Below, piece after piece: positions 1 to 64,000 of a DNA stretch of 64,000 bases; the first letter of the stretch is position 1; every line of letters starts with the position of its first letter. Origin of the DNA: Pseudomonadota bacterium (GTDB lineage: Bacteria > Verrucomicrobiota > Verrucomicrobiia > Limisphaerales > SXTU01). Below the pieces are notes generated by a model. The model was not told the DNA's origin. It was given only the letters and a program-made list of their open reading frames with translations, and did not search any database. The translations under genes were made by a program, and so were the position numbers. The stretch is from NCBI GenBank assembly GCA_009922615.1, contig RFVF01000001.1:62001-126000 (forward strand). The letters are read 5' to 3'.

Positions 1-1
1 C

Positions 2-268
2 ACGGCGGCGGCGGTGGTGGGGTTGAAAATCGGTGGCAAGACCGGCACGGCGGAAGTCGAGCACGCCGGCAAGATCGTGGACAAGACCACGTGGTTCGCC
101 TCGTTCGCGCCGGTGGGCCAGCCCAAGTGGGCGGTCGTGGTGATGGTCGAGAGCGGGGCTTCGGGCGGCAAGACCTGCGCTCCCGTGGCGAAGAAAATTT
201 ACGAGGCACTACAGCAACGCGAGCGGGCCGGCCCGCCGAAGAATTCTGTTTTCGCCAGCTTGAACTGA
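2..268 (+). CDS. mrdA: Penicillin-binding protein 2, C-terminal end of transpeptidase domain (5'-truncated by window)
   Basis: KIGGKTGTAE KTG-box, ...TTWFASFAPVGQPKWAVVVMVE typical of PBP transpeptidase C-terminus; followed by rodA. Confidence 0.85.
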   Translation, partial: TAAAVVGLKIGGKTGTAEVEHAGKIVDKTTWFASFAPVGQPKWAVVVMVESGASGGKTCAPVAKKIYEALQQRERAGPPKNSVFASLN

Positions 269-271
269 CGC

Positions 272-1426
272 ATGTTCGCCCGCCCCAACATCGCTGAAAA
301 GCCCGCCCGGATTGACTGGGTGATGATGTGCGCATTGCTGGGGCTGATGGTGCTGGGCGTGTTGTTCATTTACAGCGCGCGGCTGGTTACGGACTCGGAC
401 CTGCCGTGGTTCAGGCACCTGCACTTCAAGCAGATCATCTTCTATGTGCTCGGGCTGGCGGCCATGGCCGGCGTGTGCGTGATCCCGTATCAGACGCTGG
501 CGCGCTGGTCCTATGTTTTCTACTGGGCCAGCATTCTCCTGCTGCTGCTGGTGCTGATCCCGCATGTCGGGGCGATGCGGTTTATTGCCTTCATTCTCGC
601 GCTGGGAAATTTCCTCGCGCGGCCGCTGGATGAGCTGCGGCTCACGGGCAATTTCTGGAAGGCGCTCGGCATGTTGGGACTGCCGTTTGCGTTCATCCTC
701 GTGGAGCCGGACCTCGGCTCGGCGCTGGTGCTGATCCCGACGGGCTTCGTGATGATGTATGTCGCGGGCATTCCGGCGCGGTATCTGCGGCGCTTTCTCG
801 GCGGTTCGGCCATCGTCGTCCTCCTGCTGTTGGTGGATGTGCTCTTTGCTCCGCCGGGTTGGCAGTTGAAACTGCAAGACTACCAGCGCCGGCGTCTGCT
901 CGTGTATTTCGACATGGACGCCAAGTATTTTGCTCCGCCCAACGCCACGGCGGCGGAGCTTCAGAAGGCCCAAATCCAAAAGCGCAATGATGAATACAAC
1001 ATCATCCAAGCGCTCATCTCGGTCGGCTCCGGCGGGCTGACGGGGAAGGGCTGGCGGCAGGGCACCCAGAATGTATTGGGCTACCTCCCGCGCGCCGTGG
1101 CCCACAACGACTTCATCTTCTCCGTGCTTGCCGAGGAGAGTGGATTCGTCGGGAGCGTAGTTGTGCTCTCGCTCTATGCGGTGGTTCTGTTCGCCGGAAT
1201 CAGAATCGCCGGCCAGGCGCGCGACCGCCTGGGCAAAATGATGGCGGCGGGAGTGGTAGCACTCCTGTTCAGCCACATGTTCATCAATATCGGCATGAAC
1301 ATCCGTTTGATGCCCGTGACGGGCGTGCCACTGCCGCTGTTATCATACGGCGGGACTTCAGTGATCTGCACCCTGGTCGCTGCGGGCCTCCTCCAAAACA
1401 TCTACCTGCACCGCAGGTCTTACTAA
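272..1426 (+). CDS. rodA: Rod shape-determining protein RodA (SEDS family)
   Basis: multi-TM SEDS protein; VEPDLGSALVLIPTG, HNDFIFSVLAEESGFVGS, GMNIRLMPVTGVPLPLLSYGGTS motifs. Confidence 0.95.
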   Translation: MFARPNIAEKPARIDWVMMCALLGLMVLGVLFIYSARLVTDSDLPWFRHLHFKQIIFYVLGLAAMAGVCVIPYQTLARWSYVFYWASILLLLLVLIPHVGAMRFIAFILALGNFLARPLDELRLTGNFWKALGMLGLPFAFILVEPDLGSALVLIPTGFVMMYVAGIPARYLRRFLGGSAIVVLLLLVDVLFAPPGWQLKLQDYQRRRLLVYFDMDAKYFAPPNATAAELQKAQIQKRNDEYNIIQALISVGSGGLTGKGWRQGTQNVLGYLPRAVAHNDFIFSVLAEESGFVGSVVVLSLYAVVLFAGIRIAGQARDRLGKMMAAGVVALLFSHMFINIGMNIRLMPVTGVPLPLLSYGGTSVICTLVAAGLLQNIYLHRRSY

Positions 1427-1432
1427 ACCCAC

Positions 1433-3427
1433 ATGAGCAATCGTTTCTCCAATCGCCGCGGCACCCACCGCTTCCGCCCCACTGGTGGCCTCAACCCCAA
1501 CGCCAAGCCGGACCGCGCCGCGCTGCAAGCCCGCCTCGCCGCCACGGGGGGCGGCCAGGCCAGCGGGGACGAATCCGTCTTCGCGCGCGGCCGCGAGCAT
1601 GAAATCCGCCGCGCGGAAAACCTCGCCGCCGGCCTGCCCGCCGAGGGCGAGCATCAGCCCGCGCCTAAGCCCGCCGGCCGCCACGACTATCGCGAGCCGA
1701 ATCTCGAAGCGCCCGAGGAGGCCAACCCCGAGGAAGAGGGTGAGTTCAAGCCCGTCGAGGTCAAGGAACAGCGCAAAGGGCTGCTCGCCTCCATCAAACA
1801 CGCCGCACAAAAGGTCGTGACGAAGGTGAAGAAGCTGATGAAGCCCGAGGTGAAGGTTCACAAGGAAGTCATCATCAACGCCGAGTCGCTCGAGACGCGC
1901 GTGGCCGTGCTTGAGGATGGCCGGCTCGAGGAGTTCACCATCGAGCGCACCACTGAGGAGCGGCTGGTCGGCAGCATCTACAAGGGCAAGATTCGCAACT
2001 TGGAAGACGGCTTGAAGGCCGCTTTCGTGGACATCGGCTTCGAAAAGAATGCCTTCCTCCACTACTGGGACATCGTGCCCAGCAACCTCGACAGCGGCGT
2101 CGAAATCGTCGAGCGCGAGAAAAAGGGGCCGCCCAAAGAAAAGCCCGCTGACAAGCCCAAGGTCACGCAGAAGGACATCCCCAAGCTCTACCCCAAGGGC
2201 AGCGAGATCATCATTCAGGTCACCAAAGGCCCCATCGGCACCAAGGGCCCGCGCGTCACCACCCACCTCGCGCTCCCGGGCCGCTACCTCGTGTTGCTGC
2301 CCAACTCCGATCAATCCGGCATCTCCCGCAAGATTGAGGACCACGAGGAACGCCAGCGCCTCAAGAAATACCTGCGCAAGCTCAACCTCCCCGACGGCAT
2401 GGGCGTCATCATCCGCACCGCCGGCGAAGGCCAGCAGGAGCGTTATTTCACCCGCGACCTTGCCTTCTTACTCGAAGAGTGGAAGGCCGTGCAGGAACGC
2501 ATCGAGAAACAAGGTGCAGCCACCTGCGTCTTCCAGGAGCCCGACCTTATCGAACGCACCGTGCGCGACTTCCTCACCGAGGATGTCGAGCGCATCGTCA
2601 TCGACGACAGCAAGCAGTTCGAGCGCATGCAGACCATGATCGGCAAAATCTCCAAGCGCTCCATCGGCAAGGTGAAGCTCTACAACGAGCCGCAGCCCGT
2701 CTTTGACCGCTTCGGCATCTCCCGCCAGCTTGAGGCTGCGTTCTCCCGCCAGGTGCATCTCAAGAGCGGCGGTTACCTCGTCGTGGACGAGACCGAAGCG
2801 CTTGTGGCCATCGACGTCAACACCGGCAGCCACAAGAGCAAGGAACAGGATAAGGACAAGGAACAGACCATCACGAAGGTCAACCTCGAAGCCGCCGAGG
2901 AAATCTGCCGCCTCCTGCGCCTGCGCAATCTCGGCGGCCTCATCGTGCTGGACTTCATCGACATGCGCCATCGCCGGGACCAGCAGGCGGTTTACGGTCG
3001 TGTCAAAGACGGGCTGAAGCGGGACAAGGCCAAGACTCACATCCTGCCCATCTCCCAACTCGGCCTCATGGAGATGACCCGCCAGCGCCACACCGAGAGC
3101 ATCCGGGCCACCGTTTATCACGACTGCCCCTATTGCAAGGGCCGCGGCAAGGTTAAGAGCGCCTTGACCATGAGCGTGGAAATCCAGCGCAAGCTCCAGG
3201 AAATCCTCAAGAAACGGCCGCGCGACGAGAGCGACTTCCAGCTCCGCATCATCTCGCACCCGACCGTGCTGGATCGTCTGCGCAAGGAGGACGAGAAAAT
3301 CCTCATCGAGATGGAGAAGAAATTCTTCGGCAAGCTCACGTTCCGCGCCGACCCCGCGTTCCATGCGGAGCAATACAAAATCCTCAACGCCGTCACCAAC
3401 GAGGAGATGGCCTCAGTGGGCGGCTGA
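1433..3427 (+). CDS. rng: Rne/Rng family ribonuclease (RNase G/E) with ~100-aa basic, likely disordered N-terminal extension
   Basis: S1 domain (EERLVGSIYKGKIRNLEDGLKAAFVDIGFEKNAFLH), VDETEALVAIDVNTG, GLIVLDFIDM, CPYCKGRG zinc-link. Confidence 0.93.
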   Translation: MSNRFSNRRGTHRFRPTGGLNPNAKPDRAALQARLAATGGGQASGDESVFARGREHEIRRAENLAAGLPAEGEHQPAPKPAGRHDYREPNLEAPEEANPEEEGEFKPVEVKEQRKGLLASIKHAAQKVVTKVKKLMKPEVKVHKEVIINAESLETRVAVLEDGRLEEFTIERTTEERLVGSIYKGKIRNLEDGLKAAFVDIGFEKNAFLHYWDIVPSNLDSGVEIVEREKKGPPKEKPADKPKVTQKDIPKLYPKGSEIIIQVTKGPIGTKGPRVTTHLALPGRYLVLLPNSDQSGISRKIEDHEERQRLKKYLRKLNLPDGMGVIIRTAGEGQQERYFTRDLAFLLEEWKAVQERIEKQGAATCVFQEPDLIERTVRDFLTEDVERIVIDDSKQFERMQTMIGKISKRSIGKVKLYNEPQPVFDRFGISRQLEAAFSRQVHLKSGGYLVVDETEALVAIDVNTGSHKSKEQDKDKEQTITKVNLEAAEEICRLLRLRNLGGLIVLDFIDMRHRRDQQAVYGRVKDGLKRDKAKTHILPISQLGLMEMTRQRHTESIRATVYHDCPYCKGRGKVKSALTMSVEIQRKLQEILKKRPRDESDFQLRIISHPTVLDRLRKEDEKILIEMEKKFFGKLTFRADPAFHAEQYKILNAVTNEEMASVGG

Positions 3428-3493
3428 GGCGCGCACCGGACGCTGAACGCAAATGCGATTGTCATGGCCGGCGGGGACGTTATCCTGCCGGCC

Positions 3494-3946
3494 ATGCGCT
3501 TTTTGACTGGTTGGATCGCCTTGCTGCTGGCTGTGAGCGTCACGCTCGCGCACGCTGTGGACGGCAAGATTATCAAGGTGCTGCCGCATTTTCTTGATCT
3601 CCAGGGCCGGCACTCGCTCTCGCCCAGCCTCTTTGAGCGCGATGCCTATCAGGCGCACCTGCGCAAAGCCCCGGCGGAAATCAGCAGTGTTCGCTTCGAC
3701 GTGGAGTGGAGCGCCCCGGGCACGGCGGCCAGCCCCCGGCTGCGCATCGAGTTGCGCGGAAAAAAGGCCGGCGCAAAGCCCGAGGTGGTGGAGAGTCCGG
3801 TGAAAGCCGGCTGGTTCGGAGGCACTTGGTCGGTCGTCAAACTGGACAAGGAAGTTTATCAACAGCTCGGTGGCATTGCCGCCTGGCGCATCACGCTCTT
3901 GGATGGTGAATCCAAGCTCGCGGAGCAAAAGTCGTTTCTGTGGTAA
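3494..3946 (+). CDS. Hypothetical secreted protein
   Basis: signal peptide MRFLTGWIALLLAVSVTLAHA from internal ATG 3494; no family recognised. Confidence 0.6.
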   Translation: MRFLTGWIALLLAVSVTLAHAVDGKIIKVLPHFLDLQGRHSLSPSLFERDAYQAHLRKAPAEISSVRFDVEWSAPGTAASPRLRIELRGKKAGAKPEVVESPVKAGWFGGTWSVVKLDKEVYQQLGGIAAWRITLLDGESKLAEQKSFLW

Positions 3947-3989
3947 CGCAGGGCAGGGGAGTCCCGCCCGAACCATTTCATTCAGGAGC

Positions 3990-4712
3990 ATGAGCCAGCC
4001 GCGCAATCCCATCATCGTTGCCCTCGACGTGCCACACTTGGAGTCCGCCCTCACCTTGGTGGATCAACTGGCCCCGGTCGTCGGGGCCTTCAAGGTCGGC
4101 AAGGAGCTCTTCGTCGCCGCCGGGCCGGACATCGTGCGGCGCATCCGCGCCACCGGCGCGTCCGTCTTCCTCGACCTCAAGTTTCACGACATCCCGAACA
4201 CCGTCGCCAAGGCCGTCGAAGCCGCCGTGCGGCTCGACGTGCAGATGCTCACCATCCACACCAGCGGCGGGCTGACCATGATGCAGGCCGCACAGAAATC
4301 AGCGGAGGAAGCCGCCCTGCGCACGGGCAAATCCCAGCCCCTCGTGCTGGGCGTCACCGTCCTGACGAGCTTGAACACCAATGACCTCGCCGAAGTCGGC
4401 ATCCCGCACGACGTGGGCAATCAGGTCGAGCGGCTCGCGAGCCTCGCGGCGAAGGCGGGCTTGGGCGGGCTGGTCTGCTCGCCGCTGGAGATTGCGCGGC
4501 TCCGGCAAATTCTTCCCTCGCACGTCCAGTTGGTGACGCCCGGCATCCGCCCGGCCGACAGCAAGGCCGATGATCAGAAACGCACCTTGACGCTGCTCCC
4601 AATCCCCGCGCGGCAGCGGAGGCGATCCTCGCTTCACTGTGACCGAGGCCCGACTTGCGCCTTGCAGTTTGCCCGTTGGCCGGTAAGTTCGCCCGCGTGT
4701 CGAAACCGGTGA
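3990..4712 (+). pseudogene. pyrF: Orotidine-5'-phosphate decarboxylase with out-of-frame internal deletion
   Basis: MSQPRNPIIVALDVP..., DLKFHDIPNTV active-site motif, VTPGIRP; frame is lost after DQKRTLT, and the canonical C-terminus (DAAPNPRAAAEAILASL*) continues in another frame at 4589-4642. Confidence 0.88.
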
Positions 4713-4969
4713 AACAGACCAAGCCAGCCAAAGCCATCATGCTCGGCGTGGGGTTGGATTCCGACGGTCACAAACGCGTGACCAAGGGCGAGAACTTCGC
4801 CCTCGTCGGCGGCTCCAAGGACACTCACGAGCAGATGACCGAGAAGGCCATCAAGATCAACGAGAAGCTCAAGCAGAAGGGCAAGCAGCTCGAAGAAGTC
4901 TCGCGCGAGGAGTTCGACGACATCGCCCACTCCGTCGGCCTGCACCGGCACAACCCGCAGGCGAACTGA
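4697..4969 (+). CDS. Hypothetical small protein
   Basis: short ORF with GTG start, charged; between pyrF and nuoA. Confidence 0.5.
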   Translation: MSKPVKQTKPAKAIMLGVGLDSDGHKRVTKGENFALVGGSKDTHEQMTEKAIKINEKLKQKGKQLEEVSREEFDDIAHSVGLHRHNPQAN

Positions 4970-4975
4970 TTTCTC

Positions 4976-5353
4976 ATGCCCGGCGACAAACATCCCTACC
5001 TCTTTCTCCTCGTCTTCTTCGTGATGGCGGTGGGCTTCGCGGTCGGGCCGCTCATCCTCGCGATGCTGTGGGCGAAACTCTTTTCCCCGGCAAAACCCGG
5101 CGAGATGAAGAACGCCACCTACGAGTGCGGCCTCGAATCCAAAGGCGACGCCTGGGTCGCCTTCAAGTCCGAGTATTACCTCTACGGCATCCTCTTCCTC
5201 CTCTTCGATGTGGAGACCATCTTTCTCCTGCCCTTCTGCGTGGCCTTCACGGGCCTGTCCGTGGGCGCCGTTCTGGCGATGCTCATCTTCGTGCTGCTGT
5301 TGGTCGAAGGCCTGGCCTGGGCGTGGGTGAAGGGAGTCCTTACATGGAAATGA
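4976..5353 (+). CDS. nuoA: NADH-quinone oxidoreductase subunit A
   Basis: YECGLESKGDAW, YYLYGILFLLFDVETIFLLPF. Confidence 0.95.
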   Translation: MPGDKHPYLFLLVFFVMAVGFAVGPLILAMLWAKLFSPAKPGEMKNATYECGLESKGDAWVAFKSEYYLYGILFLLFDVETIFLLPFCVAFTGLSVGAVLAMLIFVLLLVEGLAWAWVKGVLTWK

Positions 5354-5354
5354 G

Positions 5355-5442
5355 GAATGCCGAATTGCGAATGTGGAATGCTGCTCCCGACGCTCTCGGC
5401 CTGAACTTCCCCTTTCGACATTCGCAATTCGACATTCGCAAC
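5355..5442. repeat. Hairpin repeat with heptamer arms (ATTCGCA/ATTCGAC units) at the nuoA-nuoB junction
   Basis: perfect 14-bp inverted arms CGAATTGCGAATGT (5361-5374) / ACATTCGCAATTCG (5418-5431); 7-bp periodicity at 5420-5440. Confidence 0.85.
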
Positions 5443-5449
5443 TGACCTC

Positions 5450-6058
5450 ATGGACGACGGACTCCGCAACGAACTCAGCAAGCAAGGCGTCGTGGTCGTG
5501 AAGCTCGAGGAGCTTTACAACTGGGGCCGCAAGAACTCCGTCTGGCCGCTCTCCTTCGGCCTCGCGTGCTGCGCCATCGAGATGATGGCCGCCAGCATGG
5601 CCCGCTACGACCTCTCTCGCTTCGGCGCGGAAGTCTTCCGCCCCTCCCCGCGTCAGGCCGACCTCATGATCGTTGCCGGCACCGTCACCAAGAAGATGGC
5701 CCCGCAAGTCGTGCGCCTCTACAACCAGATGCCGGAGCCGAAATACGTCATCGCCATGGGCGCGTGCGCCATCAGCGGCGGCCCCTTCAAGCAGGGCTAC
5801 AACGTCCTCAAGGGCATTGACCGATACATCCCCGTGGATGTCCACATCCCCGGCTGCCCGCCGCGGCCCGAGGCGCTCATCCACGCCTTCATGACCCTCC
5901 AGCGGAAGATCGACGCCCAGAAGCTCACCGGCCCCGACCGCGCGCGCCATCTGAACGCCGAACTCCCCAGCGAATTCCCCGTCCCCCTCTTCGGCGAGCA
6001 CGACCTCGTGCCGACCAAGAATCCGAACGTGTGGGAACCGGCAGTGGTGGTGCGGTGA
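5450..6058 (+). CDS. nuoB: NADH-quinone oxidoreductase subunit B
   Basis: [43 protein letters not shown]. Confidence 0.96.
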
Positions 6059-6070
6059 ACTGATCTACTC

Positions 6071-6709
6071 GTGGAAACCTTGGAGCAAATCAAAGCCCGT
6101 GCCGAAGCCACCGTGCCCGGCGCGCAGCTTTCCGTCGTGAAAAACGACAGCCCGTGCGCGCAGCATTCGTTGCTCGTGGATGTCGAGCACGCCTACGTCG
6201 TCGCCCAGTTTCTGCGCGATGACCCGCAGCTCCGCCTCGACTATTGCTCGAACGTCACCGGAGTTGATTTCCTCGACGCCGAGCTGTCCGAGAAGGTGAA
6301 GGTCAAGAAGGTCGTGGACGGCGTGGAGAAAGAGGTCGAGGAAGTGAAGAAGACCAAGCGCGCCGGCTACCTCGAAGTGGTTTATCACCTCTACTCGATG
6401 TCGCTCAAGCACGGGCCGGTCATCCTCCGCCAGCGCACGCCGGGCCGCGCGGACCCGGTGAAGGTCGCGTCGCTCACGCCACTGTGGCGCAGCGCGGAGT
6501 TTCAGGAGCGCGAGGTGTTTGACCTTTACGGCGTGCTCTTCGACGGACACCCGGACTTGCGGCGGATTCTGATGTGGGATGGTTTCAAGGACTACCCGAT
6601 GCGAAAGGATTACCGGGAGCCGGATGATTACGAATACGAGCCGACGCCGCACGACGAGGTGCTGGAAAAGGCGAAGGCGCACTTGCCCAAGCAGGAGGTG
6701 AAGGCGTGA
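6071..6709 (+). CDS. nuoC: NADH-quinone oxidoreductase subunit C
   Basis: [43 protein letters not shown]. Confidence 0.94.
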
Positions 6710-7926
6710 GCACTGATACTACCGCACCCGTGGACGGAACGCAGTTCATGACGTTCCACGACCTCGCCTACGACGCGGGGAAGACGGACTTTCAACGCAA
6801 GGCCGAGGTCATCGGTGTCGGACGCGAGGGCGAGTTGCTCGAAGTTGCGATGGGGCCGCAGCATCCGTCCACGCACGGCGTCTTCCGCATGGACGTGGTG
6901 CTCGATGGCGAGACAGTGGTGAAGCTTAAGCCGGTCTTCGGCTACCTGCACCGCAATCACGAGAAGATTGCCGAGAACACGAGCTACCTCGGCTCGATGC
7001 CTTACACGGACCGGCTGGATTACTTCTGCTCGCTCACAAACAACTGGGCTTACGCGCTGTCCGTCGAGAAGCTCGCCGGGCTGCAAGTCCCTGAGCGCGC
7101 GGAATACATCCGCCTCATTACCGCCGAGCTGACGCGCGTGCTGAACCACACCTGTCTCGCGGGCTTTCTGCTCCAGGACATGGGCGCGCTCGGCACGCCG
7201 CTGATGTATGCCTTCCGCGAGCGCGAGAAGATCCTCGATCTCATCGAGTCGCTCACCGGCGCGCGGATGATGTGCAACTACATGCGGTTCGGTGGCTGTC
7301 GGTGCGACTTGCCGGCGGGCTGGCTGGACGCGGCGAAGAAAGTCGTGGCTGAGTATCCGAGATTCCTCGACGAGTTTGAGACACTGCTCTCCGGCAACGA
7401 AATCCTCATGGCCCGCACGCAGGGCGTGGGCAAGTTGTCCGCCGAACTCGCCATCAATGCCGGTATCACCGGCCCGATGCTCCGTGCCAGCGGTGTGGAT
7501 TATGACCTCCGCAAGGTGGACAACTACGGCATCTACAGCCGCTACCCGTTCCGCGTCCCGCTCGGCAGCCACGGCGATGTTTACGATCGCTACATGATTC
7601 GCATGCTGGAGATGCGCGAGTCGCTGAAGATTCTGGAGCCGGCGCTGAAGGATATTCCCGAAGGACCGGTCGTGGACCCGAAGGCGAAGTTGCGCGGCTT
7701 CCGCCCGAAGGCCGGCGAGGCCTACGGCCGCATTGAGACGCCCAAGGGCGAGCTGGGCTTCTACCTCATCAGCGATGGCAGCCCGAACCCGTATCGCTAC
7801 CGCGTCCGCCCGCCGAGCCTCATAAACCTGACCATCCTCGAAGACATGTGCCTCGGGCAGACCGTGGCGGATGCGATTGTCACGCTGGGCAGCGTGGACA
7901 TTGTTTTGGGAGAGGTAGACCGTTGA
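6706..7926 (+). CDS. nuoD: NADH-quinone oxidoreductase subunit D
   Basis: [30 protein letters not shown]-terminal [14 protein letters not shown]. Confidence 0.96.
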
Positions 7927-7966
7927 AATCTTGCTTCCGACGACGCGAATCTTGAAACTCAACTAA

Positions 7967-8644
7967 ATGCTCGGCACCGGAATACTCAAAGGCATGGTGG
8001 AAACGGCGAAGAACTTCGCCGGGAGCTACCACGACCCCGCGCGGCTCACCACCGTCGAGTATCCCGAGCAGCGCATCGCCTCGAAAGAGAACGCCCGGCA
8101 GTTCCCGATGCTCATCCACGACACCGAGGACCCGATGAAGGGCCTGCGCTGTGTGGCCTGCCAGATTTGCGAGAAGGAATGCCCGCCGCAGTGCATCTAC
8201 ATCGTCAAGAGCAAGGACAAGCGTGCGGACTACAAGGGCCAGATGCAGTTCTACCCGGCCACGTTCGACATCGACATCTCGGTGTGCATGAGCTGCCAGA
8301 TTTGCGTCGAGGTCTGCCCGTTCGAGTCCATCAAGATGAACACGGAGTTCGAACTCTCGAACACCGACCGCTTTGGCGGCCTGCTCATCCACAAGGAACA
8401 GCTCGCCAAGTCCAACGAGCATTACCGCAAGATTCACCCGACGGAAGCCGCTGCTTCCGATGCCGTGCTCGCCGCTGAAGTCGCCAAAGCACAGGCCAAG
8501 GCCAAGGCCGATGCCGAGGCGAAGGCCGCCAAAGCTGCGGCTGAAGCGAAAGCCAAGGCGGACGCCGCTGCCGCTGCCGCGACTCCGGCGGCCCCGAAAC
8601 CCTCTTCCCCCGCTGCGGCTCCGGCTGCGGCTCCCGCCGCCTAG
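7967..8644 (+). CDS. nuoI: NADH-quinone oxidoreductase subunit I with Ala/Lys/Pro-rich C-terminal tail
   Basis: two 4Fe-4S motifs CVACQICEKECP and CMSCQICVEVCP; tail AKAQAKAKADAEAKAAKAAAEAKAKAD... Confidence 0.93.
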   Translation: MLGTGILKGMVETAKNFAGSYHDPARLTTVEYPEQRIASKENARQFPMLIHDTEDPMKGLRCVACQICEKECPPQCIYIVKSKDKRADYKGQMQFYPATFDIDISVCMSCQICVEVCPFESIKMNTEFELSNTDRFGGLLIHKEQLAKSNEHYRKIHPTEAAASDAVLAAEVAKAQAKAKADAEAKAAKAAAEAKAKADAAAAAATPAAPKPSSPAAAPAAAPAA

Positions 8645-8647
8645 CCC

Positions 8648-9874
8648 ATGGCCGAATTGTTCCAAGCCATCGACCAATTCCCGGTCATCCTGAAGCACTG
8701 GCTCATGAGCCACGCGGCAGGTGTGTTGCCGGAATGGGTGCTGCCGCTCTTATCGGCCGCGCTCTCCATTACGCCCATTCTCGCGGTCTTCCCGCTACTC
8801 TTTGCCCTCACCACCGTTGTCGAGCGCAAGGGCCTTGGCCGTATCCAAAACCGAATCGGCCCCAACCGCGTCGGTATCCCGCTCACGGACATTCGCCTCT
8901 ACGGCTTCGGCCAGTTCATCGCCGACGGCATCAAGTCGCTCATCAAGGAAGATGTCGTCCCGCGTGCGGCGGACAAGGTCGTGCACTTCCTCGCCCCCAT
9001 CGCGCTGCTCATCCCCGTATTACTAACATACTCCGTGCTGCCGTTCGGCAAGAACATGGTTCCGCTCGACCTGCCGCAGACGGGATTGCTCTTCTTCTTC
9101 GCCGTCGGTGCGAGCACGGAACTCAGCGTGTTCATGGCCGGCTGGTCCAGCCGCAACAAGTATTCCCTCCTCGGTGCCATGCGGGCCATCGCGCAGATGG
9201 TCTCCTACGAAATCCCGCTCATCCTCTCGTCGTTGACCGTTGTGATGATGGCTGGGACGCTGTCGCTCACGGGCATCGTGGAGAACCAAGCCACCGTTCA
9301 CTTTGGCTTCCTCCACGACTGGCATCTCTTCACCCCGTGGGGCTTCGTGGGTTTCTGCCTGTTTCTCACCGCCGCCGCCGCCGAGGCGAACCGCACGCCG
9401 TTCGACCTCCCCGAGGCTGAGTCGGAAATCATCGCCGGCTACTTCACGGAATACTCCGGCTTCAAGTTTGCCATCTTCTTCCTCGCGGAATACCTCGGCC
9501 TCTTCGCCATGTGCGGGTTGGGCATTACGCTCTTCCTCGGCGGTTGGCTGCCACCGTTCAAATTCCTCGGCTTCATCCCGTCATGGTGCTGGTTCCTCGG
9601 CAAGTTGGTCGCGCTTATCCTGCTGTTCATCTGGCTGCGCGGCACGCTGCCCCGCCTGCGCACCGATCAGCTGATGGGCTTTGCGTGGAAATTCCTGCTG
9701 CCGATGACGCTCATCAACCTCGTGGTCGCCGCGCTCTGGCACATGTCGGGTGGTGCAGTCCCTGTGCTCGTCCGCTGGGCGGTTGGGTTTGTCCTGCTCG
9801 CTGTTCCCTACTGGCTCCTCGGCCGCGGCTTCGAAGTCAAGTTCACCAAACGCGAATACCGCTTCGCCAACTAA
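8648..9874 (+). CDS. nuoH: NADH-quinone oxidoreductase subunit H
   Basis: VERKGLGRIQNRIGPNRVG, ADGIKSLIKED, EANRTPFDLPEAESEIIAGYFTEYSG. Confidence 0.96.
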   Translation: MAELFQAIDQFPVILKHWLMSHAAGVLPEWVLPLLSAALSITPILAVFPLLFALTTVVERKGLGRIQNRIGPNRVGIPLTDIRLYGFGQFIADGIKSLIKEDVVPRAADKVVHFLAPIALLIPVLLTYSVLPFGKNMVPLDLPQTGLLFFFAVGASTELSVFMAGWSSRNKYSLLGAMRAIAQMVSYEIPLILSSLTVVMMAGTLSLTGIVENQATVHFGFLHDWHLFTPWGFVGFCLFLTAAAAEANRTPFDLPEAESEIIAGYFTEYSGFKFAIFFLAEYLGLFAMCGLGITLFLGGWLPPFKFLGFIPSWCWFLGKLVALILLFIWLRGTLPRLRTDQLMGFAWKFLLPMTLINLVVAALWHMSGGAVPVLVRWAVGFVLLAVPYWLLGRGFEVKFTKREYRFAN

Positions 9875-9893
9875 TCGCTAAGCACTAATCCCT

Positions 9894-10391
9894 TTGACCT
9901 TCCCCTTCGCCATCATCGCAGGTTTGACCGTTGGCAGCGCCATCGCCGCAATGTCGCTGCGGAACATGGTGCATTGCGCGTTGAGCCTGGTGCTGACGTT
10001 TGCAGGGTTGGCCGGTCTTTACCTCCAGCTCAACGCCGAGTTCGTCGGCTTCACACAAATCCTCGTCTATGTCGGCGCGGTCTCGATTCTCATCGTCTTC
10101 GCCATCCTGCTTACCCGCAGCACGGAGCCGAAGGACGAACCAGCCACCGTCACCCCGTGGGTGGGCATCTCGGTGGCCGTCGGCGCGTTCCTCACGATGG
10201 CTCTCGCCGTTCTCGCCAGCCCCGTCGGCAAACGCCTCGCCGCTCCGGCCCCCGAAGTCTCCGTCAAGACGCTCGGCCAAAAGCTGATGACCGATTACGT
10301 GCTGCCACTGGAAGTCATGGCCTTGCTGCTCACGGCGGCGATGCTCGGCGCGGTCATCATCGCGATGAAGGACAAGGAGGGCCAGCGATGA
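9894..10391 (+). CDS. nuoJ: NADH-quinone oxidoreductase subunit J
   Basis: TTG start; QLNAEFVGFTQILVYVGAVSILIVFAILLT. Confidence 0.93.
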   Translation: MTFPFAIIAGLTVGSAIAAMSLRNMVHCALSLVLTFAGLAGLYLQLNAEFVGFTQILVYVGAVSILIVFAILLTRSTEPKDEPATVTPWVGISVAVGAFLTMALAVLASPVGKRLAAPAPEVSVKTLGQKLMTDYVLPLEVMALLLTAAMLGAVIIAMKDKEGQR

Positions 10392-10699
10392 CCCAACTCT
10401 CCAGCTACCTCCTGGTCTCCGCGTTGCTCTTCTGCATCGGCCTCGCGGGCGCGCTCACGCGGCGCAACGCCATCATGGTGCTCATCGGCATTGAGCTGAT
10501 GCTCAACGCGGCCAACCTGAACTTCATCGCCTTCTGGCGCTTCAGCGAGAACCCCGAGACGATGACCGGCCTGATGTTTGCGCTGTTCAGCATCGCCATC
10601 GCCGCTGCCGAAGCCGCCGTCGGTCTTGCGCTCATCATCACGATTTACCGCCACTTCCGCACCGCGAACGTGGACAAAGTGGAGGAGATGAAGGGATGA
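10388..10699 (+). CDS. nuoK: NADH-quinone oxidoreductase subunit K
   Basis: RRNAIMVLIGIELMLNAANLNFIAF, AAAEAAVGLALIITIYRHF; overlaps nuoJ by 4 nt. Confidence 0.94.
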   Translation: MTQLSSYLLVSALLFCIGLAGALTRRNAIMVLIGIELMLNAANLNFIAFWRFSENPETMTGLMFALFSIAIAAAEAAVGLALIITIYRHFRTANVDKVEEMKG

Positions 10700-11016
10700 G
10701 CGTGAAGAAAGAATCCCAACAGAATTACGAGCGCCTGAGTGCTGCCGTGAAGAAAACCGTGGTCGAATGGGACCCCATCGGAGTGTTGGCCGATGGGTCT
10801 TGGCCCGATGACGAATACGCACCCTACATTCCGTCCATCTGTTCGATTCTCATGCACTCGTCCGAGATTTCGACTCTTCAATCCAAGTTGAATGCAATTG
10901 TTGAATTGAACATGGGGTTACCGCCTCAGCATTCACGAAATGAAGTGTTTGCTGAGAAGCTTTGGAAACTGCGGGGACAATTGAGCATCGAGACCGCGTT
11001 GCCGCAGGCGAGTTGA
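10696..11016 (+). CDS. Small soluble protein, DUF1871-like
   Basis: VVEWDPIGVLADGSWPDDEYAPYI; ATGA overlap with nuoK stop; ends 1 nt before nuoL start. Confidence 0.6.
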   Translation: MSVKKESQQNYERLSAAVKKTVVEWDPIGVLADGSWPDDEYAPYIPSICSILMHSSEISTLQSKLNAIVELNMGLPPQHSRNEVFAEKLWKLRGQLSIETALPQAS

Positions 11017-11017
11017 C

Positions 11018-13095
<2,078 letters not shown>

Positions 13096-13108
<13 letters not shown>

Positions 13109-14511
13109 ACGGCCTGCCGCTCATCTCGATTCTGACCTTCCTGCCGCTGGTGGGGGCCGCGCTCGTCTTCGGCGTGGACCGCGAGCGCCGGCAGCTCGCG
13201 CGCGGTCTGACGCTGGCGGCCAACATCCTCGCCCTTGCGCTCGTTGCCGCGCTGTGGGTGAACACCAACCCGGGCGAAGGCGGAATGCAATTCACCGAGC
13301 GACACGTTTGGATTCCCTCGCTCGGCATCGAGTATCACGTCGGCCTAGACGGCCTCGGGCTGGTCATGCTGATGCTGGCCGCGCTCGTCATCCCGATGGC
13401 CGTGCTGGCCTCGGAGAAAATCAACGACAACGTCCCGCTTTACTGCGGCCTGTTCCTCTTCCTGCAAGGCGGGCTCTTCGGCGCGTTCACCGCGCTGAAC
13501 TTCTTCCACTGGTTCCTGTTCTGGGAACTCAGCCTCATTCCCGCGTTCTTCCTCATCAAGCTGTGGGGCACGAAGGCACTCGGCCCGGCGGTCGAGGCGA
13601 AGTTCGCGTGGCTCGGCTGGGGCGCGGGCAAGGCGTATCTGGTCCTCTTCATCGGTGCGCTGCTGGGCTTCGCGGTGAAGGTGCCGCTGTGGCCGTTCCA
13701 CACTTGGCTGCCGCTGACCTACTCGGAAGCGCCCACGCCCGTCTCGATGGCACTGACCGGCGTGATGTCGAAGCTCGGCGTGTATGGCTTCGTGCGGCTG
13801 CTGCTGCCCATCTTCCCCGAGCCGATGCATGCGCTGCTGACGCCGCTGCTCTGGCTGGCCGTGGCGACCATCGTCCTCTCCACCTTCGCCGCGTTCGCCC
13901 AGCGCGACCTCAAGCGCATCCTCGCCTACTCGTCCATTAACCACCTCGGCTACTGCCTGCTTGGCGTCTTCGCGGCCGCTAGCGCCACCGGGACGGCGCT
14001 CGACCGCACGGCGGCGCTCAATGGCGTGGTGCTCCAGATGTTTAACCACGGCATCACCGCGAGCCTGCTCTTCTGCTTCGTCGCCTTCCTTGAAGACCGC
14101 AGTAACGGCGCGCGCGGCCTGGAGGATTTCGGCGGGTTGCGGAAGGTCGCTCCGGTCTTCTGTGGGCTGATGGGCATCGCGCTGTTCTCCTCGTTGGGCT
14201 TGCCGGGCTTGAACGGCTTCATCGGCGAGTTCCTTATTTTCAAGGGTGTCTTCCCGCTCGTGCCGTGGGCGGCGGTGCTGGCGCTGCCGGGCCTGCTTGT
14301 CACCGCCATCTTCATTCTGACCGTCATCCAGAAGGTCTGGTGCGGCCCGCTCAACGAGAAGTGGGCGCGTCTGCCGGACCTGACCTACAATGAGGGCGCG
14401 GTGGTCTTCCCCGCGACGCTGCTGATGTTCGTGCTCGGCGTGTGGCCGCAGTTCATCATTGCCGTCATCAACCCGACGGTCGCGCACTGGGTGCGACAGT
14501 TGCCCTTCTGA
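13096..14511 (+). CDS. nuoM: NADH-quinone oxidoreductase subunit M (first copy)
   Basis: LFWELSLIPAFFLIKLWG, PFHTWLPLTYSEAPTPVSMALTGVMSKLGVYGFVR; may start at GTG 13096 or 13105. Confidence 0.9.
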
Positions 14512-14514
14512 GCC

Positions 14515-16011
14515 ATGCTCGCCTGGACCATTTACCTTTCCTTCGCCGGCGCTCTCGCGTGCCTGCTGATGCCGCGCGCCAACCCGCGCGCGACGCGGGC
14601 GGTGGCGCTGGGCACGGCGCTGGCCGGGCTGTTCTGCGCACTGGCGGGGGCACTCCAGTTCAAACCGATCAACGGGCTTGAAGTTGTCACCCACGTTCGG
14701 TGGATTCCCGCGCTGGGCATTGACTTCTCACTCGCGGCGGACGGCATCAGCGTGACGCTGGTGCTGCTCACGGGCATCGCGGCGGTGGCGGGCGTGCTCT
14801 TCTCGTGGAATGTCGAGCATCGCACCAACGAGTTCTTCGCCTTCTTCTTCGCGCTCATCGGCGGCGTGTATGGCGTGTTCCTCAGCCTCGACCTCTTCCT
14901 GCTCTTCGTGTTCTACGAGATCGCTATCGTCCCGAAATACTTCCTCATCGCCATCTGGGGTTCGACCCGGCGCGACTACGCGGCGATGAAGCTGGCGCTC
15001 TACTCGTTCATCGGCAGCGGCATGGTGCTGATTGGGATGCTGGCGGCTTATGCGGTGTCTGGCCTCGCCAGCTTCGACTTGCAGACGCTTGCGCAATTCT
15101 CCTTCACGCCAGAGTTCCAGCGCTGGGCGTTCCCGCTGGTGTTCGTCGGTTTCGCGATTCTCGCCGGCATGTGGCCCTTCCACACCTGGGCTCCGACCGG
15201 TCACTCCGCCGCGCCGACCGCCGCCTCGATGCTGCTGGCCGGCGTGGTGATGAAGCTCGGTGCCTACGGCTGCCTGCGCGTCGCGATGACGCTCTTCCCT
15301 GAGGGCCTCAAGATGTGGCAGCACGAACTCGCTGCGCTGGCCGTCACGGGCATTGTCTATGGTGCGCTCGTGGCGCTGGTGCAGAAGGACTTCAAGTTCG
15401 TCATCGGCTATTCGAGCGTGAGCCACATGGGCTTCGTGCTGCTGGGCTTGGCGGCGCTCAACATCGTCGGCTGGAGCGGGGCGGTGCTGCAAATGTTCTC
15501 CCATGGCATCATTGCGGGGCTGCTCTTCGGCGTCGTCGGCCGGATGGTCTATGACCGCGCGCACACGCGAGAGTTGGACAAGTTGGAGGGCATGGGGCTG
15601 ATGCGGGCGATACCCTTTGCCGCTGTGACTTTTGTCATCGCGGGCTTTGCCTCGATGGGCATGCCGGGCTTCAGCGGCTTCATTGCGGAGTTACAGGTGC
15701 TCATCGGTGCGTGGCAGGCGTTTCCGAAGCTCGCCATCCTCGCGGGCGTCGGCATCGTAGTCGGCGTGGTTTACACGCTCAAGACCACGGCCAAAGTCTT
15801 CTTCTCGGATAAAACGGAGGCTGCTGAATCTCACCATGACCATCATGCGCACGAGCTGGAACCCATTTCAGTCCAGGAACGACTCGGCGCGGCGTTGCTA
15901 ATCCTCTGCACCGTCATCGTGGGCCTGCACCCGCGGCTGCTGCTGGACCTCATCGTGCCGAGTTTCCAATCCCCGCTTTTCGACGGGCTGAGAAAGGCGG
16001 CGGGCCTGTGA
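14515..16011 (+). CDS. nuoM: NADH-quinone oxidoreductase subunit M (second copy)
   Basis: FYEIAIVPKYFLIAIWG, PFHTWAPTGHSAAPTAASMLLAGVVMKLGAYG, GYSSVSHMGFVLLGL. Confidence 0.9.
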   Translation: MLAWTIYLSFAGALACLLMPRANPRATRAVALGTALAGLFCALAGALQFKPINGLEVVTHVRWIPALGIDFSLAADGISVTLVLLTGIAAVAGVLFSWNVEHRTNEFFAFFFALIGGVYGVFLSLDLFLLFVFYEIAIVPKYFLIAIWGSTRRDYAAMKLALYSFIGSGMVLIGMLAAYAVSGLASFDLQTLAQFSFTPEFQRWAFPLVFVGFAILAGMWPFHTWAPTGHSAAPTAASMLLAGVVMKLGAYGCLRVAMTLFPEGLKMWQHELAALAVTGIVYGALVALVQKDFKFVIGYSSVSHMGFVLLGLAALNIVGWSGAVLQMFSHGIIAGLLFGVVGRMVYDRAHTRELDKLEGMGLMRAIPFAAVTFVIAGFASMGMPGFSGFIAELQVLIGAWQAFPKLAILAGVGIVVGVVYTLKTTAKVFFSDKTEAAESHHDHHAHELEPISVQERLGAALLILCTVIVGLHPRLLLDLIVPSFQSPLFDGLRKAAGL

Positions 16012-17501
16012 ATACCACTGATTACTTCCAACTATTCTCCGCGCTCGCACCGGAAATCATCGTCGCGATCACAGCACTGCTGGTTCTCGCCGCTGATTTG
16101 CTTGGGCTGCAGGAGACCCCGCGCTCCTACCGCATGAGCATCGCGGCGGGGCTCACGACGGTTGGCTGCGCCGGGGCGGTGGCATGGATGTTCCTCAATC
16201 GGACAACCGGCAATTGGCACGGTGGAATGTTCGTCATCGACCCACTGAACGAAACCGTCAAGGCCGTCATCCTCCTGCTGACCGTGTTCACCGCGATGCT
16301 TTCGGTGGAGGCGAAGTTCACCCGGCATTGTGGGGAATACTTCGCGCTGCTGCTGCTCGCGACCGCTGGCATGATGTTCCTCGCCAGCACCGAGGACTTG
16401 CTGATGATTTTCGCCTCACTCGAACTGGTGAGCCTCTCGCTCTATGTCCTAGTTGCGTTCGACAAGTCCAGCCGGCAATCCGCCGAGGCGGCGCTGAAAT
16501 ACTTCCTTTTTGGCGGCATGAGTGCGGCTTTCCTGCTCTTTGGCTTCAGCCTGCTCTACGGCTTGACGGGCACGACGCACGTTCCGCGCATGGCGCACAA
16601 GCTGTTTACGCTCGGCGTGGACCCGCTCGGCACGGTTGCGTTGGTGATGGTCGTCGTTGGATTTGGGTTCAAGATTGCGGCGGTGCCGTTCCACCTCTGG
16701 GCTCCGGATGCCTATCAAGGTGCGCCGCTGCCGAGCTCGGCGTTCATCGCCAGCGGTTCGAAGGTCGCCAGCTTCTACGTCTTCGCCAAGGTGCTCCTCC
16801 TCGGCTTCAGCCAGCTTGGCTGGGGTAGTGACGACAGCGCCATGGGCGGGTGGATGCCGCTGCTGTCCATCGTGGCGGCGCTCTCGATGGTGCTGGGCAA
16901 CCTCGCGGCCATCCGCCAGACCAGCGTCCGTCGGCTGCTGGCTTACTCGGCCATCGCTCATGCAGGCTATATGCTGGTTGGCTTCCTCGCGCTGGGTGGT
17001 GAAGCGTTTGCCTCGCTGCTCTTCTACGTCACGACCTACGCGCTCACGACGGTCGGCACGTTCGGCGTGCTAGGGGTAGTCGAGGCACAGGTCGGAGGGG
17101 ATCAGCTCAAGGACTTCGCCGGTCTATCGCGTCGCGCGCCGGTGCTGGCCGCGTGCCTGATGGTATTCCTGCTGTCGCTCGCGGGCATCCCTCCGTTGGC
17201 CGGATTCTTCGGCAAGTTCTACCTCTTCGCCGCCGCGCTGAAGACGGAGGGGCAAAGCCTGCCCTTCCTCTGGCTCGTCATCCTCGGTGTCGCGATGAGT
17301 TGCGTCTCGCTTTACTACTACCTGCAAATTCTCAAGCAGGTGTTTGTCGTGGAGGCCGATGAGCGAGCCCGCCCGCTGGCCGTGCCGTTTCTCGCTCACG
17401 CCGTGGTCGTGCTGCTCGCGGCGGTCATCGTGTTGCTCGGTTGTGCGCCGACCTGGCTGCTGACGCCGTTGCAGGAAGCCATCGCCGAGCTGGGCTGGTA
17501 A
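16008..17501 (+). CDS. nuoN: NADH-quinone oxidoreductase subunit N
   Basis: LVSLSLYVLVAFDKSSRQSAEAALKYFLFG, PFHLWAPDAYQGAPLPSSAFIASGSKVASF, LAYSAIAHAGYMLVG. Confidence 0.95.
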   Translation: MNTTDYFQLFSALAPEIIVAITALLVLAADLLGLQETPRSYRMSIAAGLTTVGCAGAVAWMFLNRTTGNWHGGMFVIDPLNETVKAVILLLTVFTAMLSVEAKFTRHCGEYFALLLLATAGMMFLASTEDLLMIFASLELVSLSLYVLVAFDKSSRQSAEAALKYFLFGGMSAAFLLFGFSLLYGLTGTTHVPRMAHKLFTLGVDPLGTVALVMVVVGFGFKIAAVPFHLWAPDAYQGAPLPSSAFIASGSKVASFYVFAKVLLLGFSQLGWGSDDSAMGGWMPLLSIVAALSMVLGNLAAIRQTSVRRLLAYSAIAHAGYMLVGFLALGGEAFASLLFYVTTYALTTVGTFGVLGVVEAQVGGDQLKDFAGLSRRAPVLAACLMVFLLSLAGIPPLAGFFGKFYLFAAALKTEGQSLPFLWLVILGVAMSCVSLYYYLQILKQVFVVEADERARPLAVPFLAHAVVVLLAAVIVLLGCAPTWLLTPLQEAIAELGW

Positions 17502-17552
17502 CGCATTCCCTTTCGCGCAGAAAATTTTGTGAGCTTCTGCTTGACGCATTAA

Positions 17553-17567
17553 CTCTGCAATGCAAAG
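17553..17567. promoter_or_regulatory. Candidate operator, imperfect palindrome CTCTGCAATGCAAAG
   Basis: 15-bp near-palindrome ending 8 nt before the GTG start at 17576; second copy at 18599-18613. Confidence 0.5.
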
Positions 17568-17575
17568 CTTCCATC

Positions 17576-18220
17576 GTGCAACCGAACTGGGCTGAAGAAA
17601 ACCTTCAAGTCATCCGCACGCTGATGGAGCGCGCGGGGCTGTATCGGCGCGCTCTTGCGCCGGTGATGCTGGCTCTCGGTGTTCTCGGCGTGATTGGATG
17701 GGAAGTTGGAAAATGGTTCCGGATGGAATCGTTTGAATCCTTCACGACGCTGTGGTTCACGATTGCTGCCTTCGCGATCGCAATCGCCCTTCTAATCATC
17801 CGTAGGCAAGCGCTGAACTCTGTTGAGCCGTTTTGGACGGGGCCAACCAAGCGCGTCGCCTTTGCAATGTTGCCTCCGCTCACAGCGGGACTGATGCTTG
17901 TATTGGTTCAATTTGCTGCGCGTTCAAGCACGGGTTCCAGTGGCGGTTTGGAAATCGGATGGCCCTTGCTTTACGGATGTGCGCTTCATTCTGCGGGTCA
18001 GTTCATCTCGCGCGGAGTGCGACTGCTTGGCTGGGGGTTCATTTCCGCGTCCGTTGCACTTGCATACATTCAAATGCACATAGCCAGTGGGCTTGATGAG
18101 AAGGGCAAACTTCCCATTTGGGTTCAGCCGAACGCAATGATGGGCATGACCTTTGGGGGGCTTCACCTAGTCGCCGCTGCCTACCTCTACTTCACCGAAA
18201 AGCCGAATCCGACGCCGTGA
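17576..18220 (+). CDS. Integral membrane protein of unknown function
   Basis: several hydrophobic segments; 4-nt overlap with downstream winged-helix regulator. Confidence 0.7.
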   Translation: MQPNWAEENLQVIRTLMERAGLYRRALAPVMLALGVLGVIGWEVGKWFRMESFESFTTLWFTIAAFAIAIALLIIRRQALNSVEPFWTGPTKRVAFAMLPPLTAGLMLVLVQFAARSSTGSSGGLEIGWPLLYGCALHSAGQFISRGVRLLGWGFISASVALAYIQMHIASGLDEKGKLPIWVQPNAMMGMTFGGLHLVAAAYLYFTEKPNPTP

Positions 18221-18558
18221 ACGCCGAACCTTTTCTCCAGCTCGACCGCGTCATCCACGAGAAGGGACGTCTCGGCATCATGTCCGCCCTCGCCGCCGCG
18301 CCTGAGATGCCGTTCACCGAGTTGCGCGATCTGCTTCAGATGACCGACGGCAATCTCACCTCGCACATGAGGACGCTCCAAGAGGCTGGCTACGTCGCCG
18401 TCTCGAAGTCCTTCCATAACAACCGGCCGTTGACCACCATCTCGCTCACCAAGTCTGGCGAGAAAGCCTTCCGCAATTACGTCGCCCTCCTCGCCGAGAT
18501 CGTTGAGATCACTCGCGAGTTCGGCACTGTGCCCGCCAAAGTCCCCGCCACGAAATGA
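18217..18558 (+). CDS. Winged-helix transcriptional regulator (MarR/ArsR-like, HTH_34-type)
   Basis: MSALAAAPEMPFTELRDLLQMTDGNLTSHMRTLQEAGYVAVSKSF. Confidence 0.85.
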   Translation: MNAEPFLQLDRVIHEKGRLGIMSALAAAPEMPFTELRDLLQMTDGNLTSHMRTLQEAGYVAVSKSFHNNRPLTTISLTKSGEKAFRNYVALLAEIVEITREFGTVPAKVPATK

Positions 18559-18598
18559 ACTCCGCGTTTGAACGAAGTCTGGCGACTTTGGTCATGAA

Positions 18599-18633
18599 CT
18601 CTGTAATGCAAACCACAAGTCATTGCAGAGCTT
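18599..18633. promoter_or_regulatory. Candidate operator pair: CTCTGTAATGCAAAC and inverted CATTGCAGAGCTT
   Basis: 13/15 match to the 17553 site, plus an inverted copy sharing CTCTGCAATG. Confidence 0.45.
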
Positions 18634-18642
18634 GGCTAACCA

Positions 18643-18714
18643 ATGGAGAGCGGAGGCCCAAGTCCCCCGCCGCTGCCCACGCCCTTGTTGCGGAAGTGGG
18701 CGTCCGCGCTCCAT
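18643..18714. repeat. Inverted repeat, 18-bp arms
   Basis: ATGGAGAGCGGAGGCCCA (18643-18660) vs reverse complement of 18697-18714 (ATGGAGCGCGGACGCCCA), 16/18 identical. Confidence 0.75.
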
Positions 18715-18728
18715 CGCAGAACCTAGCC

Positions 18729-18763
18729 CCCTATTCCCCATTCCCCGTCACCCATCCCCTAAC
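18729..18763. repeat. Degenerate heptamer array (CCCTATT)(CCCCATT)(CCCCGTC)(ACCCATC)(CCCTAAC)
   Basis: 7-bp periodicity directly visible; immediately upstream of ispH ATG. Confidence 0.75.
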
Positions 18764-18769
18764 AAAGTT

Positions 18770-19648
18770 ATGAAACTCCTCCGCGCCTCCCATCTCGGCA
18801 TGTGTTTCGGTGTCCGCGACGCCATCGCCTACGCCACCGCTGAAGCCGCCTGTCAGCCGCTGACCATCCTCGGCGAGTTGGTCCACAACGAAACCGTCCT
18901 CGCCAGCCTGCGCGCTCGCGGCATCCGCTTCGCCCGCCAGCCGGACACGGGCGAGACCGACACCGTGATGGTCACCGCTCATGGCGCTTCTGAGGCCGCA
19001 AAGTCGCGCGCCCGCGAGCGCGGACTGCGCGTGCTGGAGGCCACCTGCCCACTCGTCCATGTCGCCCACCGCGCCGTGCTGATGCTTGTGCGCGAAGGCT
19101 TCCACCCCGTCATCATCGGCAAGTGCGACCACGTGGAGGTGCGCGGCCTCACTGAAGACCTCGCCGAGTGCGACATCGTGCTCACCGAGGCTGACGTGGC
19201 CGCGCTGCGCGAGCGCCCGCGCTTCGGCATCGCCGCGCAGACCACCCAGCCCATCGAGCGCGTGCGGCAACTCGTCGCGTTCATTCGCGCACGCTTTCCG
19301 CAGGCGGAAGTCCGCTTCGTGGACACCGTCTGCCAGCCCACCAAGCAGCGCCAGACCGCCGCCGAGGAACTCGCGCGCCAGTGCGATGTGGTCGTCGTCA
19401 TCGGTGGCGCGCACAGCAACAACACCCGCGAACTCGTCGCCACCTGCGCGCGCCACTGCCCGCGCGTGCATCATGTGCAAGGCCCCGACGACTTGCGCCC
19501 TGAGTGTTTCAGCCACGCGGAAACTGTCGGCCTCACCGCCGGCACCAGCACGCCGGACGCGACGATTGATGCGGTGGAGCAAGCACTGTGGCGCATCGCC
19601 AGCCAGCTCGAAAACCCCGTTGCTTCGACTGAGCCCTTGGCCGCTTAA
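18770..19648 (+). CDS. ispH: 4-hydroxy-3-methylbut-2-enyl diphosphate reductase
   Basis: GMCFGVRDAI, ATCPLVHVAHRA, DHVEVRG, DTVCQPTKQRQ, LTAGTSTPDATI; three conserved Cys. Confidence 0.88.
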   Translation: MKLLRASHLGMCFGVRDAIAYATAEAACQPLTILGELVHNETVLASLRARGIRFARQPDTGETDTVMVTAHGASEAAKSRARERGLRVLEATCPLVHVAHRAVLMLVREGFHPVIIGKCDHVEVRGLTEDLAECDIVLTEADVAALRERPRFGIAAQTTQPIERVRQLVAFIRARFPQAEVRFVDTVCQPTKQRQTAAEELARQCDVVVVIGGAHSNNTRELVATCARHCPRVHHVQGPDDLRPECFSHAETVGLTAGTSTPDATIDAVEQALWRIASQLENPVASTEPLAA

Positions 19649-19661
19649 ACCACAACTCCCA

Positions 19662-19865
19662 ATGAAAACCCTCGCCCGGACTGGTGCTGTCCTCTCCTTC
19701 GGCTTCTTTTCCGTTCCCGGACTGGCGCTGATGGCACACGCCCATGGTGACACCGAGATGGGTGCCCTCAGCATCGGCTCTCTCTTCATCGGCATCGGGG
19801 TCTTCGCGGGCACGCTGCTCTGGCTGATGGTGGAGAGAATCGGCTCCAAGCCGGATGCGAAGTGA
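19662..19865 (+). CDS. Hypothetical small membrane protein
   Basis: signal/TM segment and second TM segment, 67 aa. Confidence 0.5.
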   Translation: MKTLARTGAVLSFGFFSVPGLALMAHAHGDTEMGALSIGSLFIGIGVFAGTLLWLMVERIGSKPDAK

Positions 19866-19893
19866 GATTTCAAACACCTCAACCCACCCTCCC

Positions 19894-20646
19894 ATGAACT
19901 ACGCCAAATGGATCTCCCACTTCCAACGCAACCGCGAAAACCGCCCGGAGCCGGATTGGGCTGCGCCGTTCGCCCTGCCGGAATCTGTCCTCCGGCCGCT
20001 GCACCCCTCGCTCGCCGAGTATCAGCTTGGCGATGGCGGTGGGCCGGCGTGCCTGATTGCGGGGGATGCGGAGCAGTTTCGCGGCAGCAGCGAGGCGATG
20101 CGGCAAATCGTGGACCTATGGTTCGCCGAGGAGCGCGAGCACTCGCGGCTGCTGGGCCGCGCCGTGGACCGCATCGGCGCGCGACGCGTCCATGAACACT
20201 GGAGCTTCACCGCCTTTCTGGCCTGTCGGCGCGCGATGGGTGTGCGCGCGGAACTGCAAGTCCTGCTGCTCGTCGAAATTGTCAGCACGGTTTATTACCG
20301 GCTGATTCGCCGTCACTGCACGGACCAGCCGCTGCGCGACATGTGCTCGCTCATCCTGCGCGACGAGGCGGGCCATGTGGCGTTCCACCGCGACCGGCTG
20401 GCGGCGGCGGGCGTGTCGAACTGGGGACTGGGCGGCACGCTGTGGGAACTGCAATTCCGCCGCTTTGGCCTCGCGGCGGCGGCGATGCTCTGGCTCAACC
20501 ACGGGCGCTGCTTGCGGGCGCTGGGCACAAGGCCGCTGGAATTCTGCCGGGAAATCCACCGTGAACTCTCTCGCTTCGTCTGGCGGCTGGGACGGACGGC
20601 GCAAGCCCCGGCTTGCGTGCGCTTGCCAATGCCGCAGCCTGCGTGA
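19894..20646 (+). CDS. Ferritin-like domain protein
   Basis: paired carboxylate/His motifs EEREHSRLL and RDEAGHVAFHRDRL. Confidence 0.65.
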   Translation: MNYAKWISHFQRNRENRPEPDWAAPFALPESVLRPLHPSLAEYQLGDGGGPACLIAGDAEQFRGSSEAMRQIVDLWFAEEREHSRLLGRAVDRIGARRVHEHWSFTAFLACRRAMGVRAELQVLLLVEIVSTVYYRLIRRHCTDQPLRDMCSLILRDEAGHVAFHRDRLAAAGVSNWGLGGTLWELQFRRFGLAAAAMLWLNHGRCLRALGTRPLEFCREIHRELSRFVWRLGRTAQAPACVRLPMPQPA

Positions 20647-20661
20647 GAAGTTTTACAGCCG

Positions 20662-21170
20662 ATGTCACCAGACGACTTGTCCAAACTTCGCCATCTCCGT
20701 GCGTGGACGGCGTGCTTCATCTTCGGCCTCGTGGTTAGTGGGCTGACGGCGATTCCGCTGGAGACGGAGCTGGCGGTGATCGAGCGGCTGGCGGGCAGGG
20801 GACCGAGGGCTTCGCGGGCTGGATTCATCGCGTGGCCGAGGCGTTGCGCGAGACGAACACGAAGTTTCCATTCCTCGCCTATGGCACAGACTGGCTGGCG
20901 TTCGGGCACGTGGTCATTGCGGTCGCATTCATCGGCGCGTGGCGCGACCCGGTGCGGAACAAGTGGCTGTTCCAGTTCGGGATGATGGCGTGCGTGGCGG
21001 TGGTGCCGTGGGCGCTGGTATTCGGCGAGGTGCGCGGGATACCCTTGGGCTGGCGGTTGATTGACGGCGCGTTCGGCGTCGTGGGCTTCTTCCCGATGTG
21101 GTGGTGCTGGCGGCTGGCGAATGAGGTGGAAGGAGGTGTGTTGAAGCGCGATGTGCCGGGTCCACCGTAG
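20662..21170 (+). pseudogene. Membrane protein split by a frameshift at ~20797-20804
   Basis: N-terminal part in frame of ORF 20662 (LRHLRAWTACFIFGLVVSGLTAIPLETEL) continues in frame of ORF 20832 (GFAGWIHRVAEALRETNTKFPFLAYGTDWLAFGHVVIAV...). Confidence 0.7.
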
Positions 21171-21266
21171 GACAGCGCGGCTCGCCTGTCCTTCCAGTCA
21201 GAACATTCCGCTTGAGCGGCTTTGGGGGGAGAGATAATTCAGAAGTCAGGCTGGAAGCGCTGCCCT
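21168..21266. repeat. Intergenic inverted repeat of the GTAGGRCAG...TTCCAG type
   Basis: gtaggacagcgc...ttccag and ctggaagcgctgccctac; contains TCAGAAGTCAGGC also found at 57144-57156. Confidence 0.65.
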
Positions 21267-21337
21267 ACTAGAGGCACGCGGCGAATTTCCTCCTGTCACG
21301 CCAGTCGAAACAGGGTATTTTCGCGCCACTGCATCGC

Positions 21338-23818
21338 ATGAATTTGATTGTCGTCATCGGAACGCTCGCCGCGTCCGCCACCGCGCTGGTCGGCGCGCCG
21401 GTGGATTACGGGAAGGAAATCCAGCCGTTGCTCGCGCAGAATTGTTACCAGTGCCACGGCGTGACGCAGCCGAAGCGCGGCCTGCGGCTGGACACGGCGG
21501 CGTTCGCGCTCAACGGCGGGCAGAGTGGTCCGGCCATCAAACCCGGCAAGTCGTCCGACAGTCTGCTGGTGCAGGTCATCTCCGGCACGCACAAGGACCT
21601 CACGCGGATGCCTTACAAGAAGCCGCCGTTGTCGGACGCGCAAATCGCGCTGGTGCGCCGGTGGATTGACGAAGGCGCAAGGGCCCCGGCGAACGAAGTG
21701 CCGGGGAGCAAGGTGCATTGGGCGTTTGTCGCACCGAAGCGGCCTGAAGTGCCGGAAATTCGCAATTCGCAATTCACAATTCGCAATTCCATTGATGCCT
21801 TCATTCTCGCCCGGCTCGCGAAGGAGAAGCTCACGCCTTCCCCCGAGGCCGACCGACCCACGCTCATCCGCCGGCTCTCGCTGGACTTGCTCGGCTTGCC
21901 GCCCAAGCCGGCGGAGGTGGACGCGTTTGTGAATGACACTTCGCCAGATGCTTACGAGAAGCTGGTCGAGCGGTTGCTCGCGTCGCCACACTATGGCGAG
22001 CGCTGGGGCCGCTGGTGGCTGGATGTGGCGCGCTACTCGGACTCGAACGGCTACTCGATTGACGCGCCGCGCAGCATTTGGCGCTACCGCGATTGGGTCA
22101 TCGCCGCGCTGAACCGCGATCTGCCCTTCGACCAGTTCACCATCGAGCAGCTCGCCGGTGACCTCCTGCCCAACGCGACCTTGGAACAGAAAGTTGCGAC
22201 TGGTTTCCATCGCAACACGCAAATCAACCAGGAAGGCGGCATTGACAAAGAGCAGTTCCGCCTCGAGTCCGTCGTGGACCGCGTGAACACGACGGGCGCG
22301 GCGTGGCTCGGGTTGACCATTGGCTGCTGCCAGTGCCACGACCACAAGTTCGATCCGCTTTTGCAGAAAGAGTATTACGGCCTCTTCGCGATGCTGAACA
22401 ACCAGGACGAGCCGGACTTGCCGCTGACGACGCCGGACGAGACGAAGCGCGTCGCCGACATCGAGGCGAAGGTGGCGGCCTACATTACCGACCTGTTCAA
22501 GAAGGACGCGGATGTCGTTGCGCGCGAGTTGAAGTGGGAGGCCAGCATGACGCCCGAGCAACGGCAGGCCATGCCGCAGCTCTGGCGCGAAATCTTCGAC
22601 GTGCCCGCCGCCCAGCGCACCGACGCGCAGAAGCTCGTGATGGTCACGTCGTTTGTGGAGAACGCACCGGAGAACAAGACGCATCAGGCCGCCATCAAGA
22701 AGTTCCGCGCCGAGAAGCCAAAGGTGGAAACCACGATGGTGCTGCGCGAGTCCGCCAAACCCCGCCGCACTTACCTCCACATCAAGGGCGACTTCACCCG
22801 CGACGGCGGCGATGTGAAGGCGCATTTCCCCGCCGCGCTGCACGCCGCCAAAGCTCCTGCCGACCGCGAGCCCAACCGCCTCGACCTCGCGCAGTGGCTT
22901 GTGGACGACGCGAACCCGCTGACCGCGCGCGTGCTGGTGAACCGCGTCTGGCAGCAGTATTTCGGCAAGGGCCTTGTGGACACCGAGAACGACTTCGGCA
23001 CGCAAGGCTCGCTGCCTTCGCACCCCGAGTTGCTCGACTGGCTCGCGGTCGAGTTCAAGCAACCGACCGCCAAACCCAATTCCCCTGCTCCCATTGCCTA
23101 TTCCCTGAAAGGCCTGCACCGCCTCATCGTCACGAGTGCGACTTACCGCCAATCCTCCGCGGCGCGCTCCGACCTTGCCCGCGTGGACGCGAATAACAAA
23201 CTCCTCGCCCGCCAGAACCGCCTGCGGCTCGACGCCGAAATCGTCCGCGACGTGAGCCTCACCGCCAGCGGCCTGCTCACGACCACGCTCGGCGGCCCTA
23301 GCGTGTATCCGCCCATCCCCAACGGCGCGTTGGACCTCGGCCAGCGCAAGCAACCCTGGCCCACCAGCACCGGCCCTGACCGCTACCGGCGCGGCCTTTA
23401 CACGTTCCACTTCCGCGCAACGCCGCCGCCGGCCATGAGCGTCTTCGACGCGCCGGACGGCTACAGCACCTGCACGCGCCGCATCCGCAGCAACACGCCG
23501 CTGCAAGCCCTCGCGCTACTCAACGACGCGGCTTACTTCGAGTTCGCCGAAGGTCTGGCCACGCGCGTGCTCAAGGAAGTTCCCGCCAGCGATTCGGCCC
23601 GTCTCGAACACGCCTTCCGCCTCTGCCTCGCGCGCAAGCCCAGTGCCGGCGAAGCCACGCGCCTCGGCGACTTGCTCAAAGGCGAACTCGCCGCCGTGAC
23701 TGATGCCGAAGCCAAATCCGTAAAAGCCCCAGCCGGTGTGGAGCCAAAGCAATTCGCCGCGTGGACGACCGTGGCGCGGGTGCTGTTGAATTTGGACGAG
23801 ACGATTACGAGGGAATGA
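21338..23818 (+). CDS. Planctomycete-type cytochrome c / DUF1549 / DUF1553 protein (PSD1 family)
   Basis: NCYQCHG heme motif, RRLSLDLLGLPPKPAEVDAF, GCCQCHDHKFDP, NRVWQQYFGKGLVDTENDFG, HRLIVTSATYRQSS. Confidence 0.95.
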   Translation: MNLIVVIGTLAASATALVGAPVDYGKEIQPLLAQNCYQCHGVTQPKRGLRLDTAAFALNGGQSGPAIKPGKSSDSLLVQVISGTHKDLTRMPYKKPPLSDAQIALVRRWIDEGARAPANEVPGSKVHWAFVAPKRPEVPEIRNSQFTIRNSIDAFILARLAKEKLTPSPEADRPTLIRRLSLDLLGLPPKPAEVDAFVNDTSPDAYEKLVERLLASPHYGERWGRWWLDVARYSDSNGYSIDAPRSIWRYRDWVIAALNRDLPFDQFTIEQLAGDLLPNATLEQKVATGFHRNTQINQEGGIDKEQFRLESVVDRVNTTGAAWLGLTIGCCQCHDHKFDPLLQKEYYGLFAMLNNQDEPDLPLTTPDETKRVADIEAKVAAYITDLFKKDADVVARELKWEASMTPEQRQAMPQLWREIFDVPAAQRTDAQKLVMVTSFVENAPENKTHQAAIKKFRAEKPKVETTMVLRESAKPRRTYLHIKGDFTRDGGDVKAHFPAALHAAKAPADREPNRLDLAQWLVDDANPLTARVLVNRVWQQYFGKGLVDTENDFGTQGSLPSHPELLDWLAVEFKQPTAKPNSPAPIAYSLKGLHRLIVTSATYRQSSAARSDLARVDANNKLLARQNRLRLDAEIVRDVSLTASGLLTTTLGGPSVYPPIPNGALDLGQRKQPWPTSTGPDRYRRGLYTFHFRATPPPAMSVFDAPDGYSTCTRRIRSNTPLQALALLNDAAYFEFAEGLATRVLKEVPASDSARLEHAFRLCLARKPSAGEATRLGDLLKGELAAVTDAEAKSVKAPAGVEPKQFAAWTTVARVLLNLDETITRE
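21757..21790. repeat. Heptamer array AATTCGC x4 (one AATTCAC) + partial, inside the PSD1 ORF
   Basis: direct reading; translated in-frame as EIRNSQFTIRNS. Confidence 0.9.
23075..23109. repeat. Degenerate heptamer array (CCCAATT)(CCCCTGC)(TCCCATT)(GCCTATT)(CCCTGAA) inside the PSD1 ORF
   Basis: 7-bp periodicity; same family as 18729-18763; translated PNSPAPIAYSLK. Confidence 0.7.
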
Positions 23819-23819
23819 C

Positions 23820-25268
23820 ATGAACCAGTTGCCTGTGAACGAACCATTGCTCTCAAAGACCCGGCGTCAGTTTTTCAGTCAGTGCGGCATGGGCGTTGGC
23901 TCCATCGCGCTGGCGTCGCTGATGGCGGACAAGGCGAACGCCGTCGCGCCGAAGCTGGTGAATCCTTTCGCGCCGAAGGGCGGCCACGCCGAGGCGAAGG
24001 CCAAGCGCGTCATCTACCTGTTCATGGCCGGCGGGCCGAGCCAGTTGGAGCTGTTCGACTACAAGCCCAAGCTCGTCGAGTTGAACGGCCAGCCCATCCC
24101 GCAGAGCTACATCGAGGGCAAGCGCTTTGCGTTCATGGGCAGCAGCCACGGTGTGAAGTGCCTCGGCACTCGCAAGCGCTTCGATCGGCGCGGGCAAGCG
24201 GGCACATGGATCAGCGACATGCTGCCATACACCAGCGGCGTCGCCGACGACATCGCTGTGGTCACGACGTGCGCGACGAATCTCTTCAACCACGCGCCGG
24301 CCAAGCTGTTCATGAACACCGGGTCGGGGCAGTTTGGTCGCCCGAGCCTTGGCGCGTGGGCGACCTACGGCATCGGCAGCGAGGCGAATGACCTCCCGGG
24401 GTTCGTGGTGTTGCAGAGTGGCCCGCGTGGCCCGCGTGGTGGTGCGGTGAACTGGGGTAGCGGCTTCCTCCCGACAACGTTTCAAGGCGTGCCGCTGCGC
24501 GGGCAGGGCGAGCCGATTCTCAACCTCACCAGTCCCGCTGGCATCACCGCCGAGCGCCAGCGCCGCACGCTGGACGCAGTGCGCGACTTGAACCTCCAAC
24601 GGCTCGTCGCGACCGGCGACGACGAAATCAACACGCGCATTTCCGCCTACGAGATGGCGTATCGGATGCAGTCGAGCGCGCCGGAGCTGATTGATATTTC
24701 CGGCGAGAGCAAGGCGACGCTCGACCTTTACGGCGTGGACCCAGCTCGGCCGTCCTTCGCGCGGAACTGCCTGCTGGCGCGGCGGCTCATCGAGCGCGGC
24801 ACGCGCTTCGTGCAGCTCTACCACACAAACTGGGACAGCCACGGCGGCCCCGGCGAGACGCTGGAAGACGATTTCCCGAAGGTCGTGAAGGACGTGGACC
24901 AGGCCTGCGCCGCGTTGGTGAAGGACTTGAAAGTGCGTGGGCTGCTCGAAGACACGCTCGTCATCTGGGGCGGCGAATTTGGCCGCACGCCGATGGGCGA
25001 GAACCGGGACAAGACCGGGCGGAATCACCACATTGACGCGTTCACGATGTGGTTCGCCGGCGGCGGCGTGAAGGGCGGCCAAACCATTGGCGAGACTGAC
25101 GAACTGGGCTTCGGCCCCGCGCAGGACCGCTGCCACGTTCACGACTTGCACGCGACGATTCTCCACCTGCTCGGTCTCGACCACCTCAAGCTCACCTTCC
25201 GCTTCCAAGGCCGCGATTATCGGCTTACGGACGTGCATGGAGAGCTGATTCCCAAGCTGCTGGCATAA
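23820..25268 (+). CDS. DUF1501 domain-containing protein
   Basis: RRQFFSQCGMGVGSIALASLM, FMAGGPSQLELFDYKPKL, VIWGGEFGRTPMGENRDKTGRNHH; paired with PSD1 gene. Confidence 0.94.
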   Translation: MNQLPVNEPLLSKTRRQFFSQCGMGVGSIALASLMADKANAVAPKLVNPFAPKGGHAEAKAKRVIYLFMAGGPSQLELFDYKPKLVELNGQPIPQSYIEGKRFAFMGSSHGVKCLGTRKRFDRRGQAGTWISDMLPYTSGVADDIAVVTTCATNLFNHAPAKLFMNTGSGQFGRPSLGAWATYGIGSEANDLPGFVVLQSGPRGPRGGAVNWGSGFLPTTFQGVPLRGQGEPILNLTSPAGITAERQRRTLDAVRDLNLQRLVATGDDEINTRISAYEMAYRMQSSAPELIDISGESKATLDLYGVDPARPSFARNCLLARRLIERGTRFVQLYHTNWDSHGGPGETLEDDFPKVVKDVDQACAALVKDLKVRGLLEDTLVIWGGEFGRTPMGENRDKTGRNHHIDAFTMWFAGGGVKGGQTIGETDELGFGPAQDRCHVHDLHATILHLLGLDHLKLTFRFQGRDYRLTDVHGELIPKLLA

Positions 25269-25414
25269 GGGGCGCGGGTCGACGATTGGCAATCGCCGCG
25301 CCGGGACAGCGAATGTCGAGGAGCTGTGCTGCACCGATCTGCAAGCACGGTAGTTGCAAGGCATCGGCACAATTCCCTTGAGCCACTGGCGCGCTCAGGC
25401 TTGCATCGCGGCAC

Positions 25415-26599
25415 ATGCAAGCTGCGCCATCGCGAAACTTCCTCTGGGTGACCCTGAAAGTAGGCGGCGGTGTGGTGCTCTTATTGATGCTGTTGTTGGG
25501 CGGCCTGCTCACCTACGTCACGATGGAGAAGCGCAAATACGACCGGCTCACGGACACACACGACCTCCGGCAGCGTGCGAGCGAGATGGGCGCAGGCTAT
25601 TTGGCGGATCGCCCCAATGCCGCGCTGCTCATCGGCCTCACGCAGCGCGGCAAGCGTGCGGTGTTGGGAATGGGAAAAGTGAGTGCCACCAACGCGGCGG
25701 CCCCGGACGCACAGACGTTGTTTGAGATCGGTTCCGTCTCGAAGATCCTCACCGCCGTCACGCTGGTGCAGCTTGAACTGGATGGAAAACTGAAACTCAG
25801 CGATTCGTTGCGGGCCTCGCTGCCGGAGCGCGTCGCGTCGGTGAAGGATTTGGAGCCGGTCACGTTGTTGCACCTTGCGACGCACACGTCGGGCTTGCCG
25901 CGGCTACCGGCCAATCTGGATTCCTCGCCGGCCAATCTGGCCAATCCCTATGCGAAGTATCGGGCCGAGGAGCTTCACCGGTTTCTCGCCAGCGCCAAGG
26001 TCAACAATCCGCCCGGCAAGCTTGTTGATTATTCCAATGTCGGATTTGCCGTGCTGGGCCACGTGCTGTCGCTCAAGGCAGACAGGCCATACGAGGATCT
26101 GGTGCGCAGGGCGGTGCTGGACCCGCTGGGCTTGACGAATACGACGATCCGGCTCACCGACGGACAGCGCGCCCGACTTGCGTGCGGACATTCGCCGAAG
26201 GGCGAGGAGGTCTCCGGCTGGGATTTTGACGTGTTTGCTCCGGCCGGCGGGTTTCACTCGGATGCAACGGATATGCTGGCATTCATCGAAGCGAACCTGA
26301 CTCCGACCGATCGTCCCGTGGGGCTGGCGCTCGCGGCAGCGCAGCGCCGCCGGTCGGTGGGCGAGGCGGGCGAGTTGCCGGTGGGCTGGCAGCGCGAGGT
26401 GACGTGGCAGGGCGGGTTGGAGATCTATTGGCACAACGGTGGCACCGGCGGTTACGTCTGTTTCGTTGGCTTTCTGCGGCCACAGCAGCTTGGGGTCGTC
26501 GTCCTGTCCAATTATGGCGACGCGATGGCGGGCAAGTTCGACGTGGACCGCATCGGCATGGAATTGCTCAAGCTGGGGAGCAAGGTCTCGTTGGACTGA
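25415..26599 (+). CDS. Serine hydrolase (class C beta-lactamase-like)
   Basis: FEIGSVSKILTAVTLVQLELDGKL (SxxK), HTSGLPRLP, DYSNVGFAVLGHVL (YxN). Confidence 0.9.
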   Translation: MQAAPSRNFLWVTLKVGGGVVLLLMLLLGGLLTYVTMEKRKYDRLTDTHDLRQRASEMGAGYLADRPNAALLIGLTQRGKRAVLGMGKVSATNAAAPDAQTLFEIGSVSKILTAVTLVQLELDGKLKLSDSLRASLPERVASVKDLEPVTLLHLATHTSGLPRLPANLDSSPANLANPYAKYRAEELHRFLASAKVNNPPGKLVDYSNVGFAVLGHVLSLKADRPYEDLVRRAVLDPLGLTNTTIRLTDGQRARLACGHSPKGEEVSGWDFDVFAPAGGFHSDATDMLAFIEANLTPTDRPVGLALAAAQRRRSVGEAGELPVGWQREVTWQGGLEIYWHNGGTGGYVCFVGFLRPQQLGVVVLSNYGDAMAGKFDVDRIGMELLKLGSKVSLD

Positions 26600-26706
26600 G
26601 CGGCCACGGGTTGAAAGTTGGCGCTCAGGATTTTCCGTAGGAGCGAAATCGCCTTCCGTGCCGGTCGAAGCTTGACTGACAGCCGGAATTTAAGTGTCGT
26701 TTCGCC

Positions 26707-27708
26707 GTGCTTGGTCTCTTCAGCATCCAGTGTCCGGTCCGCTATAAAATCGTAAACAAGATTTTTGAAGGCGGCATGGGTGTGGTTTATGAGGCGGAGC
26801 AGCATGGGGCCAGCGGGTTCATCAAGCGTGTGGCCATCAAGGTGATTCGCCAGAGCTACGCCAACCAGATGTTGTTCAAGGAGAACTTCATCGGCGAGGC
26901 CAAGCTGGTGGCGGACCTCATCCACACCAACATCGTCCAGACCTACCATCTCGGCGAGACGGACGGGATGTTCTTCATCGCCATGGAACTGATCCGCGGG
27001 GCGAACGTAGAGCAGTTTCTGCAAAAGTGCACGGAACAGAGCCGGGTGTTGCCAAAGGAGCTGGCGGTGTTCATCGCCAGCCGCATCGCCCGGGGCCTCG
27101 CCTACGCCCATGCGAAGACCGACAAGGACGGCAAGCCCTTGGGCATCGTTCACCGGGACATCAACCTCAAGAACGTGATGATCGCGTTCGAGGGCGACGT
27201 GAAGATCACCGACTTCGGAATCGCGAAAGCCCGCGGCCTGTTGCAGGATCAGGAGGGCGAAGTCGTCGCCGGCAAGGTGGACTACATGAGTCCCGAACAG
27301 TCAAATTTCCAGATCACCGACAAGCGTTCGGACATTTTCTCCGTCGGCATCGTGCTCGCGCAACTGCTGCTTGGGCACAACATCTTCAAGGGCGCGAGTA
27401 TGACTGAATCTCGCGAACGGGTGCAAAACATGCCCATCCCGGACTTCCGCACCCTCGATCCGCGGATCGATGAACAGCTCAACAAAGTCCTGCACAAGTG
27501 CCTGGAGCGTGATCTGGCCCGCCGTTATCCCAACGCGGACGAGCTGCTCCACGATCTGGAGCACTACATCTACCATGCGGGCTACGGTCCCACGAATGAG
27601 ACGATGGGACGCTTCATCCGGCTGGCCTTCGGACAGGTGGATTACAAGCAGATACAAAACGCCAAGGGCAAGACGCAGCGCATCGAGCGCGTCGCGCGCA
27701 CAGCGTGA
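26707..27708 (+). CDS. Serine/threonine protein kinase without evident TM segment
   Basis: GGMGVVYEAE, VAIKVI, HRDINLKNVMI, DFGIAKA, MSPEQ, RSDIFSVGIVLAQLL. Confidence 0.95.
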   Translation: MLGLFSIQCPVRYKIVNKIFEGGMGVVYEAEQHGASGFIKRVAIKVIRQSYANQMLFKENFIGEAKLVADLIHTNIVQTYHLGETDGMFFIAMELIRGANVEQFLQKCTEQSRVLPKELAVFIASRIARGLAYAHAKTDKDGKPLGIVHRDINLKNVMIAFEGDVKITDFGIAKARGLLQDQEGEVVAGKVDYMSPEQSNFQITDKRSDIFSVGIVLAQLLLGHNIFKGASMTESRERVQNMPIPDFRTLDPRIDEQLNKVLHKCLERDLARRYPNADELLHDLEHYIYHAGYGPTNETMGRFIRLAFGQVDYKQIQNAKGKTQRIERVARTA

Positions 27709-27719
27709 GGCAGGCGGCC

Positions 27720-28610
27720 ATGAAGCGTTCTGATACGACCGTCAGGCTCGGTTTGGTGCAGACCAGTTGCTCGGCCGACACCCGCGAGAATCTCCGCAAA
27801 ACCCTCGCCCAAGTTGAGCGTTGTGCGAAAGCCGGGGCGCAGATCATCAGCACGCAGGAGTTGTTCCGGTCCCAGTATTTTTGCCAGAACGAGGACCACG
27901 CCAACTTCAAGCTGGCCGAATCCATTCCCGGTCCCAGCACCGATGCCTTTTGCAAACTGGCAAAGAAGCACCGCGTCGTCATTGTCGCCTCGCTCTTCGA
28001 GAAGCGCGCCTCTGGCCTTTACCACAACACGGCGGCGATCATCGACGCCGACGGCTCGCTCCTGGGCATCTACCGTAAGATGCATATTCCGGACGACCCG
28101 CTTTTCTACGAGAAATTTTACTTCACCCCCGGTGACCTTGGATTCAAGGCTTGGCAGACGCGCTACGCGAAGATCGGTGTGCTGATCTGCTGGGATCAGT
28201 GGTATCCCGAAGCCGCCCGGCTTACCGCGATGCAGGGCGCGGAAATCCTCTTCTACCCGACTGCCATCGGTTGGCATCCGAGCGAGAAGGCGGAATACGG
28301 CGTGAACCAGCACGGCGCGTGGGAGACCATTCAGCGCAGCCACGCCGTCGCCAACGGCTGCTATGTCGCCGCCATTAACCGCATCGGCCTCGAACAACCC
28401 ATCGGCGGCGACGGCCTCGAGTTCTGGGGCCAAAGCTTCGTGGCCGGCACCAGCGGCCAAATTCTCGCGAAAGCCAGCGTGGACCGGGAGGAAAACCTCA
28501 TTGTCCCGATCGATCTCGCGAAGGTGGACGTAACCCGAACGCACTGGCCCTTCCTGCGCGACCGCCGCATCGACGCCTACGGTGATTTGACGAAACGCTT
28601 CTCGGATTGA
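27720..28610 (+). CDS. aguB: N-carbamoylputrescine amidase-like nitrilase-family hydrolase
   Basis: Glu (STQELFRSQYF), Lys (YRKMHIPDDPLFYEKFYFTPGD), Cys (GVLICWDQWYPEAARL) triad. Confidence 0.88.
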   Translation: MKRSDTTVRLGLVQTSCSADTRENLRKTLAQVERCAKAGAQIISTQELFRSQYFCQNEDHANFKLAESIPGPSTDAFCKLAKKHRVVIVASLFEKRASGLYHNTAAIIDADGSLLGIYRKMHIPDDPLFYEKFYFTPGDLGFKAWQTRYAKIGVLICWDQWYPEAARLTAMQGAEILFYPTAIGWHPSEKAEYGVNQHGAWETIQRSHAVANGCYVAAINRIGLEQPIGGDGLEFWGQSFVAGTSGQILAKASVDREENLIVPIDLAKVDVTRTHWPFLRDRRIDAYGDLTKRFSD

Positions 28611-28646
28611 CCGCGTTCGGCGCGGGTGCGCGCCGTCTTGGCTAGC

Positions 28647-29501
28647 ATGAGCACTTCCCGTGTCTGGATCACCGGAGCCGGCGGTTTGCTGGGGAGTCAT
28701 CTGCTCACGACTGCGTCGCCAATGGCTCCGGAGTGGCAGCCGGTCGGATTGCGACGCCAGGAACTGGACCTCACTGATTTTAGGTCGGTCGCGGCGCGGT
28801 TTCGCGCAGATCGGCCGGCCGCGATCATTCACTGTGCCGCAATCGCGCATCCGCCGTTGTGCGAGCGTGAGCCGGCGATCGCCCGGAAGACGAACATCGA
28901 GGCCACCCGTTGCCTCGCCGAGCTCGCGGCAGAGATTCCGCTGATCTTCTTTTCCTCGGACCTCGTCTTCGATGGGCGGCGCGGCAGTTACGTTGAAACC
29001 GATGCGCCGAATCCCCTGAGCATCTACGCTGAGACCAAAGTCGCGGCTGAACAGATCGTCTTGGGGAACCCGCGTCACACCGTGCTGCGGCTCTCGCTCA
29101 ACTTTGGGAAATCCCCATCCGGCAATCGCGCCTTCAACGAAATGATCCGGAATGACCTCGCGGCGGGGAAGAGCCTGTCCGTGTTCACCGATGAGTTTCG
29201 TTGCCCGACAGCGGCCCGCGTCACCGCGCGGGCCAGTTGGGAGCTATTGCGGCACCGGGCCACGGGCTTGTTCCATTTGTGCGGTGCGGATCGGTTGTCG
29301 CGCTGGCAGATTGCGAACCTGCTGCTGCCACATTGGCCGGCCCTGCCGGGCAAGATTCAGCCCGATACTGTGAAGAATTATCACGGGCCACCGCGTCCGC
29401 CGGATTGTTCGATGAACTGCACAAAGGTTCAGCGCTGGCTCTCGTTTCGGCTGCCCGGCATGGCGGAAGCGTTGGCATCGCATCCGGGAGAATGCGTGTG
29501 A
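28647..29501 (+). CDS. dTDP-4-dehydrorhamnose reductase-like SDR
   Basis: VWITGAGGLLGSHL, IHCAAIAHPPLCE, FFSSDLVFDGRRGSYVETDAPNPLSIYAETKVAAEQ. Confidence 0.82.
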   Translation: MSTSRVWITGAGGLLGSHLLTTASPMAPEWQPVGLRRQELDLTDFRSVAARFRADRPAAIIHCAAIAHPPLCEREPAIARKTNIEATRCLAELAAEIPLIFFSSDLVFDGRRGSYVETDAPNPLSIYAETKVAAEQIVLGNPRHTVLRLSLNFGKSPSGNRAFNEMIRNDLAAGKSLSVFTDEFRCPTAARVTARASWELLRHRATGLFHLCGADRLSRWQIANLLLPHWPALPGKIQPDTVKNYHGPPRPPDCSMNCTKVQRWLSFRLPGMAEALASHPGECV

Positions 29502-30343
29502 GCCACGGCACAACCTATCGTGGCCGCCTCGCACCGTCGCCCACCGGCCTGCTCCATCTGGGCCACGCCCGGACGTTCTGGACGGCGCAAACGCGGGCGA
29601 GCGAGCAGGGCGGGGCGCTGGTGTTGCGCAACGAGGACTTGGATCGACAACGCTGCAAGCCGGAGTTCGTCTGCGCCATGCTCGAAGACCTGCGCTGGTT
29701 TGGGTTCCACTGGACAGAAGGTCCGGACGTGGGCGGGCCGCACGCGCCTTACACGCAAAGCGAGCGCATGTCGCTCTATCGCGCGGCGTTCGAGCAGTTG
29801 CGGGCCGGAGGTTCTCTCTTCTCTTGCACTTGCTCGCGGCAGGATGTGTTGCGCGCGCTGCAAGCGCCGCATCAAGGTGAGGACGAGCCGGTGTATCCAG
29901 GCACCTGTCGTAAGCATGTTTCGGGTTGCGAGCCCCCAGCGCCCAATGCGAAACCCTCTTGGCGCTTCCGGGTGCCGGACGGACGCACGATCCATTTCGA
30001 GGACGGCCGGCTCGGCCCGCAGACTTTCTTGGCTGGCGTGGATTTTGGCGACTTCGTGGTGTGGCGGAATGACGACCTGCCCGCCTATCAGCTCGCGTGC
30101 GTGGTGGACGATGCGGCGATGGGCATCACGGAAGTGGTCCGGGGCGCGGACCTGCTGGCCAGCACGGCGCGGCAGTTGTTGTTATACGAAGCGCTGGGCT
30201 TGCCTGTGCCGGCGTTCTTCCACTGCCCGCTGATGACTGATGAACGCGGGGTGCGCCTCGCCAAACGCCATGATGCCTTGAGCCTGCGCGCCTTGCGCGA
30301 GCGGGGGCTCTCACCGGCGAAGCTTCGCGAGCCGCCCGGCTGA
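29492..30343 (+). CDS. gluQ: Glutamyl-Q tRNA(Asp) synthetase-like
   Basis: RGRLAPSPTGLLHLGHARTFW, LRNEDLDRQRCKPEF, CTCSRQDV...YPGTC zinc-site spacing; short, lacks anticodon-binding domain. Confidence 0.85.
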   Translation: MRVSHGTTYRGRLAPSPTGLLHLGHARTFWTAQTRASEQGGALVLRNEDLDRQRCKPEFVCAMLEDLRWFGFHWTEGPDVGGPHAPYTQSERMSLYRAAFEQLRAGGSLFSCTCSRQDVLRALQAPHQGEDEPVYPGTCRKHVSGCEPPAPNAKPSWRFRVPDGRTIHFEDGRLGPQTFLAGVDFGDFVVWRNDDLPAYQLACVVDDAAMGITEVVRGADLLASTARQLLLYEALGLPVPAFFHCPLMTDERGVRLAKRHDALSLRALRERGLSPAKLREPPG

Positions 30344-30398
30344 ATCTCACTGCCAGGTGGCACGTCGGTAGGACGTTCGTTCAACCAACACAATCGAA

Positions 30399-30932
30399 AT
30401 GAAACCCATCGCTCTGCTCGCCACGCTCATGCTCACCGCCTCCGCACTTACTGCCGGTTCCGTCTATGACGCGCCGGTGAAGGACATCAAAGGCAAGGAC
30501 ACTTCGCTCAAGGCTTTCGAAGGCAAAGTCATCCTCGTCGTCAACGTCGCCTCCAAGTGCGGCCTCACGCCCCAATACAAGGCGCTCGAAGCCACCTACG
30601 AGAAATACAAGGACAAGGGCCTCGTCGTCGCGGGTTTCCCGTGCAACCAGTTCGGCAAACAGGAGCCCGGCAGCAACGAAGAGATCGTCCAGTTCTGCTC
30701 CACCAAATACAACGTGACCTTTCCGCTCTTCGACAAGATCGAGGTCAACGGCCCCAACCGCCACCCGCTCTACAAGACGCTGATCGGCGAGGGCGGCAAG
30801 GACATTGCGTGGAACTTCGGCAAGTTCCTCGTCGGCCGCGACGGCAAGGTCATCAAGCGCTTCGAGCCCAAGACCACGCCGGATTCACCTGAGGTCACCC
30901 AAGCCATCGAGGCCGCGCTCGCCGCGAAGTAA
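30399..30932 (+). CDS. Glutathione peroxidase (Cys-type)
   Basis: NVASKCGLTPQYKALE, GFPCNQFGKQEPGSNEEI, WNFGKFLVGRDGKVIKRF. Confidence 0.95.
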   Translation: MKPIALLATLMLTASALTAGSVYDAPVKDIKGKDTSLKAFEGKVILVVNVASKCGLTPQYKALEATYEKYKDKGLVVAGFPCNQFGKQEPGSNEEIVQFCSTKYNVTFPLFDKIEVNGPNRHPLYKTLIGEGGKDIAWNFGKFLVGRDGKVIKRFEPKTTPDSPEVTQAIEAALAAK

Positions 30933-30950
30933 GCTTCACTCCACGCCTTC

Positions 30951-30983
30951 GGCGCGGGCAGTTTGCTGCCCGCGCCCTTTTTT
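30951..30983 (+). terminator. Rho-independent terminator
   Basis: perfect 11-bp stem GGCGCGGGCAG/CTGCCCGCGCC, TTTG loop, followed by CTTTTTT. Confidence 0.9.
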
Positions 30984-31010
30984 CATCCAACCTCCAACTG
31001 ACCCAAGCCC

Positions 31011-31979
31011 ATGAAACTACCATTCGTCCTCACTGCTCTGCTCGCCGCCGCCTCGCTCGGTTTAGCCGCCGTCGCCAAGCCCAAGCCCGCCACCTATCTC
31101 ACCGAAGCCGAGGCCCGCGCCGCTGGCCCGGATTATGATCTGCAAGGCGAGTTCGCCGGCGACAAGCTCGGCGCGCAGGTCATCGCCCTCGGCAATGACA
31201 CCTTTCGCGTCGTCTTTCACCACGGTGGGTTGCCCGGCGCGGGTTGGGACAAGTCGGCCAAGACCGAGATCGAGGCCAAGCGCGATGGGGACAAGGTCGC
31301 GTTCGACAAGGACGGCTGGAAGGCGACCCTCACCAAAGACACTCTTAACGGTGAAGGCGGCGGTGCGAAGTTCGCGTTGAAGCGGGTTCACCGCGTCAGC
31401 CCCACGCTCGGCGCGAAACCCCCGGCCGGAGCCATCGTGCTTTTCGACGGCTCCAGCGCCGACTCCTGGGCCGGCGGCCATCTCGACGACCTCGGCCGCA
31501 AGCTCCTCGCCTCTGGCAGCAAGACCAAGCAGGCGGACTTCCAGAATTACACGTTGCACGTCGAGTTTCTGCTGCCCTTCAAGCCGCTCGGTCGCGGCCA
31601 GGACCGCGCCAACAGCGGGGTTTACATGCAGGACCGCTACGAGGTGCAGGTGCTCGACAGCTTCGGGCTCAAGGGCGAGAGCAACGAATGCGGCGGCATC
31701 TACTCCAAGACCAAGCCGGATGTGAACATGTGCTTCCCGCCGCTCGTGTGGCAGACCTATGACATCGACTTCACCGCCGCCAAATACGACGGCGATGGCA
31801 AAAAGACCAAGAACGCCGTCATCACCGTGAAGCACAACGGTGTGACGATTCACGACAAGGTCGAGATCGTCGGCCCCACGGGCGGCGGCAAGAAGGAAGA
31901 CCCAACCGGCGGGGCCATTCAACTCCAGGGCCACGGCAATCCGGTGTTCTATCAAAACGTTTGGATCGTGACGAAGTAA
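31011..31979 (+). CDS. DUF1080 (3-keto-disaccharide hydrolase-like) protein
   Basis: FDGSSADSWAGG, DFQNYTLHVEFLLPF, NSGVYMQDRYEVQVLDSFG, GNPVFYQNVWIV. Confidence 0.92.
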   Translation: MKLPFVLTALLAAASLGLAAVAKPKPATYLTEAEARAAGPDYDLQGEFAGDKLGAQVIALGNDTFRVVFHHGGLPGAGWDKSAKTEIEAKRDGDKVAFDKDGWKATLTKDTLNGEGGGAKFALKRVHRVSPTLGAKPPAGAIVLFDGSSADSWAGGHLDDLGRKLLASGSKTKQADFQNYTLHVEFLLPFKPLGRGQDRANSGVYMQDRYEVQVLDSFGLKGESNECGGIYSKTKPDVNMCFPPLVWQTYDIDFTAAKYDGDGKKTKNAVITVKHNGVTIHDKVEIVGPTGGGKKEDPTGGAIQLQGHGNPVFYQNVWIVTK

Positions 31980-32011
31980 CCGCCGGTCCGTCCGGCCAGT
32001 TATCCCATTTG

Positions 32012-32061
32012 GCCGCCACGGCCCCGGTCGGATTTTCTTCCGGCCGGGGCCGTTTGGCGGC
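32012..32061. terminator. GC-rich hairpin after DUF1080 gene (possible terminator)
   Basis: GCCGCCACGGCCCCGG ... CCGGGGCCGTTTGGCGGC; no clear T-tract. Confidence 0.45.
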
Positions 32062-32100
32062 TTGGCTTGAATTTACAGCGGATTCCCGAATTATCCGCGC

Positions 32101-32778
32101 ATGGCGAATACGCAGAAGGAACAGGTGGCCGCGTTTTACGAGGCGCACCACAGCCGGGGAAAGTATGACTACCTCTACGGCGGCGAGGATCGCAAGCGGT
32201 TGTTTGTCCAGCTCGTGGGCACCGGCAAGAAGGTTCTGGAAGTGGGGTGTCGGGCCGGGAACTTGACGCAGCACTTCGCGGCCGGAAATCAGGTGACGGG
32301 CGTGGATATCGATCGCGCGGCGCTCAAACTCTTCGAGGAGCGGTTGGGCTGCAAGGGCCACTGGGTGGACGTGGATGATGAGCCGCTGCCGTTTCCGGAC
32401 AAATCCTTCGATGTGGTCGTGTTTTCGGAGGTCATGGAGCACGTGCGCTTCCCGCAGAAGGCGCTCGGCGAAATCCGCCGCGTGCTCAAGCTCGATGGCC
32501 GGCTCGCCGGGTCGGTGCCCAATGCCTTCCGTTTCCGCAACCGCCTGCGCTTCCTCATGGGCCGCCAATACGAGAGCGATCCTTCGCACCTGCGACAGTA
32601 TTCGCACTCGATTCTGCGGCGGGAATTGGAGCCGCACTTCCGGGAGGTGGAGATTCATCCGGTTTCCGGCCACCTCCTCGGGGGCGGCAGCACGGGCATT
32701 CCGGTCTTCCCCTGGCTGCCGTTCCGCGTGCGCGCGCTCTTTGCCTTGGATTTGGTCTTTGTGGGTTCGCCGAAATGA
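32101..32778 (+). CDS. Class I SAM-dependent methyltransferase
   Basis: KKVLEVGCRAGNLTQHF, VTGVDIDRAAL, LPFPDKSFDVVVFSEVMEHV. Confidence 0.9.
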   Translation: MANTQKEQVAAFYEAHHSRGKYDYLYGGEDRKRLFVQLVGTGKKVLEVGCRAGNLTQHFAAGNQVTGVDIDRAALKLFEERLGCKGHWVDVDDEPLPFPDKSFDVVVFSEVMEHVRFPQKALGEIRRVLKLDGRLAGSVPNAFRFRNRLRFLMGRQYESDPSHLRQYSHSILRRELEPHFREVEIHPVSGHLLGGGSTGIPVFPWLPFRVRALFALDLVFVGSPK

Positions 32779-33860
32779 AGCTGGCCTTGATCCGCCGACA
32801 GTTCTCCGCCACGGGCGGCGCGGAGCTTTATTTGCAGCGGCTCTTGCAAGCGCTTGTGCAGAGCGGACACGAACCGCACCTCTTCGCGGAATCGTGGGAG
32901 GGACACCTCGACGGCGTGCAACTCCACGCGGTCCCGGTGGACGGCGACCGGGCGGTGCGCCCGGTGCGCTTCGCCGATGCGGTGGCCACCGAACTGGCCA
33001 AGCACTCCTTCGACGTGACTTTCAGCCTGGAGCGCACGCATCAGCAGGACGTGTATCGGGCGGGCGATGGCGTGCACCGGGTCTGGCTGGAGCGGCGGCG
33101 GCACTTCGCGCCGTGGTGGCGACGGCCATTCGTGGGGTTCGGAGCCTTCCACCGGAACATGCTGCAATTGGAGGCGCGCACCTTTGATCCGGCCAGCACG
33201 CGCCACATCATCGTCAACTCCGAGATGGTGAAGCGCGAAATTCTCGAGCACTTTCACTTTCCCGCCGGCCGCATTCATCTCGTGCGCAACGGCATTGATC
33301 TCGCCCGCTACCGCCGCGGCCAGCGCAACGCGACGCGCGAGCGGTTTGGCATTAAGCCCGATGACACTCTCCTGCTCTTTGTCGGCTCCGGCTGGGAGCG
33401 CAAGGGGCTGCGGTTTGTCTTGCGCGCCTTTCACCGGCTCAAGGCCCCGCGCGTGAAGCTGCTCATTGTGGGCAAGGGCAAGCCTCCCTTCGCCGTGCCG
33501 GACGGGGCCATTTTCGCCGGCCCGATGAGTGACGTGGAAAACGCCTATGCCGCCGCCGATTTGCTGCTCTTCCTGCCCATCTACGAGCCGGCCTCGAACG
33601 TCGTTGCCGAGGCGCTGGTCTCCGATCTGCCCGTCATCACCAGCTCGCTTAACGGGGCGAGCGAGATCATCACGCCGCGCAAGAACGGCACGGTCATCGC
33701 TGATCCTCGTGACACCGAAGCTGTGGTGGAGGCCATCCGCTACTGGATTCTTCAGCGCGGCCAGGCCGAGATGCCGCCCAAAGAGGAACTTAGTCTCGAA
33801 CGCAACGTAGAGGAGACGCTCGCCGTGCTGGAAATGGCGGCGAAGGAAAAGCGCCGCTGA
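32775..33860 (+). CDS. Glycosyltransferase family 4
   Basis: FSATGGAELYLQRL, IVNSEMVKREILEHF, LFVGSGWERKGLRFVLRAF, EPASNVVAEALVSDLPVITSSLNGASEII. Confidence 0.92.
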   Translation: MKLALIRRQFSATGGAELYLQRLLQALVQSGHEPHLFAESWEGHLDGVQLHAVPVDGDRAVRPVRFADAVATELAKHSFDVTFSLERTHQQDVYRAGDGVHRVWLERRRHFAPWWRRPFVGFGAFHRNMLQLEARTFDPASTRHIIVNSEMVKREILEHFHFPAGRIHLVRNGIDLARYRRGQRNATRERFGIKPDDTLLLFVGSGWERKGLRFVLRAFHRLKAPRVKLLIVGKGKPPFAVPDGAIFAGPMSDVENAYAAADLLLFLPIYEPASNVVAEALVSDLPVITSSLNGASEIITPRKNGTVIADPRDTEAVVEAIRYWILQRGQAEMPPKEELSLERNVEETLAVLEMAAKEKRR

Positions 33861-33868
33861 CTCGCGCG

Positions 33869-34630
33869 ATGAAGATTTCCCTCTGCCTCATCACTCTCAA
33901 CGAGGAAGCCAACCTGCCGCGCTGCCTGAGCAGTTGCGCGGATTTGGCGGATGAAATCGTCATCCTCGATTCCGGGAGCACGGACGGCACCGCCGATATC
34001 GCGCGACAATTCGGCGCCCGCTTCGAGCACCAAGACTGGCTCGGCTACGTCGGGCAAAAAAACAAGGTGCTCTCTCTGGTGGGACACAAATGGGTGTTCA
34101 GCCTGGATGCCGATGAGGAACTTTCGCCTGCGCTGCGCGAGGAGGTGCGCGAATTGAAACGCCATCAACCCGCCGATGAATTAAGCGGTTTTTCCATGCC
34201 CCGCTGCGTGCTTTACGAGGGCCGGTGGATTCGTCACGGCGACTGGTATCCCGACCGCTTGGTGCGGCTCTTTCGCCGAGATCGGGCGCATTTCGCAGGT
34301 GGCAAAGTCCATGAGCGCCTCGAGCTCACCGGCCACACCCAACGACTGCGCAACGACCTGTATCACCACTCTTTCAAGGACGCCGCCGACCACTGGGCGC
34401 GCTGCGAAAAATACGCACGGCTCTGGGCGGAGACACAGTTCGAGCTGGGTCGCACCGCCTGGCCGCTCGCCCCTTTTACGCACTCTATCTTCCGGTGGTT
34501 TCGCGGCTACGTGATTAAACGGGGCTTCCTCGATGGTGCCCAAGGCTGGCGCATCGCCGGTTTCTGCGCCCGCGAAGTCGCCTTGAAATATCGGCTGCTC
34601 CGTGCACTCCACGCCCGCCCGCCGCGCTAG
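33869..34630 (+). CDS. Glycosyltransferase family 2 (LPS core-type)
   Basis: ISLCLITLNEEANLPRCLSSCADLADEIVILDSGSTDGTADIA, WVFSLDADEELSP. Confidence 0.93.
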   Translation: MKISLCLITLNEEANLPRCLSSCADLADEIVILDSGSTDGTADIARQFGARFEHQDWLGYVGQKNKVLSLVGHKWVFSLDADEELSPALREEVRELKRHQPADELSGFSMPRCVLYEGRWIRHGDWYPDRLVRLFRRDRAHFAGGKVHERLELTGHTQRLRNDLYHHSFKDAADHWARCEKYARLWAETQFELGRTAWPLAPFTHSIFRWFRGYVIKRGFLDGAQGWRIAGFCAREVALKYRLLRALHARPPR

Positions 34631-35529
34631 AATCGCGCAAGCGCCTCCAGTTCTTTCACACGGAGGTCAATCGACTGGCGTGTCGCCCGCGTGGTGGCCA
34701 CGACGCCGAAGCCTTCGCAGCAGAACGACGCCGTCACCGTGCCGTGAATGATCGCGCGCCGGAGATTCTTTTCGAGATCGCCCTTTGCGCTGGCGAGATA
34801 GCCGATCATGCCGCCGACGAACGAGTCGCCGGCCCCCGTCGGGTCCACGACCTTCCTCAGCGGATACGCCGGAGCGATGAAAAAGCCGTTCGGCCCGGAG
34901 AGCACGGCCCCGTGCGAACCTTTCTTGATGATGATGTATTTCGGTCCCAGCTTATGGATCTTCTTCATCGCCGCGAAGACGTTGTCCTCCTTGGTGAGCT
35001 GGTGCGCCTCGCTTTCGTTGAGCACAAACGCATCCACGCGCTTCAGGAGTCGCAGCAGTTCCGGCAGCATGATGTTCATCCAGAGATCCATCGTGTCGGC
35101 GATGATGAACTTGGGCCGTTCGAGCTGATCGATGACCGCGTGTTGGATGGGCGGTGCGATGTTCGCGAGCAAAACATAGGGCGTCGTCTCGTAATCGCCC
35201 GGCAGCTTCGGTGACCAGTGCTCGATCACGCCCAGCACGGTGTTCAGCGTGCGGCGGTTGTTCATGTTGACCTCGTATTCGCCCGACCAGTGGAAGGTCT
35301 GGCCGTCCCTCACGTGTTCCAGGCCTTTGAGACAGATGCCGTGCTTCTGATACAGCTTCAGATACTTCGCCGGAAAGTCTCCGCCCACCACGCCGAGGAG
35401 CTTGGTCGGCGCAAAGAAACTTGCCGCGACCGCCGCGTGACTGGCGGAACCGCCCAGCAGACGCGGGTTTTCCGCCTTGGGGGTCTTGATGGAATCGAGG
35501 GCCGTGGTGCCGACAACGAGGACGCTCAT
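34627..35529 (-). CDS. PfkB family sugar kinase
   Basis: GGSASHAAVAASFFAP, DAFVLNESEAHQLT, VVDPTGAGDSFVGGMIGYLA. Confidence 0.93.
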   Translation of the reverse strand: MSVLVVGTTALDSIKTPKAENPRLLGGSASHAAVAASFFAPTKLLGVVGGDFPAKYLKLYQKHGICLKGLEHVRDGQTFHWSGEYEVNMNNRRTLNTVLGVIEHWSPKLPGDYETTPYVLLANIAPPIQHAVIDQLERPKFIIADTMDLWMNIMLPELLRLLKRVDAFVLNESEAHQLTKEDNVFAAMKKIHKLGPKYIIIKKGSHGAVLSGPNGFFIAPAYPLRKVVDPTGAGDSFVGGMIGYLASAKGDLEKNLRRAIIHGTVTASFCCEGFGVVATTRATRQSIDLRVKELEALARF

Positions 35530-35649
35530 GAGATGATTGGTAAGGTTGACTAAGTTGCGCGGCGGAAAGTAGCTGTGGCCGTTCGCGTGAGCAAGATCAC
35601 CTTCAGCAAACGCTCGACGCATTCGTGAGCCGGTGGGTATTTTGCATCC

Positions 35650-37110
35650 ATGCATGCCTCCTCTGAACGGCCGCAGTCATCGGCGAGTCCCGCTTCCATC
35701 GCGAAACAGATTCTGCGTGGACTGGCGGTGTTGGTGACGTTGGTTTATTGGGCACAACCCGTCGTTGCCGCCCCGCCCAACGTGCTCATCGTCATCGCGG
35801 ACCAATGGCGGGCGCAGGCGTTCGGTTTCGCCGGCGATCCGAACGTGAAGACGCCGAACTTCGACCGGTTCGAGCGCGAGTGCGTGAACTTCACCCAGGC
35901 CGTCGCCGGGATGCCGGTCTGTTCGCCGACGCGCGCCTCGCTGCTCACCGGCCAGCGCCCGCAAACGCACGGCATCTTCATCAACGACGTGCCGTTGAAC
36001 ACCAACGCCGTCACCATCGCGAAGGAGCTTAAGGCCGCCGGTTACGACACCGGCTGCATCGGCAAGTGGCACGTGGACGGCCACGGGCGGCTCAACTTCA
36101 TCCCGCGCGAGCGGCGGCAGGGCTTCGATTACTGGAAAGTTTTGGAGTGCGCGCACGCCTACAACCGCTCGCCTTACTACGCCGATGGCCCGGAGAAATT
36201 GATGTGGGAAGGCTACGATGCGCTGGCTCAAACCCGTGACGCGCAGCAATACATTCGCGACCACGGCAAGCCGGGCAGCAAGCCGTTCCTGCTCTGGATG
36301 GCCTGGGGCCCGCCGCACAATCCCTACGAGACCGCACCGGAGAAGTATCGCGCGATGTATTCCGCCGAGAACATCAAGCTCCACCCAAACGTGCCGCCCG
36401 AGATGGCGAAGGTCGCGCGCGGCTGGTTTGCCGGTTACTACGCGCATTGCACGGCGCTGGATGAATACTTCGCCGACCTGATGAAAACACTCGAGGATAC
36501 CGGCCTCGCGTCGAATACCATCGTCGTCTTCACCTCCGACCACGGCGACATGCTCGGGTCGCACGCGCAGCAGCGCAAGCAGCGCCCGTGGGAGGAATCC
36601 GTGCGCGTGCCGATGCTCTGGCGCGTGCCGATGAGCCTCGGCATCAAGCCGCGCCGCGTCAACGGCACGATGAACACCGAGGATGTAATGCCCACGCTGT
36701 TGAGTCTGTGCGGGCGGAAGATTCCGCAGAGCGTCGAGGGCTTTGATTTTAGCGGCTATCTGCGTGGCGGCGCGGACCCTTCCGGCGGCGCGACGATCAT
36801 CCGCTGCACGTCGCCGTTCGGCGAATTCACGCGCGAGCGCGGCGGTAAGGAATATCGCGAGGTGCGCACGGCGCGTTATTCTTTCGCACGCGATCTCAAC
36901 GGCCCTTGGCTGCTTTACGACAATGAGAAGGACCCGTTCCAGCTCTACAACCTTGTCGGCAAACCCGAGCACGCAAAGTTGCAGGCCGAGATGGACGCGC
37001 TCTTGAAAAAGAAACTGGCTGAGCAGCACGACGAATTTCTGCCCGGCGCGGAATACATCAAGAAGTGGGGCTGGGTCGTGGATGCCAGCGGCACTGCGTC
37101 AACCAAGTGA
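35650..37110 (+). CDS. Sulfatase
   Basis: NVLIVIADQWRAQAFG, VCSPTRASLLTGQRP (CxPxR), VVFTSDHGDMLGSH. Confidence 0.95.
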   Translation: MHASSERPQSSASPASIAKQILRGLAVLVTLVYWAQPVVAAPPNVLIVIADQWRAQAFGFAGDPNVKTPNFDRFERECVNFTQAVAGMPVCSPTRASLLTGQRPQTHGIFINDVPLNTNAVTIAKELKAAGYDTGCIGKWHVDGHGRLNFIPRERRQGFDYWKVLECAHAYNRSPYYADGPEKLMWEGYDALAQTRDAQQYIRDHGKPGSKPFLLWMAWGPPHNPYETAPEKYRAMYSAENIKLHPNVPPEMAKVARGWFAGYYAHCTALDEYFADLMKTLEDTGLASNTIVVFTSDHGDMLGSHAQQRKQRPWEESVRVPMLWRVPMSLGIKPRRVNGTMNTEDVMPTLLSLCGRKIPQSVEGFDFSGYLRGGADPSGGATIIRCTSPFGEFTRERGGKEYREVRTARYSFARDLNGPWLLYDNEKDPFQLYNLVGKPEHAKLQAEMDALLKKKLAEQHDEFLPGAEYIKKWGWVVDASGTASTK

Positions 37111-37115
37111 GGGAC

Positions 37116-38849
37116 ATGAAGCGTCAGCTGCTGCTCCTCCTGGCTTGCCTGCTTCCGGTGAGCCTTTGCGTCAAGGCTGGCGCGGCGGCATTGCGCCCGA
37201 ACATTCTCATCATTCTCGCCGACGATCTCGGTTGGTCTGATTTGGGCTGTTACGGTGGGGAGATTCGCACGCCGAATCTCGACGCGCTTGCGGCGGGCGG
37301 GTTGCGCTTCACGCAATTCTACAACTGCACTCGATGTTGTCCGTCGCGCGCGTCGCTGCTCACGGGGTTGTATCCTCATCAAGCGGGCGTGGGTTTGATG
37401 GCATCGGACCGCGCGGCGAAATTTCCCGGCGCAGGCGATCAGGGCGAGGCATTTCCCGGCTATCGCGGCGCATTGAACGAGCGGTGCGTCACGATCGCAC
37501 AGGTGCTCAAGCCCGCTGGCTATCGCACCGGCGCGCTCGGTAAATGGCACGTGGGTGATCAGGAATTACCCACGCGGCGCGGCTTCGACGAGTTCTACGG
37601 CTTCGTCAGCGGTTACGCAGTGGATTCGTGGGAGCCGCGTATGATGACGCGCCTGCCGGAGGGCAGACCGGAACGTCGTTACGCAGCGGGAGAGTTCTTC
37701 GCGACCGATGCGATCACGGATCACGCACTGGATTTTCTGAGCGACTTTCGCAAGTCCGTCGAGGCCCCGTGGTTTCTCTACGTCGCGTATCAAGCTCCGC
37801 ATTTCCCGCTGCAATCCAAGCCGTCGGACATGGCGGGCTACGCGGAGATTTACGCGCAAGGCTGGGACCAGCTTCGCGAGCAACGTCTTGCGCGGCTGAA
37901 GAAACTCGGCTTGGTGCCAGAATCCATTTCGCTCACGCCGCGCAGCAAGATTCCGCATCCCGTCGCCGCGAAGCGCCTCGGCTCGTGGACGGACGATGGG
38001 AAAAATCCGTCGTGGGATTCGCTGTCCCCTGAACGCCGCGCTGATCTCGCGCAGCGCATGGCCGTCTATGCCGGTATGGTCACGGGCATGGATCGCAACA
38101 TCGGGCGGCTCGTTGCGGACCTGCGCTCCCACGGCGAGCTGGACCGCACGTTGATCCTTTTCCTCAGCGACAACGGCGCGTGCGCGGAGTGGGAGCCGTT
38201 CGGGTTTGATCTGGCTGTCACCAACGCCCCCATGCGGGGTAGGGGAATCAATCTAGGCACGCAGGCCGCACCTAACCAATTGCGGCGTGGAGCCGAACTG
38301 GAAAAGCTCGGTGGCCCCGGCACGTTCATTGGCTATGGCAGCGGGTGGGCCAACGCGTGCAACACACCGTGGCGGCTCTACAAACATTACGGTCACGAAG
38401 GGGGCATTGGCACCCCGCTGATTGCGCACTGGCCCGCGCGCGTGAAAGCGAAGGGCGAATTGCGTCCACAGCCGGGACACCTCGTTGATCTCCTGGCCAC
38501 GTGCGTTGATGTCAGCGGCGCGAAGTATCCGACTGAACACGCCGGAGGCAAAATCCTTCCGCCCGAAGGCAAAAGCCTCGTGTCGGCGTTTGACAACAAG
38601 CCGTTAAGCCGGGATTTCCTCGCGTGGGAGCACGAGGGCAATCGCGCGCTGCGTGAGGGTGACTGGAAGCTCGTCTCCATCGCTGGCCAGCCGTGGGAGC
38701 TTTATGACATGGCACGGGACCGCACGGAGCTAAATGACCTCGCGTCGAGCGAGCCGGAACGCGTGAGCCGCATGGCTGCGAAGTGGACCGCGTGGGCGCA
38801 GCGCACGCAGGTGCTGCCGCGGCCGGGGGATTCCGTGCCGAGCAAGTAG
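37116..38849 (+). CDS. Arylsulfatase
   Basis: NILIILADDLGWSDLGCYGGEIRTPNLDALAAGGLRFTQFYNCTRCCPSRASLLTGLYPHQAGVG, LFLSDNGACAEWEPFG. Confidence 0.96.
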   Translation: MKRQLLLLLACLLPVSLCVKAGAAALRPNILIILADDLGWSDLGCYGGEIRTPNLDALAAGGLRFTQFYNCTRCCPSRASLLTGLYPHQAGVGLMASDRAAKFPGAGDQGEAFPGYRGALNERCVTIAQVLKPAGYRTGALGKWHVGDQELPTRRGFDEFYGFVSGYAVDSWEPRMMTRLPEGRPERRYAAGEFFATDAITDHALDFLSDFRKSVEAPWFLYVAYQAPHFPLQSKPSDMAGYAEIYAQGWDQLREQRLARLKKLGLVPESISLTPRSKIPHPVAAKRLGSWTDDGKNPSWDSLSPERRADLAQRMAVYAGMVTGMDRNIGRLVADLRSHGELDRTLILFLSDNGACAEWEPFGFDLAVTNAPMRGRGINLGTQAAPNQLRRGAELEKLGGPGTFIGYGSGWANACNTPWRLYKHYGHEGGIGTPLIAHWPARVKAKGELRPQPGHLVDLLATCVDVSGAKYPTEHAGGKILPPEGKSLVSAFDNKPLSRDFLAWEHEGNRALREGDWKLVSIAGQPWELYDMARDRTELNDLASSEPERVSRMAAKWTAWAQRTQVLPRPGDSVPSK

Positions 38850-38855
38850 CGCCGC

Positions 38856-40136
38856 TCACTCGTAGCGGAGGGATTCGACGGGGTCGAGGTTTGCCGCTTT
38901 GATGGCCGGGTAGGTGCCGAACGCGATGCCGACGAAGGAGCAGATGCCCAGCGCGATCAACGCCCAGTCCAGCGGGAACACCGGCGGTAGCTTCAGGTAA
39001 TAGGCTCCGAAGTTGCCACCCGCCACGCCGAGCGCGATGCCAATGAGCCCGCCCACTTCGCAGATGACGACGGCTTCCATGATGAATTGCGTGAGGATGT
39101 TTCGCTTCTTCGCGCCGATGGCGCGGCGGACGCCAATCTCCCGCGTGCGCTCGGTCACGGAGACGAGCATGATGTTCATGATGCCGATGCCAGCGGCCAG
39201 CAGCGCGATGCTGCTGACGACGGCCACGCCGGCGCGGACCGCCAGCGTCAGCTCACGGAACTGCGCGATGAGCGAATCGTTGGAGGAGATTTCAAAGTCG
39301 TCAGCCTCACCGGGTGGGACCTTGCGGACTTTGCGGAGGACGCCGCGCACCTGCTCCACCGTGTCCTCCATCTCATCCTGATTGTTCGTTTGCACGTAGA
39401 GCGTGAGGCTGCGCCACTGCGCGCCGCCGAAGCGATTCAACCCGGTGGTGATGGGTATGAGGATGAAGTTGTCCTGCGCCTGCCCGCCGAAGCCGCCCTT
39501 GGGTTCGAGATAGCCGATGACCTGATAGTTCACGCCGCTGAACTTCACCGTCTCACCGAGTGCGCCGCCCTGCGGAAAAAGCTTCTTCATGATGGTGTTA
39601 CCCATCACGCAGACGTTGCGCGAGCCACCGAGATCGCCGGGCAGCAGCGCGCGGCCCGCCTCGATGATCCAGTTGCGGGCGAGGAAAGCCTCGGGCGTGA
39701 CGCCGTTGACGAATACGTCGGGGTTGGATCGCTCAAAGCGCGAGGCCAGTTCACCCACGGCGAAGGAGGTTTCCGCCGCCACGCTGCGAGCCCGTGTGGT
39801 CTGCTCGCGCAGCGCATGCCAGTGCTGGAAGGAGAGATTCTTGCGGCGACGGAACCGTTCCCAGCCGGAGGGCCCCTCGAAGTTGATGGCGGGCCACTTC
39901 TCGATGGTGAAGGTGTTGGCTCCGAGGCCGCTTAACTCCGTCTCGATGTTTTGTTGCAGCCCACGCATGACCGTCATCACGAGGATGATACTGAAGACGC
40001 CGACCGTGACGCCCACCAGCGTGAGCGCGGACCGGAGCTTGTGCGCGGCCAGCGCGGTCATCGCCATGACAAAGCTCTCCACAACCTCGGCGCGGAGGAG
40101 GGCGAGGGCATTGGGGCGAGGACGGGGTGAGGTCAC
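38856..40136 (-). CDS. ABC transporter permease (MacB/FtsX type), downstream copy
   Basis: KLRSALTLVGVTVGVFSIILVMTVMRGLQQNIE, LVSVTERTREIGVRRAIGAKKRNILTQFIMEAV. Confidence 0.9.
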   Translation of the reverse strand: MTSPRPRPNALALLRAEVVESFVMAMTALAAHKLRSALTLVGVTVGVFSIILVMTVMRGLQQNIETELSGLGANTFTIEKWPAINFEGPSGWERFRRRKNLSFQHWHALREQTTRARSVAAETSFAVGELASRFERSNPDVFVNGVTPEAFLARNWIIEAGRALLPGDLGGSRNVCVMGNTIMKKLFPQGGALGETVKFSGVNYQVIGYLEPKGGFGGQAQDNFILIPITTGLNRFGGAQWRSLTLYVQTNNQDEMEDTVEQVRGVLRKVRKVPPGEADDFEISSNDSLIAQFRELTLAVRAGVAVVSSIALLAAGIGIMNIMLVSVTERTREIGVRRAIGAKKRNILTQFIMEAVVICEVGGLIGIALGVAGGNFGAYYLKLPPVFPLDWALIALGICSFVGIAFGTYPAIKAANLDPVESLRYE

Positions 40137-40145
40137 GGATGACGG

Positions 40146-40427
40146 GGTCCAAGGTCCACGAGTCCAAAGTCCAAAGTTGTGCGGACGAGGATGCCGGTTG
40201 GCGAAAGGACGCGATGAACTGAGTGGCCGATCTCCCTCACTTCGGCCCTCGCCCGCTGGGAGAGGGACCAGCCGATTGAAACGACTGCGGGCTGACGTTC
40301 TCCCTCTCCCCGCGGGCGAGGGCCGGGGCGAGGGAGAAAGCACGGTTGAACCCACAAACCCCGACACGCCCACGCCTTGCGGCCTTGGTCAGTAGACCTT
40401 GGACTTTGGACCTTGGACTTTGGACTC
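40146..40427. repeat. Composite inverted repeat: outer GTCCAAG heptamer arrays, inner 37-bp SPAGRG-type arms
   Basis: 40146-40176 vs 40396-40427 inverted 7-bp arrays; 40231-40267 vs 40301-40337 inverted arms with 33/37 identity. Confidence 0.9.
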
Positions 40428-40428
40428 T

Positions 40429-41652
40429 TCATTCTGCCCTCAACGCTTCCACCGGGTTCAGCTTCGCCGCGCGCCAGGCAGGGAGGAAGCCGGCGATGAC
40501 GCCTGTCGCGATCGAGACGAGGAGCGCGATGCCCACGAGCGTGGCGGAGAGCGCGACCGGCATGAACCGGTCCATCACGAGCGTGATGGGATAGGCGAGC
40601 GCTAGGCCGAGCAATCCGCCCAGTAGGCAGATCAGCGCCGATTCGAGGAGGAACTGCGTGAGGATGGCACGGCGTTTCGCCCCGATGGCCTTGCGGATGC
40701 CGATCTCGCGCGTGCGCTCCGCCACGGTCACGAACATGATGTTCATGATGCCAATGCCCCCGACGAAGAGTGACAGGCTGGTGATGAACAGTCCCGCGCC
40801 AGCTACGACGGAGTTCATGCGCTCAAAGGTCTGGATAAACGCAGCCTGCTCGTTGATCGCAAAGTCATCGGGCATGCCGGGAGCCAGGTGGCGAATCTTC
40901 CGCATGATGCCCCGAATCTCTTCGCGTGCCTCGTCCATTTCCTTCAGGTCGCGCACCTTGACGCGAATGATGACGGGCGGGCGAAAGGAAAAGTCGGAGA
41001 CGAACTTGGTCACCGGGAGCATGACCTCATTGTCCAGGCTCGCCATGCCGAGAAAACTGCCGCGCTTTTCGAGCACGCCGATGATTTCCAGGTTCTGGTC
41101 CTCGACCCGGAGGCGTTTGCCCAGCGGGGATTCGAGGGGAAAGAAGTTGGCCGCAATGTCCGCCCCGACGACGCACACCGGACGCGCGCCTTCCACCTCC
41201 GCCGCCGAGAGGAAACGGCCCTCTTTGAGCATGAGCCCGCCAACTTCCGCCCCGCCCTCGGTGGTGCCGCTGACATTGACCCCGGTGGCGGCGAGGTCGC
41301 GGTAGCGCACGGTCATGCGCCGGCTGGCATCGATGGTCGTGGCGCGGGCGAAGGTCGTTTGACGAACGAGCGCACGGGCGTCGGCGAGCAGGATGGGGCG
41401 GCGATTGCGCATCTTCCACCACGGCTCGTCGCTGAACCACTGCCACGGTGCGATGAAAAACACATCCGTGCCGATGGCGGAGATGCTCTTGATGAACGCG
41501 GCGTTAAGACCGGCGAGCGCCGTGCCCATCAGGGTGACGGTCACGATGCCGATGACAATGCCAAGGGTGGTAAGCGCGGAGCGGAGCTTGTTCGCGCGGA
41601 GCGAATCCCAGGCGATGAACAAGCCCTCGCGGAGTTCGGAGAGGAAGTTCAT
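40429..41652 (-). CDS. ABC transporter permease (MacB/FtsX type), upstream copy
   Basis: [71 protein letters not shown]. Confidence 0.93.
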
Positions 41653-42416
41653 TGAAAACGGTCGAGGGGCGAGGGTCCAGAGTCTAGCGCAGGACTGGCT
41701 GGACCCTCGGCTTTCGACTCTCGACTTTCGACCCGCTTCACTGGCTCATCGCTCGCGATGTTCCCGTCCAGAATCCGCACGATGCGGCGGGCGTGGAGCG
41801 CGACTTTTTCCTCGTGCGTGACGACGATGATGGTGTTGCCCTTGCTCGCGAGTTCGTCGAACAGCGCGAGGATTTCCACGCCGGTTTTGGAATCGAGGTT
41901 TCCGGTCGGCTCATCCGCGAGCAGAATGGATGGCGAATTCACCAGGGCCCGCGCGACCGCGACGCGTTGGCGCTGGCCGCCAGACAGCTCGTTTGGCCGG
42001 TGATCTACGCGGTCGGCCAAGCCGACGGCGGCCAACGCAGCGAGCGCCTTCTCGCGCCGTTCATCCGGAGAGACGCCGGCGTAAACCATCGGCAGCTCGA
42101 CATTGCGCAGGGCCGTGGCGCGGGCGAGCAGGTTGAAGGTCTGGAAGACGAAGCCGATCTCGCGGTTGCGGATTTCGGCGAGCTCGTTGTCGTCACGATG
42201 GCTGACGTCCGTGCCGTTCAACTCGTAGGTGCCGCTCGTCGGCGTGTCGAGGCAGCCGAGGAGGTTCATCATCGTGGATTTGCCCGAGCCGCTCGGCCCC
42301 ATGATGGCGACGTATTCGCCGCGCTCGATGGAGAGCGAGACGCCGCGCAATGCGTGGACGGTCTCAGCGGCCATCTGGTAGCTGCGCCAGATGTTGTGGA
42401 GGTGAATGAGGCTCAC
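41649..42416 (-). CDS. ABC transporter ATP-binding protein (LolD/MacB type)
   Basis: [46 protein letters not shown]. Confidence 0.96.
41670..41734. repeat. 11-bp hairpin + TCGACTY heptamer triplet within the 3' end of the ATPase gene
   Basis: CGAGGGTCCAG (41670-41680)/CTGGACCCTCG (41699-41709); (TCGACTC)(TCGACTT)(TCGACCC) 41714-41734. Confidence 0.8.
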
Positions 42417-42429
42417 GGGGAGTTTCCTT

Positions 42430-42522
42430 TAGCCACGGATGAAACACGGATTGAACACGGAGAAGGAAACCAAGCGAGCGGGTTGCAGTTTCCGTGTTTC
42501 ATCCGTGTTTCATCCGTGGCTA
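42430..42522. repeat. Near-perfect 32-bp inverted repeat with 11-bp subunits
   Basis: TAGCCACGGATGAAACACGGATTGAACACGGA vs reverse complement of 42491-42522, 30/32 identical. Confidence 0.92.
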
Positions 42523-42526
42523 GAAA

Positions 42527-43837
42527 TTACTTTCCGGTTTCCGCCGGCTTCTTCTCGTTGTCCACCTTGATTTGCTTGCCGTCTTCGAGCTCGCGGTTGA
42601 TGGCCTTGAAGCCTCCGGAGATGACCTCTGCGCCCTCGGTCACCCCTTCGATGATCTCCACGAAGTTGTCGTCGCTGATGCCGCGCTTGACGGGGACTTG
42701 CTTCACGGTTTCGCCTGTGCGCTGGAAGATCACCTCGATGGGCTTGGCCGGTTCGTCCTTCTTTTTGGCGGCGACGCTGTAGGTCTCCTTGGCATCGGCT
42801 TTTTCAGCCTTGGCTTTGGCTTCTTTTTCCTGGGCGCTCTTAGGCAGGCGCGTGGTGACGCTCTGGATGGGGACGCACAGGACATTGGTGCGATAGCGCG
42901 TCTCGACCTCGGCGGTGACACTCATGCCGGGCCGAAAGATTTCTTTTTCCTTCACGCGGATGCGGACCTCGAACTTCGTCGCCTCCTGTTGCGTTCCAAG
43001 GCCGCTGGCTTTGGCGGTGTTGGCGATCTCGGTAACTTCGCCGGTGAACTTGCGATCGCGAAATGAGTCCACTTCGAGCCGGGCGATCTGGCCGACTTGG
43101 ATTAGCACGATATCCCCTTCGCCGATGTCCACGCGCGCCTCCATCGTTTCGAGGTCGGCGATGGCCATCACCTCGGTGCCCGCCATGGTGGCGGTGCCGA
43201 CGACGCGCTCGCCCTTTTGCGAATTGAGTTTGCTGATGGTGCCATCTAACGGCGAGACGATGACTGTCTTCGCGAGATCATCCAGCGAGCGGTCGAGCGC
43301 GGCTTTGGCCACCTCGGTCTGGTGCTGGGCGGATTTCACCTGCGCCTGCGTGACTTCGTAACCTGTCTTCGCTTCCTGAAATTGCGATTCGGAGAGGAGC
43401 TTGCCATCGAAGAGCTTCTTGTTCCTCTCGAACTCAAGGCGCGCCTTCTCCAGGTTCGCCAGTGCAAGCGTGAGGCCGGCCTGGGAGGACTTGAAGTTCG
43501 CGTCTGCGGAGTTGGTGTTGGCGATGTAGAAGTCGGGTTTGATTTTCAACAGCAGGTCGCCTTTGCGCACGCGTTGGCCTTCCTTCACGGGCAGGTCGGT
43601 GATTTCGCCGCTGACCTCGGGGCTGATTTTGACGAGCGTGACGGGCTGGATTTTGCCGGTGGCGACGACGACTTCGGTGACGTTCCGGCGCGTGACTTTC
43701 TCGGTCTGGACGGTGACGAAGGCCGTTTTGTTTTTCTGATGCCACCACCAGCCACCACCGCCCGCGCCGCTGAGCAGTAACAACGTCAGGAACCAACGCA
43801 GGCCGGAGCGACGCTTGGGTTTGGGAGGCGCGGACAT
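42527..43837 (-). CDS. MacA/HlyD-type periplasmic adaptor
   Basis: TEVVVATGKIQPVTLVKISPEVSGEITDLPVKEGQRVRKGDLLLKI, SPLDGTISKLNSQKGERVVGTATMAGTEVMAIADL. Confidence 0.92.
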   Translation of the reverse strand: MSAPPKPKRRSGLRWFLTLLLLSGAGGGGWWWHQKNKTAFVTVQTEKVTRRNVTEVVVATGKIQPVTLVKISPEVSGEITDLPVKEGQRVRKGDLLLKIKPDFYIANTNSADANFKSSQAGLTLALANLEKARLEFERNKKLFDGKLLSESQFQEAKTGYEVTQAQVKSAQHQTEVAKAALDRSLDDLAKTVIVSPLDGTISKLNSQKGERVVGTATMAGTEVMAIADLETMEARVDIGEGDIVLIQVGQIARLEVDSFRDRKFTGEVTEIANTAKASGLGTQQEATKFEVRIRVKEKEIFRPGMSVTAEVETRYRTNVLCVPIQSVTTRLPKSAQEKEAKAKAEKADAKETYSVAAKKKDEPAKPIEVIFQRTGETVKQVPVKRGISDDNFVEIIEGVTEGAEVISGGFKAINRELEDGKQIKVDNEKKPAETGK

Positions 43838-43917
43838 AGTTGCAGAGCCAGACTGAGAGCTAAGAGTTTCACGAAAGGCCCGGCGAGTTCAACTGGGGAA
43901 AGCGGGTGTGTTGGCCC

Positions 43918-45810
43918 TCAAATCTCCACCTGCATGCCCAGCTCGACGACGCGGTTGGCGGGCAGGCCGAAATACGAGGTGGCGGTGGAGGCGTTGCGGG
44001 CCAGGACGGCGAAAAGCCACTTGCGCCAGCGCGAGAGCCTGGCTTTGCCGGTGTCGAGCACGGTCTCGCGGCTGAGGAAGAACGTTGTCTTCGGGATCTC
44101 GATGGGACCGCCGGTCACCGGCGCGTCCTTGAGCAGTTGGAGAATGTTCGGCTCTTCCATGAAGCCGTAGCGGCCCACGAGGCGCTGGAAGCCGCACGGC
44201 AACTGCTCGACCTGCACACGTTCGGCGGCGGGCACGTGTGCCACTTCGTCGGTGACGATGGTGAGCAGGATGTTGCGCTGGTGGAGGATTTTATTGTGCT
44301 TCAAGTTGTGAAGGAGCGCGACCGGCGTGCCGTTGGGATTGCCGGCCATGAAGATTGCGGTGCCGGAGACGCGTTGCGGCGGGTTGGCCTCGATGTCAGC
44401 GAAGAAGAGATCGCGTGGCAGCGTGGCATTTTGCATCCGCTCCCACACGAGGCGGCGGCCGGTTTTCCAAGTGGCCATCACGGTGAAGATGCCCGCGCCG
44501 ACGACGAGCGGGAACCAGCCACCGTGCGCGACCTTGATCAGGTTTGAGGCGAAGAATGCCAGCTCGACCGCGAGGAACACGCCGCACAGGGCCATGGCCC
44601 GTTTGCGCGGCCAGTTCCACAGCCTGCGAGCGGCGAAGAAGAACAGCATCGTCGTCACGAGCATGGTGAGCGTCACGGCGATGCCATAAGCGGCCGCGAG
44701 GTTGGAGGAATTCTTGAAGCCCAGCACCAGCCCGATGCACGCCAGCATCAACGCCCAGTTCACGTGCGGCATGTAGATTTGGCCGCGCTCGGCACTGCTG
44801 GTGTGGCGGATGACCATGCGGGGCAGGTAGCCGAGCTGGATCGCGTGCATCGTGAGCGAGTAAGCGCCGGAGATCAATGCCTGCGACGCGATGACCGTGG
44901 CGGCGGTGGAGAGGATGACCAATGGATACAGCGCCCAGGGCGAGGCCGGGGCCAGAAGGTAAAATGGATTCTCCACGGCCTTTGGATTGGTGAGCAACAG
45001 CGCTCCCTGGCCAAGGTAATTGATGAAGAGCGCGGGCAGGACGAGCGCAAACCACGCGAGCCGGATGGGCCGCACGCCAAAGTGGCCCATGTCCGCATAC
45101 AGCGCCTCACCGCCCGTCACGACGAGGAACACGGACCCGATGACGACAAAGCCCTGATAGCCTGCGGTGAACAGCAGATGCAGGCCGTGCCAAGGGTTGA
45201 TGGCGGCAACCACGGCGGGCTGCATCAGAATACCCTTGAGGCCCAGCAGCACGAGCACGGCGAACCAGACGATCATCACCGGGCCAAACATTTTGCCCAC
45301 GCGGCCCGTGCCCAGGCGCTGAATGCAGAACAAGCCGATGAGGATGACCACGGTGATCGGCTCGATGAACCCATCGAACACCTTCGTCGCCACGCTCAAG
45401 CCCTCCACCGCGCTCAACACCGAAATCGCCGGCGTGATCATGCCGTCGCCGTAGAGCAGTGCCGCGCCAAACACACCGCAGCCGATGAGGATGGCCCGCG
45501 AGCGATTGGGCTTGTCGCGCTCGGGGAACGCCAGCGAGAGCAGCGCGAGGATGCCGCCTTCGCCCTTGTTGTCGGCGCGCATGACGAAGCCGAGATACTT
45601 CACACTTACAATCATCACGAGCGACCAGAACATCAGCGAGAGCACGCCAAGGACATGCTCCGGAGTCGCTGTCAATGAATGCGGACTTTCCGGGTTGAAG
45701 CATTCCTTCAGCGCGTAGAGCGGGCTGGTGCCGATGTCGCCATAAACGACGCCCAAGGCGGCAAGGGTAAGTGCGGGCAACGCGGCGCGTTCCGTGGAAT
45801 GGCTTTGCAT
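43918..45810 (-). CDS. kup: KUP family potassium transporter
   Basis: ALGVVYGDIGTSPLYALKECF, VFGAALLYGDGMITPAISVLSAVEGL, GGEALYADMGHFG. Confidence 0.96.
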   Translation of the reverse strand: MQSHSTERAALPALTLAALGVVYGDIGTSPLYALKECFNPESPHSLTATPEHVLGVLSLMFWSLVMIVSVKYLGFVMRADNKGEGGILALLSLAFPERDKPNRSRAILIGCGVFGAALLYGDGMITPAISVLSAVEGLSVATKVFDGFIEPITVVILIGLFCIQRLGTGRVGKMFGPVMIVWFAVLVLLGLKGILMQPAVVAAINPWHGLHLLFTAGYQGFVVIGSVFLVVTGGEALYADMGHFGVRPIRLAWFALVLPALFINYLGQGALLLTNPKAVENPFYLLAPASPWALYPLVILSTAATVIASQALISGAYSLTMHAIQLGYLPRMVIRHTSSAERGQIYMPHVNWALMLACIGLVLGFKNSSNLAAAYGIAVTLTMLVTTMLFFFAARRLWNWPRKRAMALCGVFLAVELAFFASNLIKVAHGGWFPLVVGAGIFTVMATWKTGRRLVWERMQNATLPRDLFFADIEANPPQRVSGTAIFMAGNPNGTPVALLHNLKHNKILHQRNILLTIVTDEVAHVPAAERVQVEQLPCGFQRLVGRYGFMEEPNILQLLKDAPVTGGPIEIPKTTFFLSRETVLDTGKARLSRWRKWLFAVLARNASTATSYFGLPANRVVELGMQVEI

Positions 45811-45853
45811 GTCAGCGGGGTGGAGTTTGGCAATCGGGACCACGAAGGACGAA

Positions 45854-46108
45854 TCAAATCGGGAGCCAGCCAGTTGCTTGGGGAAGCTTCGCCCGCGCTT
45901 CAGCATCGGCGTAAAAGCGCGTCAAACCGCACTCCGCGCAGACCACCACGGTCAACTGGGCGAACGTCCCCGAGAAAAAAGTCCCCCACGAAATGGGACG
46001 TTCCAAGCCCGGCAATAGCACCGGACCATATCCGCCTCCGGAGTTGGTTGTCGTTCTGTGGAGCGACTCTGCACCGCACTCCGGGCACTTCGCCGATTCA
46101 TTTTTCAT
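45854..46108 (-). CDS. Small zinc-ribbon-like protein
   Basis: KCPECGAES...VVCAECGLTRFY (CxxC/CxxC); internal ATG at 46108. Confidence 0.6.
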   Translation of the reverse strand: MKNESAKCPECGAESLHRTTTNSGGGYGPVLLPGLERPISWGTFFSGTFAQLTVVVCAECGLTRFYADAEARAKLPQATGWLPI

Positions 46109-46474
46109 ACGCGCACTCGGTTCGCCACAGCGTGACGTGGTGAAGCGTCGCGCCGCCCATCCAAACGGGACGGGTCGGTTTTCTACACGGGGTGAACGTG
46201 GGTGGCGCACGCGCGCTCCCAGAGGATCGCCCTTCCCCATGCCTGCGAGGTTAGCTGACGGGCTGGACCTGGAAAGTGGCCCCGGTGACCTCACCGTTCG
46301 CCCCGGTCCGGTTGTCCGGACGTTGGGTTCCCCGCTCGCGGCCTCGGGAAGGAGGCCGCGATTCGGCTGCGGGCGAAGCATTCGCACATTCCCACGGCTC
46401 TGTCAAATCGCTCGCCCAGCTCCTGACGCCTGCGATGTTCACGCCGACATGGGAAGAGGGACCGCCGTTTTTCT

Positions 46475-47365
46475 TTGCTCACCGTTGCCGCGTGGCTGCT
46501 GGTTTCTCAAGGAGTTATTCTGGCAGTGGATGAACCGAGGTCTGCCAAGTCCGATGCCGATTCTGACGGGATCCGCCTGCTGGCCGACGTGTCATACAAG
46601 CAGGGTGCCGTGCTCACCGAGTATGAACAGACGCGTTGCAAACTGGACGTGTATCTGCCGAAGCAGGGAAAGAACTTCGCCACGCTGGTCTGGTTTCACG
46701 GTGGCGGCCTGAAGACTGGCGACAAGCGGAAATCGAGGGAGGATTCAGTGCAGACGGAGGCCATCTCGCGCAGCTTGGCCAAGGGTGGTATCGCCGTGGT
46801 ATCGGTGAATTATCGCCTGAGTCCCAAGGCTACTTTTCCGGCTTATATCGAAGATGCCGCTGCCGCCGTGGCGTGGGCCCGGAACCATATCGCCGAGCAC
46901 GGCGGTGATGCCAAGAAGCTCTTCATCGGCGGCCATTCGGCGGGTGGTTACCTCACGCTCATGCTGGGCATGGATACCCACTACTTGATCGCTGTGGGAC
47001 TGAATCCAACAGACATCGCCGGGCTCATTCCGGTGAGCGGCCAGGTCATGACCCACTACACGGTGCTGGGTGAACGCGGCCTTGGGCGGTTCAACGTGAT
47101 GGCGGACAACGCGGCCCCCGTTCATTTCGTCCGAGCTGAAACGCCGCCGTTTCTCGTGCTCTACGCCGACCACGACATGGCGGCCCGCGCGGAGGAGAAC
47201 GCCTACTTCGTCGCGCTGATGAAGGGGGCCGGCAATAAATCCATCAACGGCCATATGATTGAAAATCGAACTCACGGGAGCATCGCGGGAAAGATCGTTG
47301 ATGAAGGTGATGCCGTACGAACGGCGATTCTGGACTTCATTCGCACAGTGAGCCAAAGGCGCTGA
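46475..47365 (+). CDS. Alpha/beta hydrolase (esterase)
   Basis: LDVYLPKQGKNFATLVWFHGGGLKTGDK, SVNYRLSPKATFPAYIEDAAAAVAWA, FIGGHSAGGYLTLM. Confidence 0.9.
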   Translation: MLTVAAWLLVSQGVILAVDEPRSAKSDADSDGIRLLADVSYKQGAVLTEYEQTRCKLDVYLPKQGKNFATLVWFHGGGLKTGDKRKSREDSVQTEAISRSLAKGGIAVVSVNYRLSPKATFPAYIEDAAAAVAWARNHIAEHGGDAKKLFIGGHSAGGYLTLMLGMDTHYLIAVGLNPTDIAGLIPVSGQVMTHYTVLGERGLGRFNVMADNAAPVHFVRAETPPFLVLYADHDMAARAEENAYFVALMKGAGNKSINGHMIENRTHGSIAGKIVDEGDAVRTAILDFIRTVSQRR

Positions 47366-47458
47366 CTTGCGTGCCTCCGAGTTGGGATGTGACGGCTGGT
47401 GGATTGTTGCTTGCCAGCCCCGAAGCCGTCCGGCTTACTTCGCCGGAATTTTTGCGCC

Positions 47459-49261
47459 ATGCCCATCTCCGCTGAACAACTGAACAAAGCCAAGTCACTC
47501 GGCTTTTCCGACCGCCAAATCGCTCATCTCACCAGCTCCACCGAGGACGCCGTCCGCGCGGAGCGTAAGCGCCTTGGTCTTGTGCCCAGCTACCGGCTCG
47601 TGGACACCTGCGCGGCCGAGTTCGAGGCTTACACGCCGTATTATTATTCGACCTACGACCGTGGCGATGACGAGGTGAAGGGCAACACGGCGAAGAAGGT
47701 GATGATTCTCGGTGGCGGCCCGAACCGCATCGGCCAGGGCATCGAGTTCGATTACTGCTGCGTCCACGCGGCGTTTGCGCTCAAGGAAGACGGCTTCGAG
47801 ACCATCATGGTGAACTCGAACCCGGAGACCGTTTCCACCGACTACGACACGTCGGACAAGCTCTTCTTCGAGCCGCTGACGCTCGAGGACGTGCTGCACA
47901 TCTACGAACGGGAGAAGTGCTGGGGCGCCATCGCGCAGTTTGGCGGCCAGACGCCGCTGAATCTTGCGCTCGGCTTGCAGAAGAACGGCGTCAACATCAT
48001 CGGCACCAGCCCGCAGAGCATCGAAGTGGCCGAGGACCGCAAGCTGTTCGCGGCGATGTTGGACAAGCTCCAGATTCCGCAGCCGCCCAATGGCACGGCC
48101 ACGACCGTCGAGGAAGCCCTCGTCATTGCCAAGCGGCTGACTTACCCCGTGCTCGTGCGGCCGTCATTCGTGCTCGGCGGGCGCGCGATGCAAATCGTCT
48201 TCTCCGAGCAGGAGCTGCGCGATTACTTCCACCACAACGCCGCGCTGGAAATCTCCGCCGGTCGCCCCGTGCTCGTGGACAAGTTCCTCGAAGACGCGAC
48301 CGAAGTGGACGTGGATTGCATCACGGACTGCGGCCAGTTCCCGAACCCGGCGGATGGCACCATCGTCATCGGCGGGATGCTGGAACACATCGAGTTCGCG
48401 GGCGTCCACTCCGGCGACGCCGCGATGGTCCTGCCGCCGCACACGCTCTCGCAGTCTGTCATCGAAACCATCCGCCGTTACACGCACGCGATGGCGCGCG
48501 AGCTGCGCGTCATCGGCCTGATGAACGTGCAATACGCCGTGAAGGGCGAGACGGTCTATGTGCTGGAAGTGAACCCGCGTGCCAGCCGTACGGTGCCTTT
48601 CGTCAGCAAGTCCATCGGCAAGCCGCTCGCCAAACTCGCCGCGAAGGTGATGGCGGGGAAGACACTGAAGGAACTCGGCTTCACCGAGGAAATCTGGACG
48701 AAGTATTGGGCGGTGAAGGAATCGGTCTTCCCGTTCAACAAGTTCCACGGGCAGGACATTCTCCTCTCGCCGGAGATGCGTTCCACCGGCGAAGTCATGG
48801 GCCTGGACACCGACCTCGGCGTGGCTTACGCGAAGTCGCAGATGGCCGCGAACTCGCCGCTGCCGCTCAAGGGCAAGGTCTTTATCAGTGTCAGTGACGC
48901 GCACAAGGGATATGTCGCGGAAGTGGCGAAACAGTTTTCCGATCTGGGCTTTGAACTGATTGCAACCGGTGGCACGGCCACCGTGCTGGAAAAAGCGGGA
49001 TTGAAAGTGCAGCGGATTTACAAGCTCGCCGAGGGCCGACCCAACGCGATTGACCTGCTCAAGAACAAGGAAATCCAGCTCGTCATCAACACCCCCGCCG
49101 GCCAGTCCCCGCGCGCGGATGAAATTAAAATCCGCACGACCGCCGTTTACACCGGCACGCCCATCATGACGACGCTCTCCGGCGCACGCGCCGCCGCCCT
49201 CGGCATCGCCGCGCTGAAGAAGAGCGGCTACGCGGTTCGCACGGTGCAGGAGTATCACTGA
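47459..49261 (+). CDS. carB: Carbamoyl-phosphate synthase large subunit, stand-alone C-terminal half
   Basis: starts at oligomerisation domain; VMILGGGPNRIGQGIEFDYCCVHAAFALKEDGFETIMVNSNPETVSTDYDTSDKLFFEPLT, single ATP-grasp and MGS-like C-terminus (FISVSDAHKG...LIATGGTA). Confidence 0.95.
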   Translation: MPISAEQLNKAKSLGFSDRQIAHLTSSTEDAVRAERKRLGLVPSYRLVDTCAAEFEAYTPYYYSTYDRGDDEVKGNTAKKVMILGGGPNRIGQGIEFDYCCVHAAFALKEDGFETIMVNSNPETVSTDYDTSDKLFFEPLTLEDVLHIYEREKCWGAIAQFGGQTPLNLALGLQKNGVNIIGTSPQSIEVAEDRKLFAAMLDKLQIPQPPNGTATTVEEALVIAKRLTYPVLVRPSFVLGGRAMQIVFSEQELRDYFHHNAALEISAGRPVLVDKFLEDATEVDVDCITDCGQFPNPADGTIVIGGMLEHIEFAGVHSGDAAMVLPPHTLSQSVIETIRRYTHAMARELRVIGLMNVQYAVKGETVYVLEVNPRASRTVPFVSKSIGKPLAKLAAKVMAGKTLKELGFTEEIWTKYWAVKESVFPFNKFHGQDILLSPEMRSTGEVMGLDTDLGVAYAKSQMAANSPLPLKGKVFISVSDAHKGYVAEVAKQFSDLGFELIATGGTATVLEKAGLKVQRIYKLAEGRPNAIDLLKNKEIQLVINTPAGQSPRADEIKIRTTAVYTGTPIMTTLSGARAAALGIAALKKSGYAVRTVQEYH

Positions 49262-49432
49262 CGGCGTTTTTAGGCGGGCGTCACCTTCGCTTGCTCGCGC
49301 CGCCTCGGGGAGCATCTCAATGCTTTTGCCGATGCTCTCATTGATTCATTTGATTTCCCCACCTTGGGGCACGATGATACGTATGCACACGAATACGACG
49401 GCTGTGTGGCTGTCCAAACGAAAGACGCCAAT

Positions 49433-50086
49433 ATGAAAAAGCTGCTGATCCTCGGAGTTGCCCTTACGACCGTGTTGCCCATGCAGGCACAAATCCTCAA
49501 TGGCAGTTCGCTGGGAACGGCCGTGCTCGGAGGGGTGCTGGGTGGCGTAATCGGACACAACAACGGACATCGGACCGCCGAAGGGGCTGCCATCGGCGCG
49601 GGGGCGGGCTTGTTGCTTGGCGCATTGGCCAACGATTACCAGCGTCAGTCCAGCTATCCGGTCTACTCCTCCAGTCCGACCTATTACAGCGGGAATCCGT
49701 ATCCTTACACCACGTCGGGTGCGCTCATTGGCGGCATCGCCGGCGGCGTGATCGGACACAACAGCGGCCATCGGACGGCGGAGGGCGTGGCCATCGGCGT
49801 CGCTTCAGGTGCCCTACTAGGCGCGGTGGCAGACAGCAGCTTGCGGCAGCCTGCGACCACCTACTACGCAGCTCCGTCCTATTACTCGCGTTCGCCTTAC
49901 TACCCATACCCCTATCACCATCACCGCTTGGTGGCTCCAGTCATTGTGACCACGACCCCGGTTGTGAGTGCGCTGGTAACGACTCCCCAGCCAGTCGTCG
50001 CGCCCGTCCAGCCGCAGACTGTGATCATCAACAACTACTACGGGGGCAGCACTGGTGGTTCAGCCAACGCGTTGTTCGGTCGCTAG
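49433..50086 (+). CDS. Secreted glycine-zipper protein with internal duplication
   Basis: LGGVLGGVIGHNNGHRTAEGAAIGAGAGLLLGALA and ALIGGIAGGVIGHNSGHRTAEGVAIGVASGALLGAVA. Confidence 0.8.
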   Translation: MKKLLILGVALTTVLPMQAQILNGSSLGTAVLGGVLGGVIGHNNGHRTAEGAAIGAGAGLLLGALANDYQRQSSYPVYSSSPTYYSGNPYPYTTSGALIGGIAGGVIGHNSGHRTAEGVAIGVASGALLGAVADSSLRQPATTYYAAPSYYSRSPYYPYPYHHHRLVAPVIVTTTPVVSALVTTPQPVVAPVQPQTVIINNYYGGSTGGSANALFGR

Positions 50087-50138
50087 CCTAACCTCCTTGT
50101 TGCATCCGGAAGTGAATCTCCGCACGCTCCCCACGCAT

Positions 50139-50765
50139 ATGAAAATAGAAAATTGCCGTTTGAACTTCTCCCTCGCCTTGGCTGCCAGCCTGTTGGCTGG
50201 CTGCGCCACTGGCGTGCAAAACCCGAGCGGTGTCTCCGTCACCGAGATGCGCCCGGACGAACGCGGCTTCGTCGCTGGCACCGGCGTCGAGTCTCAAGAC
50301 CTCGTGCGCGTGGCCGACAAAATGGCGCGCGGCATCGTGGGCATCCCGCAAGTCCTCCGCGCGCAGGGCACTCCGCGCGTCGTGCTCGACCCCGTGGTGA
50401 ACGAGACGCGTTTCCCCATCAACAAGGACATCTTCCTCACCCGCATCCGTGCGCAGCTTAACTCACAGGCCGCCGGCAAGGTCATCTTTCTCGCCCGCGA
50501 CCGCATGACCGCCCTCGAACGAGAGCGTGACCTCAAGCGCTCCGGTCAGGTCACCAGCGGCAGCGACCCGAACGTCGTCGAGTTCAAGGGCGCGGACTTC
50601 TTCCTCACCGGCAAACTCTCCAGCCTCACCACGCGCTCCTCGAAGGGCGTGAGCGACTACGTGCTCTACACCTTCCAACTCATTGACGCGCGCACCAGCG
50701 ACATCATCTGGGAAGGCTTCGAGGAGATTAAGAAGCAGGGGCTGGAGGACGCGGTGTATCGTTAG
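50139..50765 (+). CDS. LpoB-like lipoprotein (penicillin-binding protein activator family)
   Basis: lipobox LLAGCATG; RVVLDPVVNETRFPINKDIFLTRIRAQL, FFLTGKLSSLTTRSSKGVSDYVLYTFQLIDARTSDIIWEG. Confidence 0.82.
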   Translation: MKIENCRLNFSLALAASLLAGCATGVQNPSGVSVTEMRPDERGFVAGTGVESQDLVRVADKMARGIVGIPQVLRAQGTPRVVLDPVVNETRFPINKDIFLTRIRAQLNSQAAGKVIFLARDRMTALERERDLKRSGQVTSGSDPNVVEFKGADFFLTGKLSSLTTRSSKGVSDYVLYTFQLIDARTSDIIWEGFEEIKKQGLEDAVYR

Positions 50766-50803
50766 GCCGTGGAGCGCGGACTTCAGTCCGCTTCAACATC
50801 CGT

Positions 50804-52030
50804 ATGTCCAAAGTGCTTCCCACTCAGCGCAACGGCGACTTTCTGTTCGTGGAGAGTTTCGTGCTGAAGCCAACTAAAGCCCGCGCTCTGCTAGCGTTGT
50901 GGTTTCCCGTCGCGATGTTGGCCTTCTCCACCGGTTGCGCCACCTACTCCGATGGCCCCGTCGCCAACTCCACTTCTTCCGCCGCACCAGCCACCCCCGC
51001 CGTCCCCCGCCGCGACCAAGTCCTCTGGAACTACCGCAATGCCGCCCTGGCCATGCGTGCGGGCCGTTTCGACCAGGCCAAGACCGAACTTGAGGAAGCA
51101 CTCTCCCGCCTCGGCGGCATTTACGGTCCCGATAAAGCCGCCGCCAGCGCCCGCCGCCTGTTCAATGAGGAGTCCAAAAAGAACTTCATCGGCGAGCCTT
51201 ACGAGCGCGTGATGGCCTACTTCTATCGCGGTATTCTCTACTGGATGGACGGTGAGCCTGACAACGCTCGTGCCTGCTTTCGCACCGGCCAGCTCCTCGA
51301 CAGCGATACCGAAAATAAAACCTACGCCGGCGACTGGTCGCTGCTTGATTACCTCGACGGCCTCGCCTCCGTGAAGCTCGCAGCCGACGGCTCCGACGCC
51401 TTCGCCCGCGCCCAGACCCACACGCGCGCCACACCGCTCCCGCCCTACGCCCCGCGTGCTAACGTCCTTTTTTTCATTGAGTATGGCAACGGGCCATTGA
51501 AATACGCCGCCGGTCAATATCGTGAGCAGCTTCGCTTCCGTGAGGGCCATCCCGGCACGAAGACGGCCCTCGTTCGCGTCGCGGGGCAGGCCTGGCCGGC
51601 GCCTCCCTACGACGACCTGTATTTTCAAGCCTCCACGCGTGGCGGCCGCGTCATGGACTACATCCTCGCTGGCAAAGCGCAGTTCAAGGGCGCGGCGAAC
51701 TCCGTCGGCGACGCCGCCATCATCAGCGGTGCCGTGCTCGCCAACACCCAGCAACGCCGCCACAACGCCGGTGACGAAATCGGGGCCGGCCTCATGCTCT
51801 TCGGCCTCGCCAGCAAGCTCGTCTCCGCCGCCACCACTCCGACCGCCGACACACGCTGCTGGGACAACCTGCCGGGCTACCTTAGTTTCACCGCGATAGA
51901 GTTGCCGCCCGGCGAACACACCGCCGCCGTCGAATTTCAAAATGCTGCCGGCACAACCACCCGCGTGAAGACCGCCACCTTCACTGTGCAACCCGGCCGC
52001 GACACCGTCGTCTTTCTCAGCGACCACTGA
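50804..52030 (+). CDS. COG3014-like lipoprotein
   Basis: AFSTGCATY lipobox; FDQAKTELEEALSRLGGIYGPDKAAASARRLFNEESKKNFIGEPYERVMAYFYRGILYWMDGEPDNARACFR. Confidence 0.78.
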   Translation: MSKVLPTQRNGDFLFVESFVLKPTKARALLALWFPVAMLAFSTGCATYSDGPVANSTSSAAPATPAVPRRDQVLWNYRNAALAMRAGRFDQAKTELEEALSRLGGIYGPDKAAASARRLFNEESKKNFIGEPYERVMAYFYRGILYWMDGEPDNARACFRTGQLLDSDTENKTYAGDWSLLDYLDGLASVKLAADGSDAFARAQTHTRATPLPPYAPRANVLFFIEYGNGPLKYAAGQYREQLRFREGHPGTKTALVRVAGQAWPAPPYDDLYFQASTRGGRVMDYILAGKAQFKGAANSVGDAAIISGAVLANTQQRRHNAGDEIGAGLMLFGLASKLVSAATTPTADTRCWDNLPGYLSFTAIELPPGEHTAAVEFQNAAGTTTRVKTATFTVQPGRDTVVFLSDH

Positions 52031-52130
52031 GCCATGAATTTTTGCCGCGAAAGAACGCGAAGAATGCAGAAGGGAAAAATCCTCTTTGTGCTCTCTGCGT
52101 CCATTCACGGCTAAAAACAGAAATCAATCC

Positions 52131-52541
52131 ATGAAAACCATCCTCACCCTGTCCCTCCTCGCGGCGACGTTCGCCCTTACTGGCTGCCAGCACGGCGGCG
52201 CGTATGAAGCCCGCAACGCGCAGCGCTACGACCTCGAAAACAAGGCACCCTTCGCCCTGATGGACTCGATGGTGCAGCGCTCCGTGACCAGCTCCGGCAT
52301 CCAGAAGCAGACCTTGGAGGACGGCCGCCTGCGCGTCGTCGCCAACGTGCGCAACCGCGAGGCCCGCCGCATCCAGGTGCAGATTAGCTGCGTGTTCAAG
52401 GACGAGGGCGGCGCGGCCACCGGCGACGAAACCCCGTGGACCAACCTCATCCTCACCGAGAGCGCGCAGGAAGCCGTCGAGTTCGTCTCGATGAACAACA
52501 AGGCCAAGAACTTCACCATCCGCGTGCGGCAGGCGCATTGA
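52131..52541 (+). CDS. YcfL-like lipoprotein (DUF1425 family)
   Basis: lipobox ALTGCQHG; short secreted protein directly after the LpoB/COG3014 genes. Confidence 0.65.
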   Translation: MKTILTLSLLAATFALTGCQHGGAYEARNAQRYDLENKAPFALMDSMVQRSVTSSGIQKQTLEDGRLRVVANVRNREARRIQVQISCVFKDEGGAATGDETPWTNLILTESAQEAVEFVSMNNKAKNFTIRVRQAH

Positions 52542-52553
52542 GTTGCGACTGCC

Positions 52554-52859
52554 ATGACGCGGCTTGCGCAAATGAAAAACCGGCGAAAGCGAGTCTTCCA
52601 ATGGCCAGCCAAGAACCATTGGATGGAAATGGCGACAACACTTGTGGTGTTGGTTTGCGCCGCACTCGTTCTGCATTTCGTGTTCAAGTGCCCTTGGCCT
52701 GTTGTGGGAGGGCTTGGAGTAGCGTTCTTCGTGGCAGCGGCATTGAACGTGTTTCTTGCTGAGTTCGAAAACGATTTGCCTGGTGGGTTCAACAACCCCC
52801 ACCCGACCAGGCCAACACCGGATTCCAGTTCGGACTCGCAAAATGAGCACTCAGCTTGA
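52554..52859 (+). CDS. Hypothetical small membrane protein
   Basis: two hydrophobic segments. Confidence 0.5.
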   Translation: MTRLAQMKNRRKRVFQWPAKNHWMEMATTLVVLVCAALVLHFVFKCPWPVVGGLGVAFFVAAALNVFLAEFENDLPGGFNNPHPTRPTPDSSSDSQNEHSA

Positions 52860-52972
52860 CACGAATCTTGCTTCCCCTCCGCTCATGCCGAGGTCGGCGT
52901 TTGCGCCTTCGCGAGCCATTTGATCCACAGCCAACAACGCTTTGACGGCTTCAACCAGCCGCCGTTCCAAAC

Positions 52973-53968
52973 ATGAAAACTACACTCCTCCTCACCGCCC
53001 TCGCCCTCCCGCTCGCCGCGTTCGGTCAGGCCAAAGCCCCTGCCGCGCCGCCTGCGAATGCCCCGGTGCCCGTCACCACCGCGCCCGCCGTGCCCGGCGC
53101 GACGCCCGGCACTTACGTGTATGAGCAGAAGCCCATCACCGGCTTGCCGCAGCTCATCACGCCGCAGCAGGCGCAGACCGTCATCGAGAAGTTCAAGGCC
53201 GCCTATCCCAAGCTCGGCAGCCCGCGCTTCCTCATCCACGTGAACCGCGACCTCGTGGACGAGAAGACCGGCGCGCGCCTCACCTCCCGCAACGAGCGCA
53301 CCGAGACCACGCGCACGACGATTGACTCCACCATCGCCGCGCCCCCCAACGCCGCGCAGCCCATCAACACCGTCACCATCAATGCTGGCGGCGCGGTCAC
53401 GTTGCCCGCCGGCACGCTGCAAAGCCAAGTTCCCCAAGGCCCCGGCAAAATCACCACCACCAACGAGCGTCAGACCCGCGACAACCGCTTCACCGACACC
53501 GCCCGCCCCGAGCCGACGCTCGCCGACAAGCAGACCGCCCGCGACGTCGAGCGCCTCTTCGGTCGCCCCTTGCGCTTGGGCGGCGCTTCGCTTGCCGACC
53601 AGCGCGTGGCCACGCAGCTCATTCCCAGCCGTTCACTCGACGAGATTCTCAAAGACACCAACGGCGAGGCCGCCCGCAAGGACCGCGAAGCCCTCGCGAA
53701 GGTTGCCGACGTGGCGCTCGAAGTCCTCATCTCCAGCCGCCAGCTCGTCATCCGAGAAGTCTCCGGCGACAAGGTCTATCAAGTCCCCGACATTCAGGTC
53801 AGCGCCATCCGCTTTAAAGACGCCGCCATCCTCGGCCAGGCCAGCGCCTCCGACATCCTCGGTCGTGACCGCTACGCCGGTCGCATCGTCACCACCTTCG
53901 ACGTGCGCGAAATCACCGAAGCCGTCGCCCTCGCCCTGATGGAGGACATGACGCTGACGGTGAAGTAA
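52973..53968 (+). CDS. Hypothetical secreted protein in the lipoprotein cluster
   Basis: signal peptide MKTTLLLTALALPLAAFGQA; alpha/beta C-terminal domain. Confidence 0.65.
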   Translation: MKTTLLLTALALPLAAFGQAKAPAAPPANAPVPVTTAPAVPGATPGTYVYEQKPITGLPQLITPQQAQTVIEKFKAAYPKLGSPRFLIHVNRDLVDEKTGARLTSRNERTETTRTTIDSTIAAPPNAAQPINTVTINAGGAVTLPAGTLQSQVPQGPGKITTTNERQTRDNRFTDTARPEPTLADKQTARDVERLFGRPLRLGGASLADQRVATQLIPSRSLDEILKDTNGEAARKDREALAKVADVALEVLISSRQLVIREVSGDKVYQVPDIQVSAIRFKDAAILGQASASDILGRDRYAGRIVTTFDVREITEAVALALMEDMTLTVK

Positions 53969-54213
53969 GCGCCAGAGCTCTGCCCATGAATCTGTCTGGC
54001 GTCGCTGGGCGAGGCTTCGGCAAACCAATCGGGGGACGAAGTCGCGCGCCGCGCTGCCCTATTGGATTCAGGGGCTAAATCGCGATTCCACGTTGCTAGG
54101 CAAGGCCTGCTGGCGGGTTCCGTTCGTTCCCCGGGACTGCTGTCAGGGTGGTGACTGTGCAAAAATTCGCCACACTTCCCGCCTTGTAACACTCCGGCCT
54201 CCCCCACAGTCTT

Positions 54214-57200
54214 TTGCCCTGCATGAATTTGGTCCGCCTCGCCCTCCGCCGCCCGCTCTCGGTCGTGGTCGGTGTCATTGCCATCGCGCTCGCAGCGTGG
54301 ATCGGGCTTCAGCGCATGACGCGCGATGTCTTTCCGCCGCTGGGCATCCCGACCATTTACGTCGCGCAGCCCTTCGGCGGCATGGACCCCGCGCAGATGG
54401 AGGGGTTCATCACTTACTACTACGAATACCACTTCCTCTACATCACGGGCATCGAGCACGTGGAGTCCAAGAGCATCCAAGGCGCGAGCATCATGAAGCT
54501 CCAGTTCCACCCGGGCACGGACATGTCATCCGCGTTGTCCGAGGTGGTCGCCTACGTGAACCGCTCGCGGGCCTTCATGCCGCCGGGCACGCCGGGGCCG
54601 TTCATCACGCGCTTCGACGCCGGCAGCGTGCCGGTCGGCTACCTCGTGTTCTCGACGACCAACGCCAACCGCACGGTCGGCGAGATGCAGAACGCCGCGT
54701 TGAATCAGGTGCGCCCGCTCTTCGCACCGTTGCCGGGCGTGTCCGCACCGCCGCCGTTCGGCGGCAGCGCGCGGACCATTCTCATCAACCTCAAGCCTGA
54801 CCGGCTTCGCAGCTACGGCGTGTCCGCCGATGAAGTGGTTTCCGCCATCAGCGCGGCGAACACCCTCAGCCCGTCCGGCAATCTCCCACTCGGCGACAAG
54901 TATCCCTTCGTCCCGGTCAACGCGGTGGTGAAGAACATTCAAGACCTCGCTGCCGTGCCCATCCGCACGGGCACCGGCGTGGGCGGCGGCTCCGTCTTCG
55001 TGCGCGACCTCGGCGACGTGGCCGACGGCGCGGACATCGTCACCAGCTACGCGCTCGCGAATGGCAAGCGGACCGTTTACATGCCCGTCACGAAGCGCTC
55101 GGACGCCAGCACGCTATCGGTCGTCGAACTGGTGAAGAAGAACATCCCCGAGTTCAAGAAGGTGCTGCCCGACGACATTGAGGTTACCTACGAGTTCGAC
55201 CAGTCGCCCTACGTAGTGCGCGCCATCCGCGACCTCGTGAAGGAAGGCGCGCTCGGAGCCGTGCTGACGGGCCTGATGGTGCTGCTCTTCCTGCGTGACT
55301 GGCGCAGCGCGTTCATCGTGGTCATCAACATCCCCATCGCGCTGCTGGCCGGGACGTTCGCGCTGTGGATGAGCGGGCAGAACATCAACCTGATGACGCT
55401 CGGCGGCCTCGCGCTGGCCGTCGGTATCCTCGTGGATGAAGCGACGGTGGCAATTGAGAACATCCATGTGCATCTGGCACGTCGTCGCCCACTCGCCCGT
55501 GCCGTCCTTGACGCCACAGTGGAAACCACCGGCCCGCGACTGCTCGCAATGCTGTGCGTGCTCGCTGTCTTCATCCCGGCGTTCTTCATGCAAGGCGCGG
55601 CTAAGGCGCTCTTCACCCCGCTCGCACTGGCCGTGGGTTTCTCGATGGTCGCAAGCTTCGTCCTGTCGAGCACCTTGGTGCCAGTCTTGAGCGTTTGGTT
55701 TCTGCGCGGGCACGAATCAGACGTAGCAGAAGAAAAGGGTTCGTCCGCTTACGTTGCATTGCTTCGTCCGCTCCTCGCCGCTCGCTGGCTCGTTACGCCC
55801 ATTTACCTCGCCGTCGCCCTCGGCGGCCTCTGGCTGCTCGCGCCGCGCCTCGGCACCGAGATTTTCCCCAAGGTGGACGCCGGACAAATCCAGCTCCGTC
55901 TCCGCGCCACGCCCGGCACGCAGCTCGAAAAGACCGAGGCCATCGCCCTCCGCGTGCTCGACCTCATCAAGCGCGAGGCCGGGGCGGACAACGTCCAGAT
56001 GAGCATCGGCCTCGTCGGCGTCCACGCGGCAAACTACCCGGTCAACCTCATCCACCAGTGGAACGCGGGCCCGGAGGAAGGCGTGCTGCAAATCCAGTTC
56101 AAGCCCGGCTCCGTCCGCACCGAACCGCTCAAGGAAAAGCTCCGCGCCACCTTCAAGGCAGAGTTGCCCGACGTGCTCGTCAGCTTCGAGCCGAGCGACA
56201 TTGTCGAGCGCGTGATGAGCTTCGGCGCGCCGACGCCCATTGAGATTGCCGTGCAAGGCCAGAGCCTCGCCGCGAGCAAGGAATTTGCCGACAAACTCCG
56301 CGAGCGGCTGGCGAAGATTCCTTCGTTGCGCGATCTCCAGTTCGCCCAAGTCCTCGACTACCCGACGCTAGACGTGAACATCAACCGCGAGCGCGCTGGC
56401 CTGCTTGGCGTGCGGATGAGCGATGCCACGAAATCGCTCGTTGCCAGCACCGCGAGCAGCCGTTTCACCGTGCCGAACTACTGGGCCGACCCGGCGAGTG
56501 GTATCGCTTTCAGCGTGCAGGTGCAGGTGCCGCAAGGCCGCGTGAGCACGGTCGAGGAATTCAAGAACACGCCCGTCACCACCGCTGGCGGCAAGGCCAC
56601 GCTCCTCCGCAACATCGCCAACCTGAGCGAAGGCACCGCGCCGCAAACCTACGAGCGCTACAACCTAATGCGCGTCGTCTCGCTCACCGCAAACATTCAC
56701 GGCTCCGATCTCGGCAGCGTTGCGAAGGCCATTCACGCCGCCATCAAGGAAGTCGGCGCGCCGCCCGCCAAGACAAGCGTCGCCGTCCGTGGGCAGATTC
56801 CGCCGATGGAGGAGATGTTCAACGGACTCCGCACCGGCCTGTTGCTCGCCCTGGTCGTTATCTTCCTGCTGCTCATGGCGAACTTTCAGTCCGTGCGACT
56901 CGCGCTCGTGGTCGTGTCCACTGTGCCCGCCGTGCTCGCGGGCGTTGCGCTCACGCTCTGGCTTACGCACACAACGCTGAACATCCAAAGCTTCATGGGG
57001 GCCATCATGGCCGTGGGCGTGGCCGTGGCGAACGCCATCCTGCTCGTGACCTTCGCCGAGCGCGCCAGAGTAGGACAGGCTTCCAGCTTGTCATCCATTC
57101 AGAACTCCCCCGCCCAAACGGCGAACGCGGCCGATGGAAAAAGTCAGAAGTCAGGCAAGCTGTCTGACCTACTTGGAGCCTCCCTCACCGGCGCGAACTC

Positions 57201-57456
57201 CCGCCTTCGCCCCATCCTGATGACGAGCTTCGCGATGATGGCTGGCATGTTGCCCCTCGCCCTCGGCCTCGGTGACGGCGGCGACCAGACCGCGCCCTTG
57301 GGCCGCGCCGTCATCGGCGGCCTCGCCGCCGCGACGCTCGCCACCCTTTTCATCCTTCCATCCGTCTTCGCCGTAGTGATGACCGGCAAGCACACCCGCT
57401 CCGCCAGCCTCGACCCGGACGACGCGAACAGCCCGCAGTTCAATGCCGCCAAATGA
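54214..57456 (+). CDS. RND efflux transporter permease (AcrB/Czc-like)
   Basis: SVVVGVIAIALAAWIGLQRM, GGLALAVGILVDEATVAIENIH, SFVLSSTLVPVLSVWFL, RLRPILMTSFAMMAGMLPLALG. Confidence 0.95.
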   Translation: MPCMNLVRLALRRPLSVVVGVIAIALAAWIGLQRMTRDVFPPLGIPTIYVAQPFGGMDPAQMEGFITYYYEYHFLYITGIEHVESKSIQGASIMKLQFHPGTDMSSALSEVVAYVNRSRAFMPPGTPGPFITRFDAGSVPVGYLVFSTTNANRTVGEMQNAALNQVRPLFAPLPGVSAPPPFGGSARTILINLKPDRLRSYGVSADEVVSAISAANTLSPSGNLPLGDKYPFVPVNAVVKNIQDLAAVPIRTGTGVGGGSVFVRDLGDVADGADIVTSYALANGKRTVYMPVTKRSDASTLSVVELVKKNIPEFKKVLPDDIEVTYEFDQSPYVVRAIRDLVKEGALGAVLTGLMVLLFLRDWRSAFIVVINIPIALLAGTFALWMSGQNINLMTLGGLALAVGILVDEATVAIENIHVHLARRRPLARAVLDATVETTGPRLLAMLCVLAVFIPAFFMQGAAKALFTPLALAVGFSMVASFVLSSTLVPVLSVWFLRGHESDVAEEKGSSAYVALLRPLLAARWLVTPIYLAVALGGLWLLAPRLGTEIFPKVDAGQIQLRLRATPGTQLEKTEAIALRVLDLIKREAGADNVQMSIGLVGVHAANYPVNLIHQWNAGPEEGVLQIQFKPGSVRTEPLKEKLRATFKAELPDVLVSFEPSDIVERVMSFGAPTPIEIAVQGQSLAASKEFADKLRERLAKIPSLRDLQFAQVLDYPTLDVNINRERAGLLGVRMSDATKSLVASTASSRFTVPNYWADPASGIAFSVQVQVPQGRVSTVEEFKNTPVTTAGGKATLLRNIANLSEGTAPQTYERYNLMRVVSLTANIHGSDLGSVAKAIHAAIKEVGAPPAKTSVAVRGQIPPMEEMFNGLRTGLLLALVVIFLLLMANFQSVRLALVVVSTVPAVLAGVALTLWLTHTTLNIQSFMGAIMAVGVAVANAILLVTFAERARVGQASSLSSIQNSPAQTANAADGKSQKSGKLSDLLGASLTGANSRLRPILMTSFAMMAGMLPLALGLGDGGDQTAPLGRAVIGGLAAATLATLFILPSVFAVVMTGKHTRSASLDPDDANSPQFNAAK
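57070..57171. repeat. VGQASSLS-type inverted repeat with AGTCAGA/AGTCAGG units inside the RND gene
   Basis: GTAGGACAGGCTTCCAGCTTGTC ... AGTCAGAAGTCAGGCAAGCTGTCTGACCTAC; translated in-frame. Confidence 0.75.
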
Positions 57457-59069
57457 ACGCACCCATGAAAGCTCAACCTGTTCTCCTTCACCCTCACCCT
57501 CTTTCGCTGGGAGAGGGAACAGCCCCGCGCACGCTTGATTTTTCCCCGCGCACAGTTCCGCTCTACCGCTGGTTGCGATTCACCCTCTCCCAGCGGGAGA
57601 GGGTCGGTGTGAGGGAGAAAGTGTTGCTAGGTTTGAGTATAGCGGTTGCGCTGTTGAGCACTGCCTCTTGCTTGGCTCAGACAACTTACTCGGGCGCGGG
57701 CGCGAGCGGTGGCAGTAGCGCTCCCACCGTCCGCGTCGCCACGCCCACGCGCGGCGATGTCCACCGCTTCGTCGCGCAGCCCGGGACCATCCGGCCGCTC
57801 CAGCAGGCCACGCTCTACGCACGCCTGCCTGGCTACGTCAAACGCATCGCGGTGGACAAGGGCGACGCCGTCAAGGCCGGCGCGCTCCTCGCCGAACTCG
57901 ACGCGCCCGAGTTGGCCCTCGACCTCGCCCGCGCGCGCGGCGAGTTCGCCAAGGCCAGAGCTGACGTCGCGCGCGCTAGCGCGGAACTCGCGAAATCCCA
58001 GGCCGACATTGCCCGAACGCATGCCGAGGTCGCGCTCGCTAAGGCCGGCGCGCACAAGGCCGAGGCCGAGTTGCACGCGGCCATCGCCGTCGCCGCACGC
58101 GCGCAGGCGGAACTGCCCAAGGCTCAAGCCGAGGTGAATGTCGCCCGGCTTGACTACGACCGCCTCACCGAGGGGCGCCGCAAGGCCCCCGACCTCGTCG
58201 TGCCCGCGCAAGTGGACGCGGCGAAGGCACGCCTCGACACCGCGACCGCGCAAGTCGGCGTGCTCCGCGCCGCTGCCGAGGCTGCGGCTGCCGAAGCCGA
58301 GGCCGCGAAGGCTCGGCGCGCCGGAAGCGAGGCCAGCATCCAAGCCGCGAGTGCCCAGGCCGAAGCCGCGAAGGCCAGCCACGAGGCTGCGCGCGCCGTG
58401 GTCGGAGCATTTGAGGCGGCCGTGGAAGTGGCGCAGTCCGCGATGCAACGCACTAGCACGCTCGCGGACTTCACGCGCCTCACTGCGCCGTTTAGCGGCG
58501 TCGTCACCGCGCGCTTCGTGGACCTCGGCGCGTTTGTCCCCGCCGCCACGGCGGGCAACGCCGCGCAGAACGCGGCTGTCGTCACGCTCATGGACTTCGA
58601 CACCGTGCGCGTGCAGGTGCCGATGACGGAGCTTGAGGCCGGCTTCGTCGCGAAGGGCCAGCCGGTGAAGGTCGCGCTCGACGGCCTGCCCGGCAAAATC
58701 TTCGAGGGCACGGTCACGCGCTTCGCCGGCGCGCTGGATGAGGCCACGCGCACGATGCTCGTCGAGGCCGAGCTGCCGAATCCCGGCCACGCGTTGCGCC
58801 CCGGGATGTATGCCACCGTGCGCGTGGGCGTGGAGAAGCACACGAACGTCCTGCTCGTGCCGAGCGAGGCGCTGGTGATGGAGAAAGCGAACGCGTTTGT
58901 CTTCTTGGCAGATGGCAGCAAGGCGAAGAAGACGCCGGTAAAGATTGGCTTCAACGACGGGGCGAAGGTGGAAATAGTCTCCGGTCTCGCGGAGACGGCG
59001 AAGGTGATTCTCATTGGGAAGATGACCTTGGCGGATGGGCAGGTGGTCAACGTGCAGGAGGGCAAGTGA
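57453..59069 (+). CDS. RND periplasmic adaptor (HlyD family), N-terminus extended by an in-frame repeat
   Basis: GTIRPLQQATLYARLPGYVKRIAVDKGDAVKAGALLAELD; Ala-rich coiled coil; probable functional start at GTG 57621 (signal peptide VLLGLSIAVALLSTASCLAQ). Confidence 0.92.
   Translation: MNAPMKAQPVLLHPHPLSLGEGTAPRTLDFSPRTVPLYRWLRFTLSQRERVGVREKVLLGLSIAVALLSTASCLAQTTYSGAGASGGSSAPTVRVATPTRGDVHRFVAQPGTIRPLQQATLYARLPGYVKRIAVDKGDAVKAGALLAELDAPELALDLARARGEFAKARADVARASAELAKSQADIARTHAEVALAKAGAHKAEAELHAAIAVAARAQAELPKAQAEVNVARLDYDRLTEGRRKAPDLVVPAQVDAAKARLDTATAQVGVLRAAAEAAAAEAEAAKARRAGSEASIQAASAQAEAAKASHEAARAVVGAFEAAVEVAQSAMQRTSTLADFTRLTAPFSGVVTARFVDLGAFVPAATAGNAAQNAAVVTLMDFDTVRVQVPMTELEAGFVAKGQPVKVALDGLPGKIFEGTVTRFAGALDEATRTMLVEAELPNPGHALRPGMYATVRVGVEKHTNVLLVPSEALVMEKANAFVFLADGSKAKKTPVKIGFNDGAKVEIVSGLAETAKVILIGKMTLADGQVVNVQEGK
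57481..57619. repeat. SPAGRG-type inverted repeat in the adaptor N-terminus
   Basis: 57481-57518 vs reverse complement of the arm ending 57619 (31/38); similar arms at 40231-40337. Confidence 0.85.
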
Positions 59070-60421
59070 ATTTTTCAGTTTTCAGTTTTCAGTTTTCAGT
59101 GACGGAATGCCGGCGACTGCCGGTTGCTGTGCTGCTTGGCTTTGCCCTAACAACGAGGGCCGCGACAAACCAGCCCATTGACCTCCCCACCACGCTCAAG
59201 CTCGCCGGCGCGCAAAACCTCGATGTGCAAATCGCCCGCGAGCGGTTGCGCGAGGCGGAGGCACAGCGGGATGAGGCCATCTACAACTTCTTCCCGTGGG
59301 TAACGCCCGGCGTCGGCTATCGGCGGCATGACGGCCGGATTCAGGACGTGACCGGCAATCTCTTCGACACGAGCAAGCAGCAGCTCACGCCCGGCGTGAA
59401 TGTGGAGGCGCGGCTGGATTTGGGCGATGCGTGGTTCAAGGCGCTCGCCGCGAAGCAGCTCGCCAAGGCCGCCGATCACGCGGTCGCGGCGCAGGAGCAG
59501 GACACCACCACCACCGCCGCGCTTGGTTACTTCGACCTCGTCAAGGCTCGCGCGACCGGCGAGGTGGCGGAGGAGGCGACGCGGGTTGCCACGGCTTACG
59601 CGGATCAACTTCAACAGGGCGTGGCGCTTGGGCTCATCTTCAAAGGCGACGCCCTGCGAGCGCGCGGTCAAGCCGAGCGAAACCAACTCGCCCTCGAGCA
59701 AGCTCGCGAACAGCAGCGCATTGCCGCCGCCCGCCTCGCGCAAGTGCTCCGGCTCGACCCAGCCGTGAACCTCACGCCTGCCAACAGCGAACTGTTGCCG
59801 CTCACGCTGATCGCCACCAACGCCGCGCTGGATTCACTCGTGGCACAGGCGCTGAGCGCGCGGCCGGAGTTGAAGCAGGGCGCAGCACTGGCGAATGCCG
59901 CCGCAAAACAGCGTGACGCCACGACGGTCGGACCGTTGATTCCCAGCCTCGGCGCGCAGGGTTTCGTGGGGGCGCTGGGGGGCGGGCGGAACAACGACCT
60001 GGACAATTTCGGCGGTAGTTCAAGCGTCGCGCTCACGCTCGGCTGGCGCTTAGGCCCCGGGGGCATCTTCGACTCCGCGCGCGAGCGGACGGCGGATTCG
60101 CGTCTGCGTGCCACGGCCCTCGCCAACGACAAATTGAAGGACGACATCATCCGGCAAGTGGTCGAGGCGCACACGCGGGTGCATTCGCTGCGCGACCAGC
60201 TCGCGACGTTGCGTCGCGCGCTGGTGACGGCGGAGGAAGCGTTCCGGCTGACGCGTGAGCGCAAGGAACGCGGCATCGGCGTGGTGCTGGAGAACATTTT
60301 TGCGGAACAGGATTTGACCCGCGCACGCACGGACTTTCTCGCCGCCGTGGCGGAGGCGAACAAGGCGCAGTTCCTTTTGCTCCGCGCGCTAGGGCAGCCC
60401 GGGCTTGCGGCTTCGCCCTGA
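59066..60421 (+). CDS. TolC-family outer membrane efflux protein
   Basis: TLKLAGAQNLDVQIARERLREAEAQRDEAIYNFFPWVTPGVGYRR, long helical repeats; third gene of RND operon. Confidence 0.9.
   Translation: MNFSVFSFQFSVTECRRLPVAVLLGFALTTRAATNQPIDLPTTLKLAGAQNLDVQIARERLREAEAQRDEAIYNFFPWVTPGVGYRRHDGRIQDVTGNLFDTSKQQLTPGVNVEARLDLGDAWFKALAAKQLAKAADHAVAAQEQDTTTTAALGYFDLVKARATGEVAEEATRVATAYADQLQQGVALGLIFKGDALRARGQAERNQLALEQAREQQRIAAARLAQVLRLDPAVNLTPANSELLPLTLIATNAALDSLVAQALSARPELKQGAALANAAAKQRDATTVGPLIPSLGAQGFVGALGGGRNNDLDNFGGSSSVALTLGWRLGPGGIFDSARERTADSRLRATALANDKLKDDIIRQVVEAHTRVHSLRDQLATLRRALVTAEEAFRLTRERKERGIGVVLENIFAEQDLTRARTDFLAAVAEANKAQFLLLRALGQPGLAASP
59072..59099. repeat. Perfect tandem heptamer TTTTCAG x4
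   Basis: direct reading; translated as NFSVFSFQFSV at TolC N-terminus. Confidence 0.95.
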
Positions 60422-60506
60422 TCAATCAAGCGATGTCCGCTTTCGTTTGGTGCGGTCAAATCCCGATGGACGCAGAGCGTTGCGGACGGCTAGGGTGCGC
60501 TTGCGT

Positions 60507-60932
60507 ATGAAGTTCACCGGGCAGGAAAACCGGACCCTCGCCGAATGCACGCTGATGTTGATCGTGTTGGGCTGGCTGGATTATGTGACTGGCTATGAGT
60601 TCGGAGTGTTCGTGTTTTACTCCCTGCCCGTGGGCTTGGCGGCGTATCGCGTCGGGCTGCGGTCGGGCTTGGTGATGGCGCTGGCCTCTACGGCAATCTG
60701 GCTCTACGCGGACCGGCTCACGGGGCAGCGCTACTCATCGAACTTCATGTTCTGGTGGAACAGCGCGGTGCGCTGCGGCTGCTTCGTCATCAACGCTGTG
60801 AGCATGGTGAAAATCCGGCAGCACGTGGAGGCGCGGCGCAAGTTGGAGCAGGAACTGGCCGCCGTTCGCGCTGAAGCTGAAGCGTTGCGCCGTGAACTCG
60901 CCTCCCGGGGTCCGGGACAACCGGTTCCTTAA
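60507..60932 (+). CDS. Stand-alone multi-TM sensor-like domain with C-terminal coiled coil
   Basis: LGWLDYVTGYEFGVFVFYSLPVGLAAYRVGLRSGLVMALASTAIWLYADRLTGQRYS, then RRKLEQELAAVRAEAEALRREL. Confidence 0.6.
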   Translation: MKFTGQENRTLAECTLMLIVLGWLDYVTGYEFGVFVFYSLPVGLAAYRVGLRSGLVMALASTAIWLYADRLTGQRYSSNFMFWWNSAVRCGCFVINAVSMVKIRQHVEARRKLEQELAAVRAEAEALRRELASRGPGQPVP

Positions 60933-61041
60933 CAGCAGGAGGAGGGGAACGTCGCGCCCGAGGTGGCTGAATACGTCCCTCAGCACTCAGGCCGCGTTAA
61001 TCCAAGCGCGGTAGTAGCTCGATGCGGATGACCGTCGGGCT

Positions 61042-62517
61042 TCAGAAAACCGGGATGGGGTCCGACTTTTTTACCGGCAGGCCTTCCCAGATGACTTCTT
61101 CGGTCACCGGGTCGTAAGTGAGGATGCGGTGTAGGCTGCCGGGTGCGGGCGGAAGGTCCTTCTTCGGCAACCACTTCGCGAGGTCTGCCTTCGTCTTCAG
61201 ATACATCGGCGCGGTGGCGAGATTGTCCCACTCGTTTGGATCGCGCACCAGATCGTAAAGCTCCTCGGAACCGTCGGCGTAACGGATGTAGCGCCATTGC
61301 TCGGTGCGGACGGCGTGGTTGCCTTGATTGTGCGTGGTGAGTGCGGGCCATTCGCGCGGCGCGGCGGCATGCTTGAGTTGAGGGACGAGGCTGTGCCCCT
61401 CCAGCTCCGGGCGCTTGGGGAAGCCGGCGAGTTCCAACAGAGTGGGAAAAATGTCCAGCAACTCGGCAGGCCGTCCGCACTTCGCCGCCTTTGCGATGCC
61501 CGGCCCGGCAAAAATGAGTGGCACCCGTGTGCTGCGATCCCAAAGCGTGTTCTTCCCCGTGATGAGTTTCTCGCCGAGATGCCAGCCGTGGTCGCTCCAC
61601 AGCACGATGATCGTGTCATTGGCCCGGCCGGTCGCTTCGAGGGCGGCGAGCACGCGGCCGACTTGCGCGTCCATGTAACTGGTGCTGGCGAGGTAGGCGC
61701 GCACGAGCGGTCGCCACTCGTCGCGCTCCTCCAACGTGACGAGGCGCGGCTCGGGCAGCTTCCAGTGCAAATACCACGAGAAGCGCGGGGTGTCGTCGCG
61801 GTCGTCACGCTTGACCGGCGGCATCTTCAACGTCGCTTCGGGATACAACTCAAACCATTTCGGCGGGGCAAAGCACGGGACGTGCGGGAGCCGGAAACCG
61901 CAGCCGATGAAGAACGGCTTGTCCTTTGGCGCCCGTTGCAAGGCATCGATGGCAGCGCTCGCGATTTTGTAATCACCACCGTCCTCGTCGCGCTCAGGAA
62001 ACGGGCCCCAATCCATCGCCGGATGTTGGGGAGGCTTGAGTTTGTTGAGCCGTTGCGCGGGCTTGCCGGGACCGGGCGCGGGGCCCCACTCGTTGAACTC
62101 GGCGGCGTGATCCTTCGGCTTCACCGAGCCGTCGTGATAAATTTTGCCGCAGGTGTAGGTGAAATAGCCGTCGCGCGTGAAGGTCTGCGGCAGCGTGACG
62201 TGCTGCTTCGTGAGGTCCACGTCGCGAATTCCCGGCGCGAGGCCGTAGATGCCCGTGGACGATGGCCGCAAACCGGTGAGCAAACTGGAGCGCGACGGAT
62301 TGCACAACGGCGCCTGACAGTGTGCGTTCGTGAACAACGTGCCGCGTTTCGCCAGCCCGTCGATGTGCGGTGTCTTGACCTGCGGATGCCCGCCCAGACA
62401 GCCGATCCAGTCATTCTGGTCATCAATGGCGAGAAACAGGACGTTCGGCTTGGCCGCCGCAGCGGCCGGAAGCACGAGCGCACCCAACAAGGCGAGAACT
62501 AGGATACGACGGTTCAT
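61042..62517 (-). CDS. Sulfatase
   Basis: NVLFLAIDDQNDWIGCLGGHPQVKTPHIDGLAKRGTLFTNAHCQAPLCNPSRSSLLTGL, VLWSDHGWHLGEK. Confidence 0.95.
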   Translation of the reverse strand: MNRRILVLALLGALVLPAAAAAKPNVLFLAIDDQNDWIGCLGGHPQVKTPHIDGLAKRGTLFTNAHCQAPLCNPSRSSLLTGLRPSSTGIYGLAPGIRDVDLTKQHVTLPQTFTRDGYFTYTCGKIYHDGSVKPKDHAAEFNEWGPAPGPGKPAQRLNKLKPPQHPAMDWGPFPERDEDGGDYKIASAAIDALQRAPKDKPFFIGCGFRLPHVPCFAPPKWFELYPEATLKMPPVKRDDRDDTPRFSWYLHWKLPEPRLVTLEERDEWRPLVRAYLASTSYMDAQVGRVLAALEATGRANDTIIVLWSDHGWHLGEKLITGKNTLWDRSTRVPLIFAGPGIAKAAKCGRPAELLDIFPTLLELAGFPKRPELEGHSLVPQLKHAAAPREWPALTTHNQGNHAVRTEQWRYIRYADGSEELYDLVRDPNEWDNLATAPMYLKTKADLAKWLPKKDLPPAPGSLHRILTYDPVTEEVIWEGLPVKKSDPIPVF

Positions 62518-62582
62518 GCGAAGTGCCGCGAGTGTCACGGAGGAAGCCAGAAAGCAAAGCCGAAAACCCGGTTCGAAATGCG

Positions 62583-63470
62583 CTATTTCCTGGCTCCCAA
62601 TACCAGCGCGATCGCTGCCATCATCAGCGCCGCGCCCGCCAGCCGCCAGCGCAACACGCTCGGAGGCAGATGCTGCTCGCGGTTGCTGAACCAGTGGCCG
62701 ATGGCCCACACCGCCACCACGCTCCACAGCCCGCGCGAACTGTAGATCACGTTCGCAGTCGCCGCGTTGCCGAAGTGTGCGATGCCACTGACGAAGATGA
62801 CCGATTGCAGACCAATGAACCCGCAACCGCCCAGCAGCCAGCGCCACGCCGCAGATGGCACCGTGTGCAGCGGAGCGTGGAAAAACGGCACGAACGCAAC
62901 ACTGAACAATGCGGTGAATCCCAGCATCACCGGCAGGAACCGCCCCAGTCCCCAAGCTGGCGACCACTTCTGCACCAGCACATCGAAGAGTGCGAACATC
63001 GCCGCCGAGCTGCCGGCGTAAAGAATCGTCCGGCCGACGTGATGGTGCGGCGTGCTGTCTGTGCGGTTGAGCAGCATGATGGCCAGCGAGCTGAGGCCGG
63101 CCGCGATCCAGAGTTTTTGCGAAACGCCGGACGTGAGCAGCACCGTCGTGAAGACCGCCACGAGGATGATCTTCAAGCCCATCACCGGCGTGGCCACCGA
63201 GACGTCACCGTGCTGTAGCGCGAGGAAGTTGAGCAACTGCCCGAGCAGGTAAAACACCGCCACCAGCGCCGGTTGCCAGAGCAAGTCGGCGTGGAGCGTG
63301 CCGCCGAAGGGCAGCAGCAGCGCGAACAACGTGGCGGAAACGAAATTGGAAACGAAAGCCGTCCGCCAGATGCCCACGCCGAGTTCCGCCGACCGCTTGG
63401 CCAGCAAGGCTCCCACGACATAAATCATCGCCGCCAGGAGCGGGAGGACAATGGGCAATGCGTCGTTCAT
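62583..63470 (-). CDS. EamA/DMT-type transporter
   Basis: multi-TM protein MNDALPIVLPLLAAMIYVVGALLAKRSAELGVG..., two-fold repeat. Confidence 0.75.
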   Translation of the reverse strand: MNDALPIVLPLLAAMIYVVGALLAKRSAELGVGIWRTAFVSNFVSATLFALLLPFGGTLHADLLWQPALVAVFYLLGQLLNFLALQHGDVSVATPVMGLKIILVAVFTTVLLTSGVSQKLWIAAGLSSLAIMLLNRTDSTPHHHVGRTILYAGSSAAMFALFDVLVQKWSPAWGLGRFLPVMLGFTALFSVAFVPFFHAPLHTVPSAAWRWLLGGCGFIGLQSVIFVSGIAHFGNAATANVIYSSRGLWSVVAVWAIGHWFSNREQHLPPSVLRWRLAGAALMMAAIALVLGARK

Positions 63471-63615
63471 CGCGAGACCGTAGCATCCGCGGCAAGCCGG
63501 CTCAGGCGAAATCCGTCCGGCTCCGCGATCACCTAGCGTCCCGGTGTCGGCTGCGGCCTGCTTCCCCGCAATCCGGGTTGAAGTTATGCCTGGCCGGGGC
63601 GCGTCAAATCGCGCC

Positions 63616-64000
63616 ATGCCATCACGTGTTCCAAGCTGGTTGAGCTCATTGCTCGCAATCGTTTCAGTCATCGCTCCCAGCCTCTATTCGTCGGCCGCAG
63701 ACTTGCCCGAGACTCCACCGGAGTTTGCCTGGGCAGTGCGAGCCGGGGGCAAACTCCACGACAAGACCCGCTGTCTCGCCGTGGACCCGCGCGGTAACAT
63801 TTTTCTCACGGGCGAGTTCGCCGGCACGTCGCAGTTCGGCGCGCACACGCTGACCAGCGCGGGCGAAATGGATTTCTTCGTCGCCAAGTGTGACCCGGAC
63901 GGGAAGTTTCTCTGGGCCCACAGCGGGGGCGGCAGCGGCATTGATCGCGGCTATGGCGTCGCGACCGATGCTGCCGGGAACGCCTACGTCACCGGCCATT
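63616..64000 (+). CDS. SBBP-repeat (beta-propeller) secreted protein, 3'-truncated by window
   Basis: signal peptide; CLAVDPRGNIFLTGEFAGTSQFGAHTLTSAGEMDFFVAKCDPDGKFLWAHSGGG... repeats. Confidence 0.85.
   Translation, partial: MPSRVPSWLSSLLAIVSVIAPSLYSSAADLPETPPEFAWAVRAGGKLHDKTRCLAVDPRGNIFLTGEFAGTSQFGAHTLTSAGEMDFFVAKCDPDGKFLWAHSGGGSGIDRGYGVATDAAGNAYVTGH

Follow-up and report, generated by a model that had tools for sequence, protein, structure and literature searches.

Intragenic REPs have been reported in Opitutus terrae (Verrucomicrobia), including double inserts in two uvrA genes, and REPs have also been published as lying behind stop codons (Di Nocera et al. 2013, PMC3733652). The palindromic elements of Rickettsia persist in frame at sites where functional proteins tolerate them, according to what is cited from Ogata et al. 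(2000) in PMC2759123 and PMC3733652, and an enterobacterial repeat forms part of predicted signal peptides (PMC2759123). Heptameric repeats in bacteria show an excess of period 7, and most arrays of Xanthomonas and Nostoc lie no more than 50 bp downstream of a stop codon (PMC4692102). Orthologous signal peptides can be unrelated in sequence, with a turnover that in animals proceeds by point changes (Veitia and Caburet 2009, PMC2717928). The open-access literature gave nothing direct on heptamers that form signal peptides, and no report was found there of one orthologous signal-peptide slot refilled by different heptamers.

Three repeat families in an RND operon

The window, i.e. the whole stretch of 64,000 nucleotides analysed here, contains an RND operon of the tripartite CusA/HAE type, with an ACR_tran pump, a HlyD-type adaptor and an OEP outer-membrane factor (OMF) recognized by Pfam (Table 1), and belongs to a host genome of 5.5 Mb in 331 contigs that is 92.6% complete. 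Each of the three genes carries a different dispersed repeat family, namely a GTAG-tagged REP dimer in the pump gene, a CTCTCCC inverted repeat in the adaptor gene and a heptamer array in the OMF gene. This had been proposed in the first-pass annotation, and both the repeat search and the genome copy counts against controls bear it out. The earlier positions hold for the pump element (57070–57171, VGQASSLS-type) and for the OMF array (TTTTCAG x4, 59072–59099), and the adaptor element (57481–57619) is slightly wider than first drawn; all three repeats are in frame as claimed, the OMF array when read from GTG59066. Chance expectations within the window for the three repeat cores are 0.00, 0.01 and 0.19; the core TTTTCAGTTTTCAG has 3 matches against 0.00 expected, CCCTCTCCCAGCGGGAGAGGG has 5 against 0.01, and the REP core alone has 1 against 0.19. 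An Rfam search of the window gave no RNA family at the repeats; a c-di-AMP riboswitch (RF00379, 52.3 bits) is located at 46226–46378 on the minus strand.

Table 1. Genes and repeat features of the RND operon, in window coordinates.
Feature	Position	Strand	Assignment and remarks
RND pump gene	54223–57456	+	Pfam PF00873 ACR_tran, E = 1.2e-183; nearest solved relative CusA, 7.7e-78
GTAG-tagged REP dimer, in frame in the pump C-terminal loop (VGQASSLS...SDLL)	57070–57172	+	103 nt; inverted paired copies elsewhere in the genome
Periplasmic adaptor gene (HlyD_D23)	57453–59069	+	Pfam 6.1e-27; ATG57453 overlaps the stop of the pump gene; relatives keep ATG57465 as start
CTCTCCC...GGGAGAG inverted-repeat element, between adaptor start and predicted signal-peptide core	57474–57626	+	Arms 57474–57517 and 57583–57626
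3' arm segment GGGAGAGGGTCGGTGTGAGGGAGAAAG	57595–57621	+	Shine-Dalgarno-like GGGAGAGGG (57595–57603), then in-frame GTG57609 (VREK)
Predicted adaptor signal peptide, possible lipobox segment REKVLLGLSIAVALLSTASCLAQ	57612–57680	+	Translation; from hydropathy
Shine-Dalgarno-like AGGAGGG in the last adaptor codons, 5' of GTG59066	59056–59062	+	Sequence
Outer-membrane factor gene (OEP)	59066–60421	+	Pfam 1.5e-34; GTG59066 overlaps the adaptor TGA stop
TTTTCAG heptamer array, 4.1 copies, OMF codons 3–12 (FSVFSFQFS)	59072–59100	+	Tandem Repeats Finder, 100% matches
Diverged remnant of the dispersed TGCCGGCGACTTCCAGTCGCC palindrome, encoding CRRLPVAV of the predicted OMF signal peptide	59108–59131	+	Assigned by eye

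The pump element consists of two palindromes placed head to head in inverted orientation with a GTAG at each outer foot; a short palindrome with this tetranucleotide at its base (GTAGGACAGGCTTCCAGCTTGTC, reverse GTAGGTCAGACAGCTTGCCTGAC) identifies it as a REP. Exact copies of the core are found at five places in the genome, paired copies are common, near-identical pairs are present elsewhere, and a 0.83 Mb sample contains about 9 dispersed units, 4 of them within genes; the other paired copies in the genome are mostly about 77–185 nt. The insert site differs in seven close relatives, and the window has a net gain of 27 to 30 residues over those relatives that have no insert. The orthologues carry FAERARVSGSADANAASLEGA at this site, six of the relatives reading FAERARV/M-(S/T)G(S/D)...(E/T)GATSRLRP. 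A different insert, AGGILPAVEGRILPPG..., is found in L001 and a short one in L016, both at the same place, so the loop must be length-tolerant. The REP dimer is located in the length-variable loop ahead of the conserved RLRPILMT motif, which loop we take to be cytoplasmic by analogy with AcrB and CusA. As 103 nt is not a multiple of three, the net in-frame change must have involved loss of target bases or a later adjustment. A profile search for Y1_Tnp (PF01797) gave no match in the host genome (92.6% complete), and the element is therefore classed as a GTAG REP dimer rather than a REPIN accompanied by its RAYT; in the order as a whole, 81 of 97 genomes have Y1 tyrosine transposases of the RAYT superfamily. 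The REPs of this host may be relics, or may have been mobilised by a gene that is lost or unsequenced. Another locus of the same genome (L046, C6:8900-14200) has two adjacent UvrA-like ORFs with three in-frame REP dimers, together with the short heptamer-like segments NLKSQISNLK and IQNPESRIQN.

The arms of the adaptor element are 44 nt each, 80% complementary and 65 nt apart. Its core, the CTC motif, has 23 copies in the genome against 3 in the control, and its 24-nt end has 33 copies against none. The arrangement of GGGAGAGGG followed by GTG is repeated in other copies of the element, and GTG57609 is a possible element-borne start for the adaptor, as judged from the sequence. Among the close relatives, only L009 shares the element and its spacer with the window, without indels, indicating a common origin and an element older than the pump insert. 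The codon-position counts between these two in the adaptor extension are 7/4/7 with no third-position bias, so nothing shows that the extension is constrained as protein. Other palindrome-like repeats are found at the adaptor start in L003–L005 and L007, and plain signal peptides in L001, L002 and L006. In the host genome the CTC element also precedes probable signal peptides in L183 (MREKAFMTLAACLFAAASSFAA) and L199 (lipoprotein-like). The window has a second CTCTCCC inverted-repeat element at 40245–40426 with a GACCTTGGACTTTG array close behind, and a GACCCTCGACTTTC array at 41702–41734.

The TTTTCAG units in the OMF gene stand head to tail in more than the three copies that define a heptanucleotide SSR and are among the most clear-cut tandem repeats in the window; two consecutive units have 12 matches in the genome against none in the reversed control. 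A TTTTCAG array also precedes a probable signal peptide in L063 of the host genome (MKRRVFSFQFSVF...LLSLTGC). The TGCCGGCGACTTCCAGTCGCC family has 47 genome members against none in the control, and a longer form is found in the relative L007.

The repeat load was counted in the 0.83 Mb sample of the host genome, taken in stretches and with gene starts from a home-made caller. The 39 period-7 arrays, 9 REP units and 4 CTC units give 52 elements, or 0.39 expected per 6.2 kb, and the probability of at least three in such a stretch is about 0.007, so that about one is expected in 0.83 Mb. The first-pass annotation had regarded three insertions in one operon as telling, but the view that the combination is exceptional is rejected; it is roughly what the repeat density predicts somewhere in the sample, and the triple hit is therefore given no weight. 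That the insertions are independent is supported by the empty or differently filled sites in the relatives. Heptamer arrays of many units are in frame within housekeeping genes of the same genome, namely those for an rsmH-type methylase, the large subunit of exonuclease VII (xseA), recG, ubiE, a radical-SAM protein and a class-III aminotransferase, indicating that intragenic insertion is a general habit of this genome and not specific to the operon. Of the 11 intergenic arrays elsewhere in this genome, 7 start no more than 12 nt after a stop codon, against 1.2 expected (p=0.0005).

Period 7 accounts for 39 of the 51 tandem arrays in the sample, with many differing units and not one family. An AATTCGC array is located at window 21757–21789, in frame within a large gene (21338–23818) with the linker ...PEIRNSQFTIRNSIDAF..., and its product is presumably of the Planctomycete-cytochrome/PSD1 type. 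Three more host genes with a PEIRNSQFTIRNSIDAF-like linker bear arrays at the equivalent point (C113:113978, C288:84427 and C299:39130), and this shared array point suggests that arrays sprout from a pre-existing near-repeat.

Recurrence of arrays at the OMF start

Full weight is placed on the recurrence at one orthologous site, the OMF start. The survey comprised 96 distinct orthologous OMF loci from the host order and allied taxa, and the 230 nt that precede the mature protein were taken as the slot. A tandem array is present in the slot of 26 loci, and 29 slot arrays in 22 kb compare with 20 in the 252 kb of remaining operon and none in codon-shuffled sequence; since the loci are related, such counts exceed the number of independent events. 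The period is 7 in 25 of the 29, with at least 10 unit sequences. In the 87 loci where both junctions are covered, period-7 arrays occupy the OMF slot in 23 and the adaptor start in 6 (Fisher p=0.0009), and not one was found in the 153 kb of adaptor and OMF gene bodies. The OMF start overlaps the TGA in 91 of the 96 loci, 64 of which also have a Shine-Dalgarno-like motif, and the distance between start codon and slot array is mostly 1–10 nt, which places these arrays immediately after the adaptor stop. No usable start is found downstream of the array in L002, L003 and L012.

Among the nearer relatives the OMF start carries TTTTCAG in L001 and L002, TGTTCAG in L003, L004, L007 and L008 (degenerate in L005), the inverted pairs CCAATGA/TTGGTCA in L006 and ATCCGAA/TTCGGAT in L011, an octamer in L012 and inverted AGCACCA/TTGGTGC arms in L016. 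As at the pump site, the peptides encoded by the repeats are not conserved in repeat-free relatives, which have unrelated signal peptides; the orthologue comparison thus agrees with the first-pass annotation. Several repeat families are stacked at the OMF start of L093 and L008, a heptamer array followed by palindromic elements such as PHPGPLPRGEGE. A pump tree, intended to show when the array types arose within the genus, gave no resolved branching order.

Array orientation and possible origins of the filled slot

Whichever of the three frames of a strand is read, a heptamer array encodes one and the same cycle of seven residues, since 7 and 3 have no common factor, and therefore only the strand matters. 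In the slot arrays near the mature protein the sense strand is the more hydrophobic one in 20 of 20 cases, against 8 of 25 in other gene bodies of the host genome (p=1e-6). With only those arrays counted that are stop-free on both strands, the numbers are 7 of 7 in the slot and 4 of 12 in gene bodies (p=0.013), and when each unit sequence is counted once the hydrophobic orientation is found in 10 of 10. In L011 and L016 a hydrophilic arm is followed by its hydrophobic complement, which is the order of n-region and h-region. Of all the observations, this orientation bias speaks most strongly for arrays that are translated and then screened as protein. From hydropathy and translation, the repeats at the OMF start would form part of the predicted signal peptide. 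The most hydrophobic window is in most array loci directly behind the array, which should thus contribute the front part of the signal peptide more often than the core. The idea that the array always constitutes the hydrophobic core was dropped, as just 4 loci have an overlap of at least 50% with the core, and in three of these the repeats are not heptamers.

We consider it probable that gene-packed junctions leave the front of the signal peptide as the only free slot, and that repeats in this slot are filtered by export function. Repeats of the three dispersed kinds would enter or grow almost anywhere but be retained only where little damage results. The genes of the operon touch or overlap, leaving no intergenic DNA, and the one weakly constrained stretch at each junction would be the ~10 codons that follow the upstream stop and make up the front of the next signal peptide. 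A repeat in the slot would be translated within the signal peptide, for the OMF probably from GTG59066, and would survive only if the frame stays open and the export signal works, presumably as a neutral rather than a beneficial sequence; the constant hydrophobic orientation of the heptamers near the core is expected if only export-competent repeats survive. The slot would be refilled during evolution, with different heptamers in different lineages, and the pump REP dimer would have found its place in a length-tolerant loop instead. The heptamer arrays are absent from the 153 kb of adaptor and OMF bodies, yet are found, mostly in hydrophilic form, within genes elsewhere in the genome, which fits purifying selection on the sites of persistence. 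The excess of filled OMF slots over adaptor slots is not predicted by a plain slot model; one possibility is that fewer junctions with a Shine-Dalgarno motif and an overlapping TGA are present at the adaptor. It is a tentative and rather doubtful extension of the model that the arrays constitute a renewable source of signal peptides, with ready-made n-region and h-region modules repeatedly replacing the OMF export signal across the order; they could serve as such modules because the cycle is the same in all frames, and because an inverted pair with the purine-rich arm first reads as hydrophilic and then hydrophobic.

The repeats could also be part of an untranslated 5' leader and, as intergenic DNA, be mis-read as protein, with the true starts at GTG59099 for the OMF and, for the adaptor, at GTG57609, where the element would provide the Shine-Dalgarno. 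GTG59099 would yield a short OMF signal peptide without the array (VTECRRLPVAVLLGFALTTRA) and GTG57609 would skip most of the adaptor element (VREKVLLGLSIAVALLSTASC); both products are plausible signal peptides, which counts against the junction-slot model, and a simple codon-usage caller placed both starts downstream (57672 and 59129). The missing codon-position constraint in the adaptor extension points the same way, as does the caution of Di Nocera et al. (2013, PMC3733652) that REPs at N-termini are in many cases extragenic, and for the adaptor alone the leader is the better reading. As an account of the filled slot it is unlikely, since the Shine-Dalgarno-like AGGAGGG precedes GTG59066, nearly all loci have the TGA-overlapping start, several relatives have no later OMF start, and a bias towards the hydrophobic orientation is hard to square with untranslated DNA. 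A selected benefit, in which the repeats are kept to tune translation, mRNA processing or signal-peptide strength and so give differential expression within the operon, is less probable still. Effects on mRNA structure, which the first-pass annotation had suggested, are possible for the very stable adaptor hairpin (−74 kcal/mol, z = −6.3), and weakly indicated for the REP dimer (z = −2.6); the RNA fold of the heptamer array is ordinary (z = −0.6) and gives no sign of them. The fourfold more frequent filling of the OMF slot would suit a benefit, and 7-nt arrays can change in length and then frameshift the OMF (phase variation), but neither unit sequence nor copy number is conserved, most relatives have no array, and heptamers are found in unrelated housekeeping genes (rsmH, xseA, recG, ubiE) as well.

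The suggestion that the insertions are targeted to junctions and loops stands as far as the positions are concerned, with two inserts just behind stops that overlap or nearly overlap the next start and one in a loop, but active targeting is not needed. That mobile-element machinery recognizes the sequence of the operon or of stop/start junctions is very improbable: the arrays do hug stop codons and Y1 transposases are frequent in the order, but this genome, 92.6% complete, has no detectable Y1_Tnp, three unrelated repeat classes would require the same targeting, and arrays occur inside genes too. A preference for stop codons is expected without targeting if 5' flanks are constrained.

Comparison with described repeat systems

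Over dozens of genomes the OMF slot offers a natural experiment in which export signals would be rebuilt from arbitrary DNA, and it also illustrates how gene-dense operons make room for repeats of selfish or slippage origin. For annotators it is a caution that segments such as FSVFSFQFS, LSQRERVGVREK and EIRNSQFAIRNS in predicted proteins are repeat-derived.

The pump part is already known in kind, as intragenic GTAG REP dimers have been described in Verrucomicrobia (PMC3733652). Like the GTAG-class REP dimers and REPINs of that study, the element has GTAG at its outer ends and head-to-head palindromes, is dispersed and is in frame within genes, and the uvrA-like locus with several REP dimers in the host genome resembles the case of Opitutus terrae; unlike them, it has no RAYT-type Y1 transposase detected in the same genome, and its host gene is an RND pump. 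With the Rickettsia elements, as far as these are described in the papers that cite them, the operon shares palindromic repeats in frame at tolerant protein positions, but sequence and lineage are different, and here several families and tandem heptamers are combined in one operon. The isolated enterobacterial cases (PMC2759123) differ from the present one, in which a single orthologous slot holds many unrelated units across an order. The heptamers agree with those of PMC4692102 in the period-7 excess and in the proximity to stop codons, which is found in this genome as well, and differ in the many units per genome, the frequent in-frame genic arrays and the signal-peptide orientation bias. 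As in PMC2717928, orthologous signal peptides have no kinship in sequence, but there the turnover is by point changes and here it is by repeat replacement.
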